Part shown: piece after piece, positions 1-64,000 of the stretch
Layout of the letters: the number at the start of each line of letters is the position of its first letter
Position numbering within the stretch: position 1 is the stretch's first letter
Origin: Thomasclavelia sp.
Lineage (GTDB): Bacteria > Bacillota_I > Bacilli_A > Erysipelotrichales > Coprobacillaceae
Length of the DNA: 64,000 nt
Assembly: GCA_028749475.1 (NCBI GenBank)
Contig: JAQVWN010000001.1
Span: forward strand, 1 to 64,000
Direction: 5' to 3'
Made by a program: the position numbers and the translations under genes
The notes under the pieces: model-generated
What the model was told of the DNA's origin: nothing
Seen by the model: the letters and a program-made list of their open reading frames with translations, nothing else
Databases searched by the model: none

Positions 1-121
1 TTATGTAGAATATTTTAATTATAAACGACCATCAGCAAAACTGCATTATAAAAGCCCTGCCCAATTTACAATTGAGCAAGGCTTCCATTGTGTTTTTTAA
101 AGTGTCTACTTTCGTTTGACA
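1..121 (+). mobile_element. Right end of an IS3-type insertion sequence (truncated by window start)
   Basis: The first 100 bases encode the C-terminal tail of an IS3-type transposase. It is followed by a short non-coding tail ending in TTTGACA at about 115-121, which fits the TG...CA ends of IS3-family elements. The left end and most of the transposase lie outside the window. No target-site duplication can be tested. The exact outer border is inferred. Confidence 0.55.
2..100 (+). CDS. IS3-family transposase, C-terminal fragment (partial)
   Basis: The open frame from base 2 to the TAA at 98-100 reads YVEYFNYKRPSAKLHYKSPA and then ends after about a dozen more residues. The pattern (Y-I/V-x-Y-Y/F-N-x-K-R-P followed by L-x-Y-K-S/T-P) is the characteristic C-terminus of the rve/DDE integrase core of IS3-group transposases. 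The catalytic residues are upstream of the window, so activity cannot be judged. The identification rests on about 30 residues only. Confidence 0.6.
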   Translation, partial: YVEYFNYKRPSAKLHYKSPAQFTIEQGFHCVF

Positions 122-171
122 ACTTCATTTATTCTTGGCTTTTCTATTGAACAATATTAGTGTTTTTAGAC

Positions 172-198
172 AAAGACTAGTTAATTCTAGTCTTTTCC
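172..198 (+). terminator. Intrinsic terminator between the IS end and the surface-protein gene
   Basis: The stem AAAGACTAG (172-180) pairs with CTAGTCTTT (187-195) around a 6-nt loop, followed by a short T run. It would stop transcription leaving the IS. Confidence 0.5.
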
Positions 199-277
199 AT
201 TATTTCTATATCCTTATCCATATCTTTCACATAGTTTGTTATTAAATTTAAAGTAGATAGGTAAGGAGGAGATTAAA

Positions 278-2119
278 ATGAAAAAGCCTATAAATAAAAG
301 AGTAATCAAGAATATAGTATGTATCGCTATTATATGCCTTATGTGCGGTTCAATATTTCTAACAATGAATATAGCTAGAAATAGTAGTTCAAGTACCCCT
401 CAAATGAGTGAAAGTGGTGGAACACCACCATCTAATAGCGGAGGTGGACCTGGACAAGATAGTAATTCTAGTAGTAATGGCCAATCATCAAATAGTAATG
501 ATGGCAGCACTAATTCAAATGATCAATCATCGAATAGTAGTGATGAAAGCAGTAATTCTAGTGATCAATCATCTAATACTCCACCGGATTTACCATCCAA
601 TAATAGTGGACAATCAAGTAATGCCCCTTCAATGAATAGTAAGGGTAGTAGTTCTTTAGGAGTTATTTATTACGTTGTATACGCTGTTGAAGGAGCGGTT
701 ATAAGTATTACAGCAGTATACTTAATATTATCTAAAGGTAATAAAAAAACCTTTAAAGAAACAATGTCTTCTACTAAAGGCTTATTAATTGGTGGATTAT
801 GTGTAGTAGTCGCTACGGCTGGGATCAGTTATCTTAGTGGAAAAATAACTAGTGATTATTTTATGAATAATAATGCTCCTAGTGGTGAAATTAAACAGGG
901 TAATAATTCATCAAATACTAGTTCAGTTGATTATAGTGCAACTAAAGAAGTGACTGAAGATGATTCTTTAACAGGTCAAACGTATGATAATACTAGTAGT
1001 GATGAGAATACAGTCCTCGTTTCTGGTAAGATTGATGCTAATATATCTGATAGTACAATTACTAAAAGTGGTGATGCTAGTAGTGGAGATAATAGTAATT
1101 TTTATGGAAATAACTCAGCTATTATCAGTAAGGATGGAGCTAATTTAACTCTTAAAAATATAACTGTTAGTACTACAGCTAGTGGAGCTAATGGAGTGTT
1201 TAGTTATGGAGGCAGTGCTTCTACTAATAACTCATCATCTGATGGGACAACAGTTAATATTTCTGATTCGAAGATTACTACTACTGGTGATAATGCTGGT
1301 GGAATAATGACTACTGGCGGAGGAACTACCAAGGCTACAAACCTTACGGTCAATACATCTGGTACTTCTTCAGCAGCAATTAGAAGTGATCGTGGTGGTG
1401 GAACTGTTATTGTAAACAAAGGTACTTATACTACTACTGGTACAGGTTCACCAACAATATATTCTACAAGTAATACCAAAGTTAGTAACGCTACTTTAAC
1501 AGCTAGTGCTTCTGAAGGAGTGGTAATTGAAGGCGCTAATAGTGTAACTTTAAACAATTGTAATCTTACTGATACTAATACTACTTTAAATGGTCAATCT
1601 ACTACTTATAAGAATATCTTTTTATATCAATCTATGAGTGGTGATGCAAGTAATGGTAGTGCAAACTTCACAAGTAAAAATAGTACTATTACAACTAATA
1701 AAGGTGATACGTTCTATGTTACTAATACTTCTGCTAAAATCTCTCTTACTAATAATACAATTACTAATAATGATTCATCTGGAAACTTTTTAAGAGTTCA
1801 AAAAGATTCTTGGGGTAAAGAAGGATCTAATGGTGGTAAAGTAACTCTTAAAATGAACAATCAAAGTGCAACAGGTAATATTGTAGTTGATTCTATTTCT
1901 ACTTTAAAAATGAAAATGAGTAATGGATCATACTATGAAGGTACTATCAATGGTGATAATAGTGCTAAAAAGATTACTTTAACTCTTGATAAAACTTCTA
2001 AAATAAAACTAACAGGTGATAGTTATGTAAGTAGTTTAACTGATAGTGTTAGTGATTATTCTAATATTGATTTTAATGGCTATACATTATATGTTAATGG
2101 TACAGCAATTAATAAATAA
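278..2119 (+). CDS. Membrane-anchored surface protein with beta-helix ectodomain
   Basis: 613 aa. Transmembrane segment 1 spans about residues 12-34. A Ser/Asn/Asp-rich low-complexity linker follows (about 35-125, built on S-S-N-S repeats), then segment 2 (about 128-150), a short basic loop (KGNKKTFKETMSSTK) and segment 3 (about 167-188). The remaining 400 residues are Thr/Ser/Asn/Gly-rich, with repeated short beta-strand patterns (S-x-I-T-T-x-G-D, LTLKNITVST) typical of right-handed parallel beta-helices. Such proteins are often annotated as carbohydrate-binding domain-containing. The predicted topology puts both the linker and the beta-helix outside the cell. AGGAGGAG lies just ahead of the ATG. 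An adhesin or glycan-binding role is inference; there is no sortase motif. Confidence 0.65.
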   Translation: MKKPINKRVIKNIVCIAIICLMCGSIFLTMNIARNSSSSTPQMSESGGTPPSNSGGGPGQDSNSSSNGQSSNSNDGSTNSNDQSSNSSDESSNSSDQSSNTPPDLPSNNSGQSSNAPSMNSKGSSSLGVIYYVVYAVEGAVISITAVYLILSKGNKKTFKETMSSTKGLLIGGLCVVVATAGISYLSGKITSDYFMNNNAPSGEIKQGNNSSNTSSVDYSATKEVTEDDSLTGQTYDNTSSDENTVLVSGKIDANISDSTITKSGDASSGDNSNFYGNNSAIISKDGANLTLKNITVSTTASGANGVFSYGGSASTNNSSSDGTTVNISDSKITTTGDNAGGIMTTGGGTTKATNLTVNTSGTSSAAIRSDRGGGTVIVNKGTYTTTGTGSPTIYSTSNTKVSNATLTASASEGVVIEGANSVTLNNCNLTDTNTTLNGQSTTYKNIFLYQSMSGDASNGSANFTSKNSTITTNKGDTFYVTNTSAKISLTNNTITNNDSSGNFLRVQKDSWGKEGSNGGKVTLKMNNQSATGNIVVDSISTLKMKMSNGSYYEGTINGDNSAKKITLTLDKTSKIKLTGDSYVSSLTDSVSDYSNIDFNGYTLYVNGTAINK

Positions 2120-2122
2120 TAA

Positions 2123-2158
2123 AAAACCTATTTTGTAGAATTCTACAAGATAGGTTTT
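2123..2158. terminator. Bidirectional terminator between convergent genes
   Basis: A 16-bp stem (AAAACCTA...TAGGTTTT outside, GTAG/CTAC inside, one G-T pair) with A and T runs on both sides serves the beta-helix gene (+) and the yeiH-type gene (-). Confidence 0.8.
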
Positions 2159-2161
2159 CTT

Positions 2162-3202
2162 TTACCAAAGTCCCATTACTGATTGCATGAATAGTGATAC
2201 GACAGTAATACCAACCCAACAACATGCTCCCATGATGATTGGTTTACCACCAGTTTTTATTAACTTAACAATGTTTGTATTCAAACCAATGGCAGCCATT
2301 GCTAAAACAATAAAGAACTTAGATAATTCTTTGATAGGATTAAAGAAACTAGCATCCACTCCACAATTAATTGCAACTGTAGTAATAATAGATGCACCAA
2401 TGAAATAAAGAATAAAGAAAGGGAAGATTTGTTTTAAAGATACTTTCTTACCTTCTTTATCATCTTCATCTTTTTCTTTTCTTGTGCGCCAGAACGCTAA
2501 AGCTAAAGTAATAGGGATAATAGCTAATGTTCTAGTAAGTTTAACAGTAACAGCTTTATCTAAAGTAGCACTGCCAAGATGAAACATACTATCCCAAGTA
2601 CTTGCCGCTGCCGTAACACTGCTAGTATCGTTTATGGCAGTACCTGCAAATATTCCAAATCCTTGTCCACTAGTTGTTGAAAATCCTAATGCTTGTCCAA
2701 GTAATGGAAATAAGATAGCAGCTAAAACATTGAAGAAAAAGATTACTGAAATAGCTTGAGCCACTTCTTCATCATCAGCATCAATAACTGGAGCAGTCGC
2801 AGCTATCGCTGATCCTCCACAAATAGATGAACCAACTCCTACTAAAGTACTAATCTTACTAGGTATATGCATTACTTTGCATAACACAAAAGATATAATT
2901 AAAGAAGTAGAAATAGTTGCACAAATAATTGGTAATGATTGTTGACCAGTAGTTAATATAACATTTAAGTTTAATCCAAAACCTAGTAATATTACGGCCC
3001 ATTGTAATACTTTTTTACTGGTAAACTTAATACCTGTTTCTAGTTTACTCTTATCTTTAATAAATAAGGTTAGAATCATTCCAATGATAATAGCTATTAC
3101 TGCTCCTCCAATAATTGGGAAGGCTTTTCCTAAAAACCAAGAGGGAATAGAAATAGCTAAACATAGTAAGATTCCTTGATAGTTTTTCTTTATAAATTCC
3201 AT
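2162..3202 (-). CDS. yeiH: YeiH-family putative sulfate exporter (UPF0324)
   Basis: 346 aa integral membrane protein with about ten hydrophobic segments. The N-terminal signature [17 protein letters not shown] and the following [17 protein letters not shown] match the YeiH/UPF0324 family, named putative sulfate exporters by homology. The glycine-rich stretch [15 protein letters not shown] is another conserved family feature. The length is normal for the family. It is transcribed alone, convergent to the surface-protein gene and divergent from pepD. The substrate is not established by sequence. Confidence 0.8.
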
Positions 3203-3274
3203 AGTCTCTCCTTTGACTCAAACAATATAACATAAATTACAATAATTCCTAAATGATATGTTTTAAATAATATA

Positions 3275-3283
3275 TGTTATAAT
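3275..3283 (+). promoter_or_regulatory. Extended -10 promoter of pepD
   Basis: TGTTATAAT (TGn plus a perfect TATAAT at 3278-3283) lies 20 nt before the pepD ATG. No clear -35 is seen, consistent with an extended -10 promoter. Confidence 0.55.
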
Positions 3284-3303
3284 CGATTTAATGGAGGAAT
3301 TAT

Positions 3304-4740
3304 ATGAGAGTATTAGATGAAAAAATTAAAATAAATAAATATTTTGAAGATATATGTCTTATTCCTCATGGCTCATACCATGAAGAAAAGATTTCTAAAT
3401 ATCTAGAAGATTTTGCAATTGAACATAACCTAGAATATGTTAGAGACAAATATAATAATGTCGTAATTTATAAAGAAGCATACAAAGGGTATGAAGATAG
3501 TGAACCAGTAATGCTTCAAGGACATATGGATATGGTTTGTGAAAAGGAAGAGGATTCCAATATAAACTTTGAAACTGATTCTTTAGAGTTATTGATTGAA
3601 GATGGATACGTTACAGCGAGTAAAACCACACTAGGAGCCGATGATGGTTATGGAGTGGCTTATATGCTAGGGATTTTAGATGATAAAAGTATAAAAGCCC
3701 CTAGACTAGTATGTGTCTTTACTGTTCAAGAAGAAGTTGGTTTATTTGGAGCTAAAGATATTGATCCTAAACTTTTAACTGCAAGTAGAATGATTGGTCT
3801 AGATAGTGACTGGGATGGAGTTACTTGTGTATCTTCTTCTGGTGGAAGAGAAGTAAACATTTATCGCACTCTAACTAAAGAAGATAATAATTCTAAAACC
3901 TACTCTATTAGTATAACTGGTCTACTTGGCGGTCATTCTGGTGACAAAATAAATGTTGAAAGAGGAAACGCTAATCGTTTAGTTGTAAGAACTATCAAAG
4001 AATTATTAGATAATGATATTGATTTAAATCTTATCTCATTTAATGGTGGTACCAAAGATAACGCTATTACGACTAGTTCAATTATTACTTTTAGTTCTAA
4101 TAGTAATAAAGAAGATATCCAAGTGATTATCAATAAGATGATTGATGGTTTTAATGAAGAATTTGAATTATCTGATCCTAATATCCAAGTTGTTTTTAAA
4201 AAAATAGATCAGTCTTTATATCATTACAGTAAAAATGATACTAAAGATATTATTAGTTTATTATTTTTAGCTCCTAATGGTTTACTTAATCGTTCAATGG
4301 CTATAAAAGACTTACCAACGGTAAGTCTAAATCTAGGAATCGTAGAAACTAAGGAAGATAAATTAAGAGTAGTATACTCAATTAGATCACCAATGGAATC
4401 TAAAAAAGAAGAATTAACTAATATACTACTTACTCTTTGTAAGACCTTTAACTGTGCAGGAGAAAGCGTCAATGATTACCCAGGATGGAACTATGATCCT
4501 GATAGTAATCTTAGAAAACTACTTAAAGATGAATATCATCAATACTTTAGTAGAGAATTAAAAGAAGAAGCTACACATGGTGGGCTAGAAACTGGTATCT
4601 TTAAAGGATACAATGATAAACTAGATATTGTGACTTTCGGCCCAGAATGTTTGGATATTCATACTCCTCAGGAAAGAATGAATATTAAATCATTTAATGA
4701 TAATTATAAATTTTTAGTAAAATTTCTTTCGAAGTTATAG
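3304..4740 (+). CDS. pepD: Aminoacyl-histidine dipeptidase (M20C family)
   Basis: 478 aa cytosolic zinc metallopeptidase that cleaves Xaa-His and other dipeptides. Family metal-site motifs are in order: LQGHMDMVCE (His and following Asp), TLGADDGYGVAYMLG (bridging Asp), VQEEVGLFGAKDID (catalytic and metal-binding Glu pair), and the C-terminal ATHGGLETGIF. The lid-domain sequence LGGHSGDKIN, normally involved in dimerisation and substrate contact, is present. The length is typical (about 480). It is preceded by TGGAGG at good spacing. It is probably cotranscribed with the TetR gene 12 nt downstream. Role: intracellular peptide catabolism. Confidence 0.92.
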   Translation: MRVLDEKIKINKYFEDICLIPHGSYHEEKISKYLEDFAIEHNLEYVRDKYNNVVIYKEAYKGYEDSEPVMLQGHMDMVCEKEEDSNINFETDSLELLIEDGYVTASKTTLGADDGYGVAYMLGILDDKSIKAPRLVCVFTVQEEVGLFGAKDIDPKLLTASRMIGLDSDWDGVTCVSSSGGREVNIYRTLTKEDNNSKTYSISITGLLGGHSGDKINVERGNANRLVVRTIKELLDNDIDLNLISFNGGTKDNAITTSSIITFSSNSNKEDIQVIINKMIDGFNEEFELSDPNIQVVFKKIDQSLYHYSKNDTKDIISLLFLAPNGLLNRSMAIKDLPTVSLNLGIVETKEDKLRVVYSIRSPMESKKEELTNILLTLCKTFNCAGESVNDYPGWNYDPDSNLRKLLKDEYHQYFSRELKEEATHGGLETGIFKGYNDKLDIVTFGPECLDIHTPQERMNIKSFNDNYKFLVKFLSKL

Positions 4741-4752
4741 GAGGTAGGATAT

Positions 4753-5274
4753 ATGCCAGTTGATATGAAACAACTAATTGCTCAGGCTACTAATGATCTA
4801 CTTGTAAATAAACATGTTCATAAACTTACAGTCAAAGATATAGTTGATGAATGTCATATTACTAGACAAGCGTTTTATTATCACTTTGCTGATATACCTG
4901 AACTATTAAGTTGGACTTTAAAAAAAGAATCTAATGAATTAATGGCAGGACTAAAAGATCAACAAAGTGGTGAAGAAATGATTAAATATTTATTGATGGT
5001 AGCCATCAATGTTATTCCATATGTTCATTCAGGAATGGAAACCAATTATCGCCATGAAATAGAAGAACTAATTAATAATCAAATTTATTCATGCTGTAAA
5101 TACATTGCTTTTAATAATCCTGAAACTACTCGATTCAATGATGAAGATATTGATTTTGTTATTAGGTATCATGAGCAAGCAGTCATTGGGTATCTAAAAG
5201 GCTGGAATGAAGAGGACAGTAAAAATGTTGATCATATTGCTCATTTGATTTATCGAATAATGAGTGGAAAGTAA
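4753..5274 (+). CDS. TetR/AcrR-family transcriptional regulator
   Basis: 173 aa. The N-terminal helix-turn-helix (about residues 8-50) reads LTVKDIVDECHITRQAFYYHF, the classic TetR recognition region ending in the FYYHF motif. The C-terminal half is helical and resembles the ligand domain of DhaS-like TetR_C_8 regulators. It starts 12 nt after pepD behind GGAGGTAGG, so it is probably in the same transcript. Its target and ligand are unknown; autoregulation with pepD is possible, but no operator was recognised. Confidence 0.82.
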   Translation: MPVDMKQLIAQATNDLLVNKHVHKLTVKDIVDECHITRQAFYYHFADIPELLSWTLKKESNELMAGLKDQQSGEEMIKYLLMVAINVIPYVHSGMETNYRHEIEELINNQIYSCCKYIAFNNPETTRFNDEDIDFVIRYHEQAVIGYLKGWNEEDSKNVDHIAHLIYRIMSGK

Positions 5275-5294
5275 AATTGTTTGTCAAAACAATC

Positions 5295-5328
5295 AGAGTG
5301 TAAAGTTTTTTTACACTCTTTTATTTTT
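5295..5328 (+). terminator. Intrinsic terminator after the tetR gene
   Basis: AGAGTGTAAA (5295-5304) pairs with TTTACACTCT (5310-5319), followed by a T-rich tail. Confidence 0.85.
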
Positions 5329-5333
5329 GCCAA

Positions 5334-5362
5334 TTGGAACACTTTAAAATACCTACTATCAT
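5334..5362 (+). promoter_or_regulatory. Promoter of the small two-gene operon
   Basis: TTGGAA (5334-5339), a 17-bp spacer and TATCAT (5357-5362), upstream of AGGAGG and the ATG at 5384. Confidence 0.6.
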
Positions 5363-5383
5363 AAAGTTGTAGGAGGTAATCAA

Positions 5384-5794
5384 ATGGCTCAAGAAGTATT
5401 AAGCGTTAAGCTAAATGAGTTGGATCAACAATTAAGTGATATTCATTCCATAATTAGTCAATCTGATAAATTAAATAGTATAGATATTAAAGATTTAATT
5501 AAGGAATATGAAAACGAATGTAATGAAGATGAATTATCATTTCTTTTTAAATTAAATAGTTCAAAAGCAAAAGCTATTACTAAATTATCGACATCTTTTA
5601 ATGATATTAAAGATTCATTATCTGTTTTTAGAACAACATTAGAAGAAATTGAAATGGATAAAGATGAAGAAGTTGATGAAAAGCTATTAATGGCTGAATA
5701 TGAACTTGACTATGCAATTATGGTCTCCAAAAGATCACTTTTAAACTCACTTAAAGCGATAGAATTACAAAAAGAAAATGAAGGAGATAATTAA
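5384..5794 (+). CDS. Small acidic helical protein of unknown function
   Basis: 136 aa, with no signal peptide and no membrane segment. It is rich in Leu, Lys, Asp and Glu, with heptad-like spacing in LNELDQQLSDIHSIISQSDK and again near the C-terminus, so it is probably largely alpha-helical or coiled coil. It is not recognised as a known family. AGGAGG precedes the start. The stop is 1 nt before the ATG of the DUF308 membrane protein, and that gene's ribosome site lies inside this one's last codons, indicating translational coupling. A soluble partner role for the membrane protein is plausible inference. Confidence 0.65.
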   Translation: MAQEVLSVKLNELDQQLSDIHSIISQSDKLNSIDIKDLIKEYENECNEDELSFLFKLNSSKAKAITKLSTSFNDIKDSLSVFRTTLEEIEMDKDEEVDEKLLMAEYELDYAIMVSKRSLLNSLKAIELQKENEGDN

Positions 5795-5795
5795 A

Positions 5796-6338
5796 ATGGA
5801 CGAAGGTAGAAAGTTAAAAATTATTAATATAATAGAAGGTATTTTATTGATAGTGTTAGGAATATATTCCTTAAGTAATCCCGTTAAGACTATCAAAGCT
5901 TTTACGGTTATTTATGGGATAGTGGCTATTATTATTGGAATAGTTGATATTTATATTTATTATAAAGCAGAAGGATTTGTGGGATTTGGACCTATTACTG
6001 CTTTAATAGGTGGTATTCTTTCAGTAGTTGCGGGGATAATTCTAATTAGTAATCCAAATGTTGGAACTTGGATATTTACTATTATATTCCCAATTTGGTT
6101 TATAGCTCATGCAGTTTCTAGTATGACTCATCTTAATTTAATAAAAGAAGTAATTGGGATGGGATATTATTGGTTTACTTTAGTAGTAGATATTTTAGGA
6201 ATAGTTGTTGGTATTATGTTAGTCTTTAATCCTCAAGCATCATTCCTTACAATGAGTTTTTTAATTGGTTTCTATTTATTAATGCTTGGTATTAATCATG
6301 TATCATTAGCATTCTTTGATATTGGTGATCTTTGGTAG
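5796..6338 (+). CDS. HdeD-like DUF308 membrane protein
   Basis: 180 aa with six predicted membrane helices arranged as three repeated hairpins, each with the DUF308 pattern G-I-L-x-I-x-x-G-I-x-x-L-x-x-P (for example LIVLGIYSLSNPVKT and VVAGIILISNPNVGT). A frame-continuous ATG exists at 5778, but the start here is taken at 5796 because AAGGAGA lies at the proper distance before it and the earlier ATG precedes that site. HdeD of enteric bacteria is linked to acid resistance; whether that holds here is unknown. Coupled to the upstream gene. Confidence 0.78.
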   Translation: MDEGRKLKIINIIEGILLIVLGIYSLSNPVKTIKAFTVIYGIVAIIIGIVDIYIYYKAEGFVGFGPITALIGGILSVVAGIILISNPNVGTWIFTIIFPIWFIAHAVSSMTHLNLIKEVIGMGYYWFTLVVDILGIVVGIMLVFNPQASFLTMSFLIGFYLLMLGINHVSLAFFDIGDLW

Positions 6339-6349
6339 AAAGAATTTTT

Positions 6350-6377
6350 AGATGAGCGTAATGCTCATCTTTTTTTT
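6350..6377 (+). terminator. Intrinsic terminator after the DUF308 gene
   Basis: AGATGAGC (6350-6357) pairs with GCTCATCT (6363-6370), followed by T8. Confidence 0.9.
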
Positions 6378-6378
6378 G

Positions 6379-6407
6379 TTGACAAATATTAATGTTTCAT
6401 ATATAGT
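6379..6407 (+). promoter_or_regulatory. Promoter of the marR-ABC exporter operon
   Basis: Perfect -35 TTGACA (6379-6384), 17-bp spacer, -10 TATAGT (6402-6407). Confidence 0.8.
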
Positions 6408-6437
6408 TAGTGCACAAACAATTAGGAGGCTAACTAT
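6403..6437 (+). promoter_or_regulatory. Inverted repeat over -10 and ribosome site, candidate MarR operator
   Basis: ATAGTTAG (6403-6410) and CTAACTAT (6430-6437) are perfect 8-bp arms separated by 19 bp. They overlap the -10 box at one end and the start codon at the other, with AGGAGG in the spacer. This placement fits autorepression by the MarR product, or an mRNA hairpin. Binding is not shown. Confidence 0.45.
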
Positions 6438-6870
6438 GAAACCTAAAATAATCCATTTAATAAAAGTAGTTGATATAAAATTTAATTCGTTATTAAAGAA
6501 TGATATTAATGTAAATATGTCTGGTTCACAAATAAGAATTCTTCATTATTTATCATCGAATATTGACAAAGAAGTTCATTCTACAGATTTAGAAAAAGAA
6601 TTAGAAGTATCCAAAGCTACCATAAGTGGAATCCTTTCTAGGATGCAAGACAATAATCTTATTAGTATTGAGTCTAGTAGAGTAAATAAGCGATATAAAA
6701 AAGTTGTTATTACAAGAGAAGGTTTAAAGTTAAATAAATATTTAATAGACAACTTTGATCGAAAAGAAAAACTACTATATAAAGATATCAGTAAAAAAGA
6801 TATTGAGGTTACAAGAAAAGTGTTAGAAAAAATGTTAGAGAATATGAAGGAGGAAATACGTAATGATTAA
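6436..6870 (+). CDS. MarR-family transcriptional regulator
   Basis: 144 aa winged helix-turn-helix protein. STDLEKELEVSKATISGILSRM is the recognition region, and the wing carries SSRVNKRYKKVVITREG. The frame is open further upstream, but the start is set at 6436: AGGAGG (6424-6429) precedes it and the promoter -10 (6402-6407) lies inside the longer version. Its last 8 bases overlap the first ABC transporter gene, so the three genes form one operon. By analogy with other MarR-ABC-ABC operons it probably represses the exporter until a drug-like ligand is bound. Confidence 0.85.
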   Translation: MKPKIIHLIKVVDIKFNSLLKNDINVNMSGSQIRILHYLSSNIDKEVHSTDLEKELEVSKATISGILSRMQDNNLISIESSRVNKRYKKVVITREGLKLNKYLIDNFDRKEKLLYKDISKKDIEVTRKVLEKMLENMKEEIRND

Positions 6871-8599
6871 AACTTTAATCCATGAAGTTAAAGAATATAA
6901 AAAGAGTTCCATTAAAGCTCCATTATTTATGGTTGGTGAAGTATTACTAGAAATAATGTTGCCATTTTTAATGGGATTTATTATTGATAAAGGAGTTAGT
7001 AAGCATGATTTGAATACGGCTTTAATGTATGGAATAATAATGCTTATATGTGCTTTTGGTTCTTTATTTTGTGGAACTATGTCCGGTAAATATGCCGCTC
7101 ATGCTTCAGCAGGATTTGTGAAGAACTTAAGAAAAGCGATGTTTAAAAAGATTCAAGCCTTTAGTTTTAAGAATGCCGATAAGTATTCAACTAGTGGTCT
7201 TGTTACAAGAATGATGACTGATGCAACTAATGTTCAAAATGCTTATCAAATGATTCTTAGAATGTGTGTAAGAGCGCCACTAACTCTTGTGTGTGCTATT
7301 TGTATGACATTTTATATTAGTGGCAGACTATCATTAATATTTGTCTTTGCCATCATATTTTTAGGAGTTGTCTTAGGCTTTGTAACTTATAAAGCTTACT
7401 TTGCATTTGAAGCGACTTTTAAAAAGTATGATGATTTAAATGCTTCAACCCAAGAAAATATTACTAATATGCGAGTAGTAAAAGCATATGTAAAAGAAGA
7501 TGATGAAACAAAAAAATTCCATAAAGCTTCTTATAATTTATACAAGATGTTTAAAAAAGCTGAAAAGATTATTGTTATAAATAATCCAGCTATGCAGTTT
7601 ACAATGTATGCTTGTATGCTTGCTCTATCATTCTTTGGAGCCAAGTTCATTGTGGCAGGTGATTTACTTCCTGGGCAACTGACAAGTATGTTTAACTACA
7701 CTATGCAAATTCTTATGTCACTAATGATGCTTTCAATGGTCTTTGTAATGGTAACAATGTCTCTTGCTTCTGCTAAAAGAATTGCGGAAGTAATAAATGA
7801 AGAAGTAGATTTAGTTAATCCTAGTAATCCTGACTATGAATTAGTAGATGGATCTATTAGTTTTAAAAATGTTTCTTTTAAATACTTTGAAGATGCTGAT
7901 TTCTATAATATTGAAAATATTAATATTGATATTAAATCAGGAGAAACAATTGGTATTATTGGAGGAACAGGAAGTGCGAAAAGTACTTTTGTTCAATTAA
8001 TACCTAGACTATATGATGTCGATGAAGGAGCAGTTTTAGTTGGTGGTAAAGATGTTAGAGGTTATGACCTTAAAACTCTTAGAGATTCAGTAGCGATGGT
8101 TCTTCAAAAGAATGTTTTATTCTCTGGAACTATTAAAGAAAATCTTAGATGGGGTAATGAAAATGCTAGTGATGAAGAACTAATTAAAGCATGTAAATTA
8201 GCTCAAGCCGATGAGTTTATTCAAACATTCCCTGATAAATATGATACTTATATTGAACAAGGTGGTTCTAATGTCTCAGGTGGTCAAAAACAACGTTTAT
8301 GTATTGCTAGAGCACTACTTAAAAATCCTAAAATCTTAATTTTAGATGATTCTACAAGTGCAGTCGATACTCATACTGATGCTTTAATTAGAGAAGCCTT
8401 TGCAACCCAAATTCCCAATACAACTAAATTAATTATTTCGCAAAGAATTTCTTCTATTGAAAGTGCTGATAGAATTATTGTCTTTGATGATGGTCATATT
8501 AATGGTTTAGGAACTCATGAAGAATTATTAAAGACTAATGATATTTATAGGGAAGTATACGAAACCCAAACGAAAGGAGATGACCTAGATGAAAAATAA
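6863..8599 (+). CDS. Heterodimeric ABC exporter, subunit with degenerate ATPase site
   Basis: 578 aa half-transporter: six-helix type IV exporter membrane domain (about residues 15-310), then the nucleotide-binding domain. Walker A is GGTGSAKST (about residue 367), the signature is VSGGQ (about 470), and Walker B is ILILDDSTSAVD. The catalytic Glu after Walker B is Asp, and the switch-loop His is Gln (LIISQRISS), so this subunit's own ATP site should be catalytically weak. That is the known pattern of one half of BmrCD or TM287/288-like heterodimers. Overlaps marR by 8 nt and its partner gene by 11 nt. Likely a multidrug or lipid exporter; substrate unknown. Confidence 0.9.
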   Translation: MIKTLIHEVKEYKKSSIKAPLFMVGEVLLEIMLPFLMGFIIDKGVSKHDLNTALMYGIIMLICAFGSLFCGTMSGKYAAHASAGFVKNLRKAMFKKIQAFSFKNADKYSTSGLVTRMMTDATNVQNAYQMILRMCVRAPLTLVCAICMTFYISGRLSLIFVFAIIFLGVVLGFVTYKAYFAFEATFKKYDDLNASTQENITNMRVVKAYVKEDDETKKFHKASYNLYKMFKKAEKIIVINNPAMQFTMYACMLALSFFGAKFIVAGDLLPGQLTSMFNYTMQILMSLMMLSMVFVMVTMSLASAKRIAEVINEEVDLVNPSNPDYELVDGSISFKNVSFKYFEDADFYNIENINIDIKSGETIGIIGGTGSAKSTFVQLIPRLYDVDEGAVLVGGKDVRGYDLKTLRDSVAMVLQKNVLFSGTIKENLRWGNENASDEELIKACKLAQADEFIQTFPDKYDTYIEQGGSNVSGGQKQRLCIARALLKNPKILILDDSTSAVDTHTDALIREAFATQIPNTTKLIISQRISSIESADRIIVFDDGHINGLGTHEELLKTNDIYREVYETQTKGDDLDEK

Positions 8600-10466
8600 T
8601 AAAAAGAAAATTAATTGGAAAGTATTAGGTCGTCTATTTAAATATGTTTTAACTAATTATAAATTCTCATGTTTTGTGGTTCTTATTTGTATTATTATTG
8701 GAGCAATAGCTACTACAAGTGCAACTGTCTTTGTAAAGAGCTTAATTGATAATTATATTACACCAATGCTTTCACAAAATACTCCTGACTTTCAACCATT
8801 AATAATGGCATTAATGCAAATGGCTTGTATTTATTTAGTTGGAGTAATTTGTACATATGCTTATAACCGAATTCTAATCAATATTTCTCAAGGAACTCTA
8901 AAGAGAGTTCGTGATGACTTATTTGAACATATGGAAAAACTTCCAATTAAATATTTTGATACTCACTCTCATGGGGATATCATGTCAGTTTACACTAATG
9001 ATACTGATACTCTAAGACAAGTTATCTCCCAAAGTATTCCTCAAGTTATTTCTATGTTTTGCAGTATTGTAGCTGTATTTTGTTCAATGGTAGTATTAGA
9101 TATTCCACTAACTATATTAGCTTTAGTATTTATGTTCTTTATGTTAAAAGCAACTAATTATATATCTGGTAATAGTGGAAAATACTTTGCTATGCAACAA
9201 GACCGTTTAGGTAAAGAAAACGGCTATATTGAAGAATTAATGGAAGGTAGTAGAGTAGTAAAGGTATTTACTAGAGAAAAAGAAGTAAACGAAGATTTTA
9301 ATAAAATTAATGAAGAATTATTTGAAGCTAGTTATCAAGCGAATAAATATTCTAATATTTTAATGCCAATAGTAGCTAATCTAGGAAACATCTCTTATGT
9401 TTGTACGGCATTAATAGGTGGTTTACTAGCTATTAGTGGGGTTAGTGGATCGATTACGATTGGAACTCTTTCATCATTTGTGCTATTAAATAAATCATTC
9501 AATCAACCAATATCTCAAATATCAATGCAAATAAATTCTGTCATTATGGCAATGGCCGGAGCTGAAAGAATATTTACTTTAATGGATGAAGAAGTAGAAA
9601 TAGATGAAGGAAAAATAACACTAGTAAATGTTACATATGGAGCGAACAATCAAGCAGTTGAAAAAGACTTTAATACTGGACACTGGGCTTGGAAACATGT
9701 TCACGAAGATGGATCTGTTGATTATGTTCCCCTACTAGGAGAAGTTAAATTCAATGATGTAACATTTGGATATAGTGATGATAAAATGGTTTTACATGAT
9801 ATTAACTTATATGCCAACCCAGGACATAAACTAGCCTTTGTAGGAGCAACCGGAGCTGGTAAAACTACCATGACAAATCTGATAAATAGATTCTATGATG
9901 TCCAAGAAGGATCTATTACTTATGATGGTATTGACGTTAAACTAATTAAAAAAGATGATTTAAGAAGATCACTAGGAATAGTCCTTCAAGATACTCATTT
10001 ATTTACTGGTACTATTATGGAAAACATTCGTTACAGTAAACCTGATGCTAGTGATGAAGAAGTTATTAAGGCAGCTAAACTAGCTAATGCTCATGGCTTC
10101 ATTAAACACTTAGAACATGGTTATGATACTATTTTACATAATGATGGTAGTAATCTTTCTCAAGGACAAAGACAATTATTATCTATTGCTAGAGCAGCGA
10201 TAGCTAATCCTCCAGTTCTTATTCTAGATGAAGCAACTTCATCTATTGACTCTAGAACTGAAAAGATCGTTCAAGAAGGAATGGATAAACTTATGGATGG
10301 ACGAACTTCATTTGTTATTGCTCATCGACTTTCAACTATTAAAAATTCTAACGCTATTATGGTTATGGATCATGGTCGAATTATTGAACGGGGTAATCAT
10401 CAAGATTTACTTAAAAGTAAAGGTGTATATTATCAACTATATACTGGAAAAATTGAAATGGATTAA
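8589..10466 (+). CDS. Heterodimeric ABC exporter, catalytic subunit
   Basis: 625 aa half-transporter with an N-terminal six-helix membrane domain and a C-terminal ATPase. Walker A GATGAGKTT, Walker B VLILDEATSSID with the catalytic Glu, and switch His in FVIAHRLST are canonical. The signature is LSQGQ rather than LSGGQ, which is the complementary alteration expected in the partner of a degenerate subunit. An insert of about 40 residues (about 340-380, containing NTGHWAWKHVHEDG) sits between the membrane and ATPase domains and is absent from the first subunit. AAAGGAGATG precedes the ATG. The pair should form one full exporter. Confidence 0.9.
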   Translation: MKNNKKKINWKVLGRLFKYVLTNYKFSCFVVLICIIIGAIATTSATVFVKSLIDNYITPMLSQNTPDFQPLIMALMQMACIYLVGVICTYAYNRILINISQGTLKRVRDDLFEHMEKLPIKYFDTHSHGDIMSVYTNDTDTLRQVISQSIPQVISMFCSIVAVFCSMVVLDIPLTILALVFMFFMLKATNYISGNSGKYFAMQQDRLGKENGYIEELMEGSRVVKVFTREKEVNEDFNKINEELFEASYQANKYSNILMPIVANLGNISYVCTALIGGLLAISGVSGSITIGTLSSFVLLNKSFNQPISQISMQINSVIMAMAGAERIFTLMDEEVEIDEGKITLVNVTYGANNQAVEKDFNTGHWAWKHVHEDGSVDYVPLLGEVKFNDVTFGYSDDKMVLHDINLYANPGHKLAFVGATGAGKTTMTNLINRFYDVQEGSITYDGIDVKLIKKDDLRRSLGIVLQDTHLFTGTIMENIRYSKPDASDEEVIKAAKLANAHGFIKHLEHGYDTILHNDGSNLSQGQRQLLSIARAAIANPPVLILDEATSSIDSRTEKIVQEGMDKLMDGRTSFVIAHRLSTIKNSNAIMVMDHGRIIERGNHQDLLKSKGVYYQLYTGKIEMD

Positions 10467-10472
10467 GATAAG

Positions 10473-10502
10473 GGATTCTAGATATCTAGAATCCTTTTGT
10501 TT
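10473..10502 (+). terminator. Intrinsic terminator of the exporter operon
   Basis: A perfect 22-bp palindrome (10473-10494, centred on GATATC) is followed by TTTTGTTTG. Confidence 0.8.
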
Positions 10503-10531
10503 GTTTTATAAAGTCATGATAAACTAGTGGT

Positions 10532-11467
10532 ATGATATCTTTAAAGCAAAACAAACCACTTAAAATAGTTCTATGTATTCTAATGATATTTATGATGGTA
10601 TTAGTTTCAACTTTATTAAACGATAAAGAAATAATATTTCCTGAAATATCTGCTTTAGTCATTGGAGCTTGGTTTTCATCTAAACAACCATGGATGGTTA
10701 GTAAAACCAGATTCTTTTTAATTATGAGCATTGGATCATTCCTAGGAATATGTATTGTAAAATATCTTCCTTTTGATACTATCTATCAAATAATGATTGG
10801 ACTGATATGTGCATTTAGTTTATTAATTGTATTTAAATGTAGCTTAGTACCAGTAATATCTTCCATTGTTTTACCAATTCTAATGCATAGTGAAAGTTTT
10901 ATTTATACAATCTCAGTATCTATTATGTCTTTAATTATTGTCTTAGTTCAAAATATCATTCAAGAAGATAAAGAGTATATTCCAATCCAATATAATAAAT
11001 TAGATTATATTGATTGGATTAAAAGATTTGTCATTCTAATAATATATAGTTTTATATTCTTGTTGTTAAAGATGCCTTATTTTATTGCTCCACCACTATT
11101 TGTTTTATTTGTGGAATTTAGTAATCAAAATAATAATTTGAAATCTAAACATAATCAAATACTAATAATAATGATGTTAGCTAGTTTTATTGGATTACTA
11201 TCAATAAGTATGAATACTTATTTAAATATTCCACTATATATTTGTGGAATAGTATCAATCAGTTTAATACTACTAGTAGAATATTTATTTAAGATTCCTT
11301 TTCCACCTGCTGGAGCTATTGCTTTGTTACCATTAATACTAGGAGGAAATATAATATTTTATCCTTTAGAAGTAACAATTAGTTCTTTTATTTTAATTAC
11401 TATTAGTAGTGTTGTTTTTAAAGATCGAACTAAAGCTGAAGATGATTTTATAGATATAAAGAATTAA
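10532..11467 (+). CDS. Polytopic membrane protein, HPP-like
   Basis: 311 aa with eight or nine hydrophobic segments and almost no soluble part until a short acidic tail. FPPAGAIALLPLILGG near residue 255 resembles the conserved Pro-Ala-Gly segment of HPP-family membrane proteins. The match is by eye only. No Shine-Dalgarno is visible before the ATG at 10532, so the start is uncertain; the next in-frame ATG is at residue 18. The gene stands alone between terminators. Substrate and function are unknown. Confidence 0.6.
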   Translation: MISLKQNKPLKIVLCILMIFMMVLVSTLLNDKEIIFPEISALVIGAWFSSKQPWMVSKTRFFLIMSIGSFLGICIVKYLPFDTIYQIMIGLICAFSLLIVFKCSLVPVISSIVLPILMHSESFIYTISVSIMSLIIVLVQNIIQEDKEYIPIQYNKLDYIDWIKRFVILIIYSFIFLLLKMPYFIAPPLFVLFVEFSNQNNNLKSKHNQILIIMMLASFIGLLSISMNTYLNIPLYICGIVSISLILLVEYLFKIPFPPAGAIALLPLILGGNIIFYPLEVTISSFILITISSVVFKDRTKAEDDFIDIKN

Positions 11468-11474
11468 TCGAAGA

Positions 11475-11502
11475 AGAGTTGAAGTTATTCAACTCTTTTT
11501 TT
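11475..11502 (+). terminator. Intrinsic terminator
   Basis: AGAGTTGAA (11475-11483) pairs with TTCAACTCT (11488-11496), followed by T7. Confidence 0.9.
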
Positions 11503-11580
11503 GATTAATTGAATAATATTTAATAAGTGATAAAATTTAAGTATAGATATTTACAGGGAAAAAATAAAAGGAGAAATAAA

Positions 11581-12762
11581 ATGAATAAACTAAAAAAAGT
11601 TTTTAGTCTATTTTTAGCAACCTTAATGGTAATGGGAATTATCATTCCAAGTGCTACTAAAGTAGATGCGATTGAAAAATATCCAATCGAGACAGCAGTT
11701 AATATGACCAGTTGTTCAGTAATACCAGTAGGGCCACAGGTTTCAACCACTCAAAACACAAATGGTGATTATGAATTAACTTATGATACAGCAGTTGATA
11801 AGTATAACCTTACTTATGATGCAGTTATGGATGTTACTCAAATGTGGGCTAAATATGACGAGTTAGTAAATCGAATGGGTGCATACTCTAATTATATTCA
11901 AATAGAAGGTGATTTTAATGGATCACTTTCATTTGACCCTAAACTTGATGTTGATGCATCAAAGTTTAGTGTTGAAGCTCTAAATCAAGCTTTTAAGTTA
12001 GCCAATCCAACAATGTGGCAAATGTATAATGTAACTAGTTGTAATTACGATAGTACTACTAGAACATTAGCCTTTACTGTTCATCTAAATGTTAGTAGTG
12101 TCGATTTTAAGACTTTAATTGATAGTGGTAAAAGAACAAACACGATGAGTGTTAGAATTCCTGAAGGGGCTTTAAGTCTTGCTAAAGAAGACATTACTGA
12201 TGGAATGAACATTACAGTAACTGGATCTAACTTTGGTGGAGATATGACCTTAACGGCTACTGGTATTTATTCTAGTGTTGGTTTAGTGGCTAATATTAAT
12301 GTAAAAAGCCCAATTGGAGTTAGTGATGTAGTTACAAAAGTAGATGTAGTAAATGTTCCTAATAGATATACAATTACTACTAATGTCACTAATGGTACTG
12401 TGGTAAGTAATAATAGTACTACTGATAAAAAAACAGTAGATGAAGGTAATAATTATATAGTTGAATATCAACCAAATGATGGTTATGTAATTGATACTAT
12501 CAAAGTAGATGGAGTTGTTGTAGATCCTTCGACATATGAAAAATCATATTCATTTACTAACATTACTACTAACCATGTAGTAGATGTTGTTTATAAGAAA
12601 AAAGAAGTTGCAGTAACACCTACTAATAGTTCAACTACTAAAAAAACATCTTCTGTTAAAACCGGTGATAATACTCAATATATTTTATATATTATGCTTT
12701 TAGCTGGTTCTCTAGTATGTTTTGAATTAATGAATTATTCTAGGAAAAAACATAATAAATAA
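11581..12762 (+). CDS. Cell-wall surface protein A with xTGDNT sorting signal
   Basis: 393 aa. Signal peptide at residues 1-30 (KKVFSLFLATLMVMGIIIPSATKVDA), then an unrecognised extracellular domain (about 35-240). A beta-rich repeat resembling the divergent InlB B-repeat follows (about 262-345; VTNGTVV...NDGYVIDTIKVDGV). Last come a Thr/Ser spacer and the C-terminus VKTGDNTQ, a hydrophobic stretch and YSRKKHNK. The tail has the layout of a sortase signal but lacks LPXTG. Start set at 11581 because AAAGGAG precedes it; the frame is open upstream without a ribosome site. Tandem paralogue of the next gene. Function unknown; adhesion is a guess. Confidence 0.72.
   Translation: MNKLKKVFSLFLATLMVMGIIIPSATKVDAIEKYPIETAVNMTSCSVIPVGPQVSTTQNTNGDYELTYDTAVDKYNLTYDAVMDVTQMWAKYDELVNRMGAYSNYIQIEGDFNGSLSFDPKLDVDASKFSVEALNQAFKLANPTMWQMYNVTSCNYDSTTRTLAFTVHLNVSSVDFKTLIDSGKRTNTMSVRIPEGALSLAKEDITDGMNITVTGSNFGGDMTLTATGIYSSVGLVANINVKSPIGVSDVVTKVDVVNVPNRYTITTNVTNGTVVSNNSTTDKKTVDEGNNYIVEYQPNDGYVIDTIKVDGVVVDPSTYEKSYSFTNITTNHVVDVVYKKKEVAVTPTNSSTTKKTSSVKTGDNTQYILYIMLLAGSLVCFELMNYSRKKHNK
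12133..12600 (+). repeat. Direct repeat copy 1 (shared with 13492-13959)
   Basis: This segment of surface protein A aligns without any gap to 13492-13959 of its neighbour (constant offset of 1359 bp) and is nearly identical at DNA level, including many synonymous positions. The flanking parts of the two genes are clearly more diverged. Confidence 0.85.
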
Positions 12763-12772
12763 TTATTAATAT

Positions 12773-12821
12773 AATCTCATATTTATTAGACTTACTAGTC
12801 TAATTATGTGAGATTTTTTAT
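12773..12821 (+). terminator. Intrinsic terminator after surface protein A
   Basis: AATCTCAT (12773-12780) pairs with GTGAGATT (12808-12815). The inner stem is TTAGAC/GTCTAA, and T6 follows. Confidence 0.8.
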
Positions 12822-12918
12822 TGTTGGTAATTTGGTTGAACCCCAAAATAAAAAATGTTAGACTATTATATGTAAATAGAGTGTGTGAGAGCTTATTTAT
12901 AGGAACGGATGGAGAAAA

Positions 12919-14136
12919 GTGAACAAATTAAAAAAGATTTTAACAGTAGTTTTTGCTATGGCAATGGCTTTTGGACTAACAGTTCAACCAACTGCAAAAG
13001 TTCAAGCATATAGTCTTACTGATTTACTTCCAATGGATGCAGAGGTTAATATGACTTCTTGTACAGTTGTACCAGTAGGAGATAATATTTCTACTACTAC
13101 AAATGCTGATGGAAATTATGAATTATCTTATGATACTAATATTGATAAGTATAATATTACTTACGATGCAGTTATGGATGTTACTCAAATGTGGGAACAA
13201 TATGATTCTATGGTGTCATTGGCTGAGTTTTTTAAACCAACAAGTTCAAACTATATTAATATAGCTGGTGATTTTAATGCTTCAATTTCATTTGATTCGA
13301 ATCTAGATATAGATTCATCAAAATTTAGTGTTGATACATTAAATGCTTCATTTAAAGCAGCTAATCCTACTATGTGGGAAATGTTTAATGTAACTACTTG
13401 TAATTATGATGATTCAACACGTACATTGTCATTTACTGTACATTTGGATGTTGCAAGTACTGATTTTAAACAATTAATTAACGATAATAAAAGAACAAAC
13501 ACAATGAGTGTTAGAATTCCTGAAGGAGCTTTAAGCATTGCTAAAGAAGATATTACTGATGGAATGAATATCACAGTAACTGGATCTAACTTTGGTGGAA
13601 ATATGACCTTAACTGCTACTGGTAAATATGAATATTTAGGAACAATTGCTAATATTGATGTAAAAAGTCCAATTGGAGTTAGTGATGTAGTTACCAAAGT
13701 AGATGTAGTTAATGTCCCTAACAGATATACAATTACAACTAATGTCACTAATGGTACTGTTGTTAGTAATAATAGTACTACTGATAAAAAGACAGTAGAT
13801 GAAGGTAATAATTATAAAATTGAATATCAACCAAATGATGGTTATGTAATTGATAGTGTAAAAGTAGATGGTGTTGAAGTTGATGCTTCAACTTATCAAA
13901 ACTCATATTCCTTTACTAATATAACTGCTAACCATATAGTTGACGTCGTATATAAAAAGCCAGAAGCAGTTACACCAGTAACTCCTTCAACAAATGCATC
14001 TAACACTACTTCTAGTACTTCTTCAACAGCTAAAACTGGTGATAATACTCAAATTTTATCTTATGTAGTCTTAGGAGCTGCAGCACTAGTTTGTTTAGGA
14101 TTGATGACTTACTCAAAGAAAAAACGTCATAATTAA
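12919..14136 (+). CDS. Cell-wall surface protein B with xTGDNT sorting signal
   Basis: 405 aa paralogue of the preceding gene with the same order of parts. A signal peptide ends near VQAYS, followed by an unknown domain containing VNMTSC, YDAVMDVTQMW and a long shared central block. Then come an InlB-like beta repeat, a Ser/Thr/Asn spacer and the tail AKTGDNTQ-hydrophobic-YSKKKRHN. It starts with GTG at 12919 behind GGAG (12911-12914), whereas paralogue A uses ATG. It has its own upstream terminator and downstream hairpin, so it is probably a separate transcript. An insertion of a few residues (SLAEFFKPTSSN region) distinguishes it from A. Function unknown. Confidence 0.72.
   Translation: MNKLKKILTVVFAMAMAFGLTVQPTAKVQAYSLTDLLPMDAEVNMTSCTVVPVGDNISTTTNADGNYELSYDTNIDKYNITYDAVMDVTQMWEQYDSMVSLAEFFKPTSSNYINIAGDFNASISFDSNLDIDSSKFSVDTLNASFKAANPTMWEMFNVTTCNYDDSTRTLSFTVHLDVASTDFKQLINDNKRTNTMSVRIPEGALSIAKEDITDGMNITVTGSNFGGNMTLTATGKYEYLGTIANIDVKSPIGVSDVVTKVDVVNVPNRYTITTNVTNGTVVSNNSTTDKKTVDEGNNYKIEYQPNDGYVIDSVKVDGVEVDASTYQNSYSFTNITANHIVDVVYKKPEAVTPVTPSTNASNTTSSTSSTAKTGDNTQILSYVVLGAAALVCLGLMTYSKKKRHN
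13492..13959 (+). repeat. Direct repeat copy 2 (shared with 12133-12600)
   Basis: Second copy of the gap-free homologous block. It covers the end of the unknown domain and the InlB-like repeat of surface protein B. Confidence 0.85.
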
Positions 14137-14156
14137 TTTCAAGATTATATTCTAGG

Positions 14157-14190
14157 AGTGTTTAAATAAATTAAACACTTCTTTTTTTTA
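14157..14190 (+). terminator. Intrinsic terminator after surface protein B
   Basis: AGTGTTTAA (14157-14165) pairs with TTAAACACT (14171-14179), followed by a T run. Confidence 0.85.
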
Positions 14191-14203
14191 CACGGTAAAC
14201 CCC

Positions 14204-14232
14204 TTGCAATCGTTTTCAAGTGATGTTATCAT
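14204..14232 (+). promoter_or_regulatory. Promoter of the mannose PTS operon
   Basis: TTGCAA (14204-14209), a 17-bp spacer and TATCAT (14227-14232). The start codon is 140 nt downstream, leaving a long structured leader. Confidence 0.6.
14205..14218 (+). promoter_or_regulatory. Candidate cre (CcpA) site
   Basis: TGCAATCGTTTTCA matches the cre consensus TGWAANCGNTNWCA at every fixed position except the third. It overlaps the -35 box, a position where CcpA would repress. Confidence 0.55.
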
Positions 14233-14278
14233 ACAAGTATATAAATATTGCAAGTGTGTAATTGTAACAAAGTTTACA

Positions 14279-14336
14279 AGCATTAACTGGCAAAGAAGAA
14301 GAAATTCTTTTTTGGTACAGTTAATGCTTTTTTTAT
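14279..14336 (+). terminator. Leader terminator (putative attenuator) before manX
   Basis: AGCATTAACTG (14279-14289) pairs perfectly with CAGTTAATGCT (14318-14328), followed by T8. The hairpin lies between the promoter and the manX start. A smaller stem TTGTAA/TTACAA (14262-14279) sits immediately upstream and shares its last base. The arrangement implies regulated read-through. AACTGGCAAAG at 14285-14295 weakly resembles the 3' arm of BglG-type antiterminator targets. Confidence 0.65.
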
Positions 14337-14371
14337 TACTTATGCACTGCTTGAAAGGGAGGAAGTTGTAA

Positions 14372-15352
14372 ATGGTAGGAATTATCTTAGCTAGTCATGG
14401 TGAATTTGCTAAAGGGATATTTCAATCAGGTAAAATGATTTTTGGTGATCAAGAGAATGTTGCTGCTTGTACACTAATGCCTAGTGAAGGTCCTGATGAC
14501 ATCCGTAAAAAGATGGAAGATGCAATTGCATCATTTGATGATCAAGAAGAAATTCTATTCATGGTAGATTTATTTGGTGGAACTCCATTTAATCAAGCTA
14601 ACACTTTGATACAAGGTCATGATAAATGGGCTATTGTTACTGGATTAAATTTACCAATGCTTATTGAATCTTATGCTTCTAGATTATCTAAAGATAAGGC
14701 TCAAGAAATCGCTTCTCATATTATTGAAGAAGCTAGAAAAGGGGTTAAAGGTATTCCAGAATCTATTGAACCTAAAATGGAAGGTGCTGCTAAAGAAGTT
14801 GCACCAACTCATAAAGGGGCAATACCAGAAGGTACTGTACTGGGAGATGGAAAGATTAAATATTGTTTAGCTCGTATTGATTCACGTTTATTACATGGAC
14901 AAGTAGCTACTGCTTGGACTAAAACTGTTCAACCTAACAGAATTATTGTTGTTAGTGATGCAGTTTCAAAAGACAAAATGCGTAAAGAATTAATTGAACA
15001 AGCTGCGCCACCAGGTGTTAAAGCAAATGTTATACCTATTTCAAAAATGATTGAAGTTGCTAAAGATCCAAGATTTGGAGATACTAAAGCATTATTATTA
15101 TTTGAAAAACCACAAGATGCTTTAAAAGCTATTGAAGGTGGAGTTGATATTAAAGAACTTAATATTGGTTCTATGGCTCATTCAGTCGGTAAAGTTGCCG
15201 TTAATAAAGTATTATCATTAGATAAAGATGATGTTGATACTTATGAAAAGCTTAAAGCTAAAGGAATTAAATTTGATGTAAGAAAGGTACCTTCTGATGG
15301 TAAAGAAGATATGGATGATATCTTAAATAAAGCTATCGAAGGACTTAAATAA
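14372..15352 (+). CDS. manX: Mannose-family PTS EIIAB
   Basis: 326 aa soluble phosphocarrier. The EIIA domain (about 1-135) begins MVGIILASHGEFAKG with the phosphorylated His9, then FMVDLFGGTPFNQA. A linker with APTHKGAIPEG leads into EIIB (about 165-326), where LARIDSRLLHGQVATAW carries the second phospho-His near residue 175. The A-B fusion and length are normal for ManX/ManL. GGGAGGAAG precedes the ATG. It passes phosphate from HPr to sugar imported by the EIIC/EIID pair encoded next. Substrate is probably mannose, glucose or glucosamine, judged by family only. Confidence 0.93.
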   Translation: MVGIILASHGEFAKGIFQSGKMIFGDQENVAACTLMPSEGPDDIRKKMEDAIASFDDQEEILFMVDLFGGTPFNQANTLIQGHDKWAIVTGLNLPMLIESYASRLSKDKAQEIASHIIEEARKGVKGIPESIEPKMEGAAKEVAPTHKGAIPEGTVLGDGKIKYCLARIDSRLLHGQVATAWTKTVQPNRIIVVSDAVSKDKMRKELIEQAAPPGVKANVIPISKMIEVAKDPRFGDTKALLLFEKPQDALKAIEGGVDIKELNIGSMAHSVGKVAVNKVLSLDKDDVDTYEKLKAKGIKFDVRKVPSDGKEDMDDILNKAIEGLK

Positions 15353-15364
15353 AGGAGATAAAAA

Positions 15365-16159
15365 ATGTCTATAATTTCAATTATACTAGTAATAATTGTG
15401 GCATTCTTAGCAGGGATGGAAGGAATTCTTGATGAATTTGAATTCCATCAACCTCTAGTTGCCTGTACTCTAATTGGTCTAGTGACTGGACAATTAGAAG
15501 CTGGTGTAATCTTAGGTGGATCTTTACAATTGATTGCCTTAGGTTGGGCCAACATTGGAGCCGCTGTTGCTCCTGATGCTGCTTTAGCATCTGTTGCTTC
15601 AGCAATTATCTTAGTTAAAGGTGGACAAGGAGCTGCTGGTGTTGATACAGCTATCGCTATTGCAATCCCACTAGCTGTTGCTGGTTTATTCTTAACTATG
15701 GTTGCTCGTACTTTCGCAGTACCTATGATTCATATGATGGATGCTGCTGCTGAAAAAGGAAATATTAGAGCTATTGAAGGATGGCATATTGCTGCAATTT
15801 GTATGCAAGGTTTACGTATTGCTATTCCTGCTGGAGCTTTATTATTTATCCCAGCTTCAACAGTTGCTTCTTTCTTAAACTCTATGCCAGCTTGGCTTAC
15901 TGATGGTATGGCCATTGGTGGAGGAATGGTAGTTGCTGTAGGTTATGCAATGGTTATCAATATGATGGCTACTAAAGAAGTTTGGCCATTCTTTGCAATT
16001 GGATTTACACTTGCATGTATCAGTGATCTTACTTTAATTGGATTAGGTGCAATTGGTTTAGCTCTTGCCTTAATTTACTTAAAATTATCAGAATCATCTA
16101 GTAGTGATGGCGGTGGAAACACTGGTGATCCATTAGGTGATATCTTAAATGATTATTAA
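15365..16159 (+). CDS. manY: Mannose-family PTS EIIC
   Basis: 264 aa hydrophobic permease subunit. The opening (SIILVIIVAFLAGMEGILDEFEFHQPL) and GLVTGQLEAGVILGGSLQLIALGW are EIIC(Man) signatures. It starts 12 nt after manX behind AAAGGAGAT. The C-terminus is a Ser/Gly/Asp-rich tail (SSSSDGGGNTGDPLGD). It forms the membrane channel with EIID. Confidence 0.93.
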   Translation: MSIISIILVIIVAFLAGMEGILDEFEFHQPLVACTLIGLVTGQLEAGVILGGSLQLIALGWANIGAAVAPDAALASVASAIILVKGGQGAAGVDTAIAIAIPLAVAGLFLTMVARTFAVPMIHMMDAAAEKGNIRAIEGWHIAAICMQGLRIAIPAGALLFIPASTVASFLNSMPAWLTDGMAIGGGMVVAVGYAMVINMMATKEVWPFFAIGFTLACISDLTLIGLGAIGLALALIYLKLSESSSSDGGGNTGDPLGDILNDY

Positions 16160-16179
16160 TCTTGAAGGAGGAAAGAAAA

Positions 16180-17091
16180 ATGGAAAATAAAGTATCATTA
16201 AATAAAAAAGACAGACTTGCTGTTTGTTGGCGTTCTACATTCCTTCAAGGATCATGGAACTATGAACGTATGCAAAATGGTGGTTGGTGTTTCGCTATCA
16301 TTCCAGCAATTAAAAAATTATATCCTAAAAAGGATGATCAAGTTAAAGCATTAAAGAGACATCTAGAATTCTTTAATACTCACCCATATGTAGCTAGTCC
16401 TGTTATGGGTGTTACATTAGCACTTGAAGAAGATAAAGCTAATGGAGCTGTTGTAGAAGACAGTGCTATTCAAGGGGTTAAAGTTGGTATGATGGGACCT
16501 CTTGCCGGAGTTGGAGATCCAGTATTCTGGTACACAGTTAGACCAATTCTTGGAGCTCTTGGAGCATCACTTGCTCTTACAGGAAATATTCTAGGACCAA
16601 TCATTTTCTTTGTTGCTTGGAATATTATTCGTTGGTTATTTATGTGGTATACTCAAGAATTCGGTTATAAAGTAGGAACTAAGATTACTGATGACCTTTC
16701 TGGAGGATTACTTCAAAAGATTACTAAAGGAGCTTCTATTCTAGGAATGTTCGTTCTTGGATCATTAGTTCAAAGATGGGTATCTATTAGTTTTACCCCA
16801 GTTGTTTCAACTGTTAAATTAAGTAAAGGTGCTTATATTGATTGGAGTAAAATAGCTGATGGAGCTAAAGGAATACAAGATGCTTTAACTCAATATGCTA
16901 GTGGACTTTCACTTACAGCTCAAAAAGTTACTACTTTACAAGATAACTTAGATAGCTTAATTCCAGGACTTGCTGGTTTACTTCTCACATTATTATGTAT
17001 GTGGTTACTTAAGAAAAATGTATCACCAATTATTATAATTATTGGATTATTTATTGTCGGTATTGCCGGACATTTAATTGGTTTATTATAG
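16180..17091 (+). CDS. manZ: Mannose-family PTS EIID
   Basis: 303 aa membrane subunit. FLQGSWNYERMQNGGWCFAI and GPLAGVGDPVFWYTVRPI are diagnostic of EIID(Man). The reading frame extends to a TTG at 16162, but GAAGGAGG at 16164-16171 fixes the ATG at 16180. The C-terminus ends in a hydrophobic helix. Translated directly after manY; completes the permease. Confidence 0.93.
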   Translation: MENKVSLNKKDRLAVCWRSTFLQGSWNYERMQNGGWCFAIIPAIKKLYPKKDDQVKALKRHLEFFNTHPYVASPVMGVTLALEEDKANGAVVEDSAIQGVKVGMMGPLAGVGDPVFWYTVRPILGALGASLALTGNILGPIIFFVAWNIIRWLFMWYTQEFGYKVGTKITDDLSGGLLQKITKGASILGMFVLGSLVQRWVSISFTPVVSTVKLSKGAYIDWSKIADGAKGIQDALTQYASGLSLTAQKVTTLQDNLDSLIPGLAGLLLTLLCMWLLKKNVSPIIIIIGLFIVGIAGHLIGLL

Positions 17092-17149
17092 TATTGGTAA
17101 TTAGTTATTAAATAAGTTAAAATACCTAAGGAGTTTATAAGGAGATTAT

Positions 17150-17530
17150 ATGGTTCAATCATTAAATACAAAATCTGAATATGTAGTCGATGCTACTTCT
17201 TATCTTGGATTATATGAATACGGTCAAATTATGATCGGCGATAAAGGTTTTGAATTCTATAATAAAAGAGATACTTCAAAATTTATTCAAATCCCTTGGG
17301 AAGAAGTAGATTATGTAGTTGTTTCATTATTATTTAAGGGAAAATACATTCCTCGCTATGCTATTAGAACTAAAAATAATGGGACTTACTCTTTCTCTAG
17401 TAAAAAGCCTAAAGAATTACTGAGGGCAATTAATAAACACATTGATGATGACCATATTGTTCGCTCGCTTAGTTTCTTTCAAGTAATTAGACGAGGAATA
17501 AAAAACTTATTTATAAAGCAAAAAAACTAA
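17150..17530 (+). CDS. manO: DUF956 protein, ManO-type
   Basis: 126 aa soluble protein. The motif order VVDATSYLGLYEYGQIMIGDKGFEFYN, IQIPWEEVDYV and RYAIRTKNNGTYSFSSKKPKE matches DUF956, which is regularly found as the last gene of mannose PTS operons and has been proposed to modulate them. It lies 58 nt after manZ behind AAGGAGAT and ends in a terminator that overlaps its stop codon. Biochemical role is not established. Confidence 0.88.
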   Translation: MVQSLNTKSEYVVDATSYLGLYEYGQIMIGDKGFEFYNKRDTSKFIQIPWEEVDYVVVSLLFKGKYIPRYAIRTKNNGTYSFSSKKPKELLRAINKHIDDDHIVRSLSFFQVIRRGIKNLFIKQKN

Positions 17531-17548
17531 ACTCTGGTTTAGTTTTTT
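17521..17548 (+). terminator. Terminator of the mannose PTS operon
   Basis: AAAAAACTAAAC (17521-17532) pairs with GTTTAGTTTTTT (17537-17548). It overlaps the manO stop codon and lies only 29 nt before the next PTS gene. Confidence 0.75.
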
Positions 17549-17576
17549 GCGTTTTAAATTATAGAAAGGAAATGCT

Positions 17577-19619
17577 ATGAAAAATCGATTATTTGCTATA
17601 ATTCAAAGACTTGGAAGAAGTTTAATGCTTCCAATTGCCATATTACCAATAGCTGGTTTACTTCTTGGAATTGGTTCTATTTTTACCAACGAGACAACCA
17701 TCAATGCTTATCATTTACAAGCAATTTTAGGTGATGGAACTATTCTAAATAAATTACTTATTATCTTTGATAACATTGGTTCTGGAATCTTTGATAATTT
17801 ACCAATCATCTTTGCAGCAGGTATTGCTCTTGGTATGGCTCGAAAAGAAAAAGGCGTTGCGGTCTTTTCTTCAATAATCGCTTTTCTAGCATTTCACTAT
17901 ACAATTAATTCATTATTAATTATTAATAATGTGGTATCGACAACTGGTAAAATAATAGGTAATGTACCTAGTGGAGCTATCACAACTGAAGTGGGAATTC
18001 AAACTTTAGAAATGGGAGTCTTTGGAGGACTGATAGTAGGACTGGGAGTTGCGTATCTGCATAATCGTTTCTATAAAATCAAACTACCTACGGCCATTAG
18101 TTTCTTTGGGGGAACTAACTTTGTTCCTATTATTTCTACTTTAGTATTTATCGTTGTTGGAATAGTAGCTTATTTTATCTGGCCAGTTATTCAATCATTT
18201 ATCTATTCATTAGGAAATGTAGTTAATAATACAGGCTATCTAGGAACCTTTATCTTTGGTCTTATAAAAAGAGCTTTAGTTCCTTTTGGATTACATCATA
18301 TTTTCTATTTACCATTCTGGCAAACTGCGCTAGAAGGCACAATGGAAGTTGGAGGAAAACTAATTGAAGGTGCTCAAAACATCTTCTTTGCCCAATTAAA
18401 TGATCCTAATACTATTAAATATAGTGTGGACGCTACTAAATATTTTACTGGAGAATTTATCTTTATGATGTTTGGTCTTCCAGGAGCTGCTTTTGCAATG
18501 TATAAATGTGCTAAACCTGAAAGAAAAAAGATTGTTGCGGGTTTGATGATTTCAGCCAGTCTAACCAGTATTCTAACAGGTATTACAGAACCAATTGAGT
18601 TTGCGTTTTTACTTGCTTCACCTTTATTATTTGGTGTCCATTTAGTTCTTGCTGCTACGACTTATGTGGTCGCTCAGGTTTTAAATATCACCATTGGTTT
18701 AACGTTTTCAGCAGGCTTAATTGATTTTATATTCTTTGGGGTTTTGCAAGGAAATGCTAAAACTAACTGGATGTTAATAATTCCTTTAGGAATATTATAC
18801 TTTGGTTTATATTATTTTAGTTTTAAGTATTTAATCTTAAAGTTTAATCTTAAAACTCCAGGAAGAGAAGATGAAGAAATAGTTGAAACAAATACTCAAG
18901 AATCAAAAGCTGAATTAATTATTAAAGGTTTAGGTGGAATTGATAACTTTAAAGATGTTGAAAACTGTGTTACTAGACTGCGAGTAAATATCCAAGATCC
19001 TAATTTAATTAATGAACCATTACTTAAACAATCGGGAGCAGCTGGGACAATGCTTAGAGGTGATAACCTCCAAATAATCTATGGACCTACTGCTTCCAAT
19101 ATTAAAACTGAATTAGAAGACTATATTATTCAAAATCCCAAAAGGGATTTAAAGAAACTAAAGGTTGATTTAGATAAACATTTAATGTTATATAGTTTAA
19201 TGGATGGGATTGTATGTCCAATCGAAAAAGCTCAAGATGAAATGTTTTCGACAAAAACTATGGGCGATGGTTTTATGATTGAACCAGCAAGTAATAAAGT
19301 ATACGCTCCGTGTGATGGAGTTATCACTATGATATTCCCAACTAAACATGCGATTGGAATAAAGACAAAAGATGATGTTGAATTATTACTTCATTTTGGG
19401 ATAAATACAGTAGCTTTAAATGGCCAAGGTTTTGATGTCAAAATCGAAATGAATCAAGAAATTAAAAGGGGTCAATTATTATGGGAAGTAGATTTAGATT
19501 ATATTAAAAAAGAAGCGACTAGTGAAAACTTAATTGTTGTAGTAACTAATATGCCTAGTGCTAATTTTAAGATAAATTATGGAAATAAAAAAACAGGTGA
19601 TTTAGTGTTAGAAAGTTAG
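17577..19619 (+). CDS. PTS glucose-superfamily permease, EIICBA
   Basis: 680 aa. EIIC occupies about 1-420 (begins RLGRSLMLPIAILPIAGLLLGIG, contains TGITEPIEFAFLLASP). EIIB is about 435-520, with the phospho-Cys in DVENCVTRLRV near residue 464. EIIA is about 535-680 (DGIVCPIEKAQDEMFSTKTMGDG, phospho-His in LLLHFGINTV near residue 606). The C-B-A order and EIIC sequence place it in the glucose/maltose/N-acetylglucosamine branch; the exact sugar cannot be read. The ATG follows GAAAGGAAA. It sits 29 nt after the manO terminator and just before a BglG-type antiterminator, which probably senses this permease. Confidence 0.88.
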   Translation: MKNRLFAIIQRLGRSLMLPIAILPIAGLLLGIGSIFTNETTINAYHLQAILGDGTILNKLLIIFDNIGSGIFDNLPIIFAAGIALGMARKEKGVAVFSSIIAFLAFHYTINSLLIINNVVSTTGKIIGNVPSGAITTEVGIQTLEMGVFGGLIVGLGVAYLHNRFYKIKLPTAISFFGGTNFVPIISTLVFIVVGIVAYFIWPVIQSFIYSLGNVVNNTGYLGTFIFGLIKRALVPFGLHHIFYLPFWQTALEGTMEVGGKLIEGAQNIFFAQLNDPNTIKYSVDATKYFTGEFIFMMFGLPGAAFAMYKCAKPERKKIVAGLMISASLTSILTGITEPIEFAFLLASPLLFGVHLVLAATTYVVAQVLNITIGLTFSAGLIDFIFFGVLQGNAKTNWMLIIPLGILYFGLYYFSFKYLILKFNLKTPGREDEEIVETNTQESKAELIIKGLGGIDNFKDVENCVTRLRVNIQDPNLINEPLLKQSGAAGTMLRGDNLQIIYGPTASNIKTELEDYIIQNPKRDLKKLKVDLDKHLMLYSLMDGIVCPIEKAQDEMFSTKTMGDGFMIEPASNKVYAPCDGVITMIFPTKHAIGIKTKDDVELLLHFGINTVALNGQGFDVKIEMNQEIKRGQLLWEVDLDYIKKEATSENLIVVVTNMPSANFKINYGNKKTGDLVLES

Positions 19620-19631
19620 GAGGTGAAAGAG

Positions 19632-20462
19632 ATGTACATAATAGAAAAAGTGTTAAATAATAATAGTTTAATAGTATTAGATAATAATGAAGAAGTTATT
19701 ATTGTTGGTAAAGGAATTGGCTTTGGTAAAAAGCCCAAACAAAATTTTACTCCAACAACACCTATCAAAATATATACGATGGAGACTCAAAAGAAAGAAA
19801 CTAAAAAGTCTAAAGAAATTATTGAACACATTAATCCTATCTATATTGAAATAGCTAGTGAAATAATTAATGAAGCTAAAGATAAGTTTAAAAAGGTAGA
19901 TACAAGAATCTTACTCCCTTTAGCTGATCATATTGAGTTCGCTATTAAAAGAATGAATGATGAAATGTATGTCTCTAATCCTTTTACTACTGAAATATCA
20001 CTTTTATATCCTGAAGAATACCAAATAGGTTTAAAGGGCAAAGATATAATTAAAAATAAAGTAAATGTTGATATAAGTGATGATGAAGTCGGTTATATTA
20101 CTCTTCATATTCATTCAGCTATTACTAGTGAACATGTAACTGATTCTATTAAAACAATGGAAGTAATTCAAAATAGTATTAATGATTTAGAAAAATCATT
20201 AAAGATTACTATCAATATTAATTCTATTTCTTATCTAAAACTTATGAATCATATGAATGCTTTATTAATGAGAATTAGAACAAAAGAAAAACTTCAAATG
20301 GATATTAACGGTTTTACTAAAGATAAATTTCCTTTTGCGTATACAAAAGCAAACGATATTTGTGAAAAATTAAGTCATACTTTAGGAAAAGAAATACCAG
20401 AGTCAGAAGTAGGATATCTAGCATTACATTTAGAAAGAATTCTATCTTCCCAAATTAAATAA
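19632..20462 (+). CDS. BglG/LicT-family transcription antiterminator
   Basis: 276 aa RNA-binding regulator. The N-terminal CAT domain (about 1-55) has YIIEKVLNNNSLIV and VIVGKGIGFGKKPKQ, the usual RNA-contact signature. Two PTS-regulation domains follow, PRD1 (about 65-170, with LADHIEFAIKRM) and PRD2 (about 175-276, with GYLALHLERIL). Histidines in the PRDs are normally phosphorylated by EIIB and HPr to control dimerisation. A GTG at 19623 is also in frame, but AGGAGGTG at 19618-19625 points to the ATG at 19632. The target RNA is uncertain: no clear antiterminator lies before the upstream permease; the manX leader is a candidate. Confidence 0.87.
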   Translation: MYIIEKVLNNNSLIVLDNNEEVIIVGKGIGFGKKPKQNFTPTTPIKIYTMETQKKETKKSKEIIEHINPIYIEIASEIINEAKDKFKKVDTRILLPLADHIEFAIKRMNDEMYVSNPFTTEISLLYPEEYQIGLKGKDIIKNKVNVDISDDEVGYITLHIHSAITSEHVTDSIKTMEVIQNSINDLEKSLKITININSISYLKLMNHMNALLMRIRTKEKLQMDINGFTKDKFPFAYTKANDICEKLSHTLGKEIPESEVGYLALHLERILSSQIK

Positions 20463-20500
20463 AGTTTCTTTGTATCTTAAGATATAAAGAAACTTTTTTA
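20461..20500 (+). terminator. Terminator after the antiterminator gene
   Basis: AAAGTTTCTTT (20461-20471) pairs with AAAGAAACTTT (20486-20496), followed by T's. Confidence 0.85.
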
Positions 20501-20525
20501 TTTATAGTTAATGTATTTAAACTAA

Positions 20526-21989
<1,464 letters not shown>

Positions 21990-21998
21990 GGAGTTTTT

Positions 21999-22340
21999 AT
22001 GAATAAAGATACACTAATTCAAACAATTAAAGATTTAATGAATGAAGAACTTTGTTGTAAAGATTTAAAAGAATCTTGTAAAAGTTATCTTGAAAGTTTA
22101 AATACTCCTAGTCAAAAAGATGAAGCTAGTAAACTTATTAAAGAATTAAAAGAAGATATTATGGAAATAGATCCCTTAATAACCTTCTTAAGTTCTTCAA
22201 AAGCTAAAGAAATAATTGGTGATGAAGTAGAAGGATTACTTGCTCATGCTAAAGATATTAAAGTAACTGGTGGAAAGTATTGTGACTGTCCAGCTTGTAG
22301 TAAAGCTTTAATAATTTTAGAGAATCAAAATTTATTATAA
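21999..22340 (+). CDS. Small helical protein with C-terminal CDCPAC motif
   Basis: 113 aa, no signal peptide. Mostly helical, with paired cysteines near the start (EELCCKDLKESCKSYL) and a strongly conserved-looking end KYCDCPACSKALIILE. The overall pattern belongs to a small family common in Bacillota that databases often label, without evidence, as Hsp90 or heat-shock protein. No HSP90 domain is visible here. The clustered Cys suggest metal or redox function. It starts 9 nt after the GH1 gene behind AAGGAG, so the two are cotranscribed. Confidence 0.72.
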   Translation: MNKDTLIQTIKDLMNEELCCKDLKESCKSYLESLNTPSQKDEASKLIKELKEDIMEIDPLITFLSSSKAKEIIGDEVEGLLAHAKDIKVTGGKYCDCPACSKALIILENQNLL

Positions 22341-22344
22341 TAAT

Positions 22345-22375
22345 AATTAGAAGTAGCCTCGCTACTTCTAATTTT
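22345..22375 (+). terminator. Hairpin terminator
   Basis: AATTAGAAGTAGC (22345-22357) pairs with GCTACTTCTAATT (22361-22373) over a 3-nt loop. The T tail is short, so termination may be partial and allow the flavodoxin gene to be transcribed. Confidence 0.65.
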
Positions 22376-22390
22376 ATAAAGGAGATACTT

Positions 22391-22780
22391 ATGCAAATAT
22401 ATTATTTTTCTAGAACTGGAAGAAGTGAAATGGTCGCTAAGGAGTTAGCTCAAAAACATAATGTAACAGCTAAAAAAATAGATGATCATATCGATTGGTC
22501 AGGTAAAGCTGGATACATTAAAGCTGGAGGAAAAGCTCTTTCTAATAAAAGCGTTCCAATTGATTATCCTAGTTTAGATGATGACAAAGATATTTATGTG
22601 GTCTTCCCTTTATGGGCTGGATCAACTCCCCCAGCTATCAATACTTTTATAAAAGAAATTGGTGCCGGGAAAATTGTTGCTATCGTTACTTCTAAGGGAA
22701 GCACTTTAAAAAATAAATATGGTTTTAAAGAAGTAATTGACTTAATTGGAGAAGATGCTCCTTTACCAGAAGAATTGTAA
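22391..22780 (+). CDS. Flavodoxin-like protein
   Basis: 129 aa. IYYFSRTGRSEMVAKELA is the FMN phosphate-binding loop (S/T-x-T-G-x-T/S) of flavodoxins, and VVFPLWAGSTPPAINTFI the second, isoalloxazine-contact region. It is shorter than classical flavodoxins (140-170 aa), but both binding loops and the final strand (IVAIVTSKGS) are there. AAAGGAGA precedes the ATG. It is a soluble one-electron carrier or quinone-type reductase subunit; the partner is unknown. Confidence 0.78.
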   Translation: MQIYYFSRTGRSEMVAKELAQKHNVTAKKIDDHIDWSGKAGYIKAGGKALSNKSVPIDYPSLDDDKDIYVVFPLWAGSTPPAINTFIKEIGAGKIVAIVTSKGSTLKNKYGFKEVIDLIGEDAPLPEEL

Positions 22781-22808
22781 TCAATATTTTATATTGATTA
22801 CTTTTTTA
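22777..22808 (+). terminator. Intrinsic terminator after the flavodoxin gene
   Basis: GTAATCAATAT (22777-22787) pairs with ATATTGATTAC (22791-22801), followed by T6. Confidence 0.85.
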
Positions 22809-22842
22809 TTTAAACTGTTTCCTTTAGATATAAAAAAAGTCA

Positions 22843-22851
22843 TGGTATAAT
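22843..22851 (+). promoter_or_regulatory. Extended -10 promoter of scrR
   Basis: TGGTATAAT combines TGn with a perfect TATAAT (22846-22851), 18 nt before the scrR start codon. Confidence 0.6.
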
Positions 22852-22869
22852 TACTTTCGAGGACAAAAT

Positions 22870-23865
22870 ATGGCAACAGAAAAAATAACTATCAAAGATA
22901 TCGCCAAAATGGCAGGAGTCAGTAAAAGTACTGTTTCTAGATATTTTAATGATGGATATGTAAAAGAAGACACAAAAGAAAAAATCAAAAAAATAATTGA
23001 TGAATATAATTATCAACCTAATGCCTTTGCCCAAAGTTTAAAGGCTAAAAGGAGTAATTTAATTGGAGTTATTGCTCCAACATTAATATCAACTACTTCT
23101 TCAAGAATGTTGATGTCGATTGATAAGTATTTAAAAGATAAAGGGTATCGTACTATTTTTATAAATACTGATCATGACGAAAAAGAAGAACTTCGTTCAA
23201 TGGAAAATCTTTGGCGGATGAAAGTTGATGGGATCATTTTACTAGCAACTAAAATTACCATGACTCATCAAACTCTTGTTGATAAAATGGATATTCCATT
23301 TCTTTTTGTTGCCCAAGAAGAAAAACTAGAACATTCAATAATCAATGATGACTATAATGCTGGTAAAGATATTGGTCGTTTAGTAGGTAGTAAAGGTCAT
23401 AAAGATATTATGTATCTTGGCGTAAGTCGTCAAGACTATGCCGTAGGAGTCTTACGTAAAAAAGGAATTGTTGATGGCTTAAAAGAAACAGGAGTTAAAA
23501 AGATAACTAGTTTAGAAACTGATTTCTCGACTGAGACTACAAGAGAAGTTGCTAAAGATATGATTAAAAGATATAAATTTGATATGGTTATTTGTGCGAC
23601 TGATACTATTGCTTTAGCTACTTATAAAGAATTAATAGATGCTGGGTATAAAATACCAGAAGAAGTATCTTTATGTGGATTTGGGGGATACGATGTATCG
23701 CAGTTAATTGATCCTAGTTTATGTACTATTCGTTTTGAAAACGAAAAGGCAGGGGAAGTAGCTGGTGAAACTATTATTAAACTGATAAATGAAGAAGAAG
23801 TTCCTCTTCTTCAGGTTATTGGATATAAATTAATAAACGGAGAAAGTATAAAAGAAATCAGCTGA
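22870..23865 (+). CDS. scrR: LacI-family repressor of the sucrose operon
   Basis: 331 aa. The N-terminal LacI helix-turn-helix (ITIKDIAKMAGVSKSTVSRY) and hinge region (YQPNAFAQSLKAKRSNLIGVI) are intact. The periplasmic-binding-protein-like effector domain follows (about 60-331, with VICATDTIALATYKELIDAGY and VSLCGFGGYDVSQLI). It lies directly upstream of scrA and scrB, whose promoter carries two LacI-type sites, so it is assigned as their repressor. The ribosome site GAGGA is modest. The name scrR is from context. Confidence 0.85.
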   Translation: MATEKITIKDIAKMAGVSKSTVSRYFNDGYVKEDTKEKIKKIIDEYNYQPNAFAQSLKAKRSNLIGVIAPTLISTTSSRMLMSIDKYLKDKGYRTIFINTDHDEKEELRSMENLWRMKVDGIILLATKITMTHQTLVDKMDIPFLFVAQEEKLEHSIINDDYNAGKDIGRLVGSKGHKDIMYLGVSRQDYAVGVLRKKGIVDGLKETGVKKITSLETDFSTETTREVAKDMIKRYKFDMVICATDTIALATYKELIDAGYKIPEEVSLCGFGGYDVSQLIDPSLCTIRFENEKAGEVAGETIIKLINEEEVPLLQVIGYKLINGESIKEIS

Positions 23866-23876
23866 TTTCTTTTATT
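23851..23876 (+). terminator. Terminator overlapping the scrR stop codon
   Basis: A perfect 22-bp palindrome (23851-23872, centre CAGCTG) contains the TGA stop and is followed by ATTTT. Confidence 0.75.
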
Positions 23877-23884
23877 TTACATTT

Positions 23885-23902
23885 TATGGAACCGATTTCA
23901 TA
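23885..23902 (+). promoter_or_regulatory. LacI-type operator O1 of scrAB
   Basis: TATGGAACCGATTTCATA is a near-palindrome with the central CG typical of LacI-family operators. It lies just upstream of the -35 box. Confidence 0.7.
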
Positions 23903-23909
23903 AAAAGTG

Positions 23910-23938
23910 TTGACATTAATATAAATCAATGATAAATT
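23910..23938 (+). promoter_or_regulatory. Promoter of scrAB
   Basis: Perfect TTGACA (23910-23915), 17-bp spacer and a weak -10 TAAATT (23933-23938). Confidence 0.6.
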
Positions 23939-23951
23939 TAAGTTGTAAAGA

Positions 23952-23963
23952 GGGAACGGTCCC
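23952..23963 (+). promoter_or_regulatory. Second operator-like site O2 of scrAB
   Basis: GGGAACGGTCCC has a central CG and 10 of 12 symmetric bases. It lies downstream of the -10, where bound repressor would block elongation or initiation. Confidence 0.5.
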
Positions 23964-23984
23964 ACAAAAATAAGGAGGGTAATT

Positions 23985-25892
23985 ATGGACCACAAAAAAA
24001 TAGCCAACGAAGTAATAGAAAATGTTGGCGGTAAAGAAAATATTATTGGATGTATGCACTGTGCAACTCGTCTAAGATTAACTTTAAAAGATGAAAGTCT
24101 AATTGATGATGATAAGGTTGCTTCAGTCGAAGGAGTCAAGGGAACTTTTAAAGCGAAAGGTCAATACCAAATAATCTTTGGTGCTGGACTTGTTAACATG
24201 ATTTGTGATCAATGCTTAGACATTCTAGGTATGGCTGCTGATCAAAAACCAGAAGAAAGTAATCCTAAAAAAGAAGGAAACGTTATTCAAAGAGCAGTAA
24301 AAACATTATCTGATATCTTTGTCCCAATTATTCCTGCTATCGTAGCCGGTGGGTTACTTATGGGTATTAATAATATTCTAACTGCAACAGGACTTGTTTC
24401 TGCTCATAAGAGTATTATTGATCTTTATCCTCAATTTAAAGATCTTGCAACAGTTATCAATATATTTGCGAATGCACCATTTACATTCCTACCAGTATTG
24501 ATAGGATTTAGTGCTACTAAGAAGTTTGGTGGTAATCCATTTCTAGGAGCCGCTATGGGGATGATCATGGTTCATCCTGATTTATTAAATGCTTATAGTT
24601 ATGGTACTGGAGTTGAAATACCAACTTGGAAACTATTTGGTTTAACAGTTGAAGCTGTTGGATACCAAGGAACAGTATTACCAGTACTAGGAGTATCTTG
24701 GATTCTTGCCAATATTGAAAAGAGATTACATAAAGTAACTCCTACATGGTTAGATAACTTATCTACTCCATTAGTTTCAATTATCGTTACTGGATTACTT
24801 ACATTTATTGTAGTAGGACCAGTTTTAAGAGAAGCAGGTACACTTCTAGCTGATGGTATTAGCTGGATGTATAATTCTTTAGGATTTGTCGGTGGAGGAA
24901 TCTTTGGTTTATTCTATGCACCTATCGTTATTACCGGTATGCATCATAGTTTCATTGCTATTGAAACTCAACTTATTGCTGCTAGAAAAACAACAGGAGG
25001 GTCATTCATTTTCCCAACTGCTTCAATGAGTAATGTTGCTCAAGGTTCAGCAACTCTTGCAGTATTATTCTTAACAAAAGATCAAAAACTTAAATCATTA
25101 TGTTCAGCATCAGGTGTTTCAGCTTTGCTTGGTATTACTGAACCAGCCATGTTTGGGGTAACTTTAAAACTTAAATATCCATTCTATGCAGCTTGTATTG
25201 GTTCATGTGTCGGTAGTGCATACCTAGCAGGAACTAAATGTTTAGCTCAAGCATTAGGATCAGCTGGTATTCCAGGTTTCCTTTCTATGCCTGCAAAATC
25301 ATGGATGAACTTTGGAATAGGAATGATTTTAAGTATCGCAGTAGCGTTTGTTATGACAGTTATCTTATTTAAAAGAGGTCAAATGAAAAATAATAAAGAA
25401 GTAGTTGAAGAAGGCGGAAAGGTATTAGAAGTTGCTTCTAATACAGTATTACTTCCTATTCAAGGTGAAGTTAAATCAGTATCTAATTGTTCAGATTCAA
25501 CATTTAAAGAAAAACTTATGGGTGATGGAGTAGTTATTAATCCAACTGATGGTCATATCTATGCTCCATTTAATGGAACAGTATCAATGGTATTCCCGAC
25601 TAAACATGCGATTGGACTTAAAAGTAATGATGGAATAGAAGTATTAATTCATTGTGGAATTGATACAGTTAATTTAGAAGGTAAATGCTTTACAAGTCAT
25701 GTAGCTCAAGGTGATAGTGTTAGTGTTGGAGAACTTTTAATGGATGTTGATTTAGAAGGAATTAAAAAGGCTGGTTATTCTACTGAAACTCCTGTTATAA
25801 TTACTAATGGTAAGACAATTAAAAAAATGAATGAAGGAAGTTTAACTATTGGTGATACTATAATGGAGATAGAAGAAGATGGAAAAGCTTAA
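23985..25892 (+). CDS. scrA: Sucrose-type PTS permease EIIBCA
   Basis: 635 aa. EIIB is first (about 1-85; phospho-Cys26 in IGCMHCATRLRLTLK). EIIC follows (about 105-460; FVPIIPAIVAGGLLMGINN, ITGMHHSFIAIETQL, LLGITEPAMFGVTLKL), then EIIA (about 480-635; GDGVVINPTDGHIYAPFNGTV and LIHCGIDTVNLEGK with the phospho-His). The B-C-A order and EIIC sequence are those of sucrose/trehalose/beta-glucoside permeases. Its overlap with scrB and the nearby LacI repressor make sucrose the best call. AAGGAGGG precedes the ATG. It imports the sugar as sucrose-6-phosphate. Confidence 0.9.
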   Translation: MDHKKIANEVIENVGGKENIIGCMHCATRLRLTLKDESLIDDDKVASVEGVKGTFKAKGQYQIIFGAGLVNMICDQCLDILGMAADQKPEESNPKKEGNVIQRAVKTLSDIFVPIIPAIVAGGLLMGINNILTATGLVSAHKSIIDLYPQFKDLATVINIFANAPFTFLPVLIGFSATKKFGGNPFLGAAMGMIMVHPDLLNAYSYGTGVEIPTWKLFGLTVEAVGYQGTVLPVLGVSWILANIEKRLHKVTPTWLDNLSTPLVSIIVTGLLTFIVVGPVLREAGTLLADGISWMYNSLGFVGGGIFGLFYAPIVITGMHHSFIAIETQLIAARKTTGGSFIFPTASMSNVAQGSATLAVLFLTKDQKLKSLCSASGVSALLGITEPAMFGVTLKLKYPFYAACIGSCVGSAYLAGTKCLAQALGSAGIPGFLSMPAKSWMNFGIGMILSIAVAFVMTVILFKRGQMKNNKEVVEEGGKVLEVASNTVLLPIQGEVKSVSNCSDSTFKEKLMGDGVVINPTDGHIYAPFNGTVSMVFPTKHAIGLKSNDGIEVLIHCGIDTVNLEGKCFTSHVAQGDSVSVGELLMDVDLEGIKKAGYSTETPVIITNGKTIKKMNEGSLTIGDTIMEIEEDGKA

Positions 25893-27255
25893 AAAAGAAA
25901 TCGAAGAAGCATTAAAAAATATACCACAAGATGATAATCGTTTAGATTATCATCTTATGCCCCCAATCGGGTGGTTAAATGACCCTAATGGTCTATGTGA
26001 ATATAAAGGAACATATCATATATATTATCAATATTCACCAACAGATCCTAAAGGGGCTGACAAAATGTGGGGACAATATACAACGAAAGACTTTATTCAT
26101 TATCAAAGTCAACCAATCTTTGTTTATCCCGATAATGAATATGATAAAGATGGAGTGTATTCCGGAAGTGCTGTTGTCTTAGAAGATAAAATAAAGTATT
26201 TCTATACAGGTAATGTTAAACATCTTGGTAACTATGATTACATCTATGAAGGAAGAGGACATAATGTCTTAACTCTAGAATCTAAAGATGGAATTACTGT
26301 TGATAAAAAGGAATGTATCTTAGTTAACGATGATTATCCAAGTGACTTATCTTGTCATGTTAGAGACCCTAAAATAATTAAAATCGGGGATACTAACTAT
26401 TTAGTATTAGGAGCTCGAACTAAAGATGATATCGGTTGCGTTCTTATTTTTAAATCAAAAGATCTAACAAACTTTAAATATGAAACTCGCATAAATTCTA
26501 AAACGCCATTTGGATTTATGTGGGAATGCCCTGATTTATTTAGAATTAATAATCAATATGTTTTAATGACTTGTCCACAAGGTGTTAAAAAAGATAAACC
26601 ATATCAATATGAAAATGTCTATCAAAATGGATACTTCCTAGTAAATGATGATTTCTTAAATAATCCAGTAGTCGATAATTTTATTGAACTTGATTGTGGT
26701 TTTGACTTCTATGCTCCTCAAACATTCTTAGATGAAAAAGGAAGAAGAATATTAATTGGATGGTTTGGTCTTCCTGATATTCCATATACTAATCCAACAG
26801 TAAGTAAAGGTTGGCAACACTGTTTAACTCTTCCTAGAGAGTTAGGCTTTAGTAATGGTCACTTAACTCAAAAAGTGATAGATGAAATAAAAGATTTAAG
26901 AAAAGAAACAATTGATTTTAATAAACCTTTAAAAAATAATATCTTTGAAATGCATTTCAAATTCAATAGTGAATTTGAAATAGATTTAAGAAAAGATTGT
27001 AAACTTGTTTACCAAAATAAATTACTTACATTATCATTTAAAGATAGTGGTTATGGTCGAGATAGTCGCCATATCCAAATTGATAGCATTGATTCAATTA
27101 GTATCTATAGTGATACTTCAACCCTAGAAATATTTATTAATGATGGTTTTAAAAGTATGAGTACACGAATTTATGATCAAGATACTTCTTTTAAAGTCAA
27201 AGCTAATGACTTTAAAGTCGAAGGATATTATTTAGATAAATTTATAATAGACTAA
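25879..27255 (+). CDS. scrB: Sucrose-6-phosphate hydrolase, GH32
   Basis: 458 aa cytosolic beta-fructofuranosidase. Catalytic motifs in order: HLMPPIGWLNDPNGL (nucleophile Asp), VRDPKI (transition-state Asp) and MWECPDLF (acid/base Glu). The five-blade propeller is followed by a short C-terminal beta-sandwich. The length is normal. It starts 14 nt inside the end of scrA behind GGAGAT, giving coupled translation. It splits sucrose-6-P into glucose-6-P and fructose. Confidence 0.93.
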   Translation: MEKLKKEIEEALKNIPQDDNRLDYHLMPPIGWLNDPNGLCEYKGTYHIYYQYSPTDPKGADKMWGQYTTKDFIHYQSQPIFVYPDNEYDKDGVYSGSAVVLEDKIKYFYTGNVKHLGNYDYIYEGRGHNVLTLESKDGITVDKKECILVNDDYPSDLSCHVRDPKIIKIGDTNYLVLGARTKDDIGCVLIFKSKDLTNFKYETRINSKTPFGFMWECPDLFRINNQYVLMTCPQGVKKDKPYQYENVYQNGYFLVNDDFLNNPVVDNFIELDCGFDFYAPQTFLDEKGRRILIGWFGLPDIPYTNPTVSKGWQHCLTLPRELGFSNGHLTQKVIDEIKDLRKETIDFNKPLKNNIFEMHFKFNSEFEIDLRKDCKLVYQNKLLTLSFKDSGYGRDSRHIQIDSIDSISIYSDTSTLEIFINDGFKSMSTRIYDQDTSFKVKANDFKVEGYYLDKFIID

Positions 27256-27283
27256 AAACAAGCACTTAGGTGCTTGTTTTATT
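27255..27283 (+). terminator. Terminator of the sucrose operon
   Basis: AAAACAAGCAC (27255-27265) pairs with GTGCTTGTTTT (27270-27280). Confidence 0.85.
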
Positions 27284-27291
27284 TAGCGGTG

Positions 27292-27311
27292 TTATTGACA
27301 TATGTCAATAA
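27292..27311 (+). promoter_or_regulatory. 20-bp perfect palindrome over the -35, candidate operator
   Basis: TTATTGACATATGTCAATAA is fully symmetric and contains the whole -35 box. A dimeric regulator bound here would block RNA polymerase. The DUF134 helix-turn-helix domain of the gene itself is the obvious candidate. Binding is inferred. Confidence 0.55.
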
Positions 27312-27322
27312 TGAAGTATAAT
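27295..27322 (+). promoter_or_regulatory. Consensus promoter giving a leaderless mRNA
   Basis: Perfect -35 TTGACA (27295-27300), 16-bp spacer and perfect -10 TATAAT (27317-27322). The start codon of the DUF134-NifX gene is at 27329, six nucleotides after the -10, so transcription should begin at or next to the ATG. Confidence 0.75.
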
Positions 27323-27328
27323 TATTTC

Positions 27329-28018
27329 ATGTCTAGGCCAACAAAGAAAAAGATAATAAATAAAATGCCTTCTTATACTAAATTTAAAACAATTAATGGT
27401 CAAAATAATATTCAAATATTAGATATTGAAGAATATGAAGTGATCCGACTAATTGATTATTTAGGATACAATCAAGAAGAATGTTCTAATTTAATGAATA
27501 TTTCCAGAACAAGTGTAGTATCAATTTATAAAAATGCTCGGAAGAAGATAGCTAGATTTATTATAGAAGGTAATAACCTCCAAATTGATGGTGGAGAATA
27601 TGAAATAAGTATAAATGAAAAAGGAGAAAATAAAATGAAATTAGCAGTAACTTGTGTAAATGATGAAGTGTTTCAACACTTTGGACATTGTCCTAGTTTT
27701 TTAATTTGTGATATTGAAGATGGAAAAATTATGGAAAGTAAAATGATGAGTACTAACGGTGCTGGATGTCAATCTATTGCTGGATTATTATCAAATGAAA
27801 ATGTTGATACATTAATCTGTGGTGGTATTGGTGGTGGAGCCATTAACCATTTAAAATCATTTGGTATTAATGTAATGCCAGGGGCAAGTGGTAATGCTTT
27901 AAAACAAGTCGAAAGTTTTATTAATGGAAATCTTGATTACGATCCTAACGCTAAATGTGAACATCATGAACATGATGAAAATCATCAATGTCATTCTGGT
28001 GGAAATTGTCATAATTAA
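27329..28018 (+). CDS. DUF134 helix-turn-helix protein fused to NifX-type Fe-Mo cofactor domain
   Basis: 229 aa. The DUF134/UPF0251 domain (about 1-100) begins MSRPTKKKIINKMPSYTKF and contains a sigma-like HTH (YNQEECSNLMNISRTSVVSI). A dinitrogenase iron-molybdenum cofactor domain follows (about 103-205; MKLAVTCVNDEVFQHFGHCP, GAGCQSIAGLL, ICGGIGGGAI). The tail is rich in His and Cys (CEHHEHDENHQCHSGGNCHN), a likely metal site. The start at 27329 is set by family N-termini and by the -10 just upstream; no ribosome site exists there. No nif genes are nearby, so a role in Fe-S or metal handling is more likely than nitrogen fixation. Confidence 0.82.
   Translation: MSRPTKKKIINKMPSYTKFKTINGQNNIQILDIEEYEVIRLIDYLGYNQEECSNLMNISRTSVVSIYKNARKKIARFIIEGNNLQIDGGEYEISINEKGENKMKLAVTCVNDEVFQHFGHCPSFLICDIEDGKIMESKMMSTNGAGCQSIAGLLSNENVDTLICGGIGGGAINHLKSFGINVMPGASGNALKQVESFINGNLDYDPNAKCEHHEHDENHQCHSGGNCHN
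27621..27637 (+). promoter_or_regulatory. Internal ribosome site and ATG at the DUF134/NifX junction
   Basis: AAGGAGA (27621-27627) and the in-frame ATG at 27635 sit exactly where the NifX-like domain begins (MKLAVTC). A separate 127-aa NifX-type protein (27635-28018) could be made from the same message. Confidence 0.5.
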
Positions 28019-28034
28019 GCAGTAAACTATTAGT

Positions 28035-28964
28035 ATGATATTAAACACAGGAAATAGAACAGATATACCAGCTTTTTATAGTGACTGGTTTTATAATCGA
28101 ATTGAAGAAGGGATTGTGGGGGTAAGAAACCCCTACAATCCTACTTTAGTTACCACTTATAAATTAGATCCTCAATTAATTGATATCATTATATTTTGTA
28201 CTAAAAACCCTTTACCAATGTTAGATCGTTTAGATAAGCTAAATGAATATAACCAGTATTGGTCTATTACTATAACTCCTTATGGTAAAGATGTAGAAGA
28301 AAATGTGGTTGATAAAAATAAAGTAATTAGAGGACTTAAAACATTATCTAAAAAGTTAGGTAAAAATCATGTCTGTTGGCGTTATGATCCCATTTTTATA
28401 AGTGATAAATATTCATTAGAGTATCATCTAGATATCTTTAATAAGATGGCTAAATCAATGAGTGGGTATGTTGATACTTGTGTAATTAGTTTTATTGATT
28501 TATATCAAAAAACAATTAAAAACTTTCCGGGAATTAAAGAAGTTACGCATGATGAAAAAATGATTATTGGGAAAGCGTTTAGTGAAATAGGTAAGAAATA
28601 TAATATTAAAATAAAAACTTGTCTAGAAGGTCATGAATTAGAGAAGTTTGGTATCGATTCTTCAGGTTGTTTAAATAAAGAAGTAATTGAAAAAGCTTTA
28701 GAATATAAAATAGATATTACTAAAGGTATGTTACCTAGAGAAGGATGTAATTGTCTTTTAACTAATGATATTGGAATGTATAATACTTGTCTTCATTTTT
28801 GTCGGTATTGTTATGCCAATTATGATAAACAAACTGTCTTTAAAAATAATAAACTTCATGATCCAAATTCTATTTTATTAGTAGGTAATATTACCCCTCA
28901 AGATAAAATAAAAGAGTCAAAACAAACTCTTTTGAAACAAAAACAATTATCTTTAGATATATAA
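28035..28964 (+). CDS. DUF1848 family protein
   Basis: 309 aa. NTGNRTDIPAFYSDWFYNRI and IIFCTKNPLPML match the DUF1848 N-terminal region, and VCWRYDPIFIS the middle. The C-terminus has a cysteine cluster (REGCNCLLTNDIGMYNTC and HFCRYCYANYD) resembling a radical-SAM-like iron-sulfur site. The reaction is unknown. It starts 16 nt after the NifX fusion gene with no visible Shine-Dalgarno, yet the N-terminus fits the family, so the start is probably right. Pairing with a metal-cofactor protein suggests Fe-S chemistry, as inference. Confidence 0.78.
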   Translation: MILNTGNRTDIPAFYSDWFYNRIEEGIVGVRNPYNPTLVTTYKLDPQLIDIIIFCTKNPLPMLDRLDKLNEYNQYWSITITPYGKDVEENVVDKNKVIRGLKTLSKKLGKNHVCWRYDPIFISDKYSLEYHLDIFNKMAKSMSGYVDTCVISFIDLYQKTIKNFPGIKEVTHDEKMIIGKAFSEIGKKYNIKIKTCLEGHELEKFGIDSSGCLNKEVIEKALEYKIDITKGMLPREGCNCLLTNDIGMYNTCLHFCRYCYANYDKQTVFKNNKLHDPNSILLVGNITPQDKIKESKQTLLKQKQLSLDI

Positions 28965-28992
28965 GTTCTCTTTCAAGTTTTGAAAATAGAAC
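28965..28992. repeat. Imperfect inverted repeat upstream of the second GH1 gene
   Basis: GTTCTCTTTCAA (28965-28976) is nearly complementary to TTTTGAAAATAGAAC (28978-28992), with one bulge. T8 occurs 9 nt later (29002-29009). It could be a weak terminator for the DUF1848 gene or an operator for the GH1 gene. Confidence 0.35.
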
Positions 28993-29012
28993 ATATATAT
29001 CTTTTTTTTGTT

Positions 29013-29018
29013 TATAAT
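29013..29018 (+). promoter_or_regulatory. -10 box of the second GH1 gene
   Basis: Perfect TATAAT with AAGGAGGA 14 nt further on; no good -35 is seen. Confidence 0.45.
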
Positions 29019-29033
29019 ATTTTTAGTATATAA

Positions 29034-30524
<1,491 letters not shown>

Positions 30525-30536
30525 TATCTTAATATA

Positions 30537-30576
30537 AAAAACCTCTTAAGTTGAGTAACTCAACTAAGAGGTTTTA
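30537..30576. terminator. Bidirectional terminator
   Basis: AAAACCTCTT-A-AGTTGAGT (30537-30555) pairs with ACTCAACT-A-AGAGGTTTT (30558-30575). It serves the GH1 gene (+) and the choice-of-anchor adhesin (-). Confidence 0.85.
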
Positions 30577-30586
30577 TTTATTAATT

Positions 30587-30790
30587 TTAATTTCTTTTTT
30601 TATTAAAACAAGTTACTGTTATAAAAGTAATAAGAGATAAACATAACATTGCCATTAATGGTAATAGGTTTGTATTATCACCAGTTTCTACAACAGAAGT
30701 TGCAGCTTTATTACTAGTAGAATTTGTTGTTGTAACTACTTCTGTTGAAGGTGTTACAACTACTGGAGTCTCAGGCTCTTCAGGAGTACT
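30587..30790 (-). pseudogene. Out-of-frame C-terminal part of the choice-of-anchor adhesin (sorting signal)
   Basis: In the frame next to that of the adhesin, the minus strand continues TPEEPETPVVVTPSTEVV, then a Thr/Ser/Asn spacer, VVETGDNTN, a hydrophobic segment (LLPLMAMLCLSLITFITVT) and CFNKKRN with TAA at 30587-30589. This is a complete xTGDNT cell-wall sorting signal with no start codon of its own. It is separated from its gene by one missing base in the first repeat unit near 30787. Confidence 0.85.
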
Positions 30791-31815
30791 GGAGTCTCAG
30801 GTTCTTCAGGAGTAACTGGAGTCTCAGGTTCTTCAGGAGTAACTGGAGTTTCAGTTTTACCAATTCCTGTATAATGCCATTCACCACCTGGATTAGTAAA
30901 GCTATTACAAATAACTTGTCCAGAGCTTGTTCCACTTACTGTTACATTAGCTTTAGGAGCAATAATAATTCCCATTGCTTCAGAAATGTTAATGTCTCCA
31001 TCATAATCTCCAAAATTGAAGACTACTTGAGCAGAATATTTGTTGACGTTATCATTTTGATGAGACGCACAAATTGTTTGTCCATTAACTTTAATATTGA
31101 ATCTTGTTAGATTCATTTTAGAAATATTAGTTGTATCGACATTTATAATAACTAATTGGTTTTTATTCATGATGATATTTGTTTGACCAATTTGTTGAGA
31201 TAAATTACCTGTAGCACCATTACTAGTTGTTGCGGATTGCACATATCCGTAATTATTAGTGTATGGTACAAGTGTTGTAGATACTACATCTGAATTGATG
31301 CTTGCGCAATCAATTTTTTCATTATTTTGATCAGTACGATCGATTGTAACTTGTGATTCTATTTGTTGTAATTCTTTAGCATATCCGCTTACATTACTTA
31401 AGATAGTTTCAACAGTAGGATTAATTTCTCCTTGTGAAACAGAAATTTTCTTTGCATCATAATTTAAAGAATTTATATTTACTTTCTCACCGAATTTAAT
31501 ACTAGTTTTTCCATGTGATTGGAAAGAAGTGACATCACTAGTAATATTGTTAATAATATTTTCTTTACCTTTTTGTCCAGCATATTTAGCACTGCTTCCA
31601 ATGGTTTGTCCACCACTATATAAATCAGTTCTAAGGTTGCTTTCGAAATCAGCTGCGATATTTGTAGTTTTTGAAACTACACCATAGTCTCCTACAGTAT
31701 TTTGAATATTTGTTAATGATGTGTTAGACCCAGTAGTGTTTTCTGCTTCGACTACAGAAATTGTTCCCAAACTCATCATTAGTGCCAAACCAATGGCAAA
31801 AAACGACTTTTTCAT
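30760..31815 (-). CDS. Choice-of-anchor A adhesin, frameshifted before its cell-wall anchor
   Basis: 351 aa as read. Signal peptide MKKSFFAIGLALMMSLGTISVVEA, then a choice-of-anchor A-type domain (about 30-325; starts NTVGDYGVVSKTTNIAADFESNLRTD, ends with GIIIAPKANVTVSGTSSGQVICNSF and the W-H-Y-T motif). A proline-rich repeat PVTPEEPET follows. One base is missing (GTTACT to GTACT on the coding strand, near 30787), so the frame ends PVLLKSLRLQ at 30760 instead of running into the sorting signal. As sequenced, the product would be secreted but not wall-anchored. AAGGAG precedes the ATG. Confidence 0.75.
   Translation of the reverse strand: MKKSFFAIGLALMMSLGTISVVEAENTTGSNTSLTNIQNTVGDYGVVSKTTNIAADFESNLRTDLYSGGQTIGSSAKYAGQKGKENIINNITSDVTSFQSHGKTSIKFGEKVNINSLNYDAKKISVSQGEINPTVETILSNVSGYAKELQQIESQVTIDRTDQNNEKIDCASINSDVVSTTLVPYTNNYGYVQSATTSNGATGNLSQQIGQTNIIMNKNQLVIINVDTTNISKMNLTRFNIKVNGQTICASHQNDNVNKYSAQVVFNFGDYDGDINISEAMGIIIAPKANVTVSGTSSGQVICNSFTNPGGEWHYTGIGKTETPVTPEEPETPVTPEEPETPVLLKSLRLQ
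30765..30844 (-). repeat. Tandem 27-bp repeat encoding PVTPEEPET (three units, one with a deletion)
   Basis: Units lie at 30765-30790 (26 bp, one base short), 30791-30817 and 30818-30844 (27 bp each). The short unit causes the frameshift of the adhesin. Confidence 0.9.
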
Positions 31816-31915
31816 TTAGTTGTATAACTCCTTACGTTATTCACAACCATAAACAACTTCAACAATTTACCATATTTACTATAGATGATGCAAGCATTTT
31901 TTGTTGAAAAAATCA

Positions 31916-31962
31916 ACAAAAAAAAGCGATAATGTTGAGGTGTCAACATGTAATCGCTTTAA
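31916..31962 (-). terminator. Terminator of the trp operon
   Basis: AAAGCGAT (31923-31930) pairs with ATCGCTTT (31953-31960); the inner stem is ATGTTGA/TCAACAT. On the minus strand the hairpin is followed by T8. Confidence 0.85.
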
Positions 31963-32025
31963 TATTAAATATAATCTTATTTTTAAAAAAGATCAGAGGA
32001 GTAAATTGAATTATGTGAAATTATG

Positions 32026-32793
32026 TTATAAAGCATCTGTTAATGATTTTACATAATCATATAAAGGTTTATCTGCTTCATTTCCGTATTCTTTGATAAT
32101 ATTTACAATTGCACTACCAACAATTACTCCATCACCAAATTTAGAAAAATGTTTAACTTGCTCAGGAGTATTAATACCAAATCCGATAGCTACTGGAGTG
32201 TCAGTAACTTTTTTAATTTCACCAACTATTTCTTCTAAATTGTTAGAAAAGCTAGATCTAGTTCCAGTAACTCCCATTGAAGATACTAAGTAAATAAATC
32301 CTTTAGCTTCTTTGGCAATCATCTTAACTCGATCTTTACTAGTAGGTGCAATCATACTAATTAATTGAACATTATATTTATCACTAACTTCTAAAACTTC
32401 ATTTTTTTCTTCATAAGGTAAATCTGGAAGTATAATTCCATCAATTCCAATTTCTTCACATTTAGAAAAGAATTTATCATATCCATAATGGAAACAAACA
32501 TTAAGATAAGTCATAAAACATAATGGAATGTTTGATACTTTTCTAATTTCTTTAACCAATTCAAAGATTTGATCAGTATCAATCTTATTAGCTAAAGCTC
32601 TAATGTTGGCTTCTTGAATAGTTGGACCTTCAGCAATTGGATCACTAAAAGGAATTCCAATTTCAATTAAACTAGCTCCCGCTTTTTCAAGTTGTAAAAC
32701 ATAATCAATAGTCTTTTCTTTAACTGGATCACCAGCAGTAAGAAAACCAATAAAAGCTTTTTTATTTTTAAATGTATCATCTATTCTAGTCAT
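32026..32793 (-). CDS. trpA: Tryptophan synthase alpha chain
   Basis: 255 aa TIM-barrel enzyme that cleaves indole-3-glycerol phosphate to indole. The catalytic Glu and Asp are in [19 protein letters not shown]. The phosphate loops VGFGI-like ([13 protein letters not shown]) and GVIVGSAIV are present. The frame is open further upstream, but GAGGAG and the ATG at 32793 give the start, overlapping trpB by 8 nt. Last gene of the trp operon. Confidence 0.95.
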
Positions 32794-34534
32794 GAATATC
32801 AACTCCTCTATATCTAGCAATTGCAGCCACGTCTTTATCACCACGACCACTTAAACAACAAATTATAATATCATCTTTACTCATTGTAGGTGCAATCTTC
32901 ATAAGATGAGCAACGGCATGAGCAGATTCAATAGCACAAATAATACCTTCTTCTTTCGCTATAAATTCAAAAGCATCAACTGCTTCATCATCAGTTACTG
33001 GGACATAACTAGCTCTTCCAGTATCATGAAGATAAGCATGTTCAGGACCAATACCAGGATAATCAAGCCCAGCACTAATTGAATAAACAGGAGCTATTTG
33101 TCCATATTTATCTTGGCAAAAGTAAGATTTCATACCATGGAATACTCCTTCACTACCAGTTGCAATAGTGGCAGCAGTAAAGGCTGTATCAACACCTTTA
33201 CCAGCAGCTTCACAACCAATAAGTTTAACATCTTTATCTTCAATAAAGTTATAAAACATTCCCATGGCATTACTTCCACCACCAACACAGGCCATGACAA
33301 CATTTGGTAATTTACCTTCTTTTTCTAGAATTTGAGCTCTAGCTTCTTTAGAAATAACACTTTGGAAATCTCTTACCATCATTGGAAAAGGATGAGGTCC
33401 CATGACAGAACCTAAGACATATAGAGTATCATCTACTCTTTTAGTCCATTCTCGCATTGTTTCATTAACGGCATCTTTTAAAGTCATGGTCCCAGAAGTA
33501 ACTGGATGAACTTTAGCTCCTAATAGTTCCATTCGGTAAACGTTTAAAGCTTGACGATCAGTATCTTCTTTTCCCATAAATATTTCACATTCTAAATCTA
33601 GAAGGGCAGCAGCGGTAGCTGTTGCAACACCATGTTGACCAGCTCCAGTTTCTGCAATGATTCTAGTTTTACCCATTCTTTTAGCAAGTAATGCTTGTCC
33701 TAAAACATTGTTTATTTTATGAGAACCGGTATGATTTAAATCTTCTCTTTTAAAGTAAATCTTAGCTCCACCAAGATCTCTAGTCATTTTTTTGGCAAAA
33801 TATAATCTAGAAGGTCTACCAGCATATTCATTTAATAAATCTTGTAATTCTTTATTGAAATCAGGATCATTTTTATATTTATCATATGCCTTTTCTACAT
33901 TATGAATCTCATTCATTAATGTTTCAGGAATATATTGACCCCCATGAATCCCATAACGTCCTTTACTCATTTTTACTCTCCTTATAATCTCTTCTACTTT
34001 TCTTTCATCTTTAAAACCATTTGTTTCAACACCACTAGATACATCAATTCCTATACAATTAACTTTCATCGCTTCATCAATATTATTAGTATTAATACCC
34101 CCAGCTAGAAAGAAAGGTTTATTGATGGATTTAATCTTAGTCCAGTCAAAACTATTTCCACTACCAGGTTGATTATTATCTAATAAGTAATAATCAACAT
34201 CATATTCTTTAAGATTATCGATATGCATTGCTTTAATGATTTTTACATTCAAAGGTTTTAACCTTTGAATATATTCATCATCTTCATCACCATGAAGTTG
34301 AATAATATCAATAATATGATTATTTACTAGTTTACTAATAAAACTAATATCTTCATTAATAAATACTCCAACTACTAAAATATCATTATTTAAGTTTTGT
34401 TTTAAAGTATAGGCTAAGTCATAGTTAATCTTTCTTTTAGTACCAGCAAATACAAAACCAACATAATCTGGCTGATATTTATTTACTATATCGATATCTT
34501 CAAGTCTTTTAAGCCCACATATCTTAATCTTCAT
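32786..34534 (-). CDS. trpFB: Fused phosphoribosylanthranilate isomerase - tryptophan synthase beta chain
   Basis: 582 aa. The TrpF part (about 1-188) has [11 protein letters not shown] with the catalytic Cys, IIQLHGDED and [15 protein letters not shown] with the catalytic Asp. The TrpB part (about 189-582) has HTGSHKINN with the PLP lysine, [17 protein letters not shown] and [10 protein letters not shown]. There is no stop between them: the frame runs [17 protein letters not shown]. TrpF is slightly short, as if only its stop was lost. It starts immediately after the trpC stop (TAAATG). Known TrpF fusions are mostly to TrpC; fusion to TrpB is less usual. An internal ribosome site is described separately. 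Confidence 0.93.
33968..33983 (-). promoter_or_regulatory. Internal ribosome site and ATG for free TrpB
   Basis: On the minus strand AAGGAGAGTAAAAATG occurs in frame at the TrpF/TrpB junction, with the ATG at 33970-33968. It would yield a 394-aa TrpB starting [10 protein letters not shown], the normal size of a stand-alone TrpB. Confidence 0.6.
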
Positions 34535-35314
34535 TTAATAACCTCTAAGATCCTTTAAGACCTTTTCTTTATCATCGGCTTTGACAATACTCTCACCAAT
34601 TAATACAGCATCTACATGATTATCTTCTAATACTTTAATATCATCATGAGTTTTAATTCCACTTTCACTAATAAAGATCGTATCATCATCAACCATATCT
34701 TTATATCTTATAGAATTATGAACATCAACACTAAAATCTTTTAAATTTCGATTATTAACTCCAATAATTCTTGCTCCAATTCTTTTGGCCATTAATACTT
34801 CATCTTTATCATGGGCTTCAACGACACAAGATAGCCCTAAACTATTTCCTAAATCAAAGAATCTTTTTAAAGTCTTTTCATCTAAGATAGCACAAATTAA
34901 TAGGATAGCTTTTGCACCTAATAACTTAGCTTCATAAATCATATACTCATCAATAATAAAATCTTTTCTAAGAGTTGGAATAGAAACTACATTATTAATT
35001 TCTTTTAAGTAATTATCATTTCCTAAAAAGAAATCGGGTTCTGTTAAAACTGAAATACAACTAGCACCTATTCTTTCATATTCTCTAGCAATATCTAAAT
35101 ACTTAAAATCTTTTACAATTAATCCTTTAGAAGGACTTGCTTTTTTAACTTCTAAGATAAAAGATATTTTATCTTTCTTTAAAGCTTTTTCAAAAGGATA
35201 ATCAAAAGTAATATCTAAATTATTAACTTCTTTAATTAATTCATCTAAAGGTTTATCCTCATATTTTCTTTTAACCCTTATTTTAGTTTTAGCAACTATA
35301 TCATCTAAAATCAT
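34535..35314 (-). CDS. trpC: Indole-3-glycerol phosphate synthase
   Basis: 259 aa TIM barrel. [14 protein letters not shown] carries the catalytic Glu/Lys and phosphate-contact residues. [42 protein letters not shown] and [12 protein letters not shown] are all family motifs. The start overlaps the trpD end by 4 nt (ATGA) and the stop abuts the trpFB start. It converts CdRP to indole-glycerol phosphate. Confidence 0.95.
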
Positions 35315-36321
35315 TCAGCATTACTTGCTTTAATAAAAGCTTGAAGCTTTTGATAAGCTTTTCCTTCATCAATAAGTTTAGCAGCTAAATCAATACCTTC
35401 TTTAATAGTATCTACTTTACCAGCCACATATAAACCAGCACCAGCATTCATTAGAACTGCATCTCTTTGAGGACCTTTTTTACCTTTTAGTATTTCAGTA
35501 GTAATATGAGCATTTTGTTGAGGAGTTCCTCCGACAAGATCTTCTTTTTTACAACGTTTAATACCGAAATCTTCTGGTTTGATTACATACTTATCATATT
35601 TACCATTCTTAACTTCACAAACAGTAGTAGGAGCACTACAAGATATTTCATCTAAACCATCTTGACCATAAACTACAACTGCACTTTTAACCCCTAAGTT
35701 ATTTAATACTCTAGCTAATGGTTCAACTAATGATTCATCATAAACACCCATTACTTGCATTTTAGCACCAGCTGGATTAGTTAGAGGCCCTAGAATATTA
35801 AAGATAGTTCTAATACCTAATGCTCTTCTAATTGGAGCTACATACTTCATCGCTATATGATAGTTTTGAGCAAATAAGAAACAAATATCTTCTTCATTTA
35901 AAATCTTTTTAGATACTTTTGGATCTACCAAGATATTAACTCCAAGAGCTTCCAAACAATCAGCAGCTCCTGATTTAGATGAAGCAGCTCTATTACCATG
36001 CTTAGCAACCTTAACCCCAGCTGAGGCAATTACGATTGAACTAGTAGTTGAAATATTGAAAGAGTTACTTCCATCACCACCAGTACCAACTATTTCTAAA
36101 ACATCTTCTTCATTTAAGAACTTAAGACAATGAGCCCGCATAGCGGCAGCACTTCCCGTTATTTCATCAATAGTTTCTCCTTTTATAGATAAAGCGGTAA
36201 GGTATGAAGCCATTTGAACATCACTAGCCTGTCCGGACATAATTTCATCGATACAATCATAAGCCTCTTTTTCAGTTAAATCTTCCTTCTTTGATAATTT
36301 AATAATCGCTTCTTTAATCAT
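35311..36321 (-). CDS. trpD: Anthranilate phosphoribosyltransferase
   Basis: 336 aa. The PRPP-binding glycine loop is [38 protein letters not shown] and [17 protein letters not shown] are further diagnostic motifs. Overlaps trpG by 8 nt and trpC by 4 nt. It couples anthranilate to PRPP. Confidence 0.96.
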
Positions 36322-36889
36322 TATTTTTTCCCCCTAAGAAATTATTCATTATTTTAAATCCTTCATCAGTTAGTATTGATTCCGGATGAAACTGTAAACC
36401 ATAAACTTCATAATCATCTAACTTAACCGCCATAACTTCATTATCATCACTTCTAGCAATTACTTTTAAATTACTAGGTAAAGTACTTTCATCTACTGCT
36501 AAGGAATGATAACGAGCTACCTTAGTATGTTTAGATACACCTTCAAATATTTTATCATCATTAATACTAATAATAGATGATTTACCATGCATTATCACTT
36601 TAGCATAAGTTATCTTAGCTCCCAAAGCTTCACAAATAGCTTGATGGCCTAAACAAACACCAAGAATTGGTTTTTTATCATAGAAGTATTTAACAACTTC
36701 TTCAATAATACCGGCTTCACTAGGTTTACCAGGACCTGGTGAAATAATAATATAATCAGGATCTAAATCCTTAATCTCTTCAATCGTTAATTCATCATTT
36801 CTAATAACTTTAATATCTTCATTAATTGAACCAATTAATTGATATAAGTTATAAGCAAAACTATCGTAGTTATCAATTAGTAATATCAT
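36314..36889 (-). CDS. trpG: Anthranilate synthase glutamine amidotransferase subunit
   Basis: 191 aa class I glutamine amidotransferase. The nucleophile Cys is in [16 protein letters not shown], the His/Glu pair in [12 protein letters not shown] and the N-terminal [13 protein letters not shown] is typical of TrpG/PabA. The start shares one base with the trpE stop (TAATG). It supplies ammonia to TrpE; possible dual use with folate synthesis cannot be excluded, as no pabB is seen. Confidence 0.95.
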
Positions 36890-38328
36890 TATAAATCACC
36901 TGCCTGATTAACAGCATTCACTACTGCCGCTGCTTTATTAATAGATTCTTGATATTCGTTTTCTGGAATTGAGTCGTAGACAATTCCACCACCAGAACGA
37001 ACATAGACTTTATCGTTTTGTTTGGATGCAAATCTAATACCAATACACATATCTAAATTTCCATTAAAGGCAATATAACCAATAGCTCCGCCATAATTAC
37101 CTCGTTTATTATCTTCTAGTTCATTGATGATTTGACAGGCCCTGATTTTTGGCGCACCACTTAGAGTACCGGCTGGAAGAACGGCATCAATAGCATCTAG
37201 AGCATCTTTACCATCTTGGATTTCACTTTTTACTGTCGATCCAATATGCATAATATGAGAAAACTTCAAGATATCATGAAACTTTTCAACTTTAACACTA
37301 TTGAATTTAGAAATCCGACCTAGATCATTTCTTCCTAAGTCTACTAACATATTATGTTCAGCTAATTCTTTTTCATCTTTAAGTAATCCCTCAATTAATT
37401 CTTGATCTTCTTGATCATTTTTTCCTCTTGGCCTTGAGCCAGCAAGAGGGAAGGTATATAAAGTTTTATCAGTTAACTTCACTAAAGTCTCTGGTGAAGC
37501 TCCTGCCATTTCAATGGTATTAGATGAAAAGTAAAACATATAAGGAGAAGGATTAGTAGTCCTTAGAATTCGATAAGTATCAAATAAGGATCCAGTTGCT
37601 TTAGCTTCAAAGCGGTTAGAAAGAACTACTTGGAAGATATCTCCTTCCTTAATATAATGTTTACCTTTTTCAACCATCTGACAAAACTCTTCTTTATTAA
37701 ATAAAGGAGTAAATTTTTCTTTGATATGTAAAGGTTCAATAATTGCTTTATCATCACTTTTAACGATTGCTTCTAATTTATCTAATTCTTTTAGACCTTC
37801 TTGATAGTTTAACTCTAAGTTATCAGTTTTAATATTTACTATTAAGATAATCTTTTGTTTGTAGTTATCAAAACAAACAATCTTATCAAAAAACATTAAA
37901 TCTAAATCATTAAAAGCATCTTTATTAGCAGCATCTAATTTTAATTTTGGTTCAGAATACTTGTAATAATCAAACCCAAAGTAACCAACTAAACCACCTG
38001 TAAAAGGAGGAAGTCCTTCTATTTTGGGAGAAGTATTATTTTTAAGTAATTCTCTTAAATAATCTTTAGGATGATCAATGTATTGTTCCTTACCATTTAT
38101 TTTTAAAACATTATTTAAACAAGTTATTTCAAGTTTTGGATCAAAACCAATAAATGAATAACGGCCCCAATTAGTAGCATCCTCATTAGATTCTAATAAA
38201 AAAGTATGAGAAGAAACTTTTTTAAGAACTCTAACTAATTCAACAGGAGTTGTAATATCACTCATTATTTCTTTAGTTATGGGAATTAAATCATAATTAC
38301 TATACTGTTTTAAGTCTTCAATATTCAT
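36889..38328 (-). CDS. trpE: Anthranilate synthase component I
   Basis: 479 aa chorismate-utilising enzyme. HTFLLESNEDATNWGRYSF contains the LLES element of the tryptophan feedback site. Catalytic-domain motifs are GDIFQVVLSNRF, GRNDLGRISKF, HIMHIGSTV and LPAGTLSGAPKIRA. The frame stays open into the T-box leader, but AAAGGAG precedes the ATG at 38328, and upstream translation would run through the terminator hairpin. First gene of trpEGDC(FB)A. Confidence 0.95.
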   Translation of the reverse strand: MNIEDLKQYSNYDLIPITKEIMSDITTPVELVRVLKKVSSHTFLLESNEDATNWGRYSFIGFDPKLEITCLNNVLKINGKEQYIDHPKDYLRELLKNNTSPKIEGLPPFTGGLVGYFGFDYYKYSEPKLKLDAANKDAFNDLDLMFFDKIVCFDNYKQKIILIVNIKTDNLELNYQEGLKELDKLEAIVKSDDKAIIEPLHIKEKFTPLFNKEEFCQMVEKGKHYIKEGDIFQVVLSNRFEAKATGSLFDTYRILRTTNPSPYMFYFSSNTIEMAGASPETLVKLTDKTLYTFPLAGSRPRGKNDQEDQELIEGLLKDEKELAEHNMLVDLGRNDLGRISKFNSVKVEKFHDILKFSHIMHIGSTVKSEIQDGKDALDAIDAVLPAGTLSGAPKIRACQIINELEDNKRGNYGGAIGYIAFNGNLDMCIGIRFASKQNDKVYVRSGGGIVYDSIPENEYQESINKAAAVVNAVNQAGDL

Positions 38329-38348
38329 CTTTATTCTCCTTTTAAATA

Positions 38349-38389
38349 ATAAAAAACCGTCCGACAGAAAATATCTGTCAAGGACGGTT
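38349..38389 (-). terminator. T-box-controlled terminator of the trp leader
   Basis: AACCGTCC (38355-38362) pairs with GGACGGTT (38382-38389); the inner stem is GACAGA/TCTGTC. On the minus strand T6 and an AT-rich tail follow. It competes with the antiterminator formed by the T-box bases. Confidence 0.9.
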
Positions 38390-38610
38390 GTATCCGCGGT
38401 GCCACCTTGTTTCATGATTATATAATCATGCACTTATCAGATGCTATCACATCTTTAGCTACTGACGTAAGCTTAACGTTAAGGAATACTCAACTTTTCT
38501 TCCTTACCCTCAGTGGTCCATTTAATATTTTGGGTTCTGCTTGTTTCCACCAGCCAAGCTCTCTATTAGGCCATCAATATTTTTATCTCCACCTCAACGG
38601 TTTATTTATA
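38349..38610 (-). ncRNA. Tryptophan-specific T-box riboswitch
   Basis: The minus strand contains the T-box core AAGGTGGCACCGCGG (38408-38394), the conserved Stem I elements (GAGAGCTTGGCTGGTGGAAA around 38562-38543, then CAAGCAGAACCC) and the specifier region AAATGGACCACTGAG with codon UGG at 38520-38518. Uncharged tRNA-Trp should pair with UGG and with the T-box bulge, stabilising the antiterminator and switching on trpE. Specifier choice is by position and context in Stem I and agrees with the operon. Confidence 0.93.
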
Positions 38611-38615
38611 GGTTT

Positions 38616-38644
38616 ATATTATTCTTATTCAATTTTCATGTCAA
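38616..38644 (-). promoter_or_regulatory. Promoter of the trp operon
   Basis: On the minus strand a perfect TTGACA (38644-38639), a 17-bp spacer and TAATAT (38621-38616). Confidence 0.8.
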
Positions 38645-38665
38645 TAGAAAATTGGTAATTAGCTT

Positions 38666-38701
38666 AAAAAGAAAACTATAAGTAAAGAACTTTACTTATA
38701 G
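38666..38701 (-). terminator. Terminator of the SpaA-domain adhesin gene
   Basis: CTATAAGTAAAG (38676-38687) pairs with CTTTACTTATAG (38690-38701). On the minus strand TTTTCTTTTT follows. Confidence 0.85.
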
Positions 38702-38713
38702 CCTATTAATCTT

Positions 38714-40765
38714 TTAGTTATCTTTTTTTATACTTTTAACTGTAAGCCCTAAAACTAATAATGAAAGACTTCCTGAAATAATTAATAATTGAATATTAGT
38801 ATTATCACCAGTTTGAACTTGATTATCTACTGTAGCTTTGTTAGAACCATTAGATGATTCTGGTGTAGATACGATTGTGATTTCTTCAGTATCTTTAGGT
38901 TCGTCTTTAGGTTCATCTTTAGGCTCATCTTTAGGTTCATCCTTAGGATCGTCTGTAGGTTTTTCGACAGGCTTATTTCCACTAGGTTCATTTGGTTTCT
39001 TATTATTGATGATATCGATATTATCGTTATTATCAATTGTTAGTGAATAATTAATAGTTGTTGTAAATGAATCTAATTCACTATTATATATTTCTTTTGT
39101 TGTTTCATTTTTGATAGTTAAAGCATAAACTTTATCAGAAATTAAATATCCATTAGGAGCAGTAATTTCTTTTAAGTATAACGTACAACTATTATTCGTA
39201 GTTGGTAAATATGCTGTTAATTTATCATTAGCAGTTGAAAGAGTATATTTACCACCAGTAATAGTTGTAACAACATCTTCATCACAACTTTCAGTTGAAT
39301 AAATACCAAATGTAGCTCCTTCAATAGTTGTACCTTCAGCATTTACTTTATTGATGACAACATTATCATGATTAATTATAGTATTAGTTTTTTTAGTATT
39401 AGTAACATCTAAATTTTCTTCACCTTCAATTGTAATTGAATATTGAATTTCCTTATCACCAGTAGCACTAATAACAACAGGATAAGTATTATCAGTTTTA
39501 CTATATCCATTTGGCGCCTTAGTCTCTTTTAAATATAAAGTATTTTCTTTACCAGTTGCTGGTAAATAGTTAGCTAACGCTTCATCACTAGTACTAATAT
39601 TAAATGATTGAGTAGAATAATTACTAACAACATTATTTGCACTATCATATAATGTAAAACTAGCACCATATAAAGCATTACCTAATTGATCAACTTTATT
39701 AACTGTTACTGTGTCATGAAGGTAAGATGTAGTTCCACCAATTTTGTTTCCTTTATAAGGCCACATATGTCCTTCAGAATTAGTTACAACAGACTTAGCA
39801 ATAATACAACCATTGTAATTACCACCTGTAATTTCACAATCAGCATTAGGAGCTACTAAGTGTCCAGTATAAGCAACATTAGTTTTTACTGATGTAGCAT
39901 TTGGAAGAGCGTAAACAATTCCAGCCCCTGTTTCACTACTTTCAATTGAACCAATTTCTGAAGTTACTAATTGCTTATTAATTTCTTTTGTTTCAAATGT
40001 TCTTGGAATTGTAAATGAAGAAGCATTTGAATAAAGGATTACATCATTAACTAAACCACCATAAACATTTAATTCTTTAATGCCATTTATATTTGATATA
40101 TCAAAAGTATTTCCAGCATGAACCTTTAAAACACCAGTAGAACTATCATATTCATAACCATCATTTTCTAAAGTAGTTGATTTAGAAGCATCAATAGTTA
40201 TTTTAGTTGGATCATTTCCTAAAGAAGCAGCTTCTTTAGTTAAATCATTCATCTTATTAAAATCAACAAAATTATCGGTATATTTAACTCCATCTTCACG
40301 AGAAACAACAGTTTCGCCAGTTAAATAATACTTATTATTAATGTTATTAGTACCAGTATAATAATAAAGATCATCATTATAGACACTAATCGTATTTCCT
40401 TTTAATTTATTTCCTCCAACATATGAAGAATATTGATGGAGATAACCATTAATTGGACTAGGGGCAGAAAGACCACCTAAGTTTACAGCACAATCACCAC
40501 CAGTAATAATTGGCCCAACAACGTGACTACCAGTATAAGAATTAGAAACAAATACATTGTAGTTTGATAAAATGTATCTTAAATTATATTCTCCATTATG
40601 CTCTTTACCAGCAGCATCTTTGTAAGAAGTAAAAGTATCAGCAGTGATATTACTATCATCTGCTTTAACACGCTCACTTCCACTTACCATTGTTAAGAAA
40701 CATACAAAAACAACTAGCGATAATACAAAAGTCTTTTTTAATAATGCTTTTAAATTTACTATCAT
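38714..40765 (-). CDS. Choice-of-anchor A adhesin with SpaA-type repeats and xTGDNT sorting signal
   Basis: 683 aa. A signal peptide (about 1-36) precedes a choice-of-anchor A domain (about 55-345; LRYILSNYNVFVSNSYTGSHVVGP, GHLVAPNADCEITGGNYNGCI, GHMWPYKG). Two SpaA/prealbumin-like pilin domains follow, beginning VTVNKVDQLGNALYGASFTLYD and VVINKVNAEGTTIEGATFGIY. These domains often carry Lys-Asn isopeptide bonds. Then come a PKDE repeat stalk and the C-terminus NQVQTGDNTN-hydrophobic-VKSIKKDN. The architecture is that of a wall-anchored, pilus-like adhesin. Single-gene transcript with GAGGAG before the ATG. Confidence 0.82.
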   Translation of the reverse strand: MIVNLKALLKKTFVLSLVVFVCFLTMVSGSERVKADDSNITADTFTSYKDAAGKEHNGEYNLRYILSNYNVFVSNSYTGSHVVGPIITGGDCAVNLGGLSAPSPINGYLHQYSSYVGGNKLKGNTISVYNDDLYYYTGTNNINNKYYLTGETVVSREDGVKYTDNFVDFNKMNDLTKEAASLGNDPTKITIDASKSTTLENDGYEYDSSTGVLKVHAGNTFDISNINGIKELNVYGGLVNDVILYSNASSFTIPRTFETKEINKQLVTSEIGSIESSETGAGIVYALPNATSVKTNVAYTGHLVAPNADCEITGGNYNGCIIAKSVVTNSEGHMWPYKGNKIGGTTSYLHDTVTVNKVDQLGNALYGASFTLYDSANNVVSNYSTQSFNISTSDEALANYLPATGKENTLYLKETKAPNGYSKTDNTYPVVISATGDKEIQYSITIEGEENLDVTNTKKTNTIINHDNVVINKVNAEGTTIEGATFGIYSTESCDEDVVTTITGGKYTLSTANDKLTAYLPTTNNSCTLYLKEITAPNGYLISDKVYALTIKNETTKEIYNSELDSFTTTINYSLTIDNNDNIDIINNKKPNEPSGNKPVEKPTDDPKDEPKDEPKDEPKDEPKDTEEITIVSTPESSNGSNKATVDNQVQTGDNTNIQLLIISGSLSLLVLGLTVKSIKKDN
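38892..38960 (-). repeat. 12-bp tandem repeat encoding PKDE
   Basis: Five to six imperfect 12-bp units (TCTTTAGGTTCA type on the plus strand) encode a charged proline stalk just ahead of the sorting signal. Confidence 0.85.
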
Positions 40766-40817
40766 TTTTTCTCCTCGTTAGACCTTCCCACAATCATAAC
40801 CAATAAGAAACTAACAT

Positions 40818-40857
40818 ACTTGTATATACAAGTCAAGAGAAACTTGACTATACAAGT
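40818..40857. promoter_or_regulatory. Pair of 16-bp palindromic sites between divergent surface-protein genes
   Basis: ACTTGTATATACAAGT (40818-40833) is a perfect palindrome. ACTTGACTATACAAGT (40842-40857) is a variant copy 24 bp away. AGTCAAG/CTTGACT between them forms a further inverted repeat. They lie in the 199-bp gap between the divergent genes at 40765 (-) and 40965 (+). On the minus strand TTGACT (40836-40831 region) could be a -35 embedded in the sites. Confidence 0.5.
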
Positions 40858-40964
40858 AAAAAAGACTAGTTTTTGATTCTTTTATTTGAAATAACATTGA
40901 AAAAATGGGTAAAAATGATAGAGTATTAGTAAGGGTGATTGTGTGAAAAAAGAAAGGACGAAAT

Positions 40965-41888
40965 ATGAAAAAAAATATTTTTGGTGTGTCAAAAAAACTA
41001 TTATCTTTGATGGTTTGCTTGGCACTTGGTTTTAGTCTATGCCTTGGGGTTTCATTTACCAAAGTATCAGCTTCATCTTCAACCCAAGAATTTGTAACTA
41101 ATATGAATTCTCTTGAACAAATAGCTGATACATATACTGGTAAAGTTTCTGGTAGTTATACAGGGGCTAATAAATACCAATGGCTATGCTTTATGTTTAT
41201 AAGACAATTTAATGGAAGTTATACTTCTAGTAATTGGGAAATTGCTGGAGGGAAAGTAAACACCGGATTTGTAAGTTATGTAAAGAGTCAAAACCCTACA
41301 CTTTATACTTACTTTCAAAATCTTAGTTCAGTTGAAAATGCTGATGTAAAACACATGGCAGCAACAGTAACTGCAAATATGCATAAAAACACTGGGTCAT
41401 ACATTCTAGCAATGCGGGGCTATCAATGGAACGATTTATCTGGTTGGGCAGGAGATCTTCAAACATTTACAATGTTTATGAAAAACTCAACACCTGCTGG
41501 TCAAAGTGCTGATTATTATGCATCTCAAACAAAAACTTATATGGGACAAGCAGTATCAACTTATGGATTAGATGACTTATATGCTGATGTTGATGCAGTA
41601 AATATTGCTAACATGATTGCATCAGGACAAAGTCTATCAACAGCTCTTACAAATTATTATACAAATAGAGGTGTTGATAAGAGAATTACTACTTTTATTA
41701 ATGGTAAAAACAGAGATGGTTTAATCGCAATGGCTAAACCATATACAACTCTTAAATATCGTACTCCAATTGGTTTTAAAACTAAATGGACTCTATATAA
41801 GAATATTAGTAGTATTGAAACAAATTTAACAAATGGAATTGCTTCTGGATATGCTGATTATCTATTATCTTTAGCAGCTCATGAATAA
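40965..41888 (+). CDS. Secreted protein of unknown function
   Basis: 307 aa. Signal peptide of about 35 residues (KKLLSLMVCLALGFSLCLGVSFTKVSAS), no C-terminal anchor and no transmembrane segment afterwards. The mature protein is mixed alpha/beta-like, with few Cys and many aromatic residues. The stretch WNDLSGWAGDLQTFTMFM is the most conserved-looking part and sits mid-protein. I do not recognise the family, and no catalytic motif stands out. GAAAGGACG precedes the ATG. It faces the SpaA-domain adhesin across a shared regulatory gap, which suggests surface-related expression. Confidence 0.65.
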   Translation: MKKNIFGVSKKLLSLMVCLALGFSLCLGVSFTKVSASSSTQEFVTNMNSLEQIADTYTGKVSGSYTGANKYQWLCFMFIRQFNGSYTSSNWEIAGGKVNTGFVSYVKSQNPTLYTYFQNLSSVENADVKHMAATVTANMHKNTGSYILAMRGYQWNDLSGWAGDLQTFTMFMKNSTPAGQSADYYASQTKTYMGQAVSTYGLDDLYADVDAVNIANMIASGQSLSTALTNYYTNRGVDKRITTFINGKNRDGLIAMAKPYTTLKYRTPIGFKTKWTLYKNISSIETNLTNGIASGYADYLLSLAAHE

Positions 41889-41904
41889 ATACACAATCAC
41901 TAAA

Positions 41905-41936
41905 AATAAAGCCTCATAACTATGAGGCTTTATTAA
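41905..41936 (+). terminator. Intrinsic terminator after the secreted protein gene
   Basis: AATAAAGCCTCATA (41905-41918) pairs with TATGAGGCTTTATT (41921-41934). Confidence 0.8.
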
Positions 41937-41996
41937 TATTATGAGGAAGAATAAATATATTTGTGATATCATAATATAGCAAAAAAAGGAGTAACC

Positions 41997-44123
41997 ATGG
42001 AAAATAGTATAGTAGAGAGTATTGCTAAAGAATTAAACATAAGTAATAACCAAATTAATAACACATTATCTTTAATAGAAGAAGGATCAACAATTCCTTT
42101 TATAGCTAGATATCGTAAAGAAAAAACTGGTAATTTAGATGAAGAACAAATCAAAACCATCTTTGATACCTATAATTACCAATTAACATTAAGTAAAAGA
42201 AAAGAAGATGTTATGCGTTTAATTGAAACGCAAGGAAAACTTACTGATGATATAGTAAAAGAAATAAACGCTTGTTTAAAACTATCAGAAGTTGAGGATG
42301 TTTATCGTCCTTATAAACAAAAAAAGAAAACTAGAGCGACTGATGCCATAGCCAAAGGTTTACAACCATTAGCGGATTTTTTATTAGCTTGTCCTCGAAA
42401 AGGCGATGTCAGTAAAGAAGCTAATAAGTATTTAAGTGATGATGTTAAAACTATAGAGGAAGCTATTCAAGGCGCTAAAGATATTATTGCTGAAGTAGTA
42501 TCCGATAAAGCTAAACTTCGTTGGAAAGTTAAAGAATCAATCTTAAAATATGGAAAACTAGTCACTAAGGAAAAGAAAAATAATCCTGATGAACAAAAAG
42601 TATATAAGATGTATTATGATCGAACAGAGAAAATATCGTATATTGCCTCTCATCGAATCATGGCTATTGATCGAGCAGAAAAAGAAAAAGTAATAACGGT
42701 ATCATTTGATTATGATAAAGGATATTACGAAAAATATGCGCTTAGAGGAATCACCAGAGATAGAGAAACAACAGTTCTACCTTACTTAGAAGACGCTGTC
42801 AAAGATGGCTTTAAAAGATTATTGTTTCCAAGTGTTGAAAGAGAAATTAGAAGTGAATTAACGGATAAAGCTCAAGCTCAATCGATCGAAGTCTTTTCCA
42901 TGAATGTTGAAAAATTATTGATGCAACCACCACTACTAGGAAAAATGGTATTAGGGTTTGATCCAGCATTTAGAACAGGATGTAAACTAGCTGTTATTGA
43001 TGAAACTGGTAAGATGTTAAAGATTGCTGTTATTTATCCTCATCAACCAGTAAATAAAAAAGCTGAGGCTACCAAGATATTATTAGATTTATTTAAACAA
43101 TATCCAATTAAAATAGTCGCTATTGGTAATGGGACTGCTTCTAGAGAATCAGAATCATTTGTGGCTGAGGTTATTAAAAACAACAATCTCGATATTGAAT
43201 ATACCCTTGTATCAGAAGCCGGAGCTTCAGTTTACAGTGCATCTAAAAATGCTCGAGATGAATTCCCTGATTTAACAGTTGAAAAAAGATCAGCTATTTC
43301 TATTGCTCGAAGAGTAATTGACCCCTTAGCTGAGTTAATAAAAATTGATCCTCAATCAATAGGAGTAGGACAATACCAACATGATTTAAAAGAAAAAGAA
43401 CTAGCTGAAAGATTAGACTTTGTGGTTTTAAAAGCTGTTAACCAAGTAGGTGTAGATGTAAATACTGCTAGTAAAGAATTACTATCCCATGTTTCTGGTC
43501 TTACTAAATCAACTGCTCAAGCAATTGTTGATTTAAGAAATGAAAAAGGAATATATACTAATCGTAAAGAAATACTAAAAGCTAAAAAACTCGGTGCTAA
43601 AGGATATACCCAAGCTGTTGGATTCCTTCGCGTAACTGATGGAAGTGAACCATTAGACCAAACTTCTATCCATCCCGAAAGTTATGACATTGCTAAACAA
43701 TTTATGAAAGAAGTTGGAATTGATAAACTTGGTGAAAAGATTGATAAAGATCTTAATTTAGAAGCAATGGCTTCTAAACTTAATACAGATGTTTATACTC
43801 TTCAGGATATTAAAGATGCAATAGAAACACCTTTAAGAGATGTTAGAGATAAATATGATGGTCCACTTCTAAGAAGCGACATTGTCGAAATAGAAGATTT
43901 ACATGAAGGAGATCAACTTCAAGGAGTAGTAAGAAATGTAGTAGATTTTGGTGCCTTTGTTGATATAGGATTACATGAAGATGGTTTAGTTCATATTTCT
44001 AAACTTGGTAAAAGAGTAAACCATCCTAGTGAAATACTATCAGTAGGGGATATTGTGGAAGTTGGAATATATAAAATAGATAATGAAAGAAATAAAGTTC
44101 AATTAGAACTTGTTTCAAAATAA
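41997..44123 (+). CDS. tex: Tex-family RNA-binding transcription accessory protein
   Basis: 708 aa. The N-terminal Tex helical region contains NTLSLIEEGSTIPFIARYRKE (about 22-42), followed by the YqgF/RNase H-like domain (about 315-450; LGFDPAFRTGCKLAVIDE). A helix-hairpin-helix region (about 490-560; VNTASKELLSHVSGLTKSTA) and an S1 RNA-binding domain (about 640-708; GVVRNVVDFGAFVDIGLHED) complete it. The length and order are standard. AAAGGAG precedes the ATG. It is a cytosolic nucleic-acid-binding protein affecting transcription or RNA processing. Confidence 0.95.
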   Translation: MENSIVESIAKELNISNNQINNTLSLIEEGSTIPFIARYRKEKTGNLDEEQIKTIFDTYNYQLTLSKRKEDVMRLIETQGKLTDDIVKEINACLKLSEVEDVYRPYKQKKKTRATDAIAKGLQPLADFLLACPRKGDVSKEANKYLSDDVKTIEEAIQGAKDIIAEVVSDKAKLRWKVKESILKYGKLVTKEKKNNPDEQKVYKMYYDRTEKISYIASHRIMAIDRAEKEKVITVSFDYDKGYYEKYALRGITRDRETTVLPYLEDAVKDGFKRLLFPSVEREIRSELTDKAQAQSIEVFSMNVEKLLMQPPLLGKMVLGFDPAFRTGCKLAVIDETGKMLKIAVIYPHQPVNKKAEATKILLDLFKQYPIKIVAIGNGTASRESESFVAEVIKNNNLDIEYTLVSEAGASVYSASKNARDEFPDLTVEKRSAISIARRVIDPLAELIKIDPQSIGVGQYQHDLKEKELAERLDFVVLKAVNQVGVDVNTASKELLSHVSGLTKSTAQAIVDLRNEKGIYTNRKEILKAKKLGAKGYTQAVGFLRVTDGSEPLDQTSIHPESYDIAKQFMKEVGIDKLGEKIDKDLNLEAMASKLNTDVYTLQDIKDAIETPLRDVRDKYDGPLLRSDIVEIEDLHEGDQLQGVVRNVVDFGAFVDIGLHEDGLVHISKLGKRVNHPSEILSVGDIVEVGIYKIDNERNKVQLELVSK

Positions 44124-44169
44124 TCTTTTAAAATGTGGCTAATTGTAATATTATATATTAGTCATATAT

Positions 44170-44244
44170 GGGAGGTTCTTCTAGTGGTTAGGAAATATGT
44201 TTCTCAGACATGGAACACGGGTTCGATTCCCGTACCTCCTACCA
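44170..44244 (+). tRNA. tRNA-Glu (anticodon CTC)
   Basis: A 75-nt cloverleaf: acceptor GGGAGGT/ACCTCCT (one G-T pair), D-arm TTCTAGTGGTTAGGAA, anticodon loop TTCTCAG, T-arm ACGGG-TTCGATT-CCCGT and encoded CCA. The D- and T-arms are those of tRNA-Glu. It reads GAG. Confidence 0.85.
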
Positions 44245-44255
44245 TATAGGCAACT

Positions 44256-44281
44256 AACCCAACTATTAAAGTTGGGTTTTA
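44256..44281 (+). terminator. Terminator after tRNA-Glu
   Basis: AACCCAACT (44256-44264) pairs with AGTTGGGTT (44270-44278), followed by TT. Confidence 0.75.
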
Positions 44282-44358
44282 ACATATTATTACATAATGT
44301 GGATGAATTGTTGCCATAATCTTGATAGATAATGGCATTGTAGAAAGGAAGAATAAAC

Positions 44359-45336
44359 ATGGAACCAAATAACAATTTTAATAATAATTATAACAATAAT
44401 TATCAAGGTTATAACAACAACCCTAATCAATTTAATAACGGAGGATTTAATCAACAAATGCCTCCTCAAAAACCAAAGAAAGAATTACCAAAGTTCTTTA
44501 AAACAAAATTATTTCAAAAAGTATTATATTTAGTAATCGTTGCTTTAGTTGCTTTAGGAGGAGCTTTTGCAGGAGTTGCTTTAGGTAATAGTAATAGTAT
44601 AGTAGTTAACCAAAGTACCTCTACCAATGCTAAGACAACTTCTAAAACTAGTACCTTAACAAGTAGTGAACTTGCTAAAAAAGTTACTCCTTCAGTTGTA
44701 GCTATTACTACTGAAAATGTTACTACTAATAATTATTGGTATGGTAACCAAGTTGAAAGTGGAGCTGGTTCAGGAGTGGTTATTTCTGAAGATGGATATA
44801 TTATTACATGTGCTCATGTAGTTAGCTCAGCTAATTCAATTAAAGTAGAAACTAGTGATGGAAAAGAATATACAGCCAAACTTGTTGGTAGTGATACTAG
44901 TCAAGACATTGCTGTAATCAAGATTGAAGCATCAGGTTTAACTGCTGCAACTATCGCTGATTCTGATAAAGTAATTCAAGGTGAAGAATCATTTGCAGTA
45001 GGTAACCCAGAAGGTAACTTCAGTGGTTCTATTACTTCTGGTATTGTCTCAGCTTTAAATAGAAGTATTACAGTTTCACTAGATGATGATAGTGACTCTC
45101 AACAAAGTAATCCATATTCATCATATCAATCATCATCTAATACAGTTACTTTAACTGTTCTTCAAACAGATGCTGCTGTATCTCCAGGTAACTCTGGTGG
45201 TGGATTATTTAATGCTGATGGTGAATTAATTGGAATCGTTAACGCTAAATCTTCTGATACTGATTCAGAAGGACTTGGATTTGCAATCCCAAGTAATACA
45301 GCAATTAAAATTGCTAAAGAAATTATGCAAAAATAA
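44359..45336 (+). CDS. HtrA/DegP-type membrane serine protease lacking a PDZ domain
   Basis: 325 aa. An Asn/Gln-rich cytoplasmic N-terminus (about 1-45, many N-N-N-Y/F), one transmembrane helix (about 55-77) and a Thr/Ser linker precede the trypsin-like protease domain (about 95-325). The catalytic triad is His in IITCAHVVSS, Asp in QDIAVIKIEA and Ser in SPGNSGGGLFN. The protein ends directly after AIPSNTAIKIAKEIMQK, so the PDZ domain usual in HtrA proteins is missing. AAAGGAAG precedes the ATG. It probably handles misfolded exported proteins at the membrane surface. Confidence 0.9.
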   Translation: MEPNNNFNNNYNNNYQGYNNNPNQFNNGGFNQQMPPQKPKKELPKFFKTKLFQKVLYLVIVALVALGGAFAGVALGNSNSIVVNQSTSTNAKTTSKTSTLTSSELAKKVTPSVVAITTENVTTNNYWYGNQVESGAGSGVVISEDGYIITCAHVVSSANSIKVETSDGKEYTAKLVGSDTSQDIAVIKIEASGLTAATIADSDKVIQGEESFAVGNPEGNFSGSITSGIVSALNRSITVSLDDDSDSQQSNPYSSYQSSSNTVTLTVLQTDAAVSPGNSGGGLFNADGELIGIVNAKSSDTDSEGLGFAIPSNTAIKIAKEIMQK

Positions 45337-45357
45337 AATCCCTTCGGGGATTTTTTA
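45336..45357 (+). terminator. Terminator after the htrA-type gene
   Basis: AAATCCC-TTCG-GGGATTT with T6; a stable tetraloop hairpin. Confidence 0.9.
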
Positions 45358-45394
45358 TTGTCGATAAATAATAAAAGGAATAGAATGTAGTTAT

Positions 45395-45471
45395 GCCGGC
45401 ATAGCTCCAACTGGTAGAGCAGTTCACTCGTAATGATCAGGTTGCAGGTTCAAGTCCTGTTGTCGGCACCA
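45395..45471 (+). tRNA. tRNA-Thr (anticodon CGT)
   Basis: A 77-nt cloverleaf: acceptor GCCGGCA/TGTCGGC (one G-T pair), D-arm GCTC/GAGC, anticodon loop CTCGTAA, T-arm GCAGG/CCTGT and encoded CCA. It reads ACG. Confidence 0.85.
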
Positions 45472-45475
45472 TTTT

Positions 45476-45499
45476 AGTTCTTCAATGAAGAACTTTTTT
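45476..45499 (+). terminator. Terminator after tRNA-Thr
   Basis: AGTTCTTC (45476-45483) pairs with GAAGAACT (45487-45494), followed by a T run. Confidence 0.8.
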
Positions 45500-45511
45500 A
45501 TTTAATTATTA

Positions 45512-45539
45512 TTGACAAATATAAGTCCGTAATTATAAT
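45512..45539 (+). promoter_or_regulatory. Promoter of the marR gene
   Basis: Perfect TTGACA (45512-45517), 16-bp spacer, perfect TATAAT (45534-45539). AAGTCC within the spacer (about 45522-45527) and GGACTAATA at 45552-45560 form a split inverted repeat around the -10. Confidence 0.75.
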
Positions 45540-45570
45540 AGTAAATGAATAGGACTAATAAGGAGCGACT

Positions 45571-46005
45571 ATGAATATTCAAAATAAGATCGAATTATTT
45601 AATAGTGGTTGGAGAAATTTAGAATCAATATATGAAGACTATGCAAAAGAGGTAGGAATGAATTATACTTCTCTTCATATCTTAAATCTTATTGCCGTAG
45701 TAGATGAGTGTACGCAATCTATCTTATGTGAAAGAACATTTCTTCCTAAACAAACTGTTAATGTTATAGTAACTAATTTCTATAAAAAAGGTTGGATAGA
45801 ACTTATTGAAGTTCCTACAGATCGAAGAAATAAAACTATTCATTTAACTCAAAAAGGACATGAAGTAACTGATACGCTTATAAAACACATTCAAGAAGCT
45901 GAAAAGAAAGCAATGGAAACGATGACTTCTAGTCAAAGCGAAGAATTAATTAAAAGCATCAATAGTTATGGTGATGTCTTTAGAAAAGAATTATTAAAAA
46001 AATAA
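45571..46005 (+). CDS. MarR-family transcriptional regulator
   Basis: 144 aa winged helix protein. The HTH region is SILCERTFLPKQTVNVIVTNFYKKGW and the wing IEVPTDRRNKTIHLTQKG, with the conserved D-R-R. AAGGAGCG precedes the ATG. Its promoter and the next gene's upstream region share AGTCC half-sites, so it probably represses itself and the SDR-CMD operon 75 nt downstream, responding to a phenolic or reactive small molecule. The ligand is unknown. Confidence 0.85.
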   Translation: MNIQNKIELFNSGWRNLESIYEDYAKEVGMNYTSLHILNLIAVVDECTQSILCERTFLPKQTVNVIVTNFYKKGWIELIEVPTDRRNKTIHLTQKGHEVTDTLIKHIQEAEKKAMETMTSSQSEELIKSINSYGDVFRKELLKK

Positions 46006-46006
46006 A

Positions 46007-46030
46007 ATGACAGTTAAAACTGTCATATAT
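46007..46030 (+). terminator. Hairpin terminator after marR
   Basis: ATGACAGTT (46007-46015) pairs with AACTGTCAT (46018-46026). The T tract is interrupted, so read-through into the SDR gene is possible. Confidence 0.55.
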
Positions 46031-46036
46031 TTTTAA

Positions 46037-46065
46037 GATATTAGTCCGAAATATTTACTAATATC
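46037..46065 (+). promoter_or_regulatory. Candidate MarR operator upstream of the SDR gene
   Basis: GATATTAGT (46037-46045) and ACTAATATC (46057-46065) are perfect 9-bp arms with an 11-bp spacer. TTAGTCC recurs in inverted form (GGACTAA) at the marR promoter. Confidence 0.5.
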
Positions 46066-46079
46066 AAAGGAGAATAATT

Positions 46080-46820
46080 ATGAACAAAGTAGCATTAGTA
46101 ACAGGATCAAGTAGAGGTATTGGAAAAGCAACAATTATTGAATTTGCTAAAAAAGGATATGATGTAATTATTAATTATGTCAATAGTGCTAAAGCCGCCA
46201 GTGAACTAAAAGATGAAGTTGAAAGTAAATATAAAATTAAGGCTTTGACAGTTAAAGCTGATTTATCTAAAGAAGAAGATGTAAGAGAAATGGTTAGAAA
46301 ATCTTTAGCTGAATTTAAAAAAGTTGATGTCCTTGTAAACAACGCAGGTATTGCTTTATATGATGAAGTAGCTAATAAAACAATGAGTGATTGGCATCAA
46401 TCACTTCAAACCAATTTACTAGCTCCATTTCTTTTATCTCAATTATTAGGTAAAGAAATGGTGGAGAATAAATATGGAAAGATTATCAATATATCATCAA
46501 TTGATGCAATCTATACCTATAACGCTCAAAGTATGGAATATGATGCATCAAAAGCAGCGCTTATCAATATGACATATAATTATGCCTTAGAACTACAGCC
46601 CTATGTTAATGTCAATTGTGTAGCTCCAGGATGGGTAGATACCGACATGAATAAAGACTTACCTCAAGAAATGATTGAGTATCAAAAAGATAAAATATGT
46701 AAACACAGATTTGCCAAACCAGAAGAAGTAGCTAAGTTAATAACATTTCTAGCTAGTGATGATGCAGAGTTTATTAATAGTGAAATTATTAAAATTGATG
46801 GTGGATACAAACTAGGATAA
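46080..46820 (+). CDS. Short-chain dehydrogenase/reductase, FabG-like
   Basis: 246 aa Rossmann enzyme. The cofactor loop is TGSSRGIG, followed by NNAG at about 90. The catalytic Ser is in IINISSIDAIY and Tyr/Lys in YDASKAAL; the C-terminal IKIDGGYKLG is typical. The Arg after the glycine motif favours NADP. AAAGGAG precedes the ATG. It is the first gene of an operon with a carboxymuconolactone decarboxylase-cupin fusion under probable MarR control. This suggests small-molecule redox rather than housekeeping fatty-acid synthesis. Confidence 0.88.
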   Translation: MNKVALVTGSSRGIGKATIIEFAKKGYDVIINYVNSAKAASELKDEVESKYKIKALTVKADLSKEEDVREMVRKSLAEFKKVDVLVNNAGIALYDEVANKTMSDWHQSLQTNLLAPFLLSQLLGKEMVENKYGKIINISSIDAIYTYNAQSMEYDASKAALINMTYNYALELQPYVNVNCVAPGWVDTDMNKDLPQEMIEYQKDKICKHRFAKPEEVAKLITFLASDDAEFINSEIIKIDGGYKLG

Positions 46821-46834
46821 GGAGACAATATTAT

Positions 46835-47536
46835 ATGTTAAAGAAAAAAGAAACAGCCGGAAGAGATTATTTAGGAGCTTTTGCTCCTAAGTTTGCTCAG
46901 TTAAATGATGATGTTTTATTTGGCGAAGTATGGAGCAGAGAAGAATTATCAAGTAGAGATAGAAGCTTAATAACTATTTCGGCTTTGATGGGTAGTGGAA
47001 TCCTTGATCAATCAATGGAAGGACATCTAAAAAAAGCTAAAGAAAATGGAATAACTAAAAAAGAAATAGTGGAAGTAATTACTCAACTAGCTTTCTATAC
47101 TGGTTGGCCAAAAGCTTGGAGTATGTTTGCTATGGCTATGGAAATATATAAAGATGATTCTAAGGAAACTTTGCAACCATTACTTGGTTTAGGAGAAAAA
47201 ATAGATGATCCTAAACACTTTAGTGGAACTGTGTATGTCAAAAAAATATGGGGCTTTGATAAACCATTATTAATCGACAATGTAACATTTGAACCAGGAT
47301 GTGTTAATAACTGGCACGTTCATCAGGTGGGACAAACATTATTTGTGACTGATGGAGTTGGATATTATCAAGAAGAAGGTAAAGAGCGTCAAGTAATTAC
47401 TAAAGGGGATATCATTGAAATCCCAGCTGGTGTTAAACATTTCCATGGAGCAACTAAAGATAGCTTTATGTCCCATATAGCTTTAGAAGATTATTCAAAA
47501 GGTGCTCCTACGTGGTATGGTAAAGTAGAACTTTAA
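46835..47536 (+). CDS. Carboxymuconolactone decarboxylase - cupin fusion protein
   Basis: 233 aa. The N-terminal CMD/AhpD-like domain (about 20-105) has LSSRDRSLITISALMGSGIL and ITQLAFYTGWPKAWS, but no CxxC peroxidase motif. The C-terminal cupin (about 125-225) has the metal-site histidines in GCVNNWHVHQVGQTLFV and GVKHFHGAT. It lies 14 nt after the SDR gene behind AAGGAGAC. Proteins of this type accompany oxidoreductases of unknown substrate; decarboxylase activity is by family name only. Confidence 0.88.
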   Translation: MLKKKETAGRDYLGAFAPKFAQLNDDVLFGEVWSREELSSRDRSLITISALMGSGILDQSMEGHLKKAKENGITKKEIVEVITQLAFYTGWPKAWSMFAMAMEIYKDDSKETLQPLLGLGEKIDDPKHFSGTVYVKKIWGFDKPLLIDNVTFEPGCVNNWHVHQVGQTLFVTDGVGYYQEEGKERQVITKGDIIEIPAGVKHFHGATKDSFMSHIALEDYSKGAPTWYGKVEL

Positions 47537-47572
47537 ATAGTTCATTTATAACTAAATCTCTTATTAAACTAT

Positions 47573-47613
47573 AAAACGCACTTATTATTTATTAATAATA
47601 AAAGTGCGTTTTA
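47573..47613. terminator. Bidirectional terminator
   Basis: AAAACGCACTT (47573-47583) pairs with AAGTGCGTTTT (47602-47612). It is shared by the CMD-cupin gene (+) and the MerR gene (-). Confidence 0.85.
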
Positions 47614-47617
47614 TTTA

Positions 47618-48418
47618 TTATTCAATTGGAATATACACTTCAATATACCGGCAAAACTTTTCTTCATCATATACTCGAGTTAAAAGATTACCATAGATAT
47701 CTCCACAAATAGTGTAGTTATGTTTATTAATATACTTTATAGCATTATCAAATAACTTATAAGAAAAGTTCCATCTTTCTCCAGCATCAATAATTGTATA
47801 TAAGCATTTATGTCCAGGTAATAAATACATATTTTTAGTACTAGTAGATACATATGGTACAAATGTACTAGCAATAGAATTTCCCCATAAGAATATTCCA
47901 TTATTGGCTTTATAATCATCAAGTTTTATAAGAACTGTATTATCATAAAATGAATATTCTTTTAAAGTATCATGAAAGGAATCTAGGATTTTATCATCTA
48001 ATTTATATTCAAATTTTTCTCGATTTGGAATGATGTATCGATTATTGGTATCCACAATTGAAAATTGGTTTAAGTTAGTTTCAATGCTTTTTAATTTACC
48101 TATATATTGATCATTATACTTTACAAGTAGTTCATAAAAACGGAGCTTATTTGTAAAGTCTTTTTGTTTTGATTGAGTTAGATTAATCATTTCTTCTAAA
48201 GTACCATCTTTAAATATTTTAGTTATTTCTTTAATTGTGAATCCTAAAGATTGATACTTTTTACACTCTCCTAAATAGTTAATATCCCAATCATCATAAT
48301 AACGATAATTATTGGTTTTATCTATTTCTGGATGAATGATTCCAACTTTTTCATAATATCTTAAAGTATCCCTTGTTATATCATATATTTTACAAACATC
48401 TTTAGTCGTATATTTCAT
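47618..48418 (-). CDS. MerR-family regulator with GyrI-like effector domain
   Basis: 266 aa. The N-terminal MerR HTH is YTTKDVCKIYDITRDTLRYYEKVGI with the YRYY wing, then a dimerising helix (about 75-115). The effector-binding region (about 125-266) ends DEEKFCRYIEVYIPIE, as in BmrR/GyrI-like domains. The start is set at ATG 48418 behind AGGTGAT; a GTG nine bases earlier is in frame. It is divergent from the Old Yellow Enzyme-type gene, whose promoter has the 19-bp spacer and inverted repeat that MerR activators require. Confidence 0.87.
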   Translation of the reverse strand: MKYTTKDVCKIYDITRDTLRYYEKVGIIHPEIDKTNNYRYYDDWDINYLGECKKYQSLGFTIKEITKIFKDGTLEEMINLTQSKQKDFTNKLRFYELLVKYNDQYIGKLKSIETNLNQFSIVDTNNRYIIPNREKFEYKLDDKILDSFHDTLKEYSFYDNTVLIKLDDYKANNGIFLWGNSIASTFVPYVSTSTKNMYLLPGHKCLYTIIDAGERWNFSYKLFDNAIKYINKHNYTICGDIYGNLLTRVYDEEKFCRYIEVYIPIE

Positions 48419-48481
48419 TTTTATCACCTAATTAATTATATCAATTAAGTATATATAATTAAATGAAATCTTATTTAGATA

Positions 48482-48512
48482 TTGACTAGGGGCTAAGCCC
48501 CTACTTTAAAAT
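48482..48512 (+). promoter_or_regulatory. MerR-type promoter with 19-bp spacer and internal inverted repeat
   Basis: -35 TTGACT (48482-48487), 19-bp spacer, -10 TAAAAT (48507-48512). TAGGGGC-TAA-GCCCCTA (48487-48503), a perfect repeat, fills the spacer. This over-long spacer with a GC-rich operator is the hallmark of MerR-activated promoters. Confidence 0.85.
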
Positions 48513-48538
48513 TTAAGTAAATTTACAGGAGGATTATT

Positions 48539-50470
48539 ATGAAATTAGATTATTTATTTAGCCCTATGAAAATAGGAAACTGTGAAATCAAAAACAGACT
48601 AGTAGTTCCTGCAATGGTTACACAAACATGTGGTTATGATGGTATTATTAGTGACCGATATATTAAATATCATGAAGAAAAAGCTAAAGGTGGTTGGGGT
48701 TTAATTATCACTGAAGATTATGGAGTTTTAGAAGTTGGTAGAGGGTATGATCAAATTCCTGGTTTCTGGAATGATGAACAAATTGAAAAGAATAAAGAAT
48801 TAACTAAGACTATCCATGAATATGGATCTAAAATATTTTGCCAACTATATTATGCTGGTAAACAAAAGATGCCTAATGTACCAGGTGAGGTATTAGCCCC
48901 TTCAGCAATCAAAGATCCTGCGGCTATGTCTAAGCCAAGAGAAATGACTATTGAAGAAATAAAAGAGGTAGTAGAGGCTTTTGGTAGTGCAGCAAAAAGA
49001 GCTAAAGAAGCTGGCTTTGATGGAGTAGAAATCCACGCAGCTCATGGTTATTTAATTGCTGAGTTCTTATCTACATTTATCAATAAGAGAACAGATGAAT
49101 ATGGTGGATGTTTTGATAACCGAGTAAGAATCTTAGATGAAATTTATGCATCAGTTAGAAAAAATGTTGGTGATGATTTCCCAGTCATTTGCCGTATTTC
49201 GGTAAATGAATACGTTACTGGTGGAAGAACTGAAGCAGAATCATATGAACTTGCTAGACACTTAGATGATTTAGGAGTCGATGCTATAAATGTGTCTAAT
49301 GGAGCTTATGCTTCCGATCCAAATCATCATGTTATATCTTCAATGTTCGCTGACCATGCATTTAATATGGATACAGCTAAACAAATAAAAGAATTAGTAT
49401 CTTGTCCAATTATGTTAGTAAATAGAATCAATGATCCTAAAATGGCTGACACTTTGATAAAGATGAATAAAACTGATTTTATTGATATGGGAAGAGGTTC
49501 AATAGCTGATCCTTACTTACCAAAAAAAGCGATGGAAGGTAAATTCGAAGAGATAAACTATTGTATTGGATGTTTACAAGGATGTGAATTTGGTTTATTC
49601 ACTCCAGCTGGTGTTACTTGTTTAGTTAACCCACGAGTTACTCAAGAATATGTTGATGATTTATCAAAAGTAGAAAATTCTAAAAACGTTATGATTATTG
49701 GAACTGGTCCTGCTGGAATGATGGCAGCCAGAACAGCTGCTAAAAAAGGTCATAAAGTAACTGTCTATGATAAAGATACTCATTTTGGAGGAGCTTTCCG
49801 TTCAGCTGCTTATCCAATGGGAAAAGGTGAACTTTCAACCGTTATCTCATCTTATCGAAAACAATGTTTAGATTTAGGCGTTGAATTTAAAATGGGTGTT
49901 GAAGTAAATGAAGAAGTAATTAAAGATGCTAAACCTGAAGCTATTATTGTAGCTACTGGTTCAATTCCATTTACACCAAACATTCTTGGAAGTAAAGGAG
50001 TTAACGTTGTAAATGCTGAAGATGTATTATATGGTAATGTCCAAATTCCTCAAGGACCAGTAGTAGTATGTGGTGGAGGAGAAGTAGGCTGTGAAACAGC
50101 TGAATTCATTTCTCAAACAAATAGAGATGTATCAGTTTTAGAAATGCAACCTCAAGTATTAACTGACATGGTTCCACCTAATATGGTAGTTTTACTAGGT
50201 AGAATGATAGCTCAACAAATAAAGATAGTTACTGACGCTACTGTAAGTAATATATCTGAAAATTCAGTATCATATCAAACCAAAGATGGAAATGAAGTTA
50301 CTATTCCAGCAACAACAGTTGTTTCAGCCTTTGGTTATAAAGCTTATAATCCTTTAGAAGAAATTGCTAAAGCAAATTGTAAAGAAGTATATGTAGTTGG
50401 TAGTGCAGTTAAAGCTGGTAATGCGATGACTGCTACTAATGAAGGTTATAACGCTGCTTTAAAACTATAA
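48539..50470 (+). CDS. Old Yellow Enzyme-type FMN/Fe-S/FAD oxidoreductase (2,4-dienoyl-CoA or enoate reductase family)
   Basis: 643 aa, the full three-domain length. The FMN TIM barrel (about 1-350) has FSPMKIGNCEIKNRLVVPAM, GVEIHAAHGYLIAEFLS and MGRGSIADP. The 4Fe-4S site is CIGCLQGCEFG...TCLVNPRV. The FAD and NAD(P)H domains (about 380-643) have VMIIGTGPAGMMAARTA and VVVCGGGEVGCETAEF. Relatives reduce enoyl, dienoyl, cinnamoyl or bile-acid double bonds; the substrate here is unknown. AGGAGG precedes the ATG. The upstream promoter is MerR-type, so it is inducible by the divergent regulator's ligand. Confidence 0.9.
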   Translation: MKLDYLFSPMKIGNCEIKNRLVVPAMVTQTCGYDGIISDRYIKYHEEKAKGGWGLIITEDYGVLEVGRGYDQIPGFWNDEQIEKNKELTKTIHEYGSKIFCQLYYAGKQKMPNVPGEVLAPSAIKDPAAMSKPREMTIEEIKEVVEAFGSAAKRAKEAGFDGVEIHAAHGYLIAEFLSTFINKRTDEYGGCFDNRVRILDEIYASVRKNVGDDFPVICRISVNEYVTGGRTEAESYELARHLDDLGVDAINVSNGAYASDPNHHVISSMFADHAFNMDTAKQIKELVSCPIMLVNRINDPKMADTLIKMNKTDFIDMGRGSIADPYLPKKAMEGKFEEINYCIGCLQGCEFGLFTPAGVTCLVNPRVTQEYVDDLSKVENSKNVMIIGTGPAGMMAARTAAKKGHKVTVYDKDTHFGGAFRSAAYPMGKGELSTVISSYRKQCLDLGVEFKMGVEVNEEVIKDAKPEAIIVATGSIPFTPNILGSKGVNVVNAEDVLYGNVQIPQGPVVVCGGGEVGCETAEFISQTNRDVSVLEMQPQVLTDMVPPNMVVLLGRMIAQQIKIVTDATVSNISENSVSYQTKDGNEVTIPATTVVSAFGYKAYNPLEEIAKANCKEVYVVGSAVKAGNAMTATNEGYNAALKL

Positions 50471-50489
50471 TTATTTAACCTTTCTAAAT

Positions 50490-50528
50490 AATACAACTAG
50501 TCTAAATAGACAGTTGTATTATTTTTTA
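50490..50528 (+). terminator. Terminator after the oxidoreductase gene
   Basis: AATACAACT (50490-50498) pairs with AGTTGTATT (50512-50520). The inner stem is GTCTA/TAGAC, and a T-rich tail follows. Confidence 0.85.
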
Positions 50529-50581
50529 TTTATAAAATATTTAGAAAATCTTAATAAACTTGTCCAAATATATTAATTTCT

Positions 50582-50642
50582 TTTCGATATAGTGTATATC
50601 GAAAGGGAAAACATCTGATTTTAATCATTAGTATTAAAATCA
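50582..50642 (+). promoter_or_regulatory. Two perfect hairpins in the asnB upstream region
   Basis: TTTCGATATA (50582-50591)/TATATCGAAA (50595-50604) with a 3-nt loop, then TGATTTTAAT (50616-50625)/ATTAAAATCA (50633-50642) with a 7-nt loop. Neither has a terminator T tract. They may be operators or structured leader elements. Confidence 0.5.
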
Positions 50643-50675
50643 AAATTTATTAATTGTTTAATATAGGTAATAATT

Positions 50676-52541
50676 ATGTGTGGCTTTACAGGCTTTATAG
50701 GAACTAGTTTAAAAAAAGAAAATGATTTAAATAATATGATGAATACTATTATTCATCGTGGACCTGACAGTGAAGGAAAATATGTTGATGAAGATGCAGC
50801 CTTAGGATTTAGAAGGTTAAGTATTATTGATTTAACACATGAGGGTGATCAACCAATATATAATGAAAATCAAACACTGGTCTTAGTATTCAATGGGGAA
50901 ATCTATAATTATAAAGAATTAAAAGAGGAACTAATTAAAGAAGGTCATGTATTTAAATCTAATACTGACTCTGAAACCATTATTCATGGATATGAACAAT
51001 GGCAAGAAGGATTAGTTCAAAGACTAAGAGGAATGTTTGCATTTGTAATATGGGATAAAAATAAAAAAGAGTTATTTGGGGCTAGAGATATGTTTGGAAT
51101 CAAACCATTCTATTATGCTAACATGAATGAAACTTTATTTTTTGGTTCCGAGATTAAATCATTTTTACCTCATCCATTATTTAAAAAAGAATTCAATGAA
51201 GAACAATTAGGTAATTATTTATCATTTCAATTTGTTCCATCAAATGAAACCTTCTTTAAAGGGGTGTTTTGTTTAGAACCAGGTCATTATTTTAAATATA
51301 AAAATAAAGAATTACATATTAAACAATACTATGAACCAAAATTTGAATGTAATAGTCAAAAAGAACTTGATGAAGTAATTACTGATGTAGAAGATTTATT
51401 AGAAGAATCGGTGGAAATGCATAAAAATAGTGATGTAGAAGTAGCGTCTTATTTATCAGGGGGAATAGATTCTAGTTACCTAGCTTATTTAGGTAATGTT
51501 GAACATACTTATACAGTTGGTTTTAAACAACAAAAATATTCGGAAATAGATCTAGCTAAAGAATTTGCTAAGGAACATCATATGAAAAATTCTGCCAAAG
51601 TAATTGAAGCTGATGAATATTGGAATAAAATATCCGATATCATGTATTACATGGATGAACCCGTTGCAGATCCAGCAGCTATTGCTTTATATTTTTTAAG
51701 TAAAGAAGCTAGTAAAGATGTTAAATGTGTTCTTTCAGGAGAAGGCGCTGATGAAGTGTTTGGTGGTTATAATATCTATTGTGAACCGCTTGAAAACAAT
51801 TGGTATAACATAGTACCAAGTCCTATTAGAAAAGTATTAGGAAAGTTTGCAGAAAATGTTTTACCTAATGGTTTAAAAGGCCGTGGTTTTTTAATGCGTA
51901 AAGGAAAGAAATTGGAAGATAGATATTTTTCTAATGCTACCAATGTTTTTACTTCCAAAGAAGCAAGTAAATTACTTAAAAGTCAAACTAAAGTTAATAT
52001 CAAAAGCATTACTGCTCCTATCTATGAACGAGTAAAAGATAAGGATGATGTTACAAAAATGCAATATCTCGATTTCCATTTATGGTTAGTACATGATATT
52101 TTAATGAAAGGCGATAAGATGGGAATGGCAAACTCAGTTGAAGTACGAGTTCCATTCTTAGATAAGAAAGTATTTAGGTATGCTTCTTCTTTACCACTAA
52201 ACTATAAAGTTCAACCTCCTCATACAAAACTAGCTTTGCGTTTAGCAGCTCATAAATCCCTCCAAAAGAAAAACACTGAACGAAAGAAACTAGGGTTTCC
52301 TGTTCCAATTAGAGTCTGGTTAAAAGAAGACAAATATTATAACTTAGTAAAAAAACAGTTCTTATCAAAAACAGCTCAAAAGTTCTTTAATACAGATATT
52401 TTAATTAAGATGTTAGATGAACATAAAAACGGTAAAAACAAAAATGAAAAAACTGATCATAGTCGACGTATTTGGACAGTATATGTATTTATTATTTGGT
52501 ATAACCGTTTCTTTCAAGAATTACCAACTTCTAGAGCGTAA
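50676..52541 (+). CDS. asnB: Asparagine synthetase (glutamine-hydrolysing)
   Basis: 621 aa. It begins MCGFTGFIG, so Cys2 is the amidotransferase nucleophile; RGPDSEG and FNGEIYNYKEL follow in the class II glutaminase domain (about 1-190). The synthetase domain (about 215-600) has the pyrophosphatase loop ASYLSGGIDSSYLAY and VLSGEGADEVFGGY. It transfers glutamine nitrogen to aspartate using ATP. The ribosome site is weak (AGGTAA), and an unusual pair of hairpins lies upstream. It is monocistronic. Confidence 0.93.
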   Translation: MCGFTGFIGTSLKKENDLNNMMNTIIHRGPDSEGKYVDEDAALGFRRLSIIDLTHEGDQPIYNENQTLVLVFNGEIYNYKELKEELIKEGHVFKSNTDSETIIHGYEQWQEGLVQRLRGMFAFVIWDKNKKELFGARDMFGIKPFYYANMNETLFFGSEIKSFLPHPLFKKEFNEEQLGNYLSFQFVPSNETFFKGVFCLEPGHYFKYKNKELHIKQYYEPKFECNSQKELDEVITDVEDLLEESVEMHKNSDVEVASYLSGGIDSSYLAYLGNVEHTYTVGFKQQKYSEIDLAKEFAKEHHMKNSAKVIEADEYWNKISDIMYYMDEPVADPAAIALYFLSKEASKDVKCVLSGEGADEVFGGYNIYCEPLENNWYNIVPSPIRKVLGKFAENVLPNGLKGRGFLMRKGKKLEDRYFSNATNVFTSKEASKLLKSQTKVNIKSITAPIYERVKDKDDVTKMQYLDFHLWLVHDILMKGDKMGMANSVEVRVPFLDKKVFRYASSLPLNYKVQPPHTKLALRLAAHKSLQKKNTERKKLGFPVPIRVWLKEDKYYNLVKKQFLSKTAQKFFNTDILIKMLDEHKNGKNKNEKTDHSRRIWTVYVFIIWYNRFFQELPTSRA

Positions 52542-52587
52542 AAGTAATATTTTATCTCTATATAATTGAATATCTAAAAAGCGATTG

Positions 52588-52596
52588 TGTTATAAT
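52588..52596 (+). promoter_or_regulatory. Extended -10 promoter of the hydroxyacyl-CoA dehydrogenase gene
   Basis: TGTTATAAT (TGn plus TATAAT at 52591-52596), giving a leader of about 145 nt before the start at 52748. Confidence 0.55.
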
Positions 52597-52747
52597 AATT
52601 AAAGAAATAACAAAGCCAAAAACTAGAAAATTATTTCCAGAATATTATTCATGGTGAAATAACTAGATATGAAATCCATTCAATCCCAGCTCGAAATTTT
52701 ATCATGATGATATTAAAGTAAGACTTTGCTTGAAATGGAGGTTTCAA

Positions 52748-53677
52748 ATGATTAAAAGTATCGTTATTGCAGGAGCAGGAACAATGGGTTATTCAATGGC
52801 CCAAATTTTTGCTAAATTTGGTTACAAAGTATGTGTTTATGATTTAAAAAGTGAGGCTTTAGACAATGCTAAAAGTAGAATTAAAGAAAACATTGATATT
52901 CTATTAGAAGAAAAAGAATTAACATCATCTTCAGCTCAAACTATTCAAGACAATTTGTCTTATTCAATAGACATGGATGTCTTTAAAGATTGTGATTTAG
53001 TAGTGGAATGTATTATCGAAGATGTAAATATTAAAAAACAATTCTTCTCACAAATATCTAAATTAGTTAGAGATGATACAATCATCGCATCTAACACTTC
53101 TGGTATATCTATTAACATTTTATCTTCAGCAGTAGATAAACCAGAAAGATTTATTGGAATGCATTGGTTTAATCCACCACACTTAATCCCTTTAATTGAA
53201 ATAATAAAAGGCGATAATACAAAACAAGAAATTGCTCAAACTATTTATGATTTAAGTTTATCAATTGATAAAAAACCAGTAATTGTTAAAAAAGATGTGG
53301 TGGGATTTGCGGCTAATCGTCTTCAACTTGCAGTCCTTAGAGAAGCACTTTATCTTGTAGAAAATGATGTTATCTCTAAAGAAGGAATAGATGATGTTAT
53401 GAAGTATGGCCTTGGATTTAGATATGCTTGTCTTGGACCTTTAGAAGTAGTTGATTTAGGAGGACTAGATGTTTTCTATCATGTCAGTGAGTACTTGATG
53501 CAAGACTTATGTGATAGTCATGATGTTCCTAAACTTCTTAAAGAAGCATATGATGAAGGACATTACGGAGTTAAAACTAAGGAAGGCTTCTATGACTACC
53601 ATGATGGTAAAGATCATCAAATTATAGAAAAAAGAGATGATTTATTACTAAAATTATATGATGCATTTTATAAATAA
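52748..53677 (+). CDS. hbd: 3-hydroxyacyl-CoA (3-hydroxybutyryl-CoA) dehydrogenase
   Basis: 309 aa. The NAD-binding Rossmann fold begins IVIAGAGTMGYSMAQIFA. SNTSGISI is the usual Ser-Asn catalytic-region motif, and GMHWFNPPHLIPLIEII carries the catalytic His. The C-terminal helical domain (about 190-285) has VGFAANRLQLAVLREAL. The frame is open upstream, but TGGAGG positions the ATG at 52748. Normally part of butyrate or beta-oxidation clusters, here it stands alone with no crotonase or thiolase beside it, so substrate is uncertain. Confidence 0.88.
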   Translation: MIKSIVIAGAGTMGYSMAQIFAKFGYKVCVYDLKSEALDNAKSRIKENIDILLEEKELTSSSAQTIQDNLSYSIDMDVFKDCDLVVECIIEDVNIKKQFFSQISKLVRDDTIIASNTSGISINILSSAVDKPERFIGMHWFNPPHLIPLIEIIKGDNTKQEIAQTIYDLSLSIDKKPVIVKKDVVGFAANRLQLAVLREALYLVENDVISKEGIDDVMKYGLGFRYACLGPLEVVDLGGLDVFYHVSEYLMQDLCDSHDVPKLLKEAYDEGHYGVKTKEGFYDYHDGKDHQIIEKRDDLLLKLYDAFYK

Positions 53678-53685
53678 ATAATTTC

Positions 53686-53715
53686 ATGAAGAGGATAATA
53701 TATTATCCTCTTCAT
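53686..53715 (+). terminator. Perfect 30-bp palindrome after hbd
   Basis: ATGAAGAGGATAATA (53686-53700) is exactly complementary to TATTATCCTCTTCAT (53701-53715). The following bases are only moderately T-rich, so it is called a terminator by position. Confidence 0.55.
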
Positions 53716-53760
53716 TTGATATTTAAACCAAATATGTTCATAATAGTTTTAAACTATTAT

Positions 53761-53846
53761 GCTCAAATGGTGGAACTGGTAGACACGTTAGCTTCAGGAG
53801 CTAATGGATAATTTCCATGCGGGTTCGAGTCCCGTTTTGAGCACCA
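53761..53846 (+). tRNA. tRNA-Leu (anticodon CAG)
   Basis: 86 nt with a long variable arm: acceptor GCTCAAA/TTTGAGC, D-loop AACTGGTAGACACG, anticodon stem TTAGC/GCTAA with loop TTCAGGA, T-arm GCGGG/CCCGT and encoded CCA. It reads CTG. Confidence 0.9.
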
Positions 53847-53859
53847 ATTAAATTAAAGT

Positions 53860-53890
53860 AAAAGATGATTACTTATTGTAATCATCTTTT
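53860..53890. terminator. Bidirectional terminator
   Basis: AAAAGATGATTAC (53860-53872) pairs with GTAATCATCTTTT (53878-53890). It lies between tRNA-Leu (+) and the YcxB-like gene (-) and overlaps the stop of the latter. Confidence 0.8.
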
Positions 53891-54390
53891 TCAATGTTTG
53901 TGATACTTGATTTTGTTTTAAGAGTGATGAATTTTTGAAATTCCTCGTCTTTTTGTTCATCAAATACTGTTCTAAAGACAAATGTAAAATGATTGTTTAC
54001 TTCTAATACATAAAAATCTTTAGTAGAGTAGATAGCTTTAATTAAATTATACTTAGCAGATTCCTTATAATAGTTAGTTTCAATATTAATACCCTCTTTA
54101 TCAAAAGAAGTCGAAAGTGCAAAGAAATCAATACCATGAAGTTCTTTAATTAACTTCATATTCTTTCTAACGTTGTCTTCCTTTATAACTTTGACAGATA
54201 AATGAAAAGGAATCATTAGGATTAAAGGAATAACAGATTCTTCGAGATAATTATTAAAAAATAAAACACCACTCATTATAAATAATAAAATATAAATAAA
54301 GTATACAAAGTGGAGCTGTCTTCTAGTTAAAAGTTTACCAATAGTTTTTTCTAAATCTTTTTTTCTAATTATACCTTGGGTTCTATACAA
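53869..54390 (-). CDS. YcxB-like membrane protein
   Basis: 173 aa. Two adjacent transmembrane helices (about 28-42 and 50-62) are followed by a soluble domain. SAKYNLIKAIYSTKDFYVLEVNNHFTFVFRTV and DEEFQKFI match the YcxB-like C-terminal domain. It starts with TTG at 54390, behind GAGG on the minus strand. An ATG seven bases upstream is out of frame and opens a four-codon ORF (MKIV-stop) that overlaps the TTG. Function unknown; such proteins are small envelope proteins of Bacillota. Confidence 0.72.
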   Translation of the reverse strand: MYRTQGIIRKKDLEKTIGKLLTRRQLHFVYFIYILLFIMSGVLFFNNYLEESVIPLILMIPFHLSVKVIKEDNVRKNMKLIKELHGIDFFALSTSFDKEGINIETNYYKESAKYNLIKAIYSTKDFYVLEVNNHFTFVFRTVFDEQKDEEFQKFITLKTKSSITNIEKDDYNK

Positions 54391-54458
54391 TTTTCATTTC
54401 CTCACTTTTCACAAGGTCATAATAATAAAAAAAATGTTCAAAATCAACACTACTAGAG

Positions 54459-54464
54459 TATAAT
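54459..54464 (+). promoter_or_regulatory. -10 box of the aquaporin gene
   Basis: Perfect TATAAT, 22 nt before the ATG, with GGGAGGA between. Confidence 0.5.
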
Positions 54465-54486
54465 TATTACGTAGGGAGGAATTTAT

Positions 54487-55197
54487 ATGGAAAATATTAA
54501 AAAATGCGTTGCCGAATTTATCGGAACCGCTGTACTAGTATTATTTGGTTGTGGAGCTGCAGTTACTGCTAATACTTTATTAGCGAAGACTGGAAATCCA
54601 ATACCTCTTAGTGCTTCTACATTATTAATTGCTTTTGCCTTTGGTTTAAGCATTGTAGCTATGGCTTATTCAATTGGAAATATATCTGGATGTCATATTA
54701 ACCCAGCAGTTTCTTTTGGAATGTATGTAGCTGGAAGAATGAGTTTAAAAGAATGTTTAATGTATTGGGTATCTCAATTTTTAGGAGGTATTGCTGGAGC
54801 TGGAATCCTTTATGGAATTCTTGGAACAAACGCTTCAGGATTAGGATCAAATAACTTTGGTCGTGGAATAAGTGCTATGAACACTGAAATGGGAGGAGCT
54901 ATCATTGTTGAAGTAATCCTTACTTTTGTCTTTGTTTTAGTAGTATTAGGAGTAACTTCTAAAAAAGAATATGCACCTGTTGCAGGATTAGTAATAGGTC
55001 TAAGTTTAACTCTTATTCATATTCTAGGTATTCCATTTACTGGAACATCTGTAAACCCTGCAAGAAGCTTTGGACCTGCATTACTTGCTGGTGGAACAGC
55101 TTTAACTAATGTTTGGGTATTTATCCTTGCTCCACTTGTTGGTGGAGGATTAGCAGCCTTAGTATATCGTTTCTTTGAAAAAGAAAAGAAAGATTAA
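54487..55197 (+). CDS. Aquaporin (MIP family, AqpZ-like)
   Basis: 236 aa with six transmembrane helices and the two NPA half-helices: SGCHINPAVSFGMYVAG in the first half and GTSVNPARSFGPALLAGG in the second, the latter with the selectivity-filter Arg. VAEFIGTAVLVLFGCGAAV is the family N-terminus. The short spacing and SVNPARSFGPA fit water-selective AqpZ-type channels better than the longer glycerol facilitators. Monocistronic with terminator. Confidence 0.88.
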   Translation: MENIKKCVAEFIGTAVLVLFGCGAAVTANTLLAKTGNPIPLSASTLLIAFAFGLSIVAMAYSIGNISGCHINPAVSFGMYVAGRMSLKECLMYWVSQFLGGIAGAGILYGILGTNASGLGSNNFGRGISAMNTEMGGAIIVEVILTFVFVLVVLGVTSKKEYAPVAGLVIGLSLTLIHILGIPFTGTSVNPARSFGPALLAGGTALTNVWVFILAPLVGGGLAALVYRFFEKEKKD

Positions 55198-55202
55198 TAT
55201 TT

Positions 55203-55232
55203 AAAGTCTTGTATGATACAAGACTTTTTTTG
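55203..55232 (+). terminator. Terminator after the aquaporin gene
   Basis: AAAGTCTTGTAT and ATACAAGACTTT around one base, followed by T's. Confidence 0.85.
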
Positions 55233-55235
55233 TTA

Positions 55236-55241
55236 TATAAT
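55236..55241 (+). promoter_or_regulatory. -10 box of the alpha/beta hydrolase gene
   Basis: Perfect TATAAT only 15 nt before the ATG; GAGGTGATT between them is the ribosome site. Confidence 0.5.
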
Positions 55242-55256
55242 AGAAGAGGTGATTAG

Positions 55257-56405
55257 ATGATAAAAGGAATATATGACATTTATTTAGGTAGTTATGATTT
55301 TGGTAGTATAGTTGATAAAATAATTGTTACTTTAGATAGTAAAGTAAACATTGAGAAAAAAGACTTAACTATTTTAGAAACTAAACAAGTTTGTAATACA
55401 GATTTAGATATCATTACAACAACTACTAAAAGAGAAATAACTAAACTAACTATTAAAGATAATAAACTAATAATTGAACTACATGTTGATCCAACAATTA
55501 GTTCAATTATTAAGTACTCATTTAAAGATCAAGTTAATTCTTATTCAAATCCGTATTACTTTCAAATAGAATCTAATTTAATAGATATTGATAAAGAATA
55601 TAAAAATCTTTACTCGAAAGCAGATAAATTCAACTACTATCAAAATAAAGACTATAAATACGGTTTTTATAATGCTCATAGCGATGTTATGCTAGTGTGG
55701 CTTCATGGACTAGGAGAAGGTGGAACAAGCAATACTAATCCTAAAATTAGTATTTTAGCTAACAAGGTCACAGCCTTAACTAATGCTGGTTTTCAAGACC
55801 AAGTTAAAGCTAGTATCCTAGTTCCTCAATGTCCAACTTATTGGCTAGATGAGACAGGCAAACATACAGACTTTAATGATTGTTTAAATGAAGAATCTAG
55901 TTCATCTTATTACTTAGATTCTTTACATAGTTTAATAAATGAAGTTAAAGAAAAAGAAGGAATAAAAAAGATTATTATTGCTGGTTGTTCCAATGGTGGT
56001 TTTATGAGCATGTTACTAGCAAAGACCTATAAAGATGAATATGATGCTTATATTCCTATTTGTGAAGCAATGTTAGATAGCAAACTTACTGATAGTGATA
56101 TTGAAGCATTATCTAAATTAAATATGTTCTTTATTTATAGTAAAGATGATCCAACAGTAATTCCAGACTTATATGAAATACCAACCATTAATAGAATAAA
56201 TAAATATCATCCATCAAACATTCAGGTATTTACTTCAAATCAAGTAATAGATACATCAGGTAAATTCTTAAATGAAGAAGGTAAACCTTATAAGTATCCA
56301 GGACATTGGTCATGGGTTTATTTCTTTAATAATGAAGCTAAAGATAATAAAAATAATTTAGATATCTTTACTTGGATAAAAACAGTTACTGATAAAGGAA
56401 AGTAA
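55257..56405 (+). CDS. Alpha/beta hydrolase (prolyl oligopeptidase/esterase type) with N-terminal beta domain
   Basis: 382 aa, no signal peptide. The N-terminal third (about 1-125) is beta-rich and unrecognised, possibly an Ig-like esterase domain. The C-terminal hydrolase has the oxyanion strand MLVWLHGLGEGG, the nucleophile Ser in IIAGCSNGGFMSMLL, the acid in FIYSKDDPTVI and the His in GHWSWVYFF, giving a complete catalytic triad. Substrate unknown; relatives cleave acyl esters or polyhydroxybutyrate-like substrates. Own -10 and AGAGGTGAT. Confidence 0.82.
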   Translation: MIKGIYDIYLGSYDFGSIVDKIIVTLDSKVNIEKKDLTILETKQVCNTDLDIITTTTKREITKLTIKDNKLIIELHVDPTISSIIKYSFKDQVNSYSNPYYFQIESNLIDIDKEYKNLYSKADKFNYYQNKDYKYGFYNAHSDVMLVWLHGLGEGGTSNTNPKISILANKVTALTNAGFQDQVKASILVPQCPTYWLDETGKHTDFNDCLNEESSSSYYLDSLHSLINEVKEKEGIKKIIIAGCSNGGFMSMLLAKTYKDEYDAYIPICEAMLDSKLTDSDIEALSKLNMFFIYSKDDPTVIPDLYEIPTINRINKYHPSNIQVFTSNQVIDTSGKFLNEEGKPYKYPGHWSWVYFFNNEAKDNKNNLDIFTWIKTVTDKGK

Positions 56406-56442
56406 ATATTAAATACTTTCCTTTTAATTGGTTAAAAAGGTA

Positions 56443-56472
56443 TTGACTGAACTTAAAGTATCGTGGTAATAT
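56443..56472 (+). promoter_or_regulatory. Promoter of the tRNA cluster
   Basis: TTGACT (56443-56448), an 18-bp spacer and TAATAT (56467-56472), 20 nt before the first tRNA-Ile. Confidence 0.6.
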
Positions 56473-56491
56473 GTTAAAGCAGTCGAATAAT

Positions 56492-56568
<77 letters not shown>

Positions 56569-56597
56569 TTATTTTACTTGCAATATACCAATAATAT

Positions 56598-56674
<77 letters not shown>

Positions 56675-56690
56675 TATTATTTCTTTTATT

Positions 56691-56766
56691 GGGGCCTTAG
56701 CTCAGCTGGGAGAGCACCTGCCTTGCACGCAGGGGGTCAGCGGTTCGATCCCGCTAGGCTCCACCA
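56691..56766 (+). tRNA. tRNA-Ala (anticodon TGC)
   Basis: 76 nt: acceptor GGGGCCT/AGGCTCC (one G-T pair), anticodon stem CTGCC with loop TTGCACG, T-arm GCGGT-type and encoded CCA. It lies 16 bp after the second tRNA-Ile; no rRNA gene is nearby. Confidence 0.97.
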
Positions 56767-56777
56767 ATAAATAAATT

Positions 56778-56803
56778 AATCTACGAAAGTAGATTTTTTT
56801 TTA
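56778..56803 (+). terminator. Terminator of the tRNA cluster
   Basis: AATCTAC (56778-56784) pairs with GTAGATT (56789-56795), followed by a long T run. Confidence 0.85.
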
Positions 56804-56853
56804 TTTTAAATTGTGCTATTATGTCGTTAATATATTACTTAGGGGGAAAGTAA

Positions 56854-57858
56854 ATGAAGCCAAAAAATATTGGTAACTATGTAGTAAAGTCATTAAATGG
56901 AATGGCTTATGGATTTTTTTGTAGTTTAATTATCGGGACAATTCTTAAGCAATTAGGAATATTCTTAAACATTGAATATTTAACTAATTGGGGAAGTGTC
57001 GCAACATTTTTAATGGGGCCAGCTATTGGGGTAGGAATGGCCTATACATTAGATGCTAAAGGATTAAATCTTATTGCAGCGGTAATTGCTGGTACTCTAG
57101 GAGCAGGAACTTTTACAGGGAATGTTGCTAGTGTTGGTAATCCAATTGCTGCCTATGTGGCAGTTATTGCAGCTGTAGAGATTACAAAACTTGTTCAAGG
57201 TAAGACACCGATTGATATTATCTTAGTTCCATTTGTATCAGTTTGTGTAGCGGGATTAATTGCAACATTTATTGGTCCTTATCTAACTGATTTAATCAGA
57301 TGGATTGGAGACTTAATTAATCAAGGTGTTACTTTACAACCAATCTTAATGTCAATCGTTGTTGGAACTTTAATGGGACTTGCTTTAACAGCTCCAATTA
57401 GTTCAGCAGCTATTGGATTAATGCTGGGATTAAATGGTTTAGCTGCTGGAGCAGCGTTAGCTGGATGTTGTTGTCAAATGATTGGATTTGCTATCATGAG
57501 TTATGAAGATAATGACATTGGAGATGTTGTAGCTATTGGGATAGGTACTAGTATGTTACAATTTAAAAACATCGTTACTCATCCATTAATATGGTTACCA
57601 CCAACACTTGCTAGTGTTATCGTGGCACCTATTTCAACAGTGCTATTTTCAATTAAATGTACGGCAGTAGGTTCAGGAATGGGTACTGCTGGCCTAGTAG
57701 GTATCTTAGAAGCTGTTAATACAATGGGTTCTAATTATGCTGTTATTATTGTGGCTGTTGATATAGTTCTTGCTGGTATCATTACTTTTGTAATTTATAA
57801 AGGAATGAGAAAGCTTAATTATATTAAAAAAGGCGATTTAAAATTAGAAAAATTATAA
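56854..57858 (+). CDS. Orphan PTS EIIC-like membrane protein (PTS_EIIC_2 type)
   Basis: 334 aa with eight to ten hydrophobic segments. VKSLNGMAYGFFCSLIIGTIL at the start, FLMGPAIGVGMAYTL, TAPISSAAIGLMLGLNGLAAGAALAGCCCQMIGFA and VGSGMGTAGLVGI match the EIIC_2 family. No EIIA or EIIB domain is fused or adjacent, and it is a single-gene unit. Such proteins may be sugar permeases using shared EIIs, or PTS-independent transporters. GGGGGAAAG precedes the ATG. Confidence 0.8.
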   Translation: MKPKNIGNYVVKSLNGMAYGFFCSLIIGTILKQLGIFLNIEYLTNWGSVATFLMGPAIGVGMAYTLDAKGLNLIAAVIAGTLGAGTFTGNVASVGNPIAAYVAVIAAVEITKLVQGKTPIDIILVPFVSVCVAGLIATFIGPYLTDLIRWIGDLINQGVTLQPILMSIVVGTLMGLALTAPISSAAIGLMLGLNGLAAGAALAGCCCQMIGFAIMSYEDNDIGDVVAIGIGTSMLQFKNIVTHPLIWLPPTLASVIVAPISTVLFSIKCTAVGSGMGTAGLVGILEAVNTMGSNYAVIIVAVDIVLAGIITFVIYKGMRKLNYIKKGDLKLEKL

Positions 57859-57864
57859 GATAAA

Positions 57865-57888
57865 AAAACGTTCCATTAGGAACGTTTT
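57865..57888. terminator. Bidirectional terminator
   Basis: AAAACGTTCC (57865-57874) pairs with GGAACGTTTT (57879-57888). It is shared by the EIIC gene (+) and the SNF2 helicase gene (-). Confidence 0.85.
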
Positions 57889-60800
57889 ATTGTTTGAATA
57901 AATCAATAATATCAGAGTTAGACATACTAGATATATTAATATCATTGTTTTCAACAAAGATATTTGATAAATCTTGTTTTTTAGCTTGTAAGTCTTGGAT
58001 TCGTTCTTCAATAGAATTAGACATTATTAGTTTATAGACTTGAACATTATTTGTTTGTCCAATTCGATATGCACGGTCAGTAGCTTGATTTTGACTACTT
58101 AGATTCCACCAAGGATCAAAATGAATAACAACACTAGCACTTGTTAAGTTAAGACCAGTACCACCAGCTTTTAAACTAATTAAGAAAACTGTAGTATCAT
58201 CTTTTTGGAAGGCATTAACTAATTGATGCCTTTTTATTTTATTAGTTGAACCAGTTAATACATAATAAGATATATCTTCTTTACGTAGTTGTTTTTCAAG
58301 TAAATCTAAGGTTGTAGTAAAGGAACTAAATAATAATACTTTTTGATTATTAATCGCTGCTTTTTTAATAATATCCATACATACATTCATTTTACTAGAT
58401 GGTTTAATAATACCAGGATAAAGAATTCTTTGATCACAACAAAGTTGTCTAAGTTTAGTCATCATTGCTAGAATCTCAATCTTATCAATCTTACTAGAAA
58501 TATTAAGTTGTTTTTGAAGATCATTATTAATGACTGCTAGGTTAGAAATATAATTCTTTTCTTCTTCTTCATTAAATGAAATCTTAATAGTATCTTCAAT
58601 CTTTTCAGGAAGTTCACTAAGAACTTCTTTTTTAGTTCTTCTAAGAATAAATGGTTCCACCATTTGTCTTAGTTTTTCTTGTTTATATTCATCTAAATCA
58701 ATAACAATTGGTTTTTCATAATAATCTCTAAAATAACTATATGAATATAAATAGTTAGGCATTAGAAAATCAAAGATAGACCAAAGCTCAGCTAAACTAT
58801 TTTCAATTGGGGTTCCAGTTAATGCAAAACGATGTTTAGCTTTAATTCTTTTAACAGCTTTAGCATTTTTAGTGGCATGATTTTTAATATATTGTGCTTC
58901 ATCAATTATAAACGTATCAAATTCAATATCTTTATATAATTCGAAATCTTTACGAATATAGTCATAAGAAGTAATGACAACATCATAGTCTTTAATACTG
59001 TTAATGGCTTCTTCTCGTTTAGAAACAGGCCCCATAATAGTTAATACTTTTAAATCTTTAGAAAATTTATTAATTTCATCACGCCAGTTAAGAATTAATG
59101 TGGCTGGAGTAATAACTAGGTTTGTATCACCTAAGTTAGATTCAAAGTACGCAATAGTTTGAAGAGTTTTTCCAAGTCCCATATCATCAGCTAGAATTCC
59201 ACCAAAGTTAAAATCAGCCATCGATTTTAACCATTTAAATCCAGTTACTTGATAATCTCTTAAGATCTTTTTATATGGTGTAGGTACTTTATAATCTTTT
59301 CTAGATACATTTGTGACATTAGCTATTAAATCAGTAAAACTATTATCTTCTTCAAAGTTTAAAGTTTTATTATTATCAATTAATTCATTAACATATAAAG
59401 CGTTAGCTTTATCTAAATAGAATGTTCCTTCTTCTAATTGACTTTGTTTAATATGAAGTTCATCAATTAAATAAGTCATATCTTTAAGAGTTTCATCGTT
59501 TAAGTTAATAAATTGACCATCTTTTAAACGATGAAAGGCTTTATTAGATTGATAAGCTTTAATTATACTTCTAATTTCTTCCTTAGATACATTAACGCTG
59601 TTTAAATCGATTTCTAATAGATTATTCTTTAATGATACTTTTAAAGAGAAGTCTAAATCAGTTGGACGATTCATTGCTTTAATATTTTCAGAAATATATA
59701 CTTCACAATCATGATTTATTAAAGGTAAAGTGGTAAAGATAAAATCATAAATCTCATCTTCATCATTTAAATAATACATTTTTTCATCTTCATCATATTC
59801 TAATTTATCATCTAAAATAGACAATATTCGATCTAGTTTTAATGATAAGATGTAATCTTCAATATTATTGATGGTCATACCATCAGTATCTTTGAATTCA
59901 GTCTCAACAATTAATTGATTCAATTCATTGAATTTCGTATATACTTCTAAAGAAACATCCATTGGTAAATATTCATCAATAGAATCTCCTTCAATTGAAA
60001 CATAAGGCATAATTGTATCAAAGATATATTTAGAAAAATAACTTAAATCATCATTAGAAATAATGATATCTTCATATTCTAACTTGGTTAGAATTGGTCC
60101 CACAGTTTTAGAAAAATCTTTGGAATAACGATTTAAAACACTATTTTCATAGTAATAAATATACTTATTTCCATAAAATAAAGCTCCAGGTAAACTATTT
60201 AAAGATAAAGTTGTATAATCTTCATCTTTATTTAGATTTAAAGTAATATTCTTAAGATCAATTGTTGTAAAGTTAAGATTGATATTTAAACAACGTAAAT
60301 GAGATAAAAAGAATTCATCAATATTACTTCGATCAATCTTAATTGATTTATTATCAAATAAATTATGAACATTCTTTTCAATAAAAGTAATAATAGCTTT
60401 AGAACTACTATCAAAACATTCTTTGTCATGATTAGTATTTAAGTTTTTACCATAAGATACTATTTCACCAGTTTTTAAATTATCGACAAAAGTATATAGA
60501 TTTTTAATAACATATCCTTTTTCATGCCCGATTTTATATGAGACAAATAATTGATCAAAGGCAGTATCAATAACAGGAGTAATATGAATATTATCATCAA
60601 CTTTTAAATTCTCTTCAATTGATTGAAAACGATAGTTATCAATCAATTCTTTAGATTCAATAATTTTTTGATTAATTTCTTTTTCTTTAGAACGTTTAGT
60701 AATTTCTTTTAATTTAGATAAATAATTATTTTCTAAATTATAGTTATAAGGAATATCTTTAGCTTCTAAGCCATAGAATCTAAGAAGTAAGACTCCAATA

Positions 60801-61054
60801 TGTTCACAAGCTAATTCGTTTTTCTTGCAATTACTACAGTCACAATCAAAACTAACCATATTACCACCACCATCAATATGAATATTGGCAGTATGATTAG
60901 AATTATTATCACTTATGGTACCAACAATAACGTAAGTATTGTTTTCTTTAATAACACTAACAGCTTGAATTGCTTGGGCATTATAAAGCTCATGGGATTT
61001 TTTCCAGTTATTGGCATTAAAGTATTTATTTATTTCTTCTTGTTTAATATACAT
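57887..61054 (-). CDS. SNF2-family DNA translocase/helicase with SWIM zinc finger
   Basis: 1055 aa. A SWIM-type zinc finger (about 65-90; CDCSNCKKNELACEHIGVLLLRF with C-x-C...C-x-H) is followed by a large bacterial SNF2-associated region (about 110-590). The ATPase comprises motif I in GILADDMGLGKTLQTIAYF, motif II DEAQ, motif III ALTGTPIENSLAELWSIFDF, and the C-terminal lobe with LLFSSFTTTLDLLEKQL, SLKAGGTGLNLTSA and QATDRAYRIGQ. The ATG at 61054 follows CTAGGAG; an upstream GTG is in frame without a ribosome site. Probably remodels nucleic acid-protein complexes such as RNA polymerase; no restriction or defence partner is adjacent. Confidence 0.92.
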   Translation of the reverse strand: MYIKQEEINKYFNANNWKKSHELYNAQAIQAVSVIKENNTYVIVGTISDNNSNHTANIHIDGGGNMVSFDCDCSNCKKNELACEHIGVLLLRFYGLEAKDIPYNYNLENNYLSKLKEITKRSKEKEINQKIIESKELIDNYRFQSIEENLKVDDNIHITPVIDTAFDQLFVSYKIGHEKGYVIKNLYTFVDNLKTGEIVSYGKNLNTNHDKECFDSSSKAIITFIEKNVHNLFDNKSIKIDRSNIDEFFLSHLRCLNINLNFTTIDLKNITLNLNKDEDYTTLSLNSLPGALFYGNKYIYYYENSVLNRYSKDFSKTVGPILTKLEYEDIIISNDDLSYFSKYIFDTIMPYVSIEGDSIDEYLPMDVSLEVYTKFNELNQLIVETEFKDTDGMTINNIEDYILSLKLDRILSILDDKLEYDEDEKMYYLNDEDEIYDFIFTTLPLINHDCEVYISENIKAMNRPTDLDFSLKVSLKNNLLEIDLNSVNVSKEEIRSIIKAYQSNKAFHRLKDGQFINLNDETLKDMTYLIDELHIKQSQLEEGTFYLDKANALYVNELIDNNKTLNFEEDNSFTDLIANVTNVSRKDYKVPTPYKKILRDYQVTGFKWLKSMADFNFGGILADDMGLGKTLQTIAYFESNLGDTNLVITPATLILNWRDEINKFSKDLKVLTIMGPVSKREEAINSIKDYDVVITSYDYIRKDFELYKDIEFDTFIIDEAQYIKNHATKNAKAVKRIKAKHRFALTGTPIENSLAELWSIFDFLMPNYLYSYSYFRDYYEKPIVIDLDEYKQEKLRQMVEPFILRRTKKEVLSELPEKIEDTIKISFNEEEEKNYISNLAVINNDLQKQLNISSKIDKIEILAMMTKLRQLCCDQRILYPGIIKPSSKMNVCMDIIKKAAINNQKVLLFSSFTTTLDLLEKQLRKEDISYYVLTGSTNKIKRHQLVNAFQKDDTTVFLISLKAGGTGLNLTSASVVIHFDPWWNLSSQNQATDRAYRIGQTNNVQVYKLIMSNSIEERIQDLQAKKQDLSNIFVENNDINISSMSNSDIIDLFKQ

Positions 61055-61102
61055 TGATTTGTCTCCTAGCACTTAATTATAGCATCTTTTAAGTGATAAA
61101 AA

Positions 61103-61145
61103 AATATGTTACTAGCAGTCTTTTTAAGAATGCTAGTAACATATT
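61103..61145 (-). terminator. Terminator of the papain-like protease gene
   Basis: A perfect 15-bp stem AATATGTTACTAGCA (61103-61117)/TGCTAGTAACATATT (61131-61145). On the minus strand a T7 tract follows. Confidence 0.85.
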
Positions 61146-61146
61146 A

Positions 61147-63750
61147 TTATTTTTTGACTAATTTTATTTTAATGGCTTCAATTCTCAAACCTTGCCCGGT
61201 AGTTCCAGCTGTCTCACCGTTGGATTTCCAACCCTGTTTCCATCCAGTATTTTGAATATGAACACAATACTCTACATCATATTTTTCAGCCATTTGACCA
61301 GTAAGAACAATTTCAATAGCTTCAAGCCTTAAACCTTTGCCTGTGGCACCAGCTGTTTGACCAGCAGATTTCCATCCTTGGTTCCATCCAGTATTTTGAA
61401 TATGAACTCGATATTTGATATTCCCAGAAAGTGAACTATCCCCATAAATCTTTGGACAATTGATGGTAATTGCTTCAAGTCTTAACCCTTTACCTGTTGT
61501 ACCAGAAAGTACTCCATCATTGACACTAGACTGCCAGCCAACACTTTGAATATGAGTCTTATAAGTAACTCCTGGCTCGTGGTAAGTGGTAGTTGTGTTT
61601 GAAGGCGGAGTATCATCTTTAGCTACTAGTATTACCTGCATCGCTTCAAGACGATAACTATAACCCATCGTTCCAGCAACTTCACCATTCTTAGCCCAAT
61701 CTAACCAACCATAACTTTGAGCATGAACGCGATAGTAGATATCATATTTTTCTTTTAAAGAATCACATATATCAATTTTAATAGCTTCGACTCTTAGACT
61801 TTGACCAGTTGTACCAGCTTGATTATCATTATTTTTAGTTCCTTGCCACCCTTTATTTTGAATATAAGCTGAATAAGTTATCGGATTTTCTTCAGTTACA
61901 CCACTTAGTTTAATTTTAAAAGCTTCCATTCTTAAACCTTTGCCAGTTGTACCAGAAGTACTACCCGCATTTACATAACTTTGCCATCCAAAATTTTGAA
62001 TATGGGATGAGTAGGTAATAGTTGGAATTACAACATTTACAGTGCAAGTAGCGGTTTTTCCATTTGTTGTTGTGACAGTAATAGTCACAGTCCCATTAGA
62101 TAAAGCAGTTATCTTACCACTACTATCTACGCTACAAACATCCGGATTACTAGAAGTATATTTTACATTTTTAGATTTAGTTGTATTAGTCGGAGTGATA
62201 CTAGCGGTTAAAGTTTGAGTTTCACCTTTAGTTGAAAGAGTTAGATTATTCTTATCTAAACTAACGCCTGTTATATCAACACTATTATCAGTGTTTTGAG
62301 TAATCATATTAATTCGATTAGCCCAGTTATCCGTGTTCATGTCTCGATAAGAATCATTAATACTGAAGTAACATTCATTAGGATCAGTATCAACTGTTGA
62401 GCCAATCCATGAATAATTTGTTGTGGTGTCATAAGGAATTAAGATGTCATCACCATTTGTTGAAGTCAAGGTAATTACAACACTGATTTTATCTCCCTTG
62501 GAAACAGTGTATTCTTCAGGCACATCAATATAATAGTATCCTGCTTCCTCAGTAGATCCAGTAATAGGAGTAGAAAGAAGCTTTACACCATCACTAGGAT
62601 TACTATTAGAACTATTTTGATATAGTTGAATTGAATAATTGATTTTAGTGCTTTCTAAAGCAAAACCAATTTGTTTAATTATTTCATTAGTGTTATTAAT
62701 TGTATAAATATTGGCAATACTTTGACCACTACTGATTTCATAGTCCTCAATGGATATTCCTGAAGAGTATGAATAATTATTATCTAAACCATCTTTTGAT
62801 TGCATTTGATAACTTTCAATATAATCTAATGATTTATCTTCATATGACAAATAGTAGTAACCGTCATCATTTATTTCACTATCAGATCCATGAGAGTTTT
62901 TGACAATCCAAGCACCATCACCAATATTATCGTCGCCAAACAATTCACCAGGGACATTATCATCATATCCAACAATAGTAACAGCGTGATTAATCCCGGA
63001 GATATTTGAATATGCAAAATGATATGTATTTCCCTTATAAGTACCTTCTTTAATATTATTACTGCTGTATCTAACATGGCAGGCAATAGCACCATTACTC
63101 ATTAGTTCATTTTTTATACATTCTTTATCGTAACTAAAAGTAACACTAGTAGGATCATAATTAAATTTCTTAGCAGATTTTAATACTAATTCATCTTCGT
63201 ATGCTTTTGATGATTCAACGGGATAGTTTGCATTACTAACATTATCGGGTACAGTTGAAGAGTTAGCTACTCCAACCCAGTTAGCTAATTCATATTGAGT
63301 AATATAGTTATTCCCACCGGCTTGAAGGTAAGTACTTCCTATTGAATAAGTAGTATCTCCAGTAGTGAGTCCAAGGCCATTATCTTCGTGGTGATACGTA
63401 AAATATGTTAGATGACGCTCTGACATATCAATATTATTTGAGTAACCATTAATATTTTTAATAGCACTTGTTTCAGCATTAGCTACAGCGGTATAGGCCC
63501 AACAGTTGCCATTAGAACCTTGATTTTTAACGCTAGTTACATAGCCACTATCTACGCTATTATAACTTGTTGGAATGGAAGCTCTTGATAATCTACTTTT
63601 ATTACTACTAGAAGTATAAGTGCTTTGAGTAGTATGTGGTATATCATGGGCACCATAGTTTTCACTCTCAACCGCATAGATACCTGTAATAGGAACAACC
63701 ATTGTAATAGTAATAAGGGATATTAGAATATATTTTATTAATTTTTTCAT
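61147..63750 (-). CDS. Secreted papain-like (C1) cysteine protease with lectin-like, Big2 and six ChW domains
   Basis: 867 aa. Signal peptide (about 1-26). C1 peptidase domain (about 55-315) with the oxyanion Gln and nucleophile Cys in VTSVKNQGSNGNCWAYTA, His in SGINHAVTIVGYDD and Asn in WIVKNSHGS. Next a lectin-like domain (about 330-445), a Big2 Ig-like domain (about 490-575; LSTKGETQTLTASITPTNTTK) and six ChW repeats (about 580-867). Each ChW unit has the pattern HIQN-x-GW-Q and G-T-T-G-x-x-L-R-x-E-A-I-x-I. ChW repeats are clostridial surface modules thought to bind proteins or carbohydrates. Degrades extracellular protein; cell attachment by ChW is inferred. Confidence 0.92.
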   Translation of the reverse strand: MKKLIKYILISLITITMVVPITGIYAVESENYGAHDIPHTTQSTYTSSSNKSRLSRASIPTSYNSVDSGYVTSVKNQGSNGNCWAYTAVANAETSAIKNINGYSNNIDMSERHLTYFTYHHEDNGLGLTTGDTTYSIGSTYLQAGGNNYITQYELANWVGVANSSTVPDNVSNANYPVESSKAYEDELVLKSAKKFNYDPTSVTFSYDKECIKNELMSNGAIACHVRYSSNNIKEGTYKGNTYHFAYSNISGINHAVTIVGYDDNVPGELFGDDNIGDGAWIVKNSHGSDSEINDDGYYYLSYEDKSLDYIESYQMQSKDGLDNNYSYSSGISIEDYEISSGQSIANIYTINNTNEIIKQIGFALESTKINYSIQLYQNSSNSNPSDGVKLLSTPITGSTEEAGYYYIDVPEEYTVSKGDKISVVITLTSTNGDDILIPYDTTTNYSWIGSTVDTDPNECYFSINDSYRDMNTDNWANRINMITQNTDNSVDITGVSLDKNNLTLSTKGETQTLTASITPTNTTKSKNVKYTSSNPDVCSVDSSGKITALSNGTVTITVTTTNGKTATCTVNVVIPTITYSSHIQNFGWQSYVNAGSTSGTTGKGLRMEAFKIKLSGVTEENPITYSAYIQNKGWQGTKNNDNQAGTTGQSLRVEAIKIDICDSLKEKYDIYYRVHAQSYGWLDWAKNGEVAGTMGYSYRLEAMQVILVAKDDTPPSNTTTTYHEPGVTYKTHIQSVGWQSSVNDGVLSGTTGKGLRLEAITINCPKIYGDSSLSGNIKYRVHIQNTGWNQGWKSAGQTAGATGKGLRLEAIEIVLTGQMAEKYDVEYCVHIQNTGWKQGWKSNGETAGTTGQGLRIEAIKIKLVKK
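61150..62010 (-). repeat. Six ChW protein repeats (DNA region)
   Basis: Six units of about 47-50 residues, each with GW and GTTG-x-x-LR-x-EA. The last two (HIQNTGW...GWKS) are most alike; the third (HAQSYGWLDW...GTMGYSYRLEA) is the most divergent. Confidence 0.85.
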
Positions 63751-63842
63751 ATTGAAACTCCTTTATTTAATTATAAACATTTATGATATAAAAATATAGA
63801 TTTACAATTATTTTTACTTATAATGTATTTAGAGATGATTAA

Positions 63843-64000
63843 ATGAAAACATATATTCAACCATTATTTACAGCGGGACTAGTATTTCCCTTTATAGCAT
63901 TATTAATTACTATTCCTTACATGATTCATAACTATCGTAAGTATGGATCTATTTTATTTACTAGAACAGTAATTATCTATTCCTTTATTTTTTATTTATT
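63843..64000 (+). CDS. VanZ-family membrane protein, N-terminal part (runs off the window)
   Basis: The frame from ATG 63843 reads MKTYIQPLFTAGLVFPFIAL, then ITIPYMIHNYRKYGSI and RTVIIYSFIFYL, and is still open at base 64000. The P-F-I hydrophobic stretch followed by P-Y-M-I-x-N-Y-R-K-Y-G-S-I is the typical start of VanZ-like proteins. It is divergent from the protease gene with a 92-bp gap. Two helices are visible; function (teicoplanin-type resistance or envelope role) cannot be judged from the fragment. Confidence 0.72.
   Translation, partial: MKTYIQPLFTAGLVFPFIALLITIPYMIHNYRKYGSILFTRTVIIYSFIFYL

What the first reader, a model, noticed from the sequence alone, without database searches (positions are those of the whole stretch)
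30587..31815. Adhesin detached from its sorting signal by a one-base loss in a tandem repeat
The first of three 27-bp PVTPEEPET repeats is 26 bp long. The frame then ends 30 bp later, while the adjacent frame encodes an intact xTGDNT anchor. Slippage or recombination between repeats could restore or remove the base, switching the adhesin between wall-bound and secreted forms. The lost base is in a TT pair, so a sequencing error must also be considered.
Basis: partly seen in the sequence, partly recalled or inferred. Interest (0 to 1): 0.6.

Follow-up and report, generated by a model that had tools for sequence, protein, structure and literature searches.

The report
Surface adhesin gene broken before anchor
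A gene for a bacterial surface protein has lost one base in a short repeat, so as sequenced its cell-wall attachment tail is out of frame and the protein would be secreted; this looks like an ordinary chance mutation (or a base-calling error), not a built-in on/off switch.

Summary
On the minus strand, a 351-codon gene with a signal peptide (31815-30760) carries three full PVTPEEPET units plus a partial one. The last full unit in reading direction (first in + coordinates) is 26 bp instead of 27, and the frame stops about 25 bp later. The neighbouring frame (30796-30587) encodes a sorting signal: TGDNT, a hydrophobic stretch and basic residues. This is not chance: a profile built only from the genome's seven other TGDNT tails finds it at E = 1.2e-7. 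The genome holds a single sortase, of class B. A strong terminator follows the anchor-frame stop, and the nearest relative of the adhesin domain has the same kind of tail. So this is an anchored surface protein whose sequenced allele is frameshifted.

The proposed switch is not supported. The unit is 9 codons, so gain or loss of full units keeps the frame. The overlap has no simple repeat, long homopolymer or slippery heptamer, and the two other unit differences are silent. No other clear frameshift appeared in 304 kb, which argues mildly for a real mutation over an error. No second strain was available, so reversibility and fixation are untested. Loss of a wall anchor by frameshift or nonsense mutation is already known.

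The parts
31828..31833 (-). Shine-Dalgarno AAGGAG, 12 nt before the ATG
   Evidence: read directly from the sequence
30760..31815 (-). frameshifted adhesin ORF, 351 aa, with signal peptide (MKKSFFAIGLALMMSLGTISVVEA) and adhesive-type domain; ends at a premature TAG
30850..31233 (-). C-terminal conserved domain (residues ~195-322, ending IIAPKANVTVSGTSSG...GGEWHYTG), related to the pAdhesive_15 / choice-of-anchor A ice-binding-like fold through relatives in the same family
   Evidence: phmmer to G008 2.7e-14 and to G061 4.3e-7 (three-sequence set); G061 is PF20597 at 5e-30
30762..30854 (-). tandem array of a 27-bp unit (PVTPEEPET), 3.5 copies
   Evidence: units
30773..30798 (-). third unit in reading direction, 26 bp; the length difference lies around 30787/30788
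30760..30762 (-). premature stop TAG of the adhesin frame
30587..30796 (-). adjacent open frame (69 aa + stop): rest of the repeat/linker and sorting signal VVETGDNT + hydrophobic stretch + NKKRN
30538..30575 (.). hairpin followed by a T-run on both strands: bidirectional terminator directly after the anchor-frame stop
   Evidence: -21.1 and -22.6 kcal/mol; z -5.8 and -7.2; no shuffle of 200 as good
31905..31975 (-). terminator hairpin between trpA and the adhesin gene, so the adhesin is probably transcribed on its own
   Evidence: -17.4 kcal/mol, z -7.3

Best explanation
The locus is the gene of a class-B-sortase-anchored surface protein: signal peptide, an ice-binding-like adhesive domain, a Pro/Glu/Thr repeat spacer and an xTGDNT sorting signal. 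Its sequenced allele carries a recent, sporadic one-base loss in the third repeat unit. Shown: both frames, the short unit, the anchor signal, the single class B sortase and the terminator after the anchor stop. Inferred: that the base is missing in the living strain, that the truncated protein (351 aa, ending in about 8 out-of-frame residues) is exported and released instead of wall-bound, and that the loss is a chance mutation with no programmed reversal.
For: Anchor tail found independently of itself, E = 1.2e-7. Eight TGDNT sites in the genome, all in sorting-signal-like C-termini, seven in frame with a long protein. One sortase in the genome, class B, 174 bits against TIGR03064. Terminator right after the anchor-frame stop. 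The relative in G008 ends VVKTGDNT...KKKKKSTND. Anchor-only hexamer score +33 in its frame; the other two forward frames score -245 and -301. The two other unit differences are silent in the full-length frame (GAA/GAG), so the array was under coding constraint until recently. No other split gene in 261 genes or 136 adjacent ORF pairs over 304 kb. The event is at a 2-base run while 662 runs of 6-8 bases show no damage. In C. difficile, removing SrtB sends its adhesin substrates to the supernatant (PMC4591827).
Against: Draft assembly (43 contigs), platform unknown, no reads, no second strain. A single event near a repeat could still be an assembly error. Expression and export were not tested. 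The G008 tail lies beyond a 1727-base scaffold gap. The hexamer score also favours one antisense frame (+27), so that measure alone is weak.
Confidence: 0.55

Rival explanations
1. Sequencing or assembly error: the true gene is in frame and the protein is an ordinary anchored adhesin.
For: Draft genome of 43 contigs; tandem repeats are known trouble spots for assemblers (PMC6868369); both frames are otherwise perfectly preserved, as an error would leave them.
Against: A misassembled repeat usually gains or loses whole units, not one base (inference); indel errors of 454/Ion Torrent type concentrate in homopolymers above 4-5 bases (PMC6868369), but this is a 2-base run and 662 coding runs of 6-8 bases show no damage; no other frameshift in 304 kb.
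Confidence: 0.32
2. Reversible phase variation: recombination or slippage in the array removes or restores the short unit and toggles the protein between wall-bound and secreted.
For: Nearly identical 27-bp units could recombine; loss or replacement of the short unit would change frame; the anchor frame is undamaged.
Against: Unit length is a multiple of three, so the common event (gain or loss of a full unit) is frame-neutral; only about 3.5 copies; no homopolymer of 5 or more in the overlap; known repeat switches use units not divisible by three (PMC3894217) or homopolymers (PMC2831843); the array covers 7.6% of the gene, so a random indel landing there is not remarkable.
Confidence: 0.06
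3. The short form is the normal product (a stably secreted protein) and the anchor tail is a relic.
For: Signal peptide and domain are complete upstream of the break.
Against: 69 stop-free codons with a well conserved signal and a terminator placed after the anchor stop argue that the break is recent; the G008 relative is anchored.
Confidence: 0.05
4. Programmed recoding (-1 ribosomal frameshifting or transcriptional slippage) joins the two frames.
For: The anchor frame is the -1 frame, and the two frames overlap for about 36 bases.
Against: No X XXY YYZ heptamer and no homopolymer of 5 or more in the overlap.
Confidence: 0.02

Closest known systems
Listeria monocytogenes InlA truncated by premature stops
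   Same: A wall-anchored adhesin/invasin loses its C-terminal anchor by a point or frameshift mutation and is reported truncated and secreted (Nightingale et al. 2005, title cited in PMC10299213).
   Different: InlA is an LPXTG/sortase A protein (own knowledge) and its known reversible frameshift is a 5' poly(A) tract (PMC2831843), not a 3' 27-bp repeat.
Cutibacterium acnes DsA1 (PA-25957/PPA2127)
   Same: Signal peptide, C-terminal Pro/Thr repeats of variable number, then an anchor motif that some strains lack; described as both surface-associated and secreted (PMC5527093; PMC3224659).
   Different: Unrelated protein; its frameshift signature is a 5' cytosine tract; LPXTG motif.
Clostridioides difficile SrtB substrates CD2831, CD3246, CbpA
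   Same: Single class B sortase acting on (S/P)PXTG or NVQTG tails such as SPKTGDST (PMC4155245); adhesins appear in the supernatant when not anchored (PMC4591827).
   Different: Release there is by the ZmpI protease under c-di-GMP control, not by a mutation.
Streptococcus gallolyticus Pil1 GCAGA repeat switch
   Same: Repeat-based frame change controlling surface protein display (PMC3894217).
   Different: Five-base unit, so adding or losing one unit shifts the frame; acts in a leader peptide; reversibility shown by experiment.

Membership tests
Sortase-anchored (class B target) surface protein | N-terminal signal peptide | tested here: met
   Basic start, hydrophobic core and VEA cut site read from the translation; no predictor was run.
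Sortase-anchored (class B target) surface protein | C-terminal xTG motif, hydrophobic stretch, basic tail | tested here: met
   In the adjacent frame: VVETGDNT, LLPLMAMLCLSLITFITVTCF, NKKRN. Below the curated cut-off of the general LPXTG model (13.1 against 15.9 bits), as is the in-frame paralogue tested in the same call (14.5).
Sortase-anchored (class B target) surface protein | signal in frame with the rest of the protein | tested here: not met
   One-base break; adhesin frame ends at 30760. As sequenced the product is therefore not an anchored protein.
Sortase-anchored (class B target) surface protein | a matching sortase in the genome | tested here: met
   One sortase, class B equivalog TIGR03064 at 174 bits. 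That it acts on TGDNT is inferred from its being the only one.
pAdhesive_15 (PF20597) / choice-of-anchor A (TIGR04215) | match to the family model over its cut-off | tested here: not met
   No hit in Pfam or NCBIfam. Linked only through G061, a clear member (5e-30), and G008. The neighbour at 38714-40765 is a clear member.
Phase-variable contingency locus | repeat unit whose gain or loss shifts the frame | tested here: not met
   27-bp unit, 9 codons; only the single short unit departs from this.
Phase-variable contingency locus | both states present in a clonal population, reversible | not testable with these tools
   No reads; no other genome of the genus held.
Programmed -1 frameshifting | slippery heptamer in the overlap | tested here: not met
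   None found.

The most novel reading that the evidence does not exclude
A long in-frame repeat with one odd-length unit acts as a low-rate, recombination-driven release switch for a sortase-B adhesin: loss or conversion of the odd unit returns the protein to the wall.
Probability: 0.05. Interest if true: 0.5.

Novelty: new member of a known kind. Interest (0 to 1): 0.2.

Why it matters
If the base is truly missing in the strain, it is one more case of a surface protein turned into a soluble one by a single mutation, in a bacterium that relies on one class B sortase with a TGDNT-type signal. It also shows that a gene caller would file this protein as a short secreted protein of unknown function and miss that it belongs to the sortase targets. 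If it were a real switch it would be a repeat design not described in the papers read here.

Tried and rejected
Searches for relatives: genome contigs and viral contigs with the adhesin gave nothing, as did plasmids and phages. The genome family (43 genomes) gave two distant relatives only. Structure prediction without an alignment failed (mean pLDDT 34.6), so no fold search was run. Translational recoding was rejected for lack of a slippery site. A thioredoxin-like frame without a usual start codon (L099:17727-18152) was checked as a second frameshift and judged a lipoprotein gene with an odd start. Searches failed on coordinates or frame and on a term length; the needed ones were repeated in corrected form.

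Full report
What is there. The minus-strand ORF 31815-30760 encodes 351 aa with a Shine-Dalgarno AAGGAG at 31828-31833 and a typical signal peptide. Near its end lies a 27-bp tandem array, 30762-30854, 3.5 copies. The units in reading direction are 27, 27 and 26 bp plus a partial one. After the short unit the frame stops at TAG 30760-30762.

The adjacent frame. From 30796 to the stop at 30587-30589 the -1 frame is open for 69 codons: it continues the repeat (STPEEPETPVV), a Ser/Thr/Val linker, then SVVETGDNTNLLPLMAMLCLSLITFITVTCFNKKRN. The pattern search found eight TGDNT-coding sites in the 1.84-Mb genome and none for the reversed control. All eight are C-terminal sorting signals; the other seven are in frame with long proteins (some of these were seen only within 3-kb loci, open at their upstream end). 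An HMM built from those seven tails alone found the out-of-frame tail at E = 1.2e-7 among 1444 six-frame segments.

The machinery. The genome has a single sortase by Pfam, which is a class B sortase by NCBIfam (174 bits against TIGR03064, cut-off 153.75). One in-frame target has a weak match to the sortase B target model. This parallels C. difficile, where a single SrtB acts on (S/P)PXTG tails, one of them SPKTGDST, with NVQTG proposed for CbpA (PMC4155245).

Gene borders. A strong hairpin with a T-run on both strands sits at 30538-30575, just after the anchor-frame stop, so the gene's natural end is the anchor frame and not the premature stop. Another terminator at 31905-31975 separates the gene from trpA. 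The simple terminator scan did not list either, probably because of its limits on stem and loop.

What the protein is. Direct Pfam and NCBIfam scans give nothing above cut-off. Within its family the domain (residues about 195-325) matches a protein of genome G008 (33% identity, 1.4e-10) and one of G061 (4.6e-4). The G061 protein is a clear pAdhesive_15 member with SpaA and Cna_B domains, so an ice-binding-like adhesive fold is a reasonable inference, not a demonstrated membership. The G008 gene ends, after a scaffold gap, in VVKTGDNT plus a hydrophobic and basic tail. The neighbour at 38714-40765 is a clear pAdhesive_15/choice_anch_A + SpaA adhesin with an in-frame TGDNT tail.

Real loss or error. 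No same-genus genome is held, so strains could not be compared. Over 304 kb of this genome, hexamer scoring found no other orphan coding piece that looks like a split gene; the others are short genes or are cut at stretch ends. None of 136 neighbouring same-strand ORF pairs shows a coding-like extension of 12 codons or more. The sampled coding sequence holds 662 homopolymer runs of 6-8 bases, where indel errors would be expected first, yet the only frameshift is at a 2-base run. This favours a real mutation, modestly. The scan cannot see every split gene, and the run counts come from ORFs that are open by definition.

Switch or accident. The unit is 27 bp, and the differences between full units other than the gap are silent Glu codons, as expected of an array kept in frame by selection. 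Gain or loss of a full unit leaves the frame as it is. Only an event acting on the single short unit changes it. Demonstrated repeat switches behave differently: GCAGA in S. gallolyticus (PMC3894217), poly(A) in inlA (PMC2831843). The array is 7.6% of the gene, so a random indel falling in it needs no special cause. There is no slippery heptamer or long homopolymer for recoding.

Verdict. An ordinary frameshifted allele (0.55) or an error (0.32) of a sortase-B-anchored adhesin. If real, the product should be exported and released; the precedents are truncated, secreted InlA (title cited in PMC10299213) and the anchor-variable DsA1 of C. acnes (PMC5527093). The switch idea stays at about 0.05.

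Noticed in passing
window 32026-38433 and 38714-40765: A trp operon with a TrpF-TrpB fusion (32786-34534) and a T-box leader (38377-38606, 107.9 bits) is flanked on the same strand by two adhesin genes, the broken one and a pAdhesive_15/SpaA one; none of 80 related trp loci shows either adhesin.
   Followed up: partly
window 11527-14136: Two tandem paralogous secreted proteins (411 and 405 aa), both with in-frame TGDNT tails; no Pfam match for the one scanned.
   Followed up: no
window 38891-38961: The neighbouring adhesin has a 12-bp repeat (KDEP), 5.9 copies, also a multiple of three, shortly before its anchor and in frame.
   Followed up: partly
L003:1456-2238 (G000:C2): The only sortase of the genome is class B, while all eight targets use xTGDNT without a Leu-Pro, so the motif of this lineage differs from NPQTN and LPXTG.
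   Followed up: partly
L099:17727-18152: Thioredoxin-like lipoprotein frame without an ATG/GTG/TTG start at the expected place.
   Followed up: partly
window 56492-56763: Three tRNA genes in a row, the first two with equal scores (68.8 bits) and a shared translated stretch, likely a duplication.
   Followed up: no
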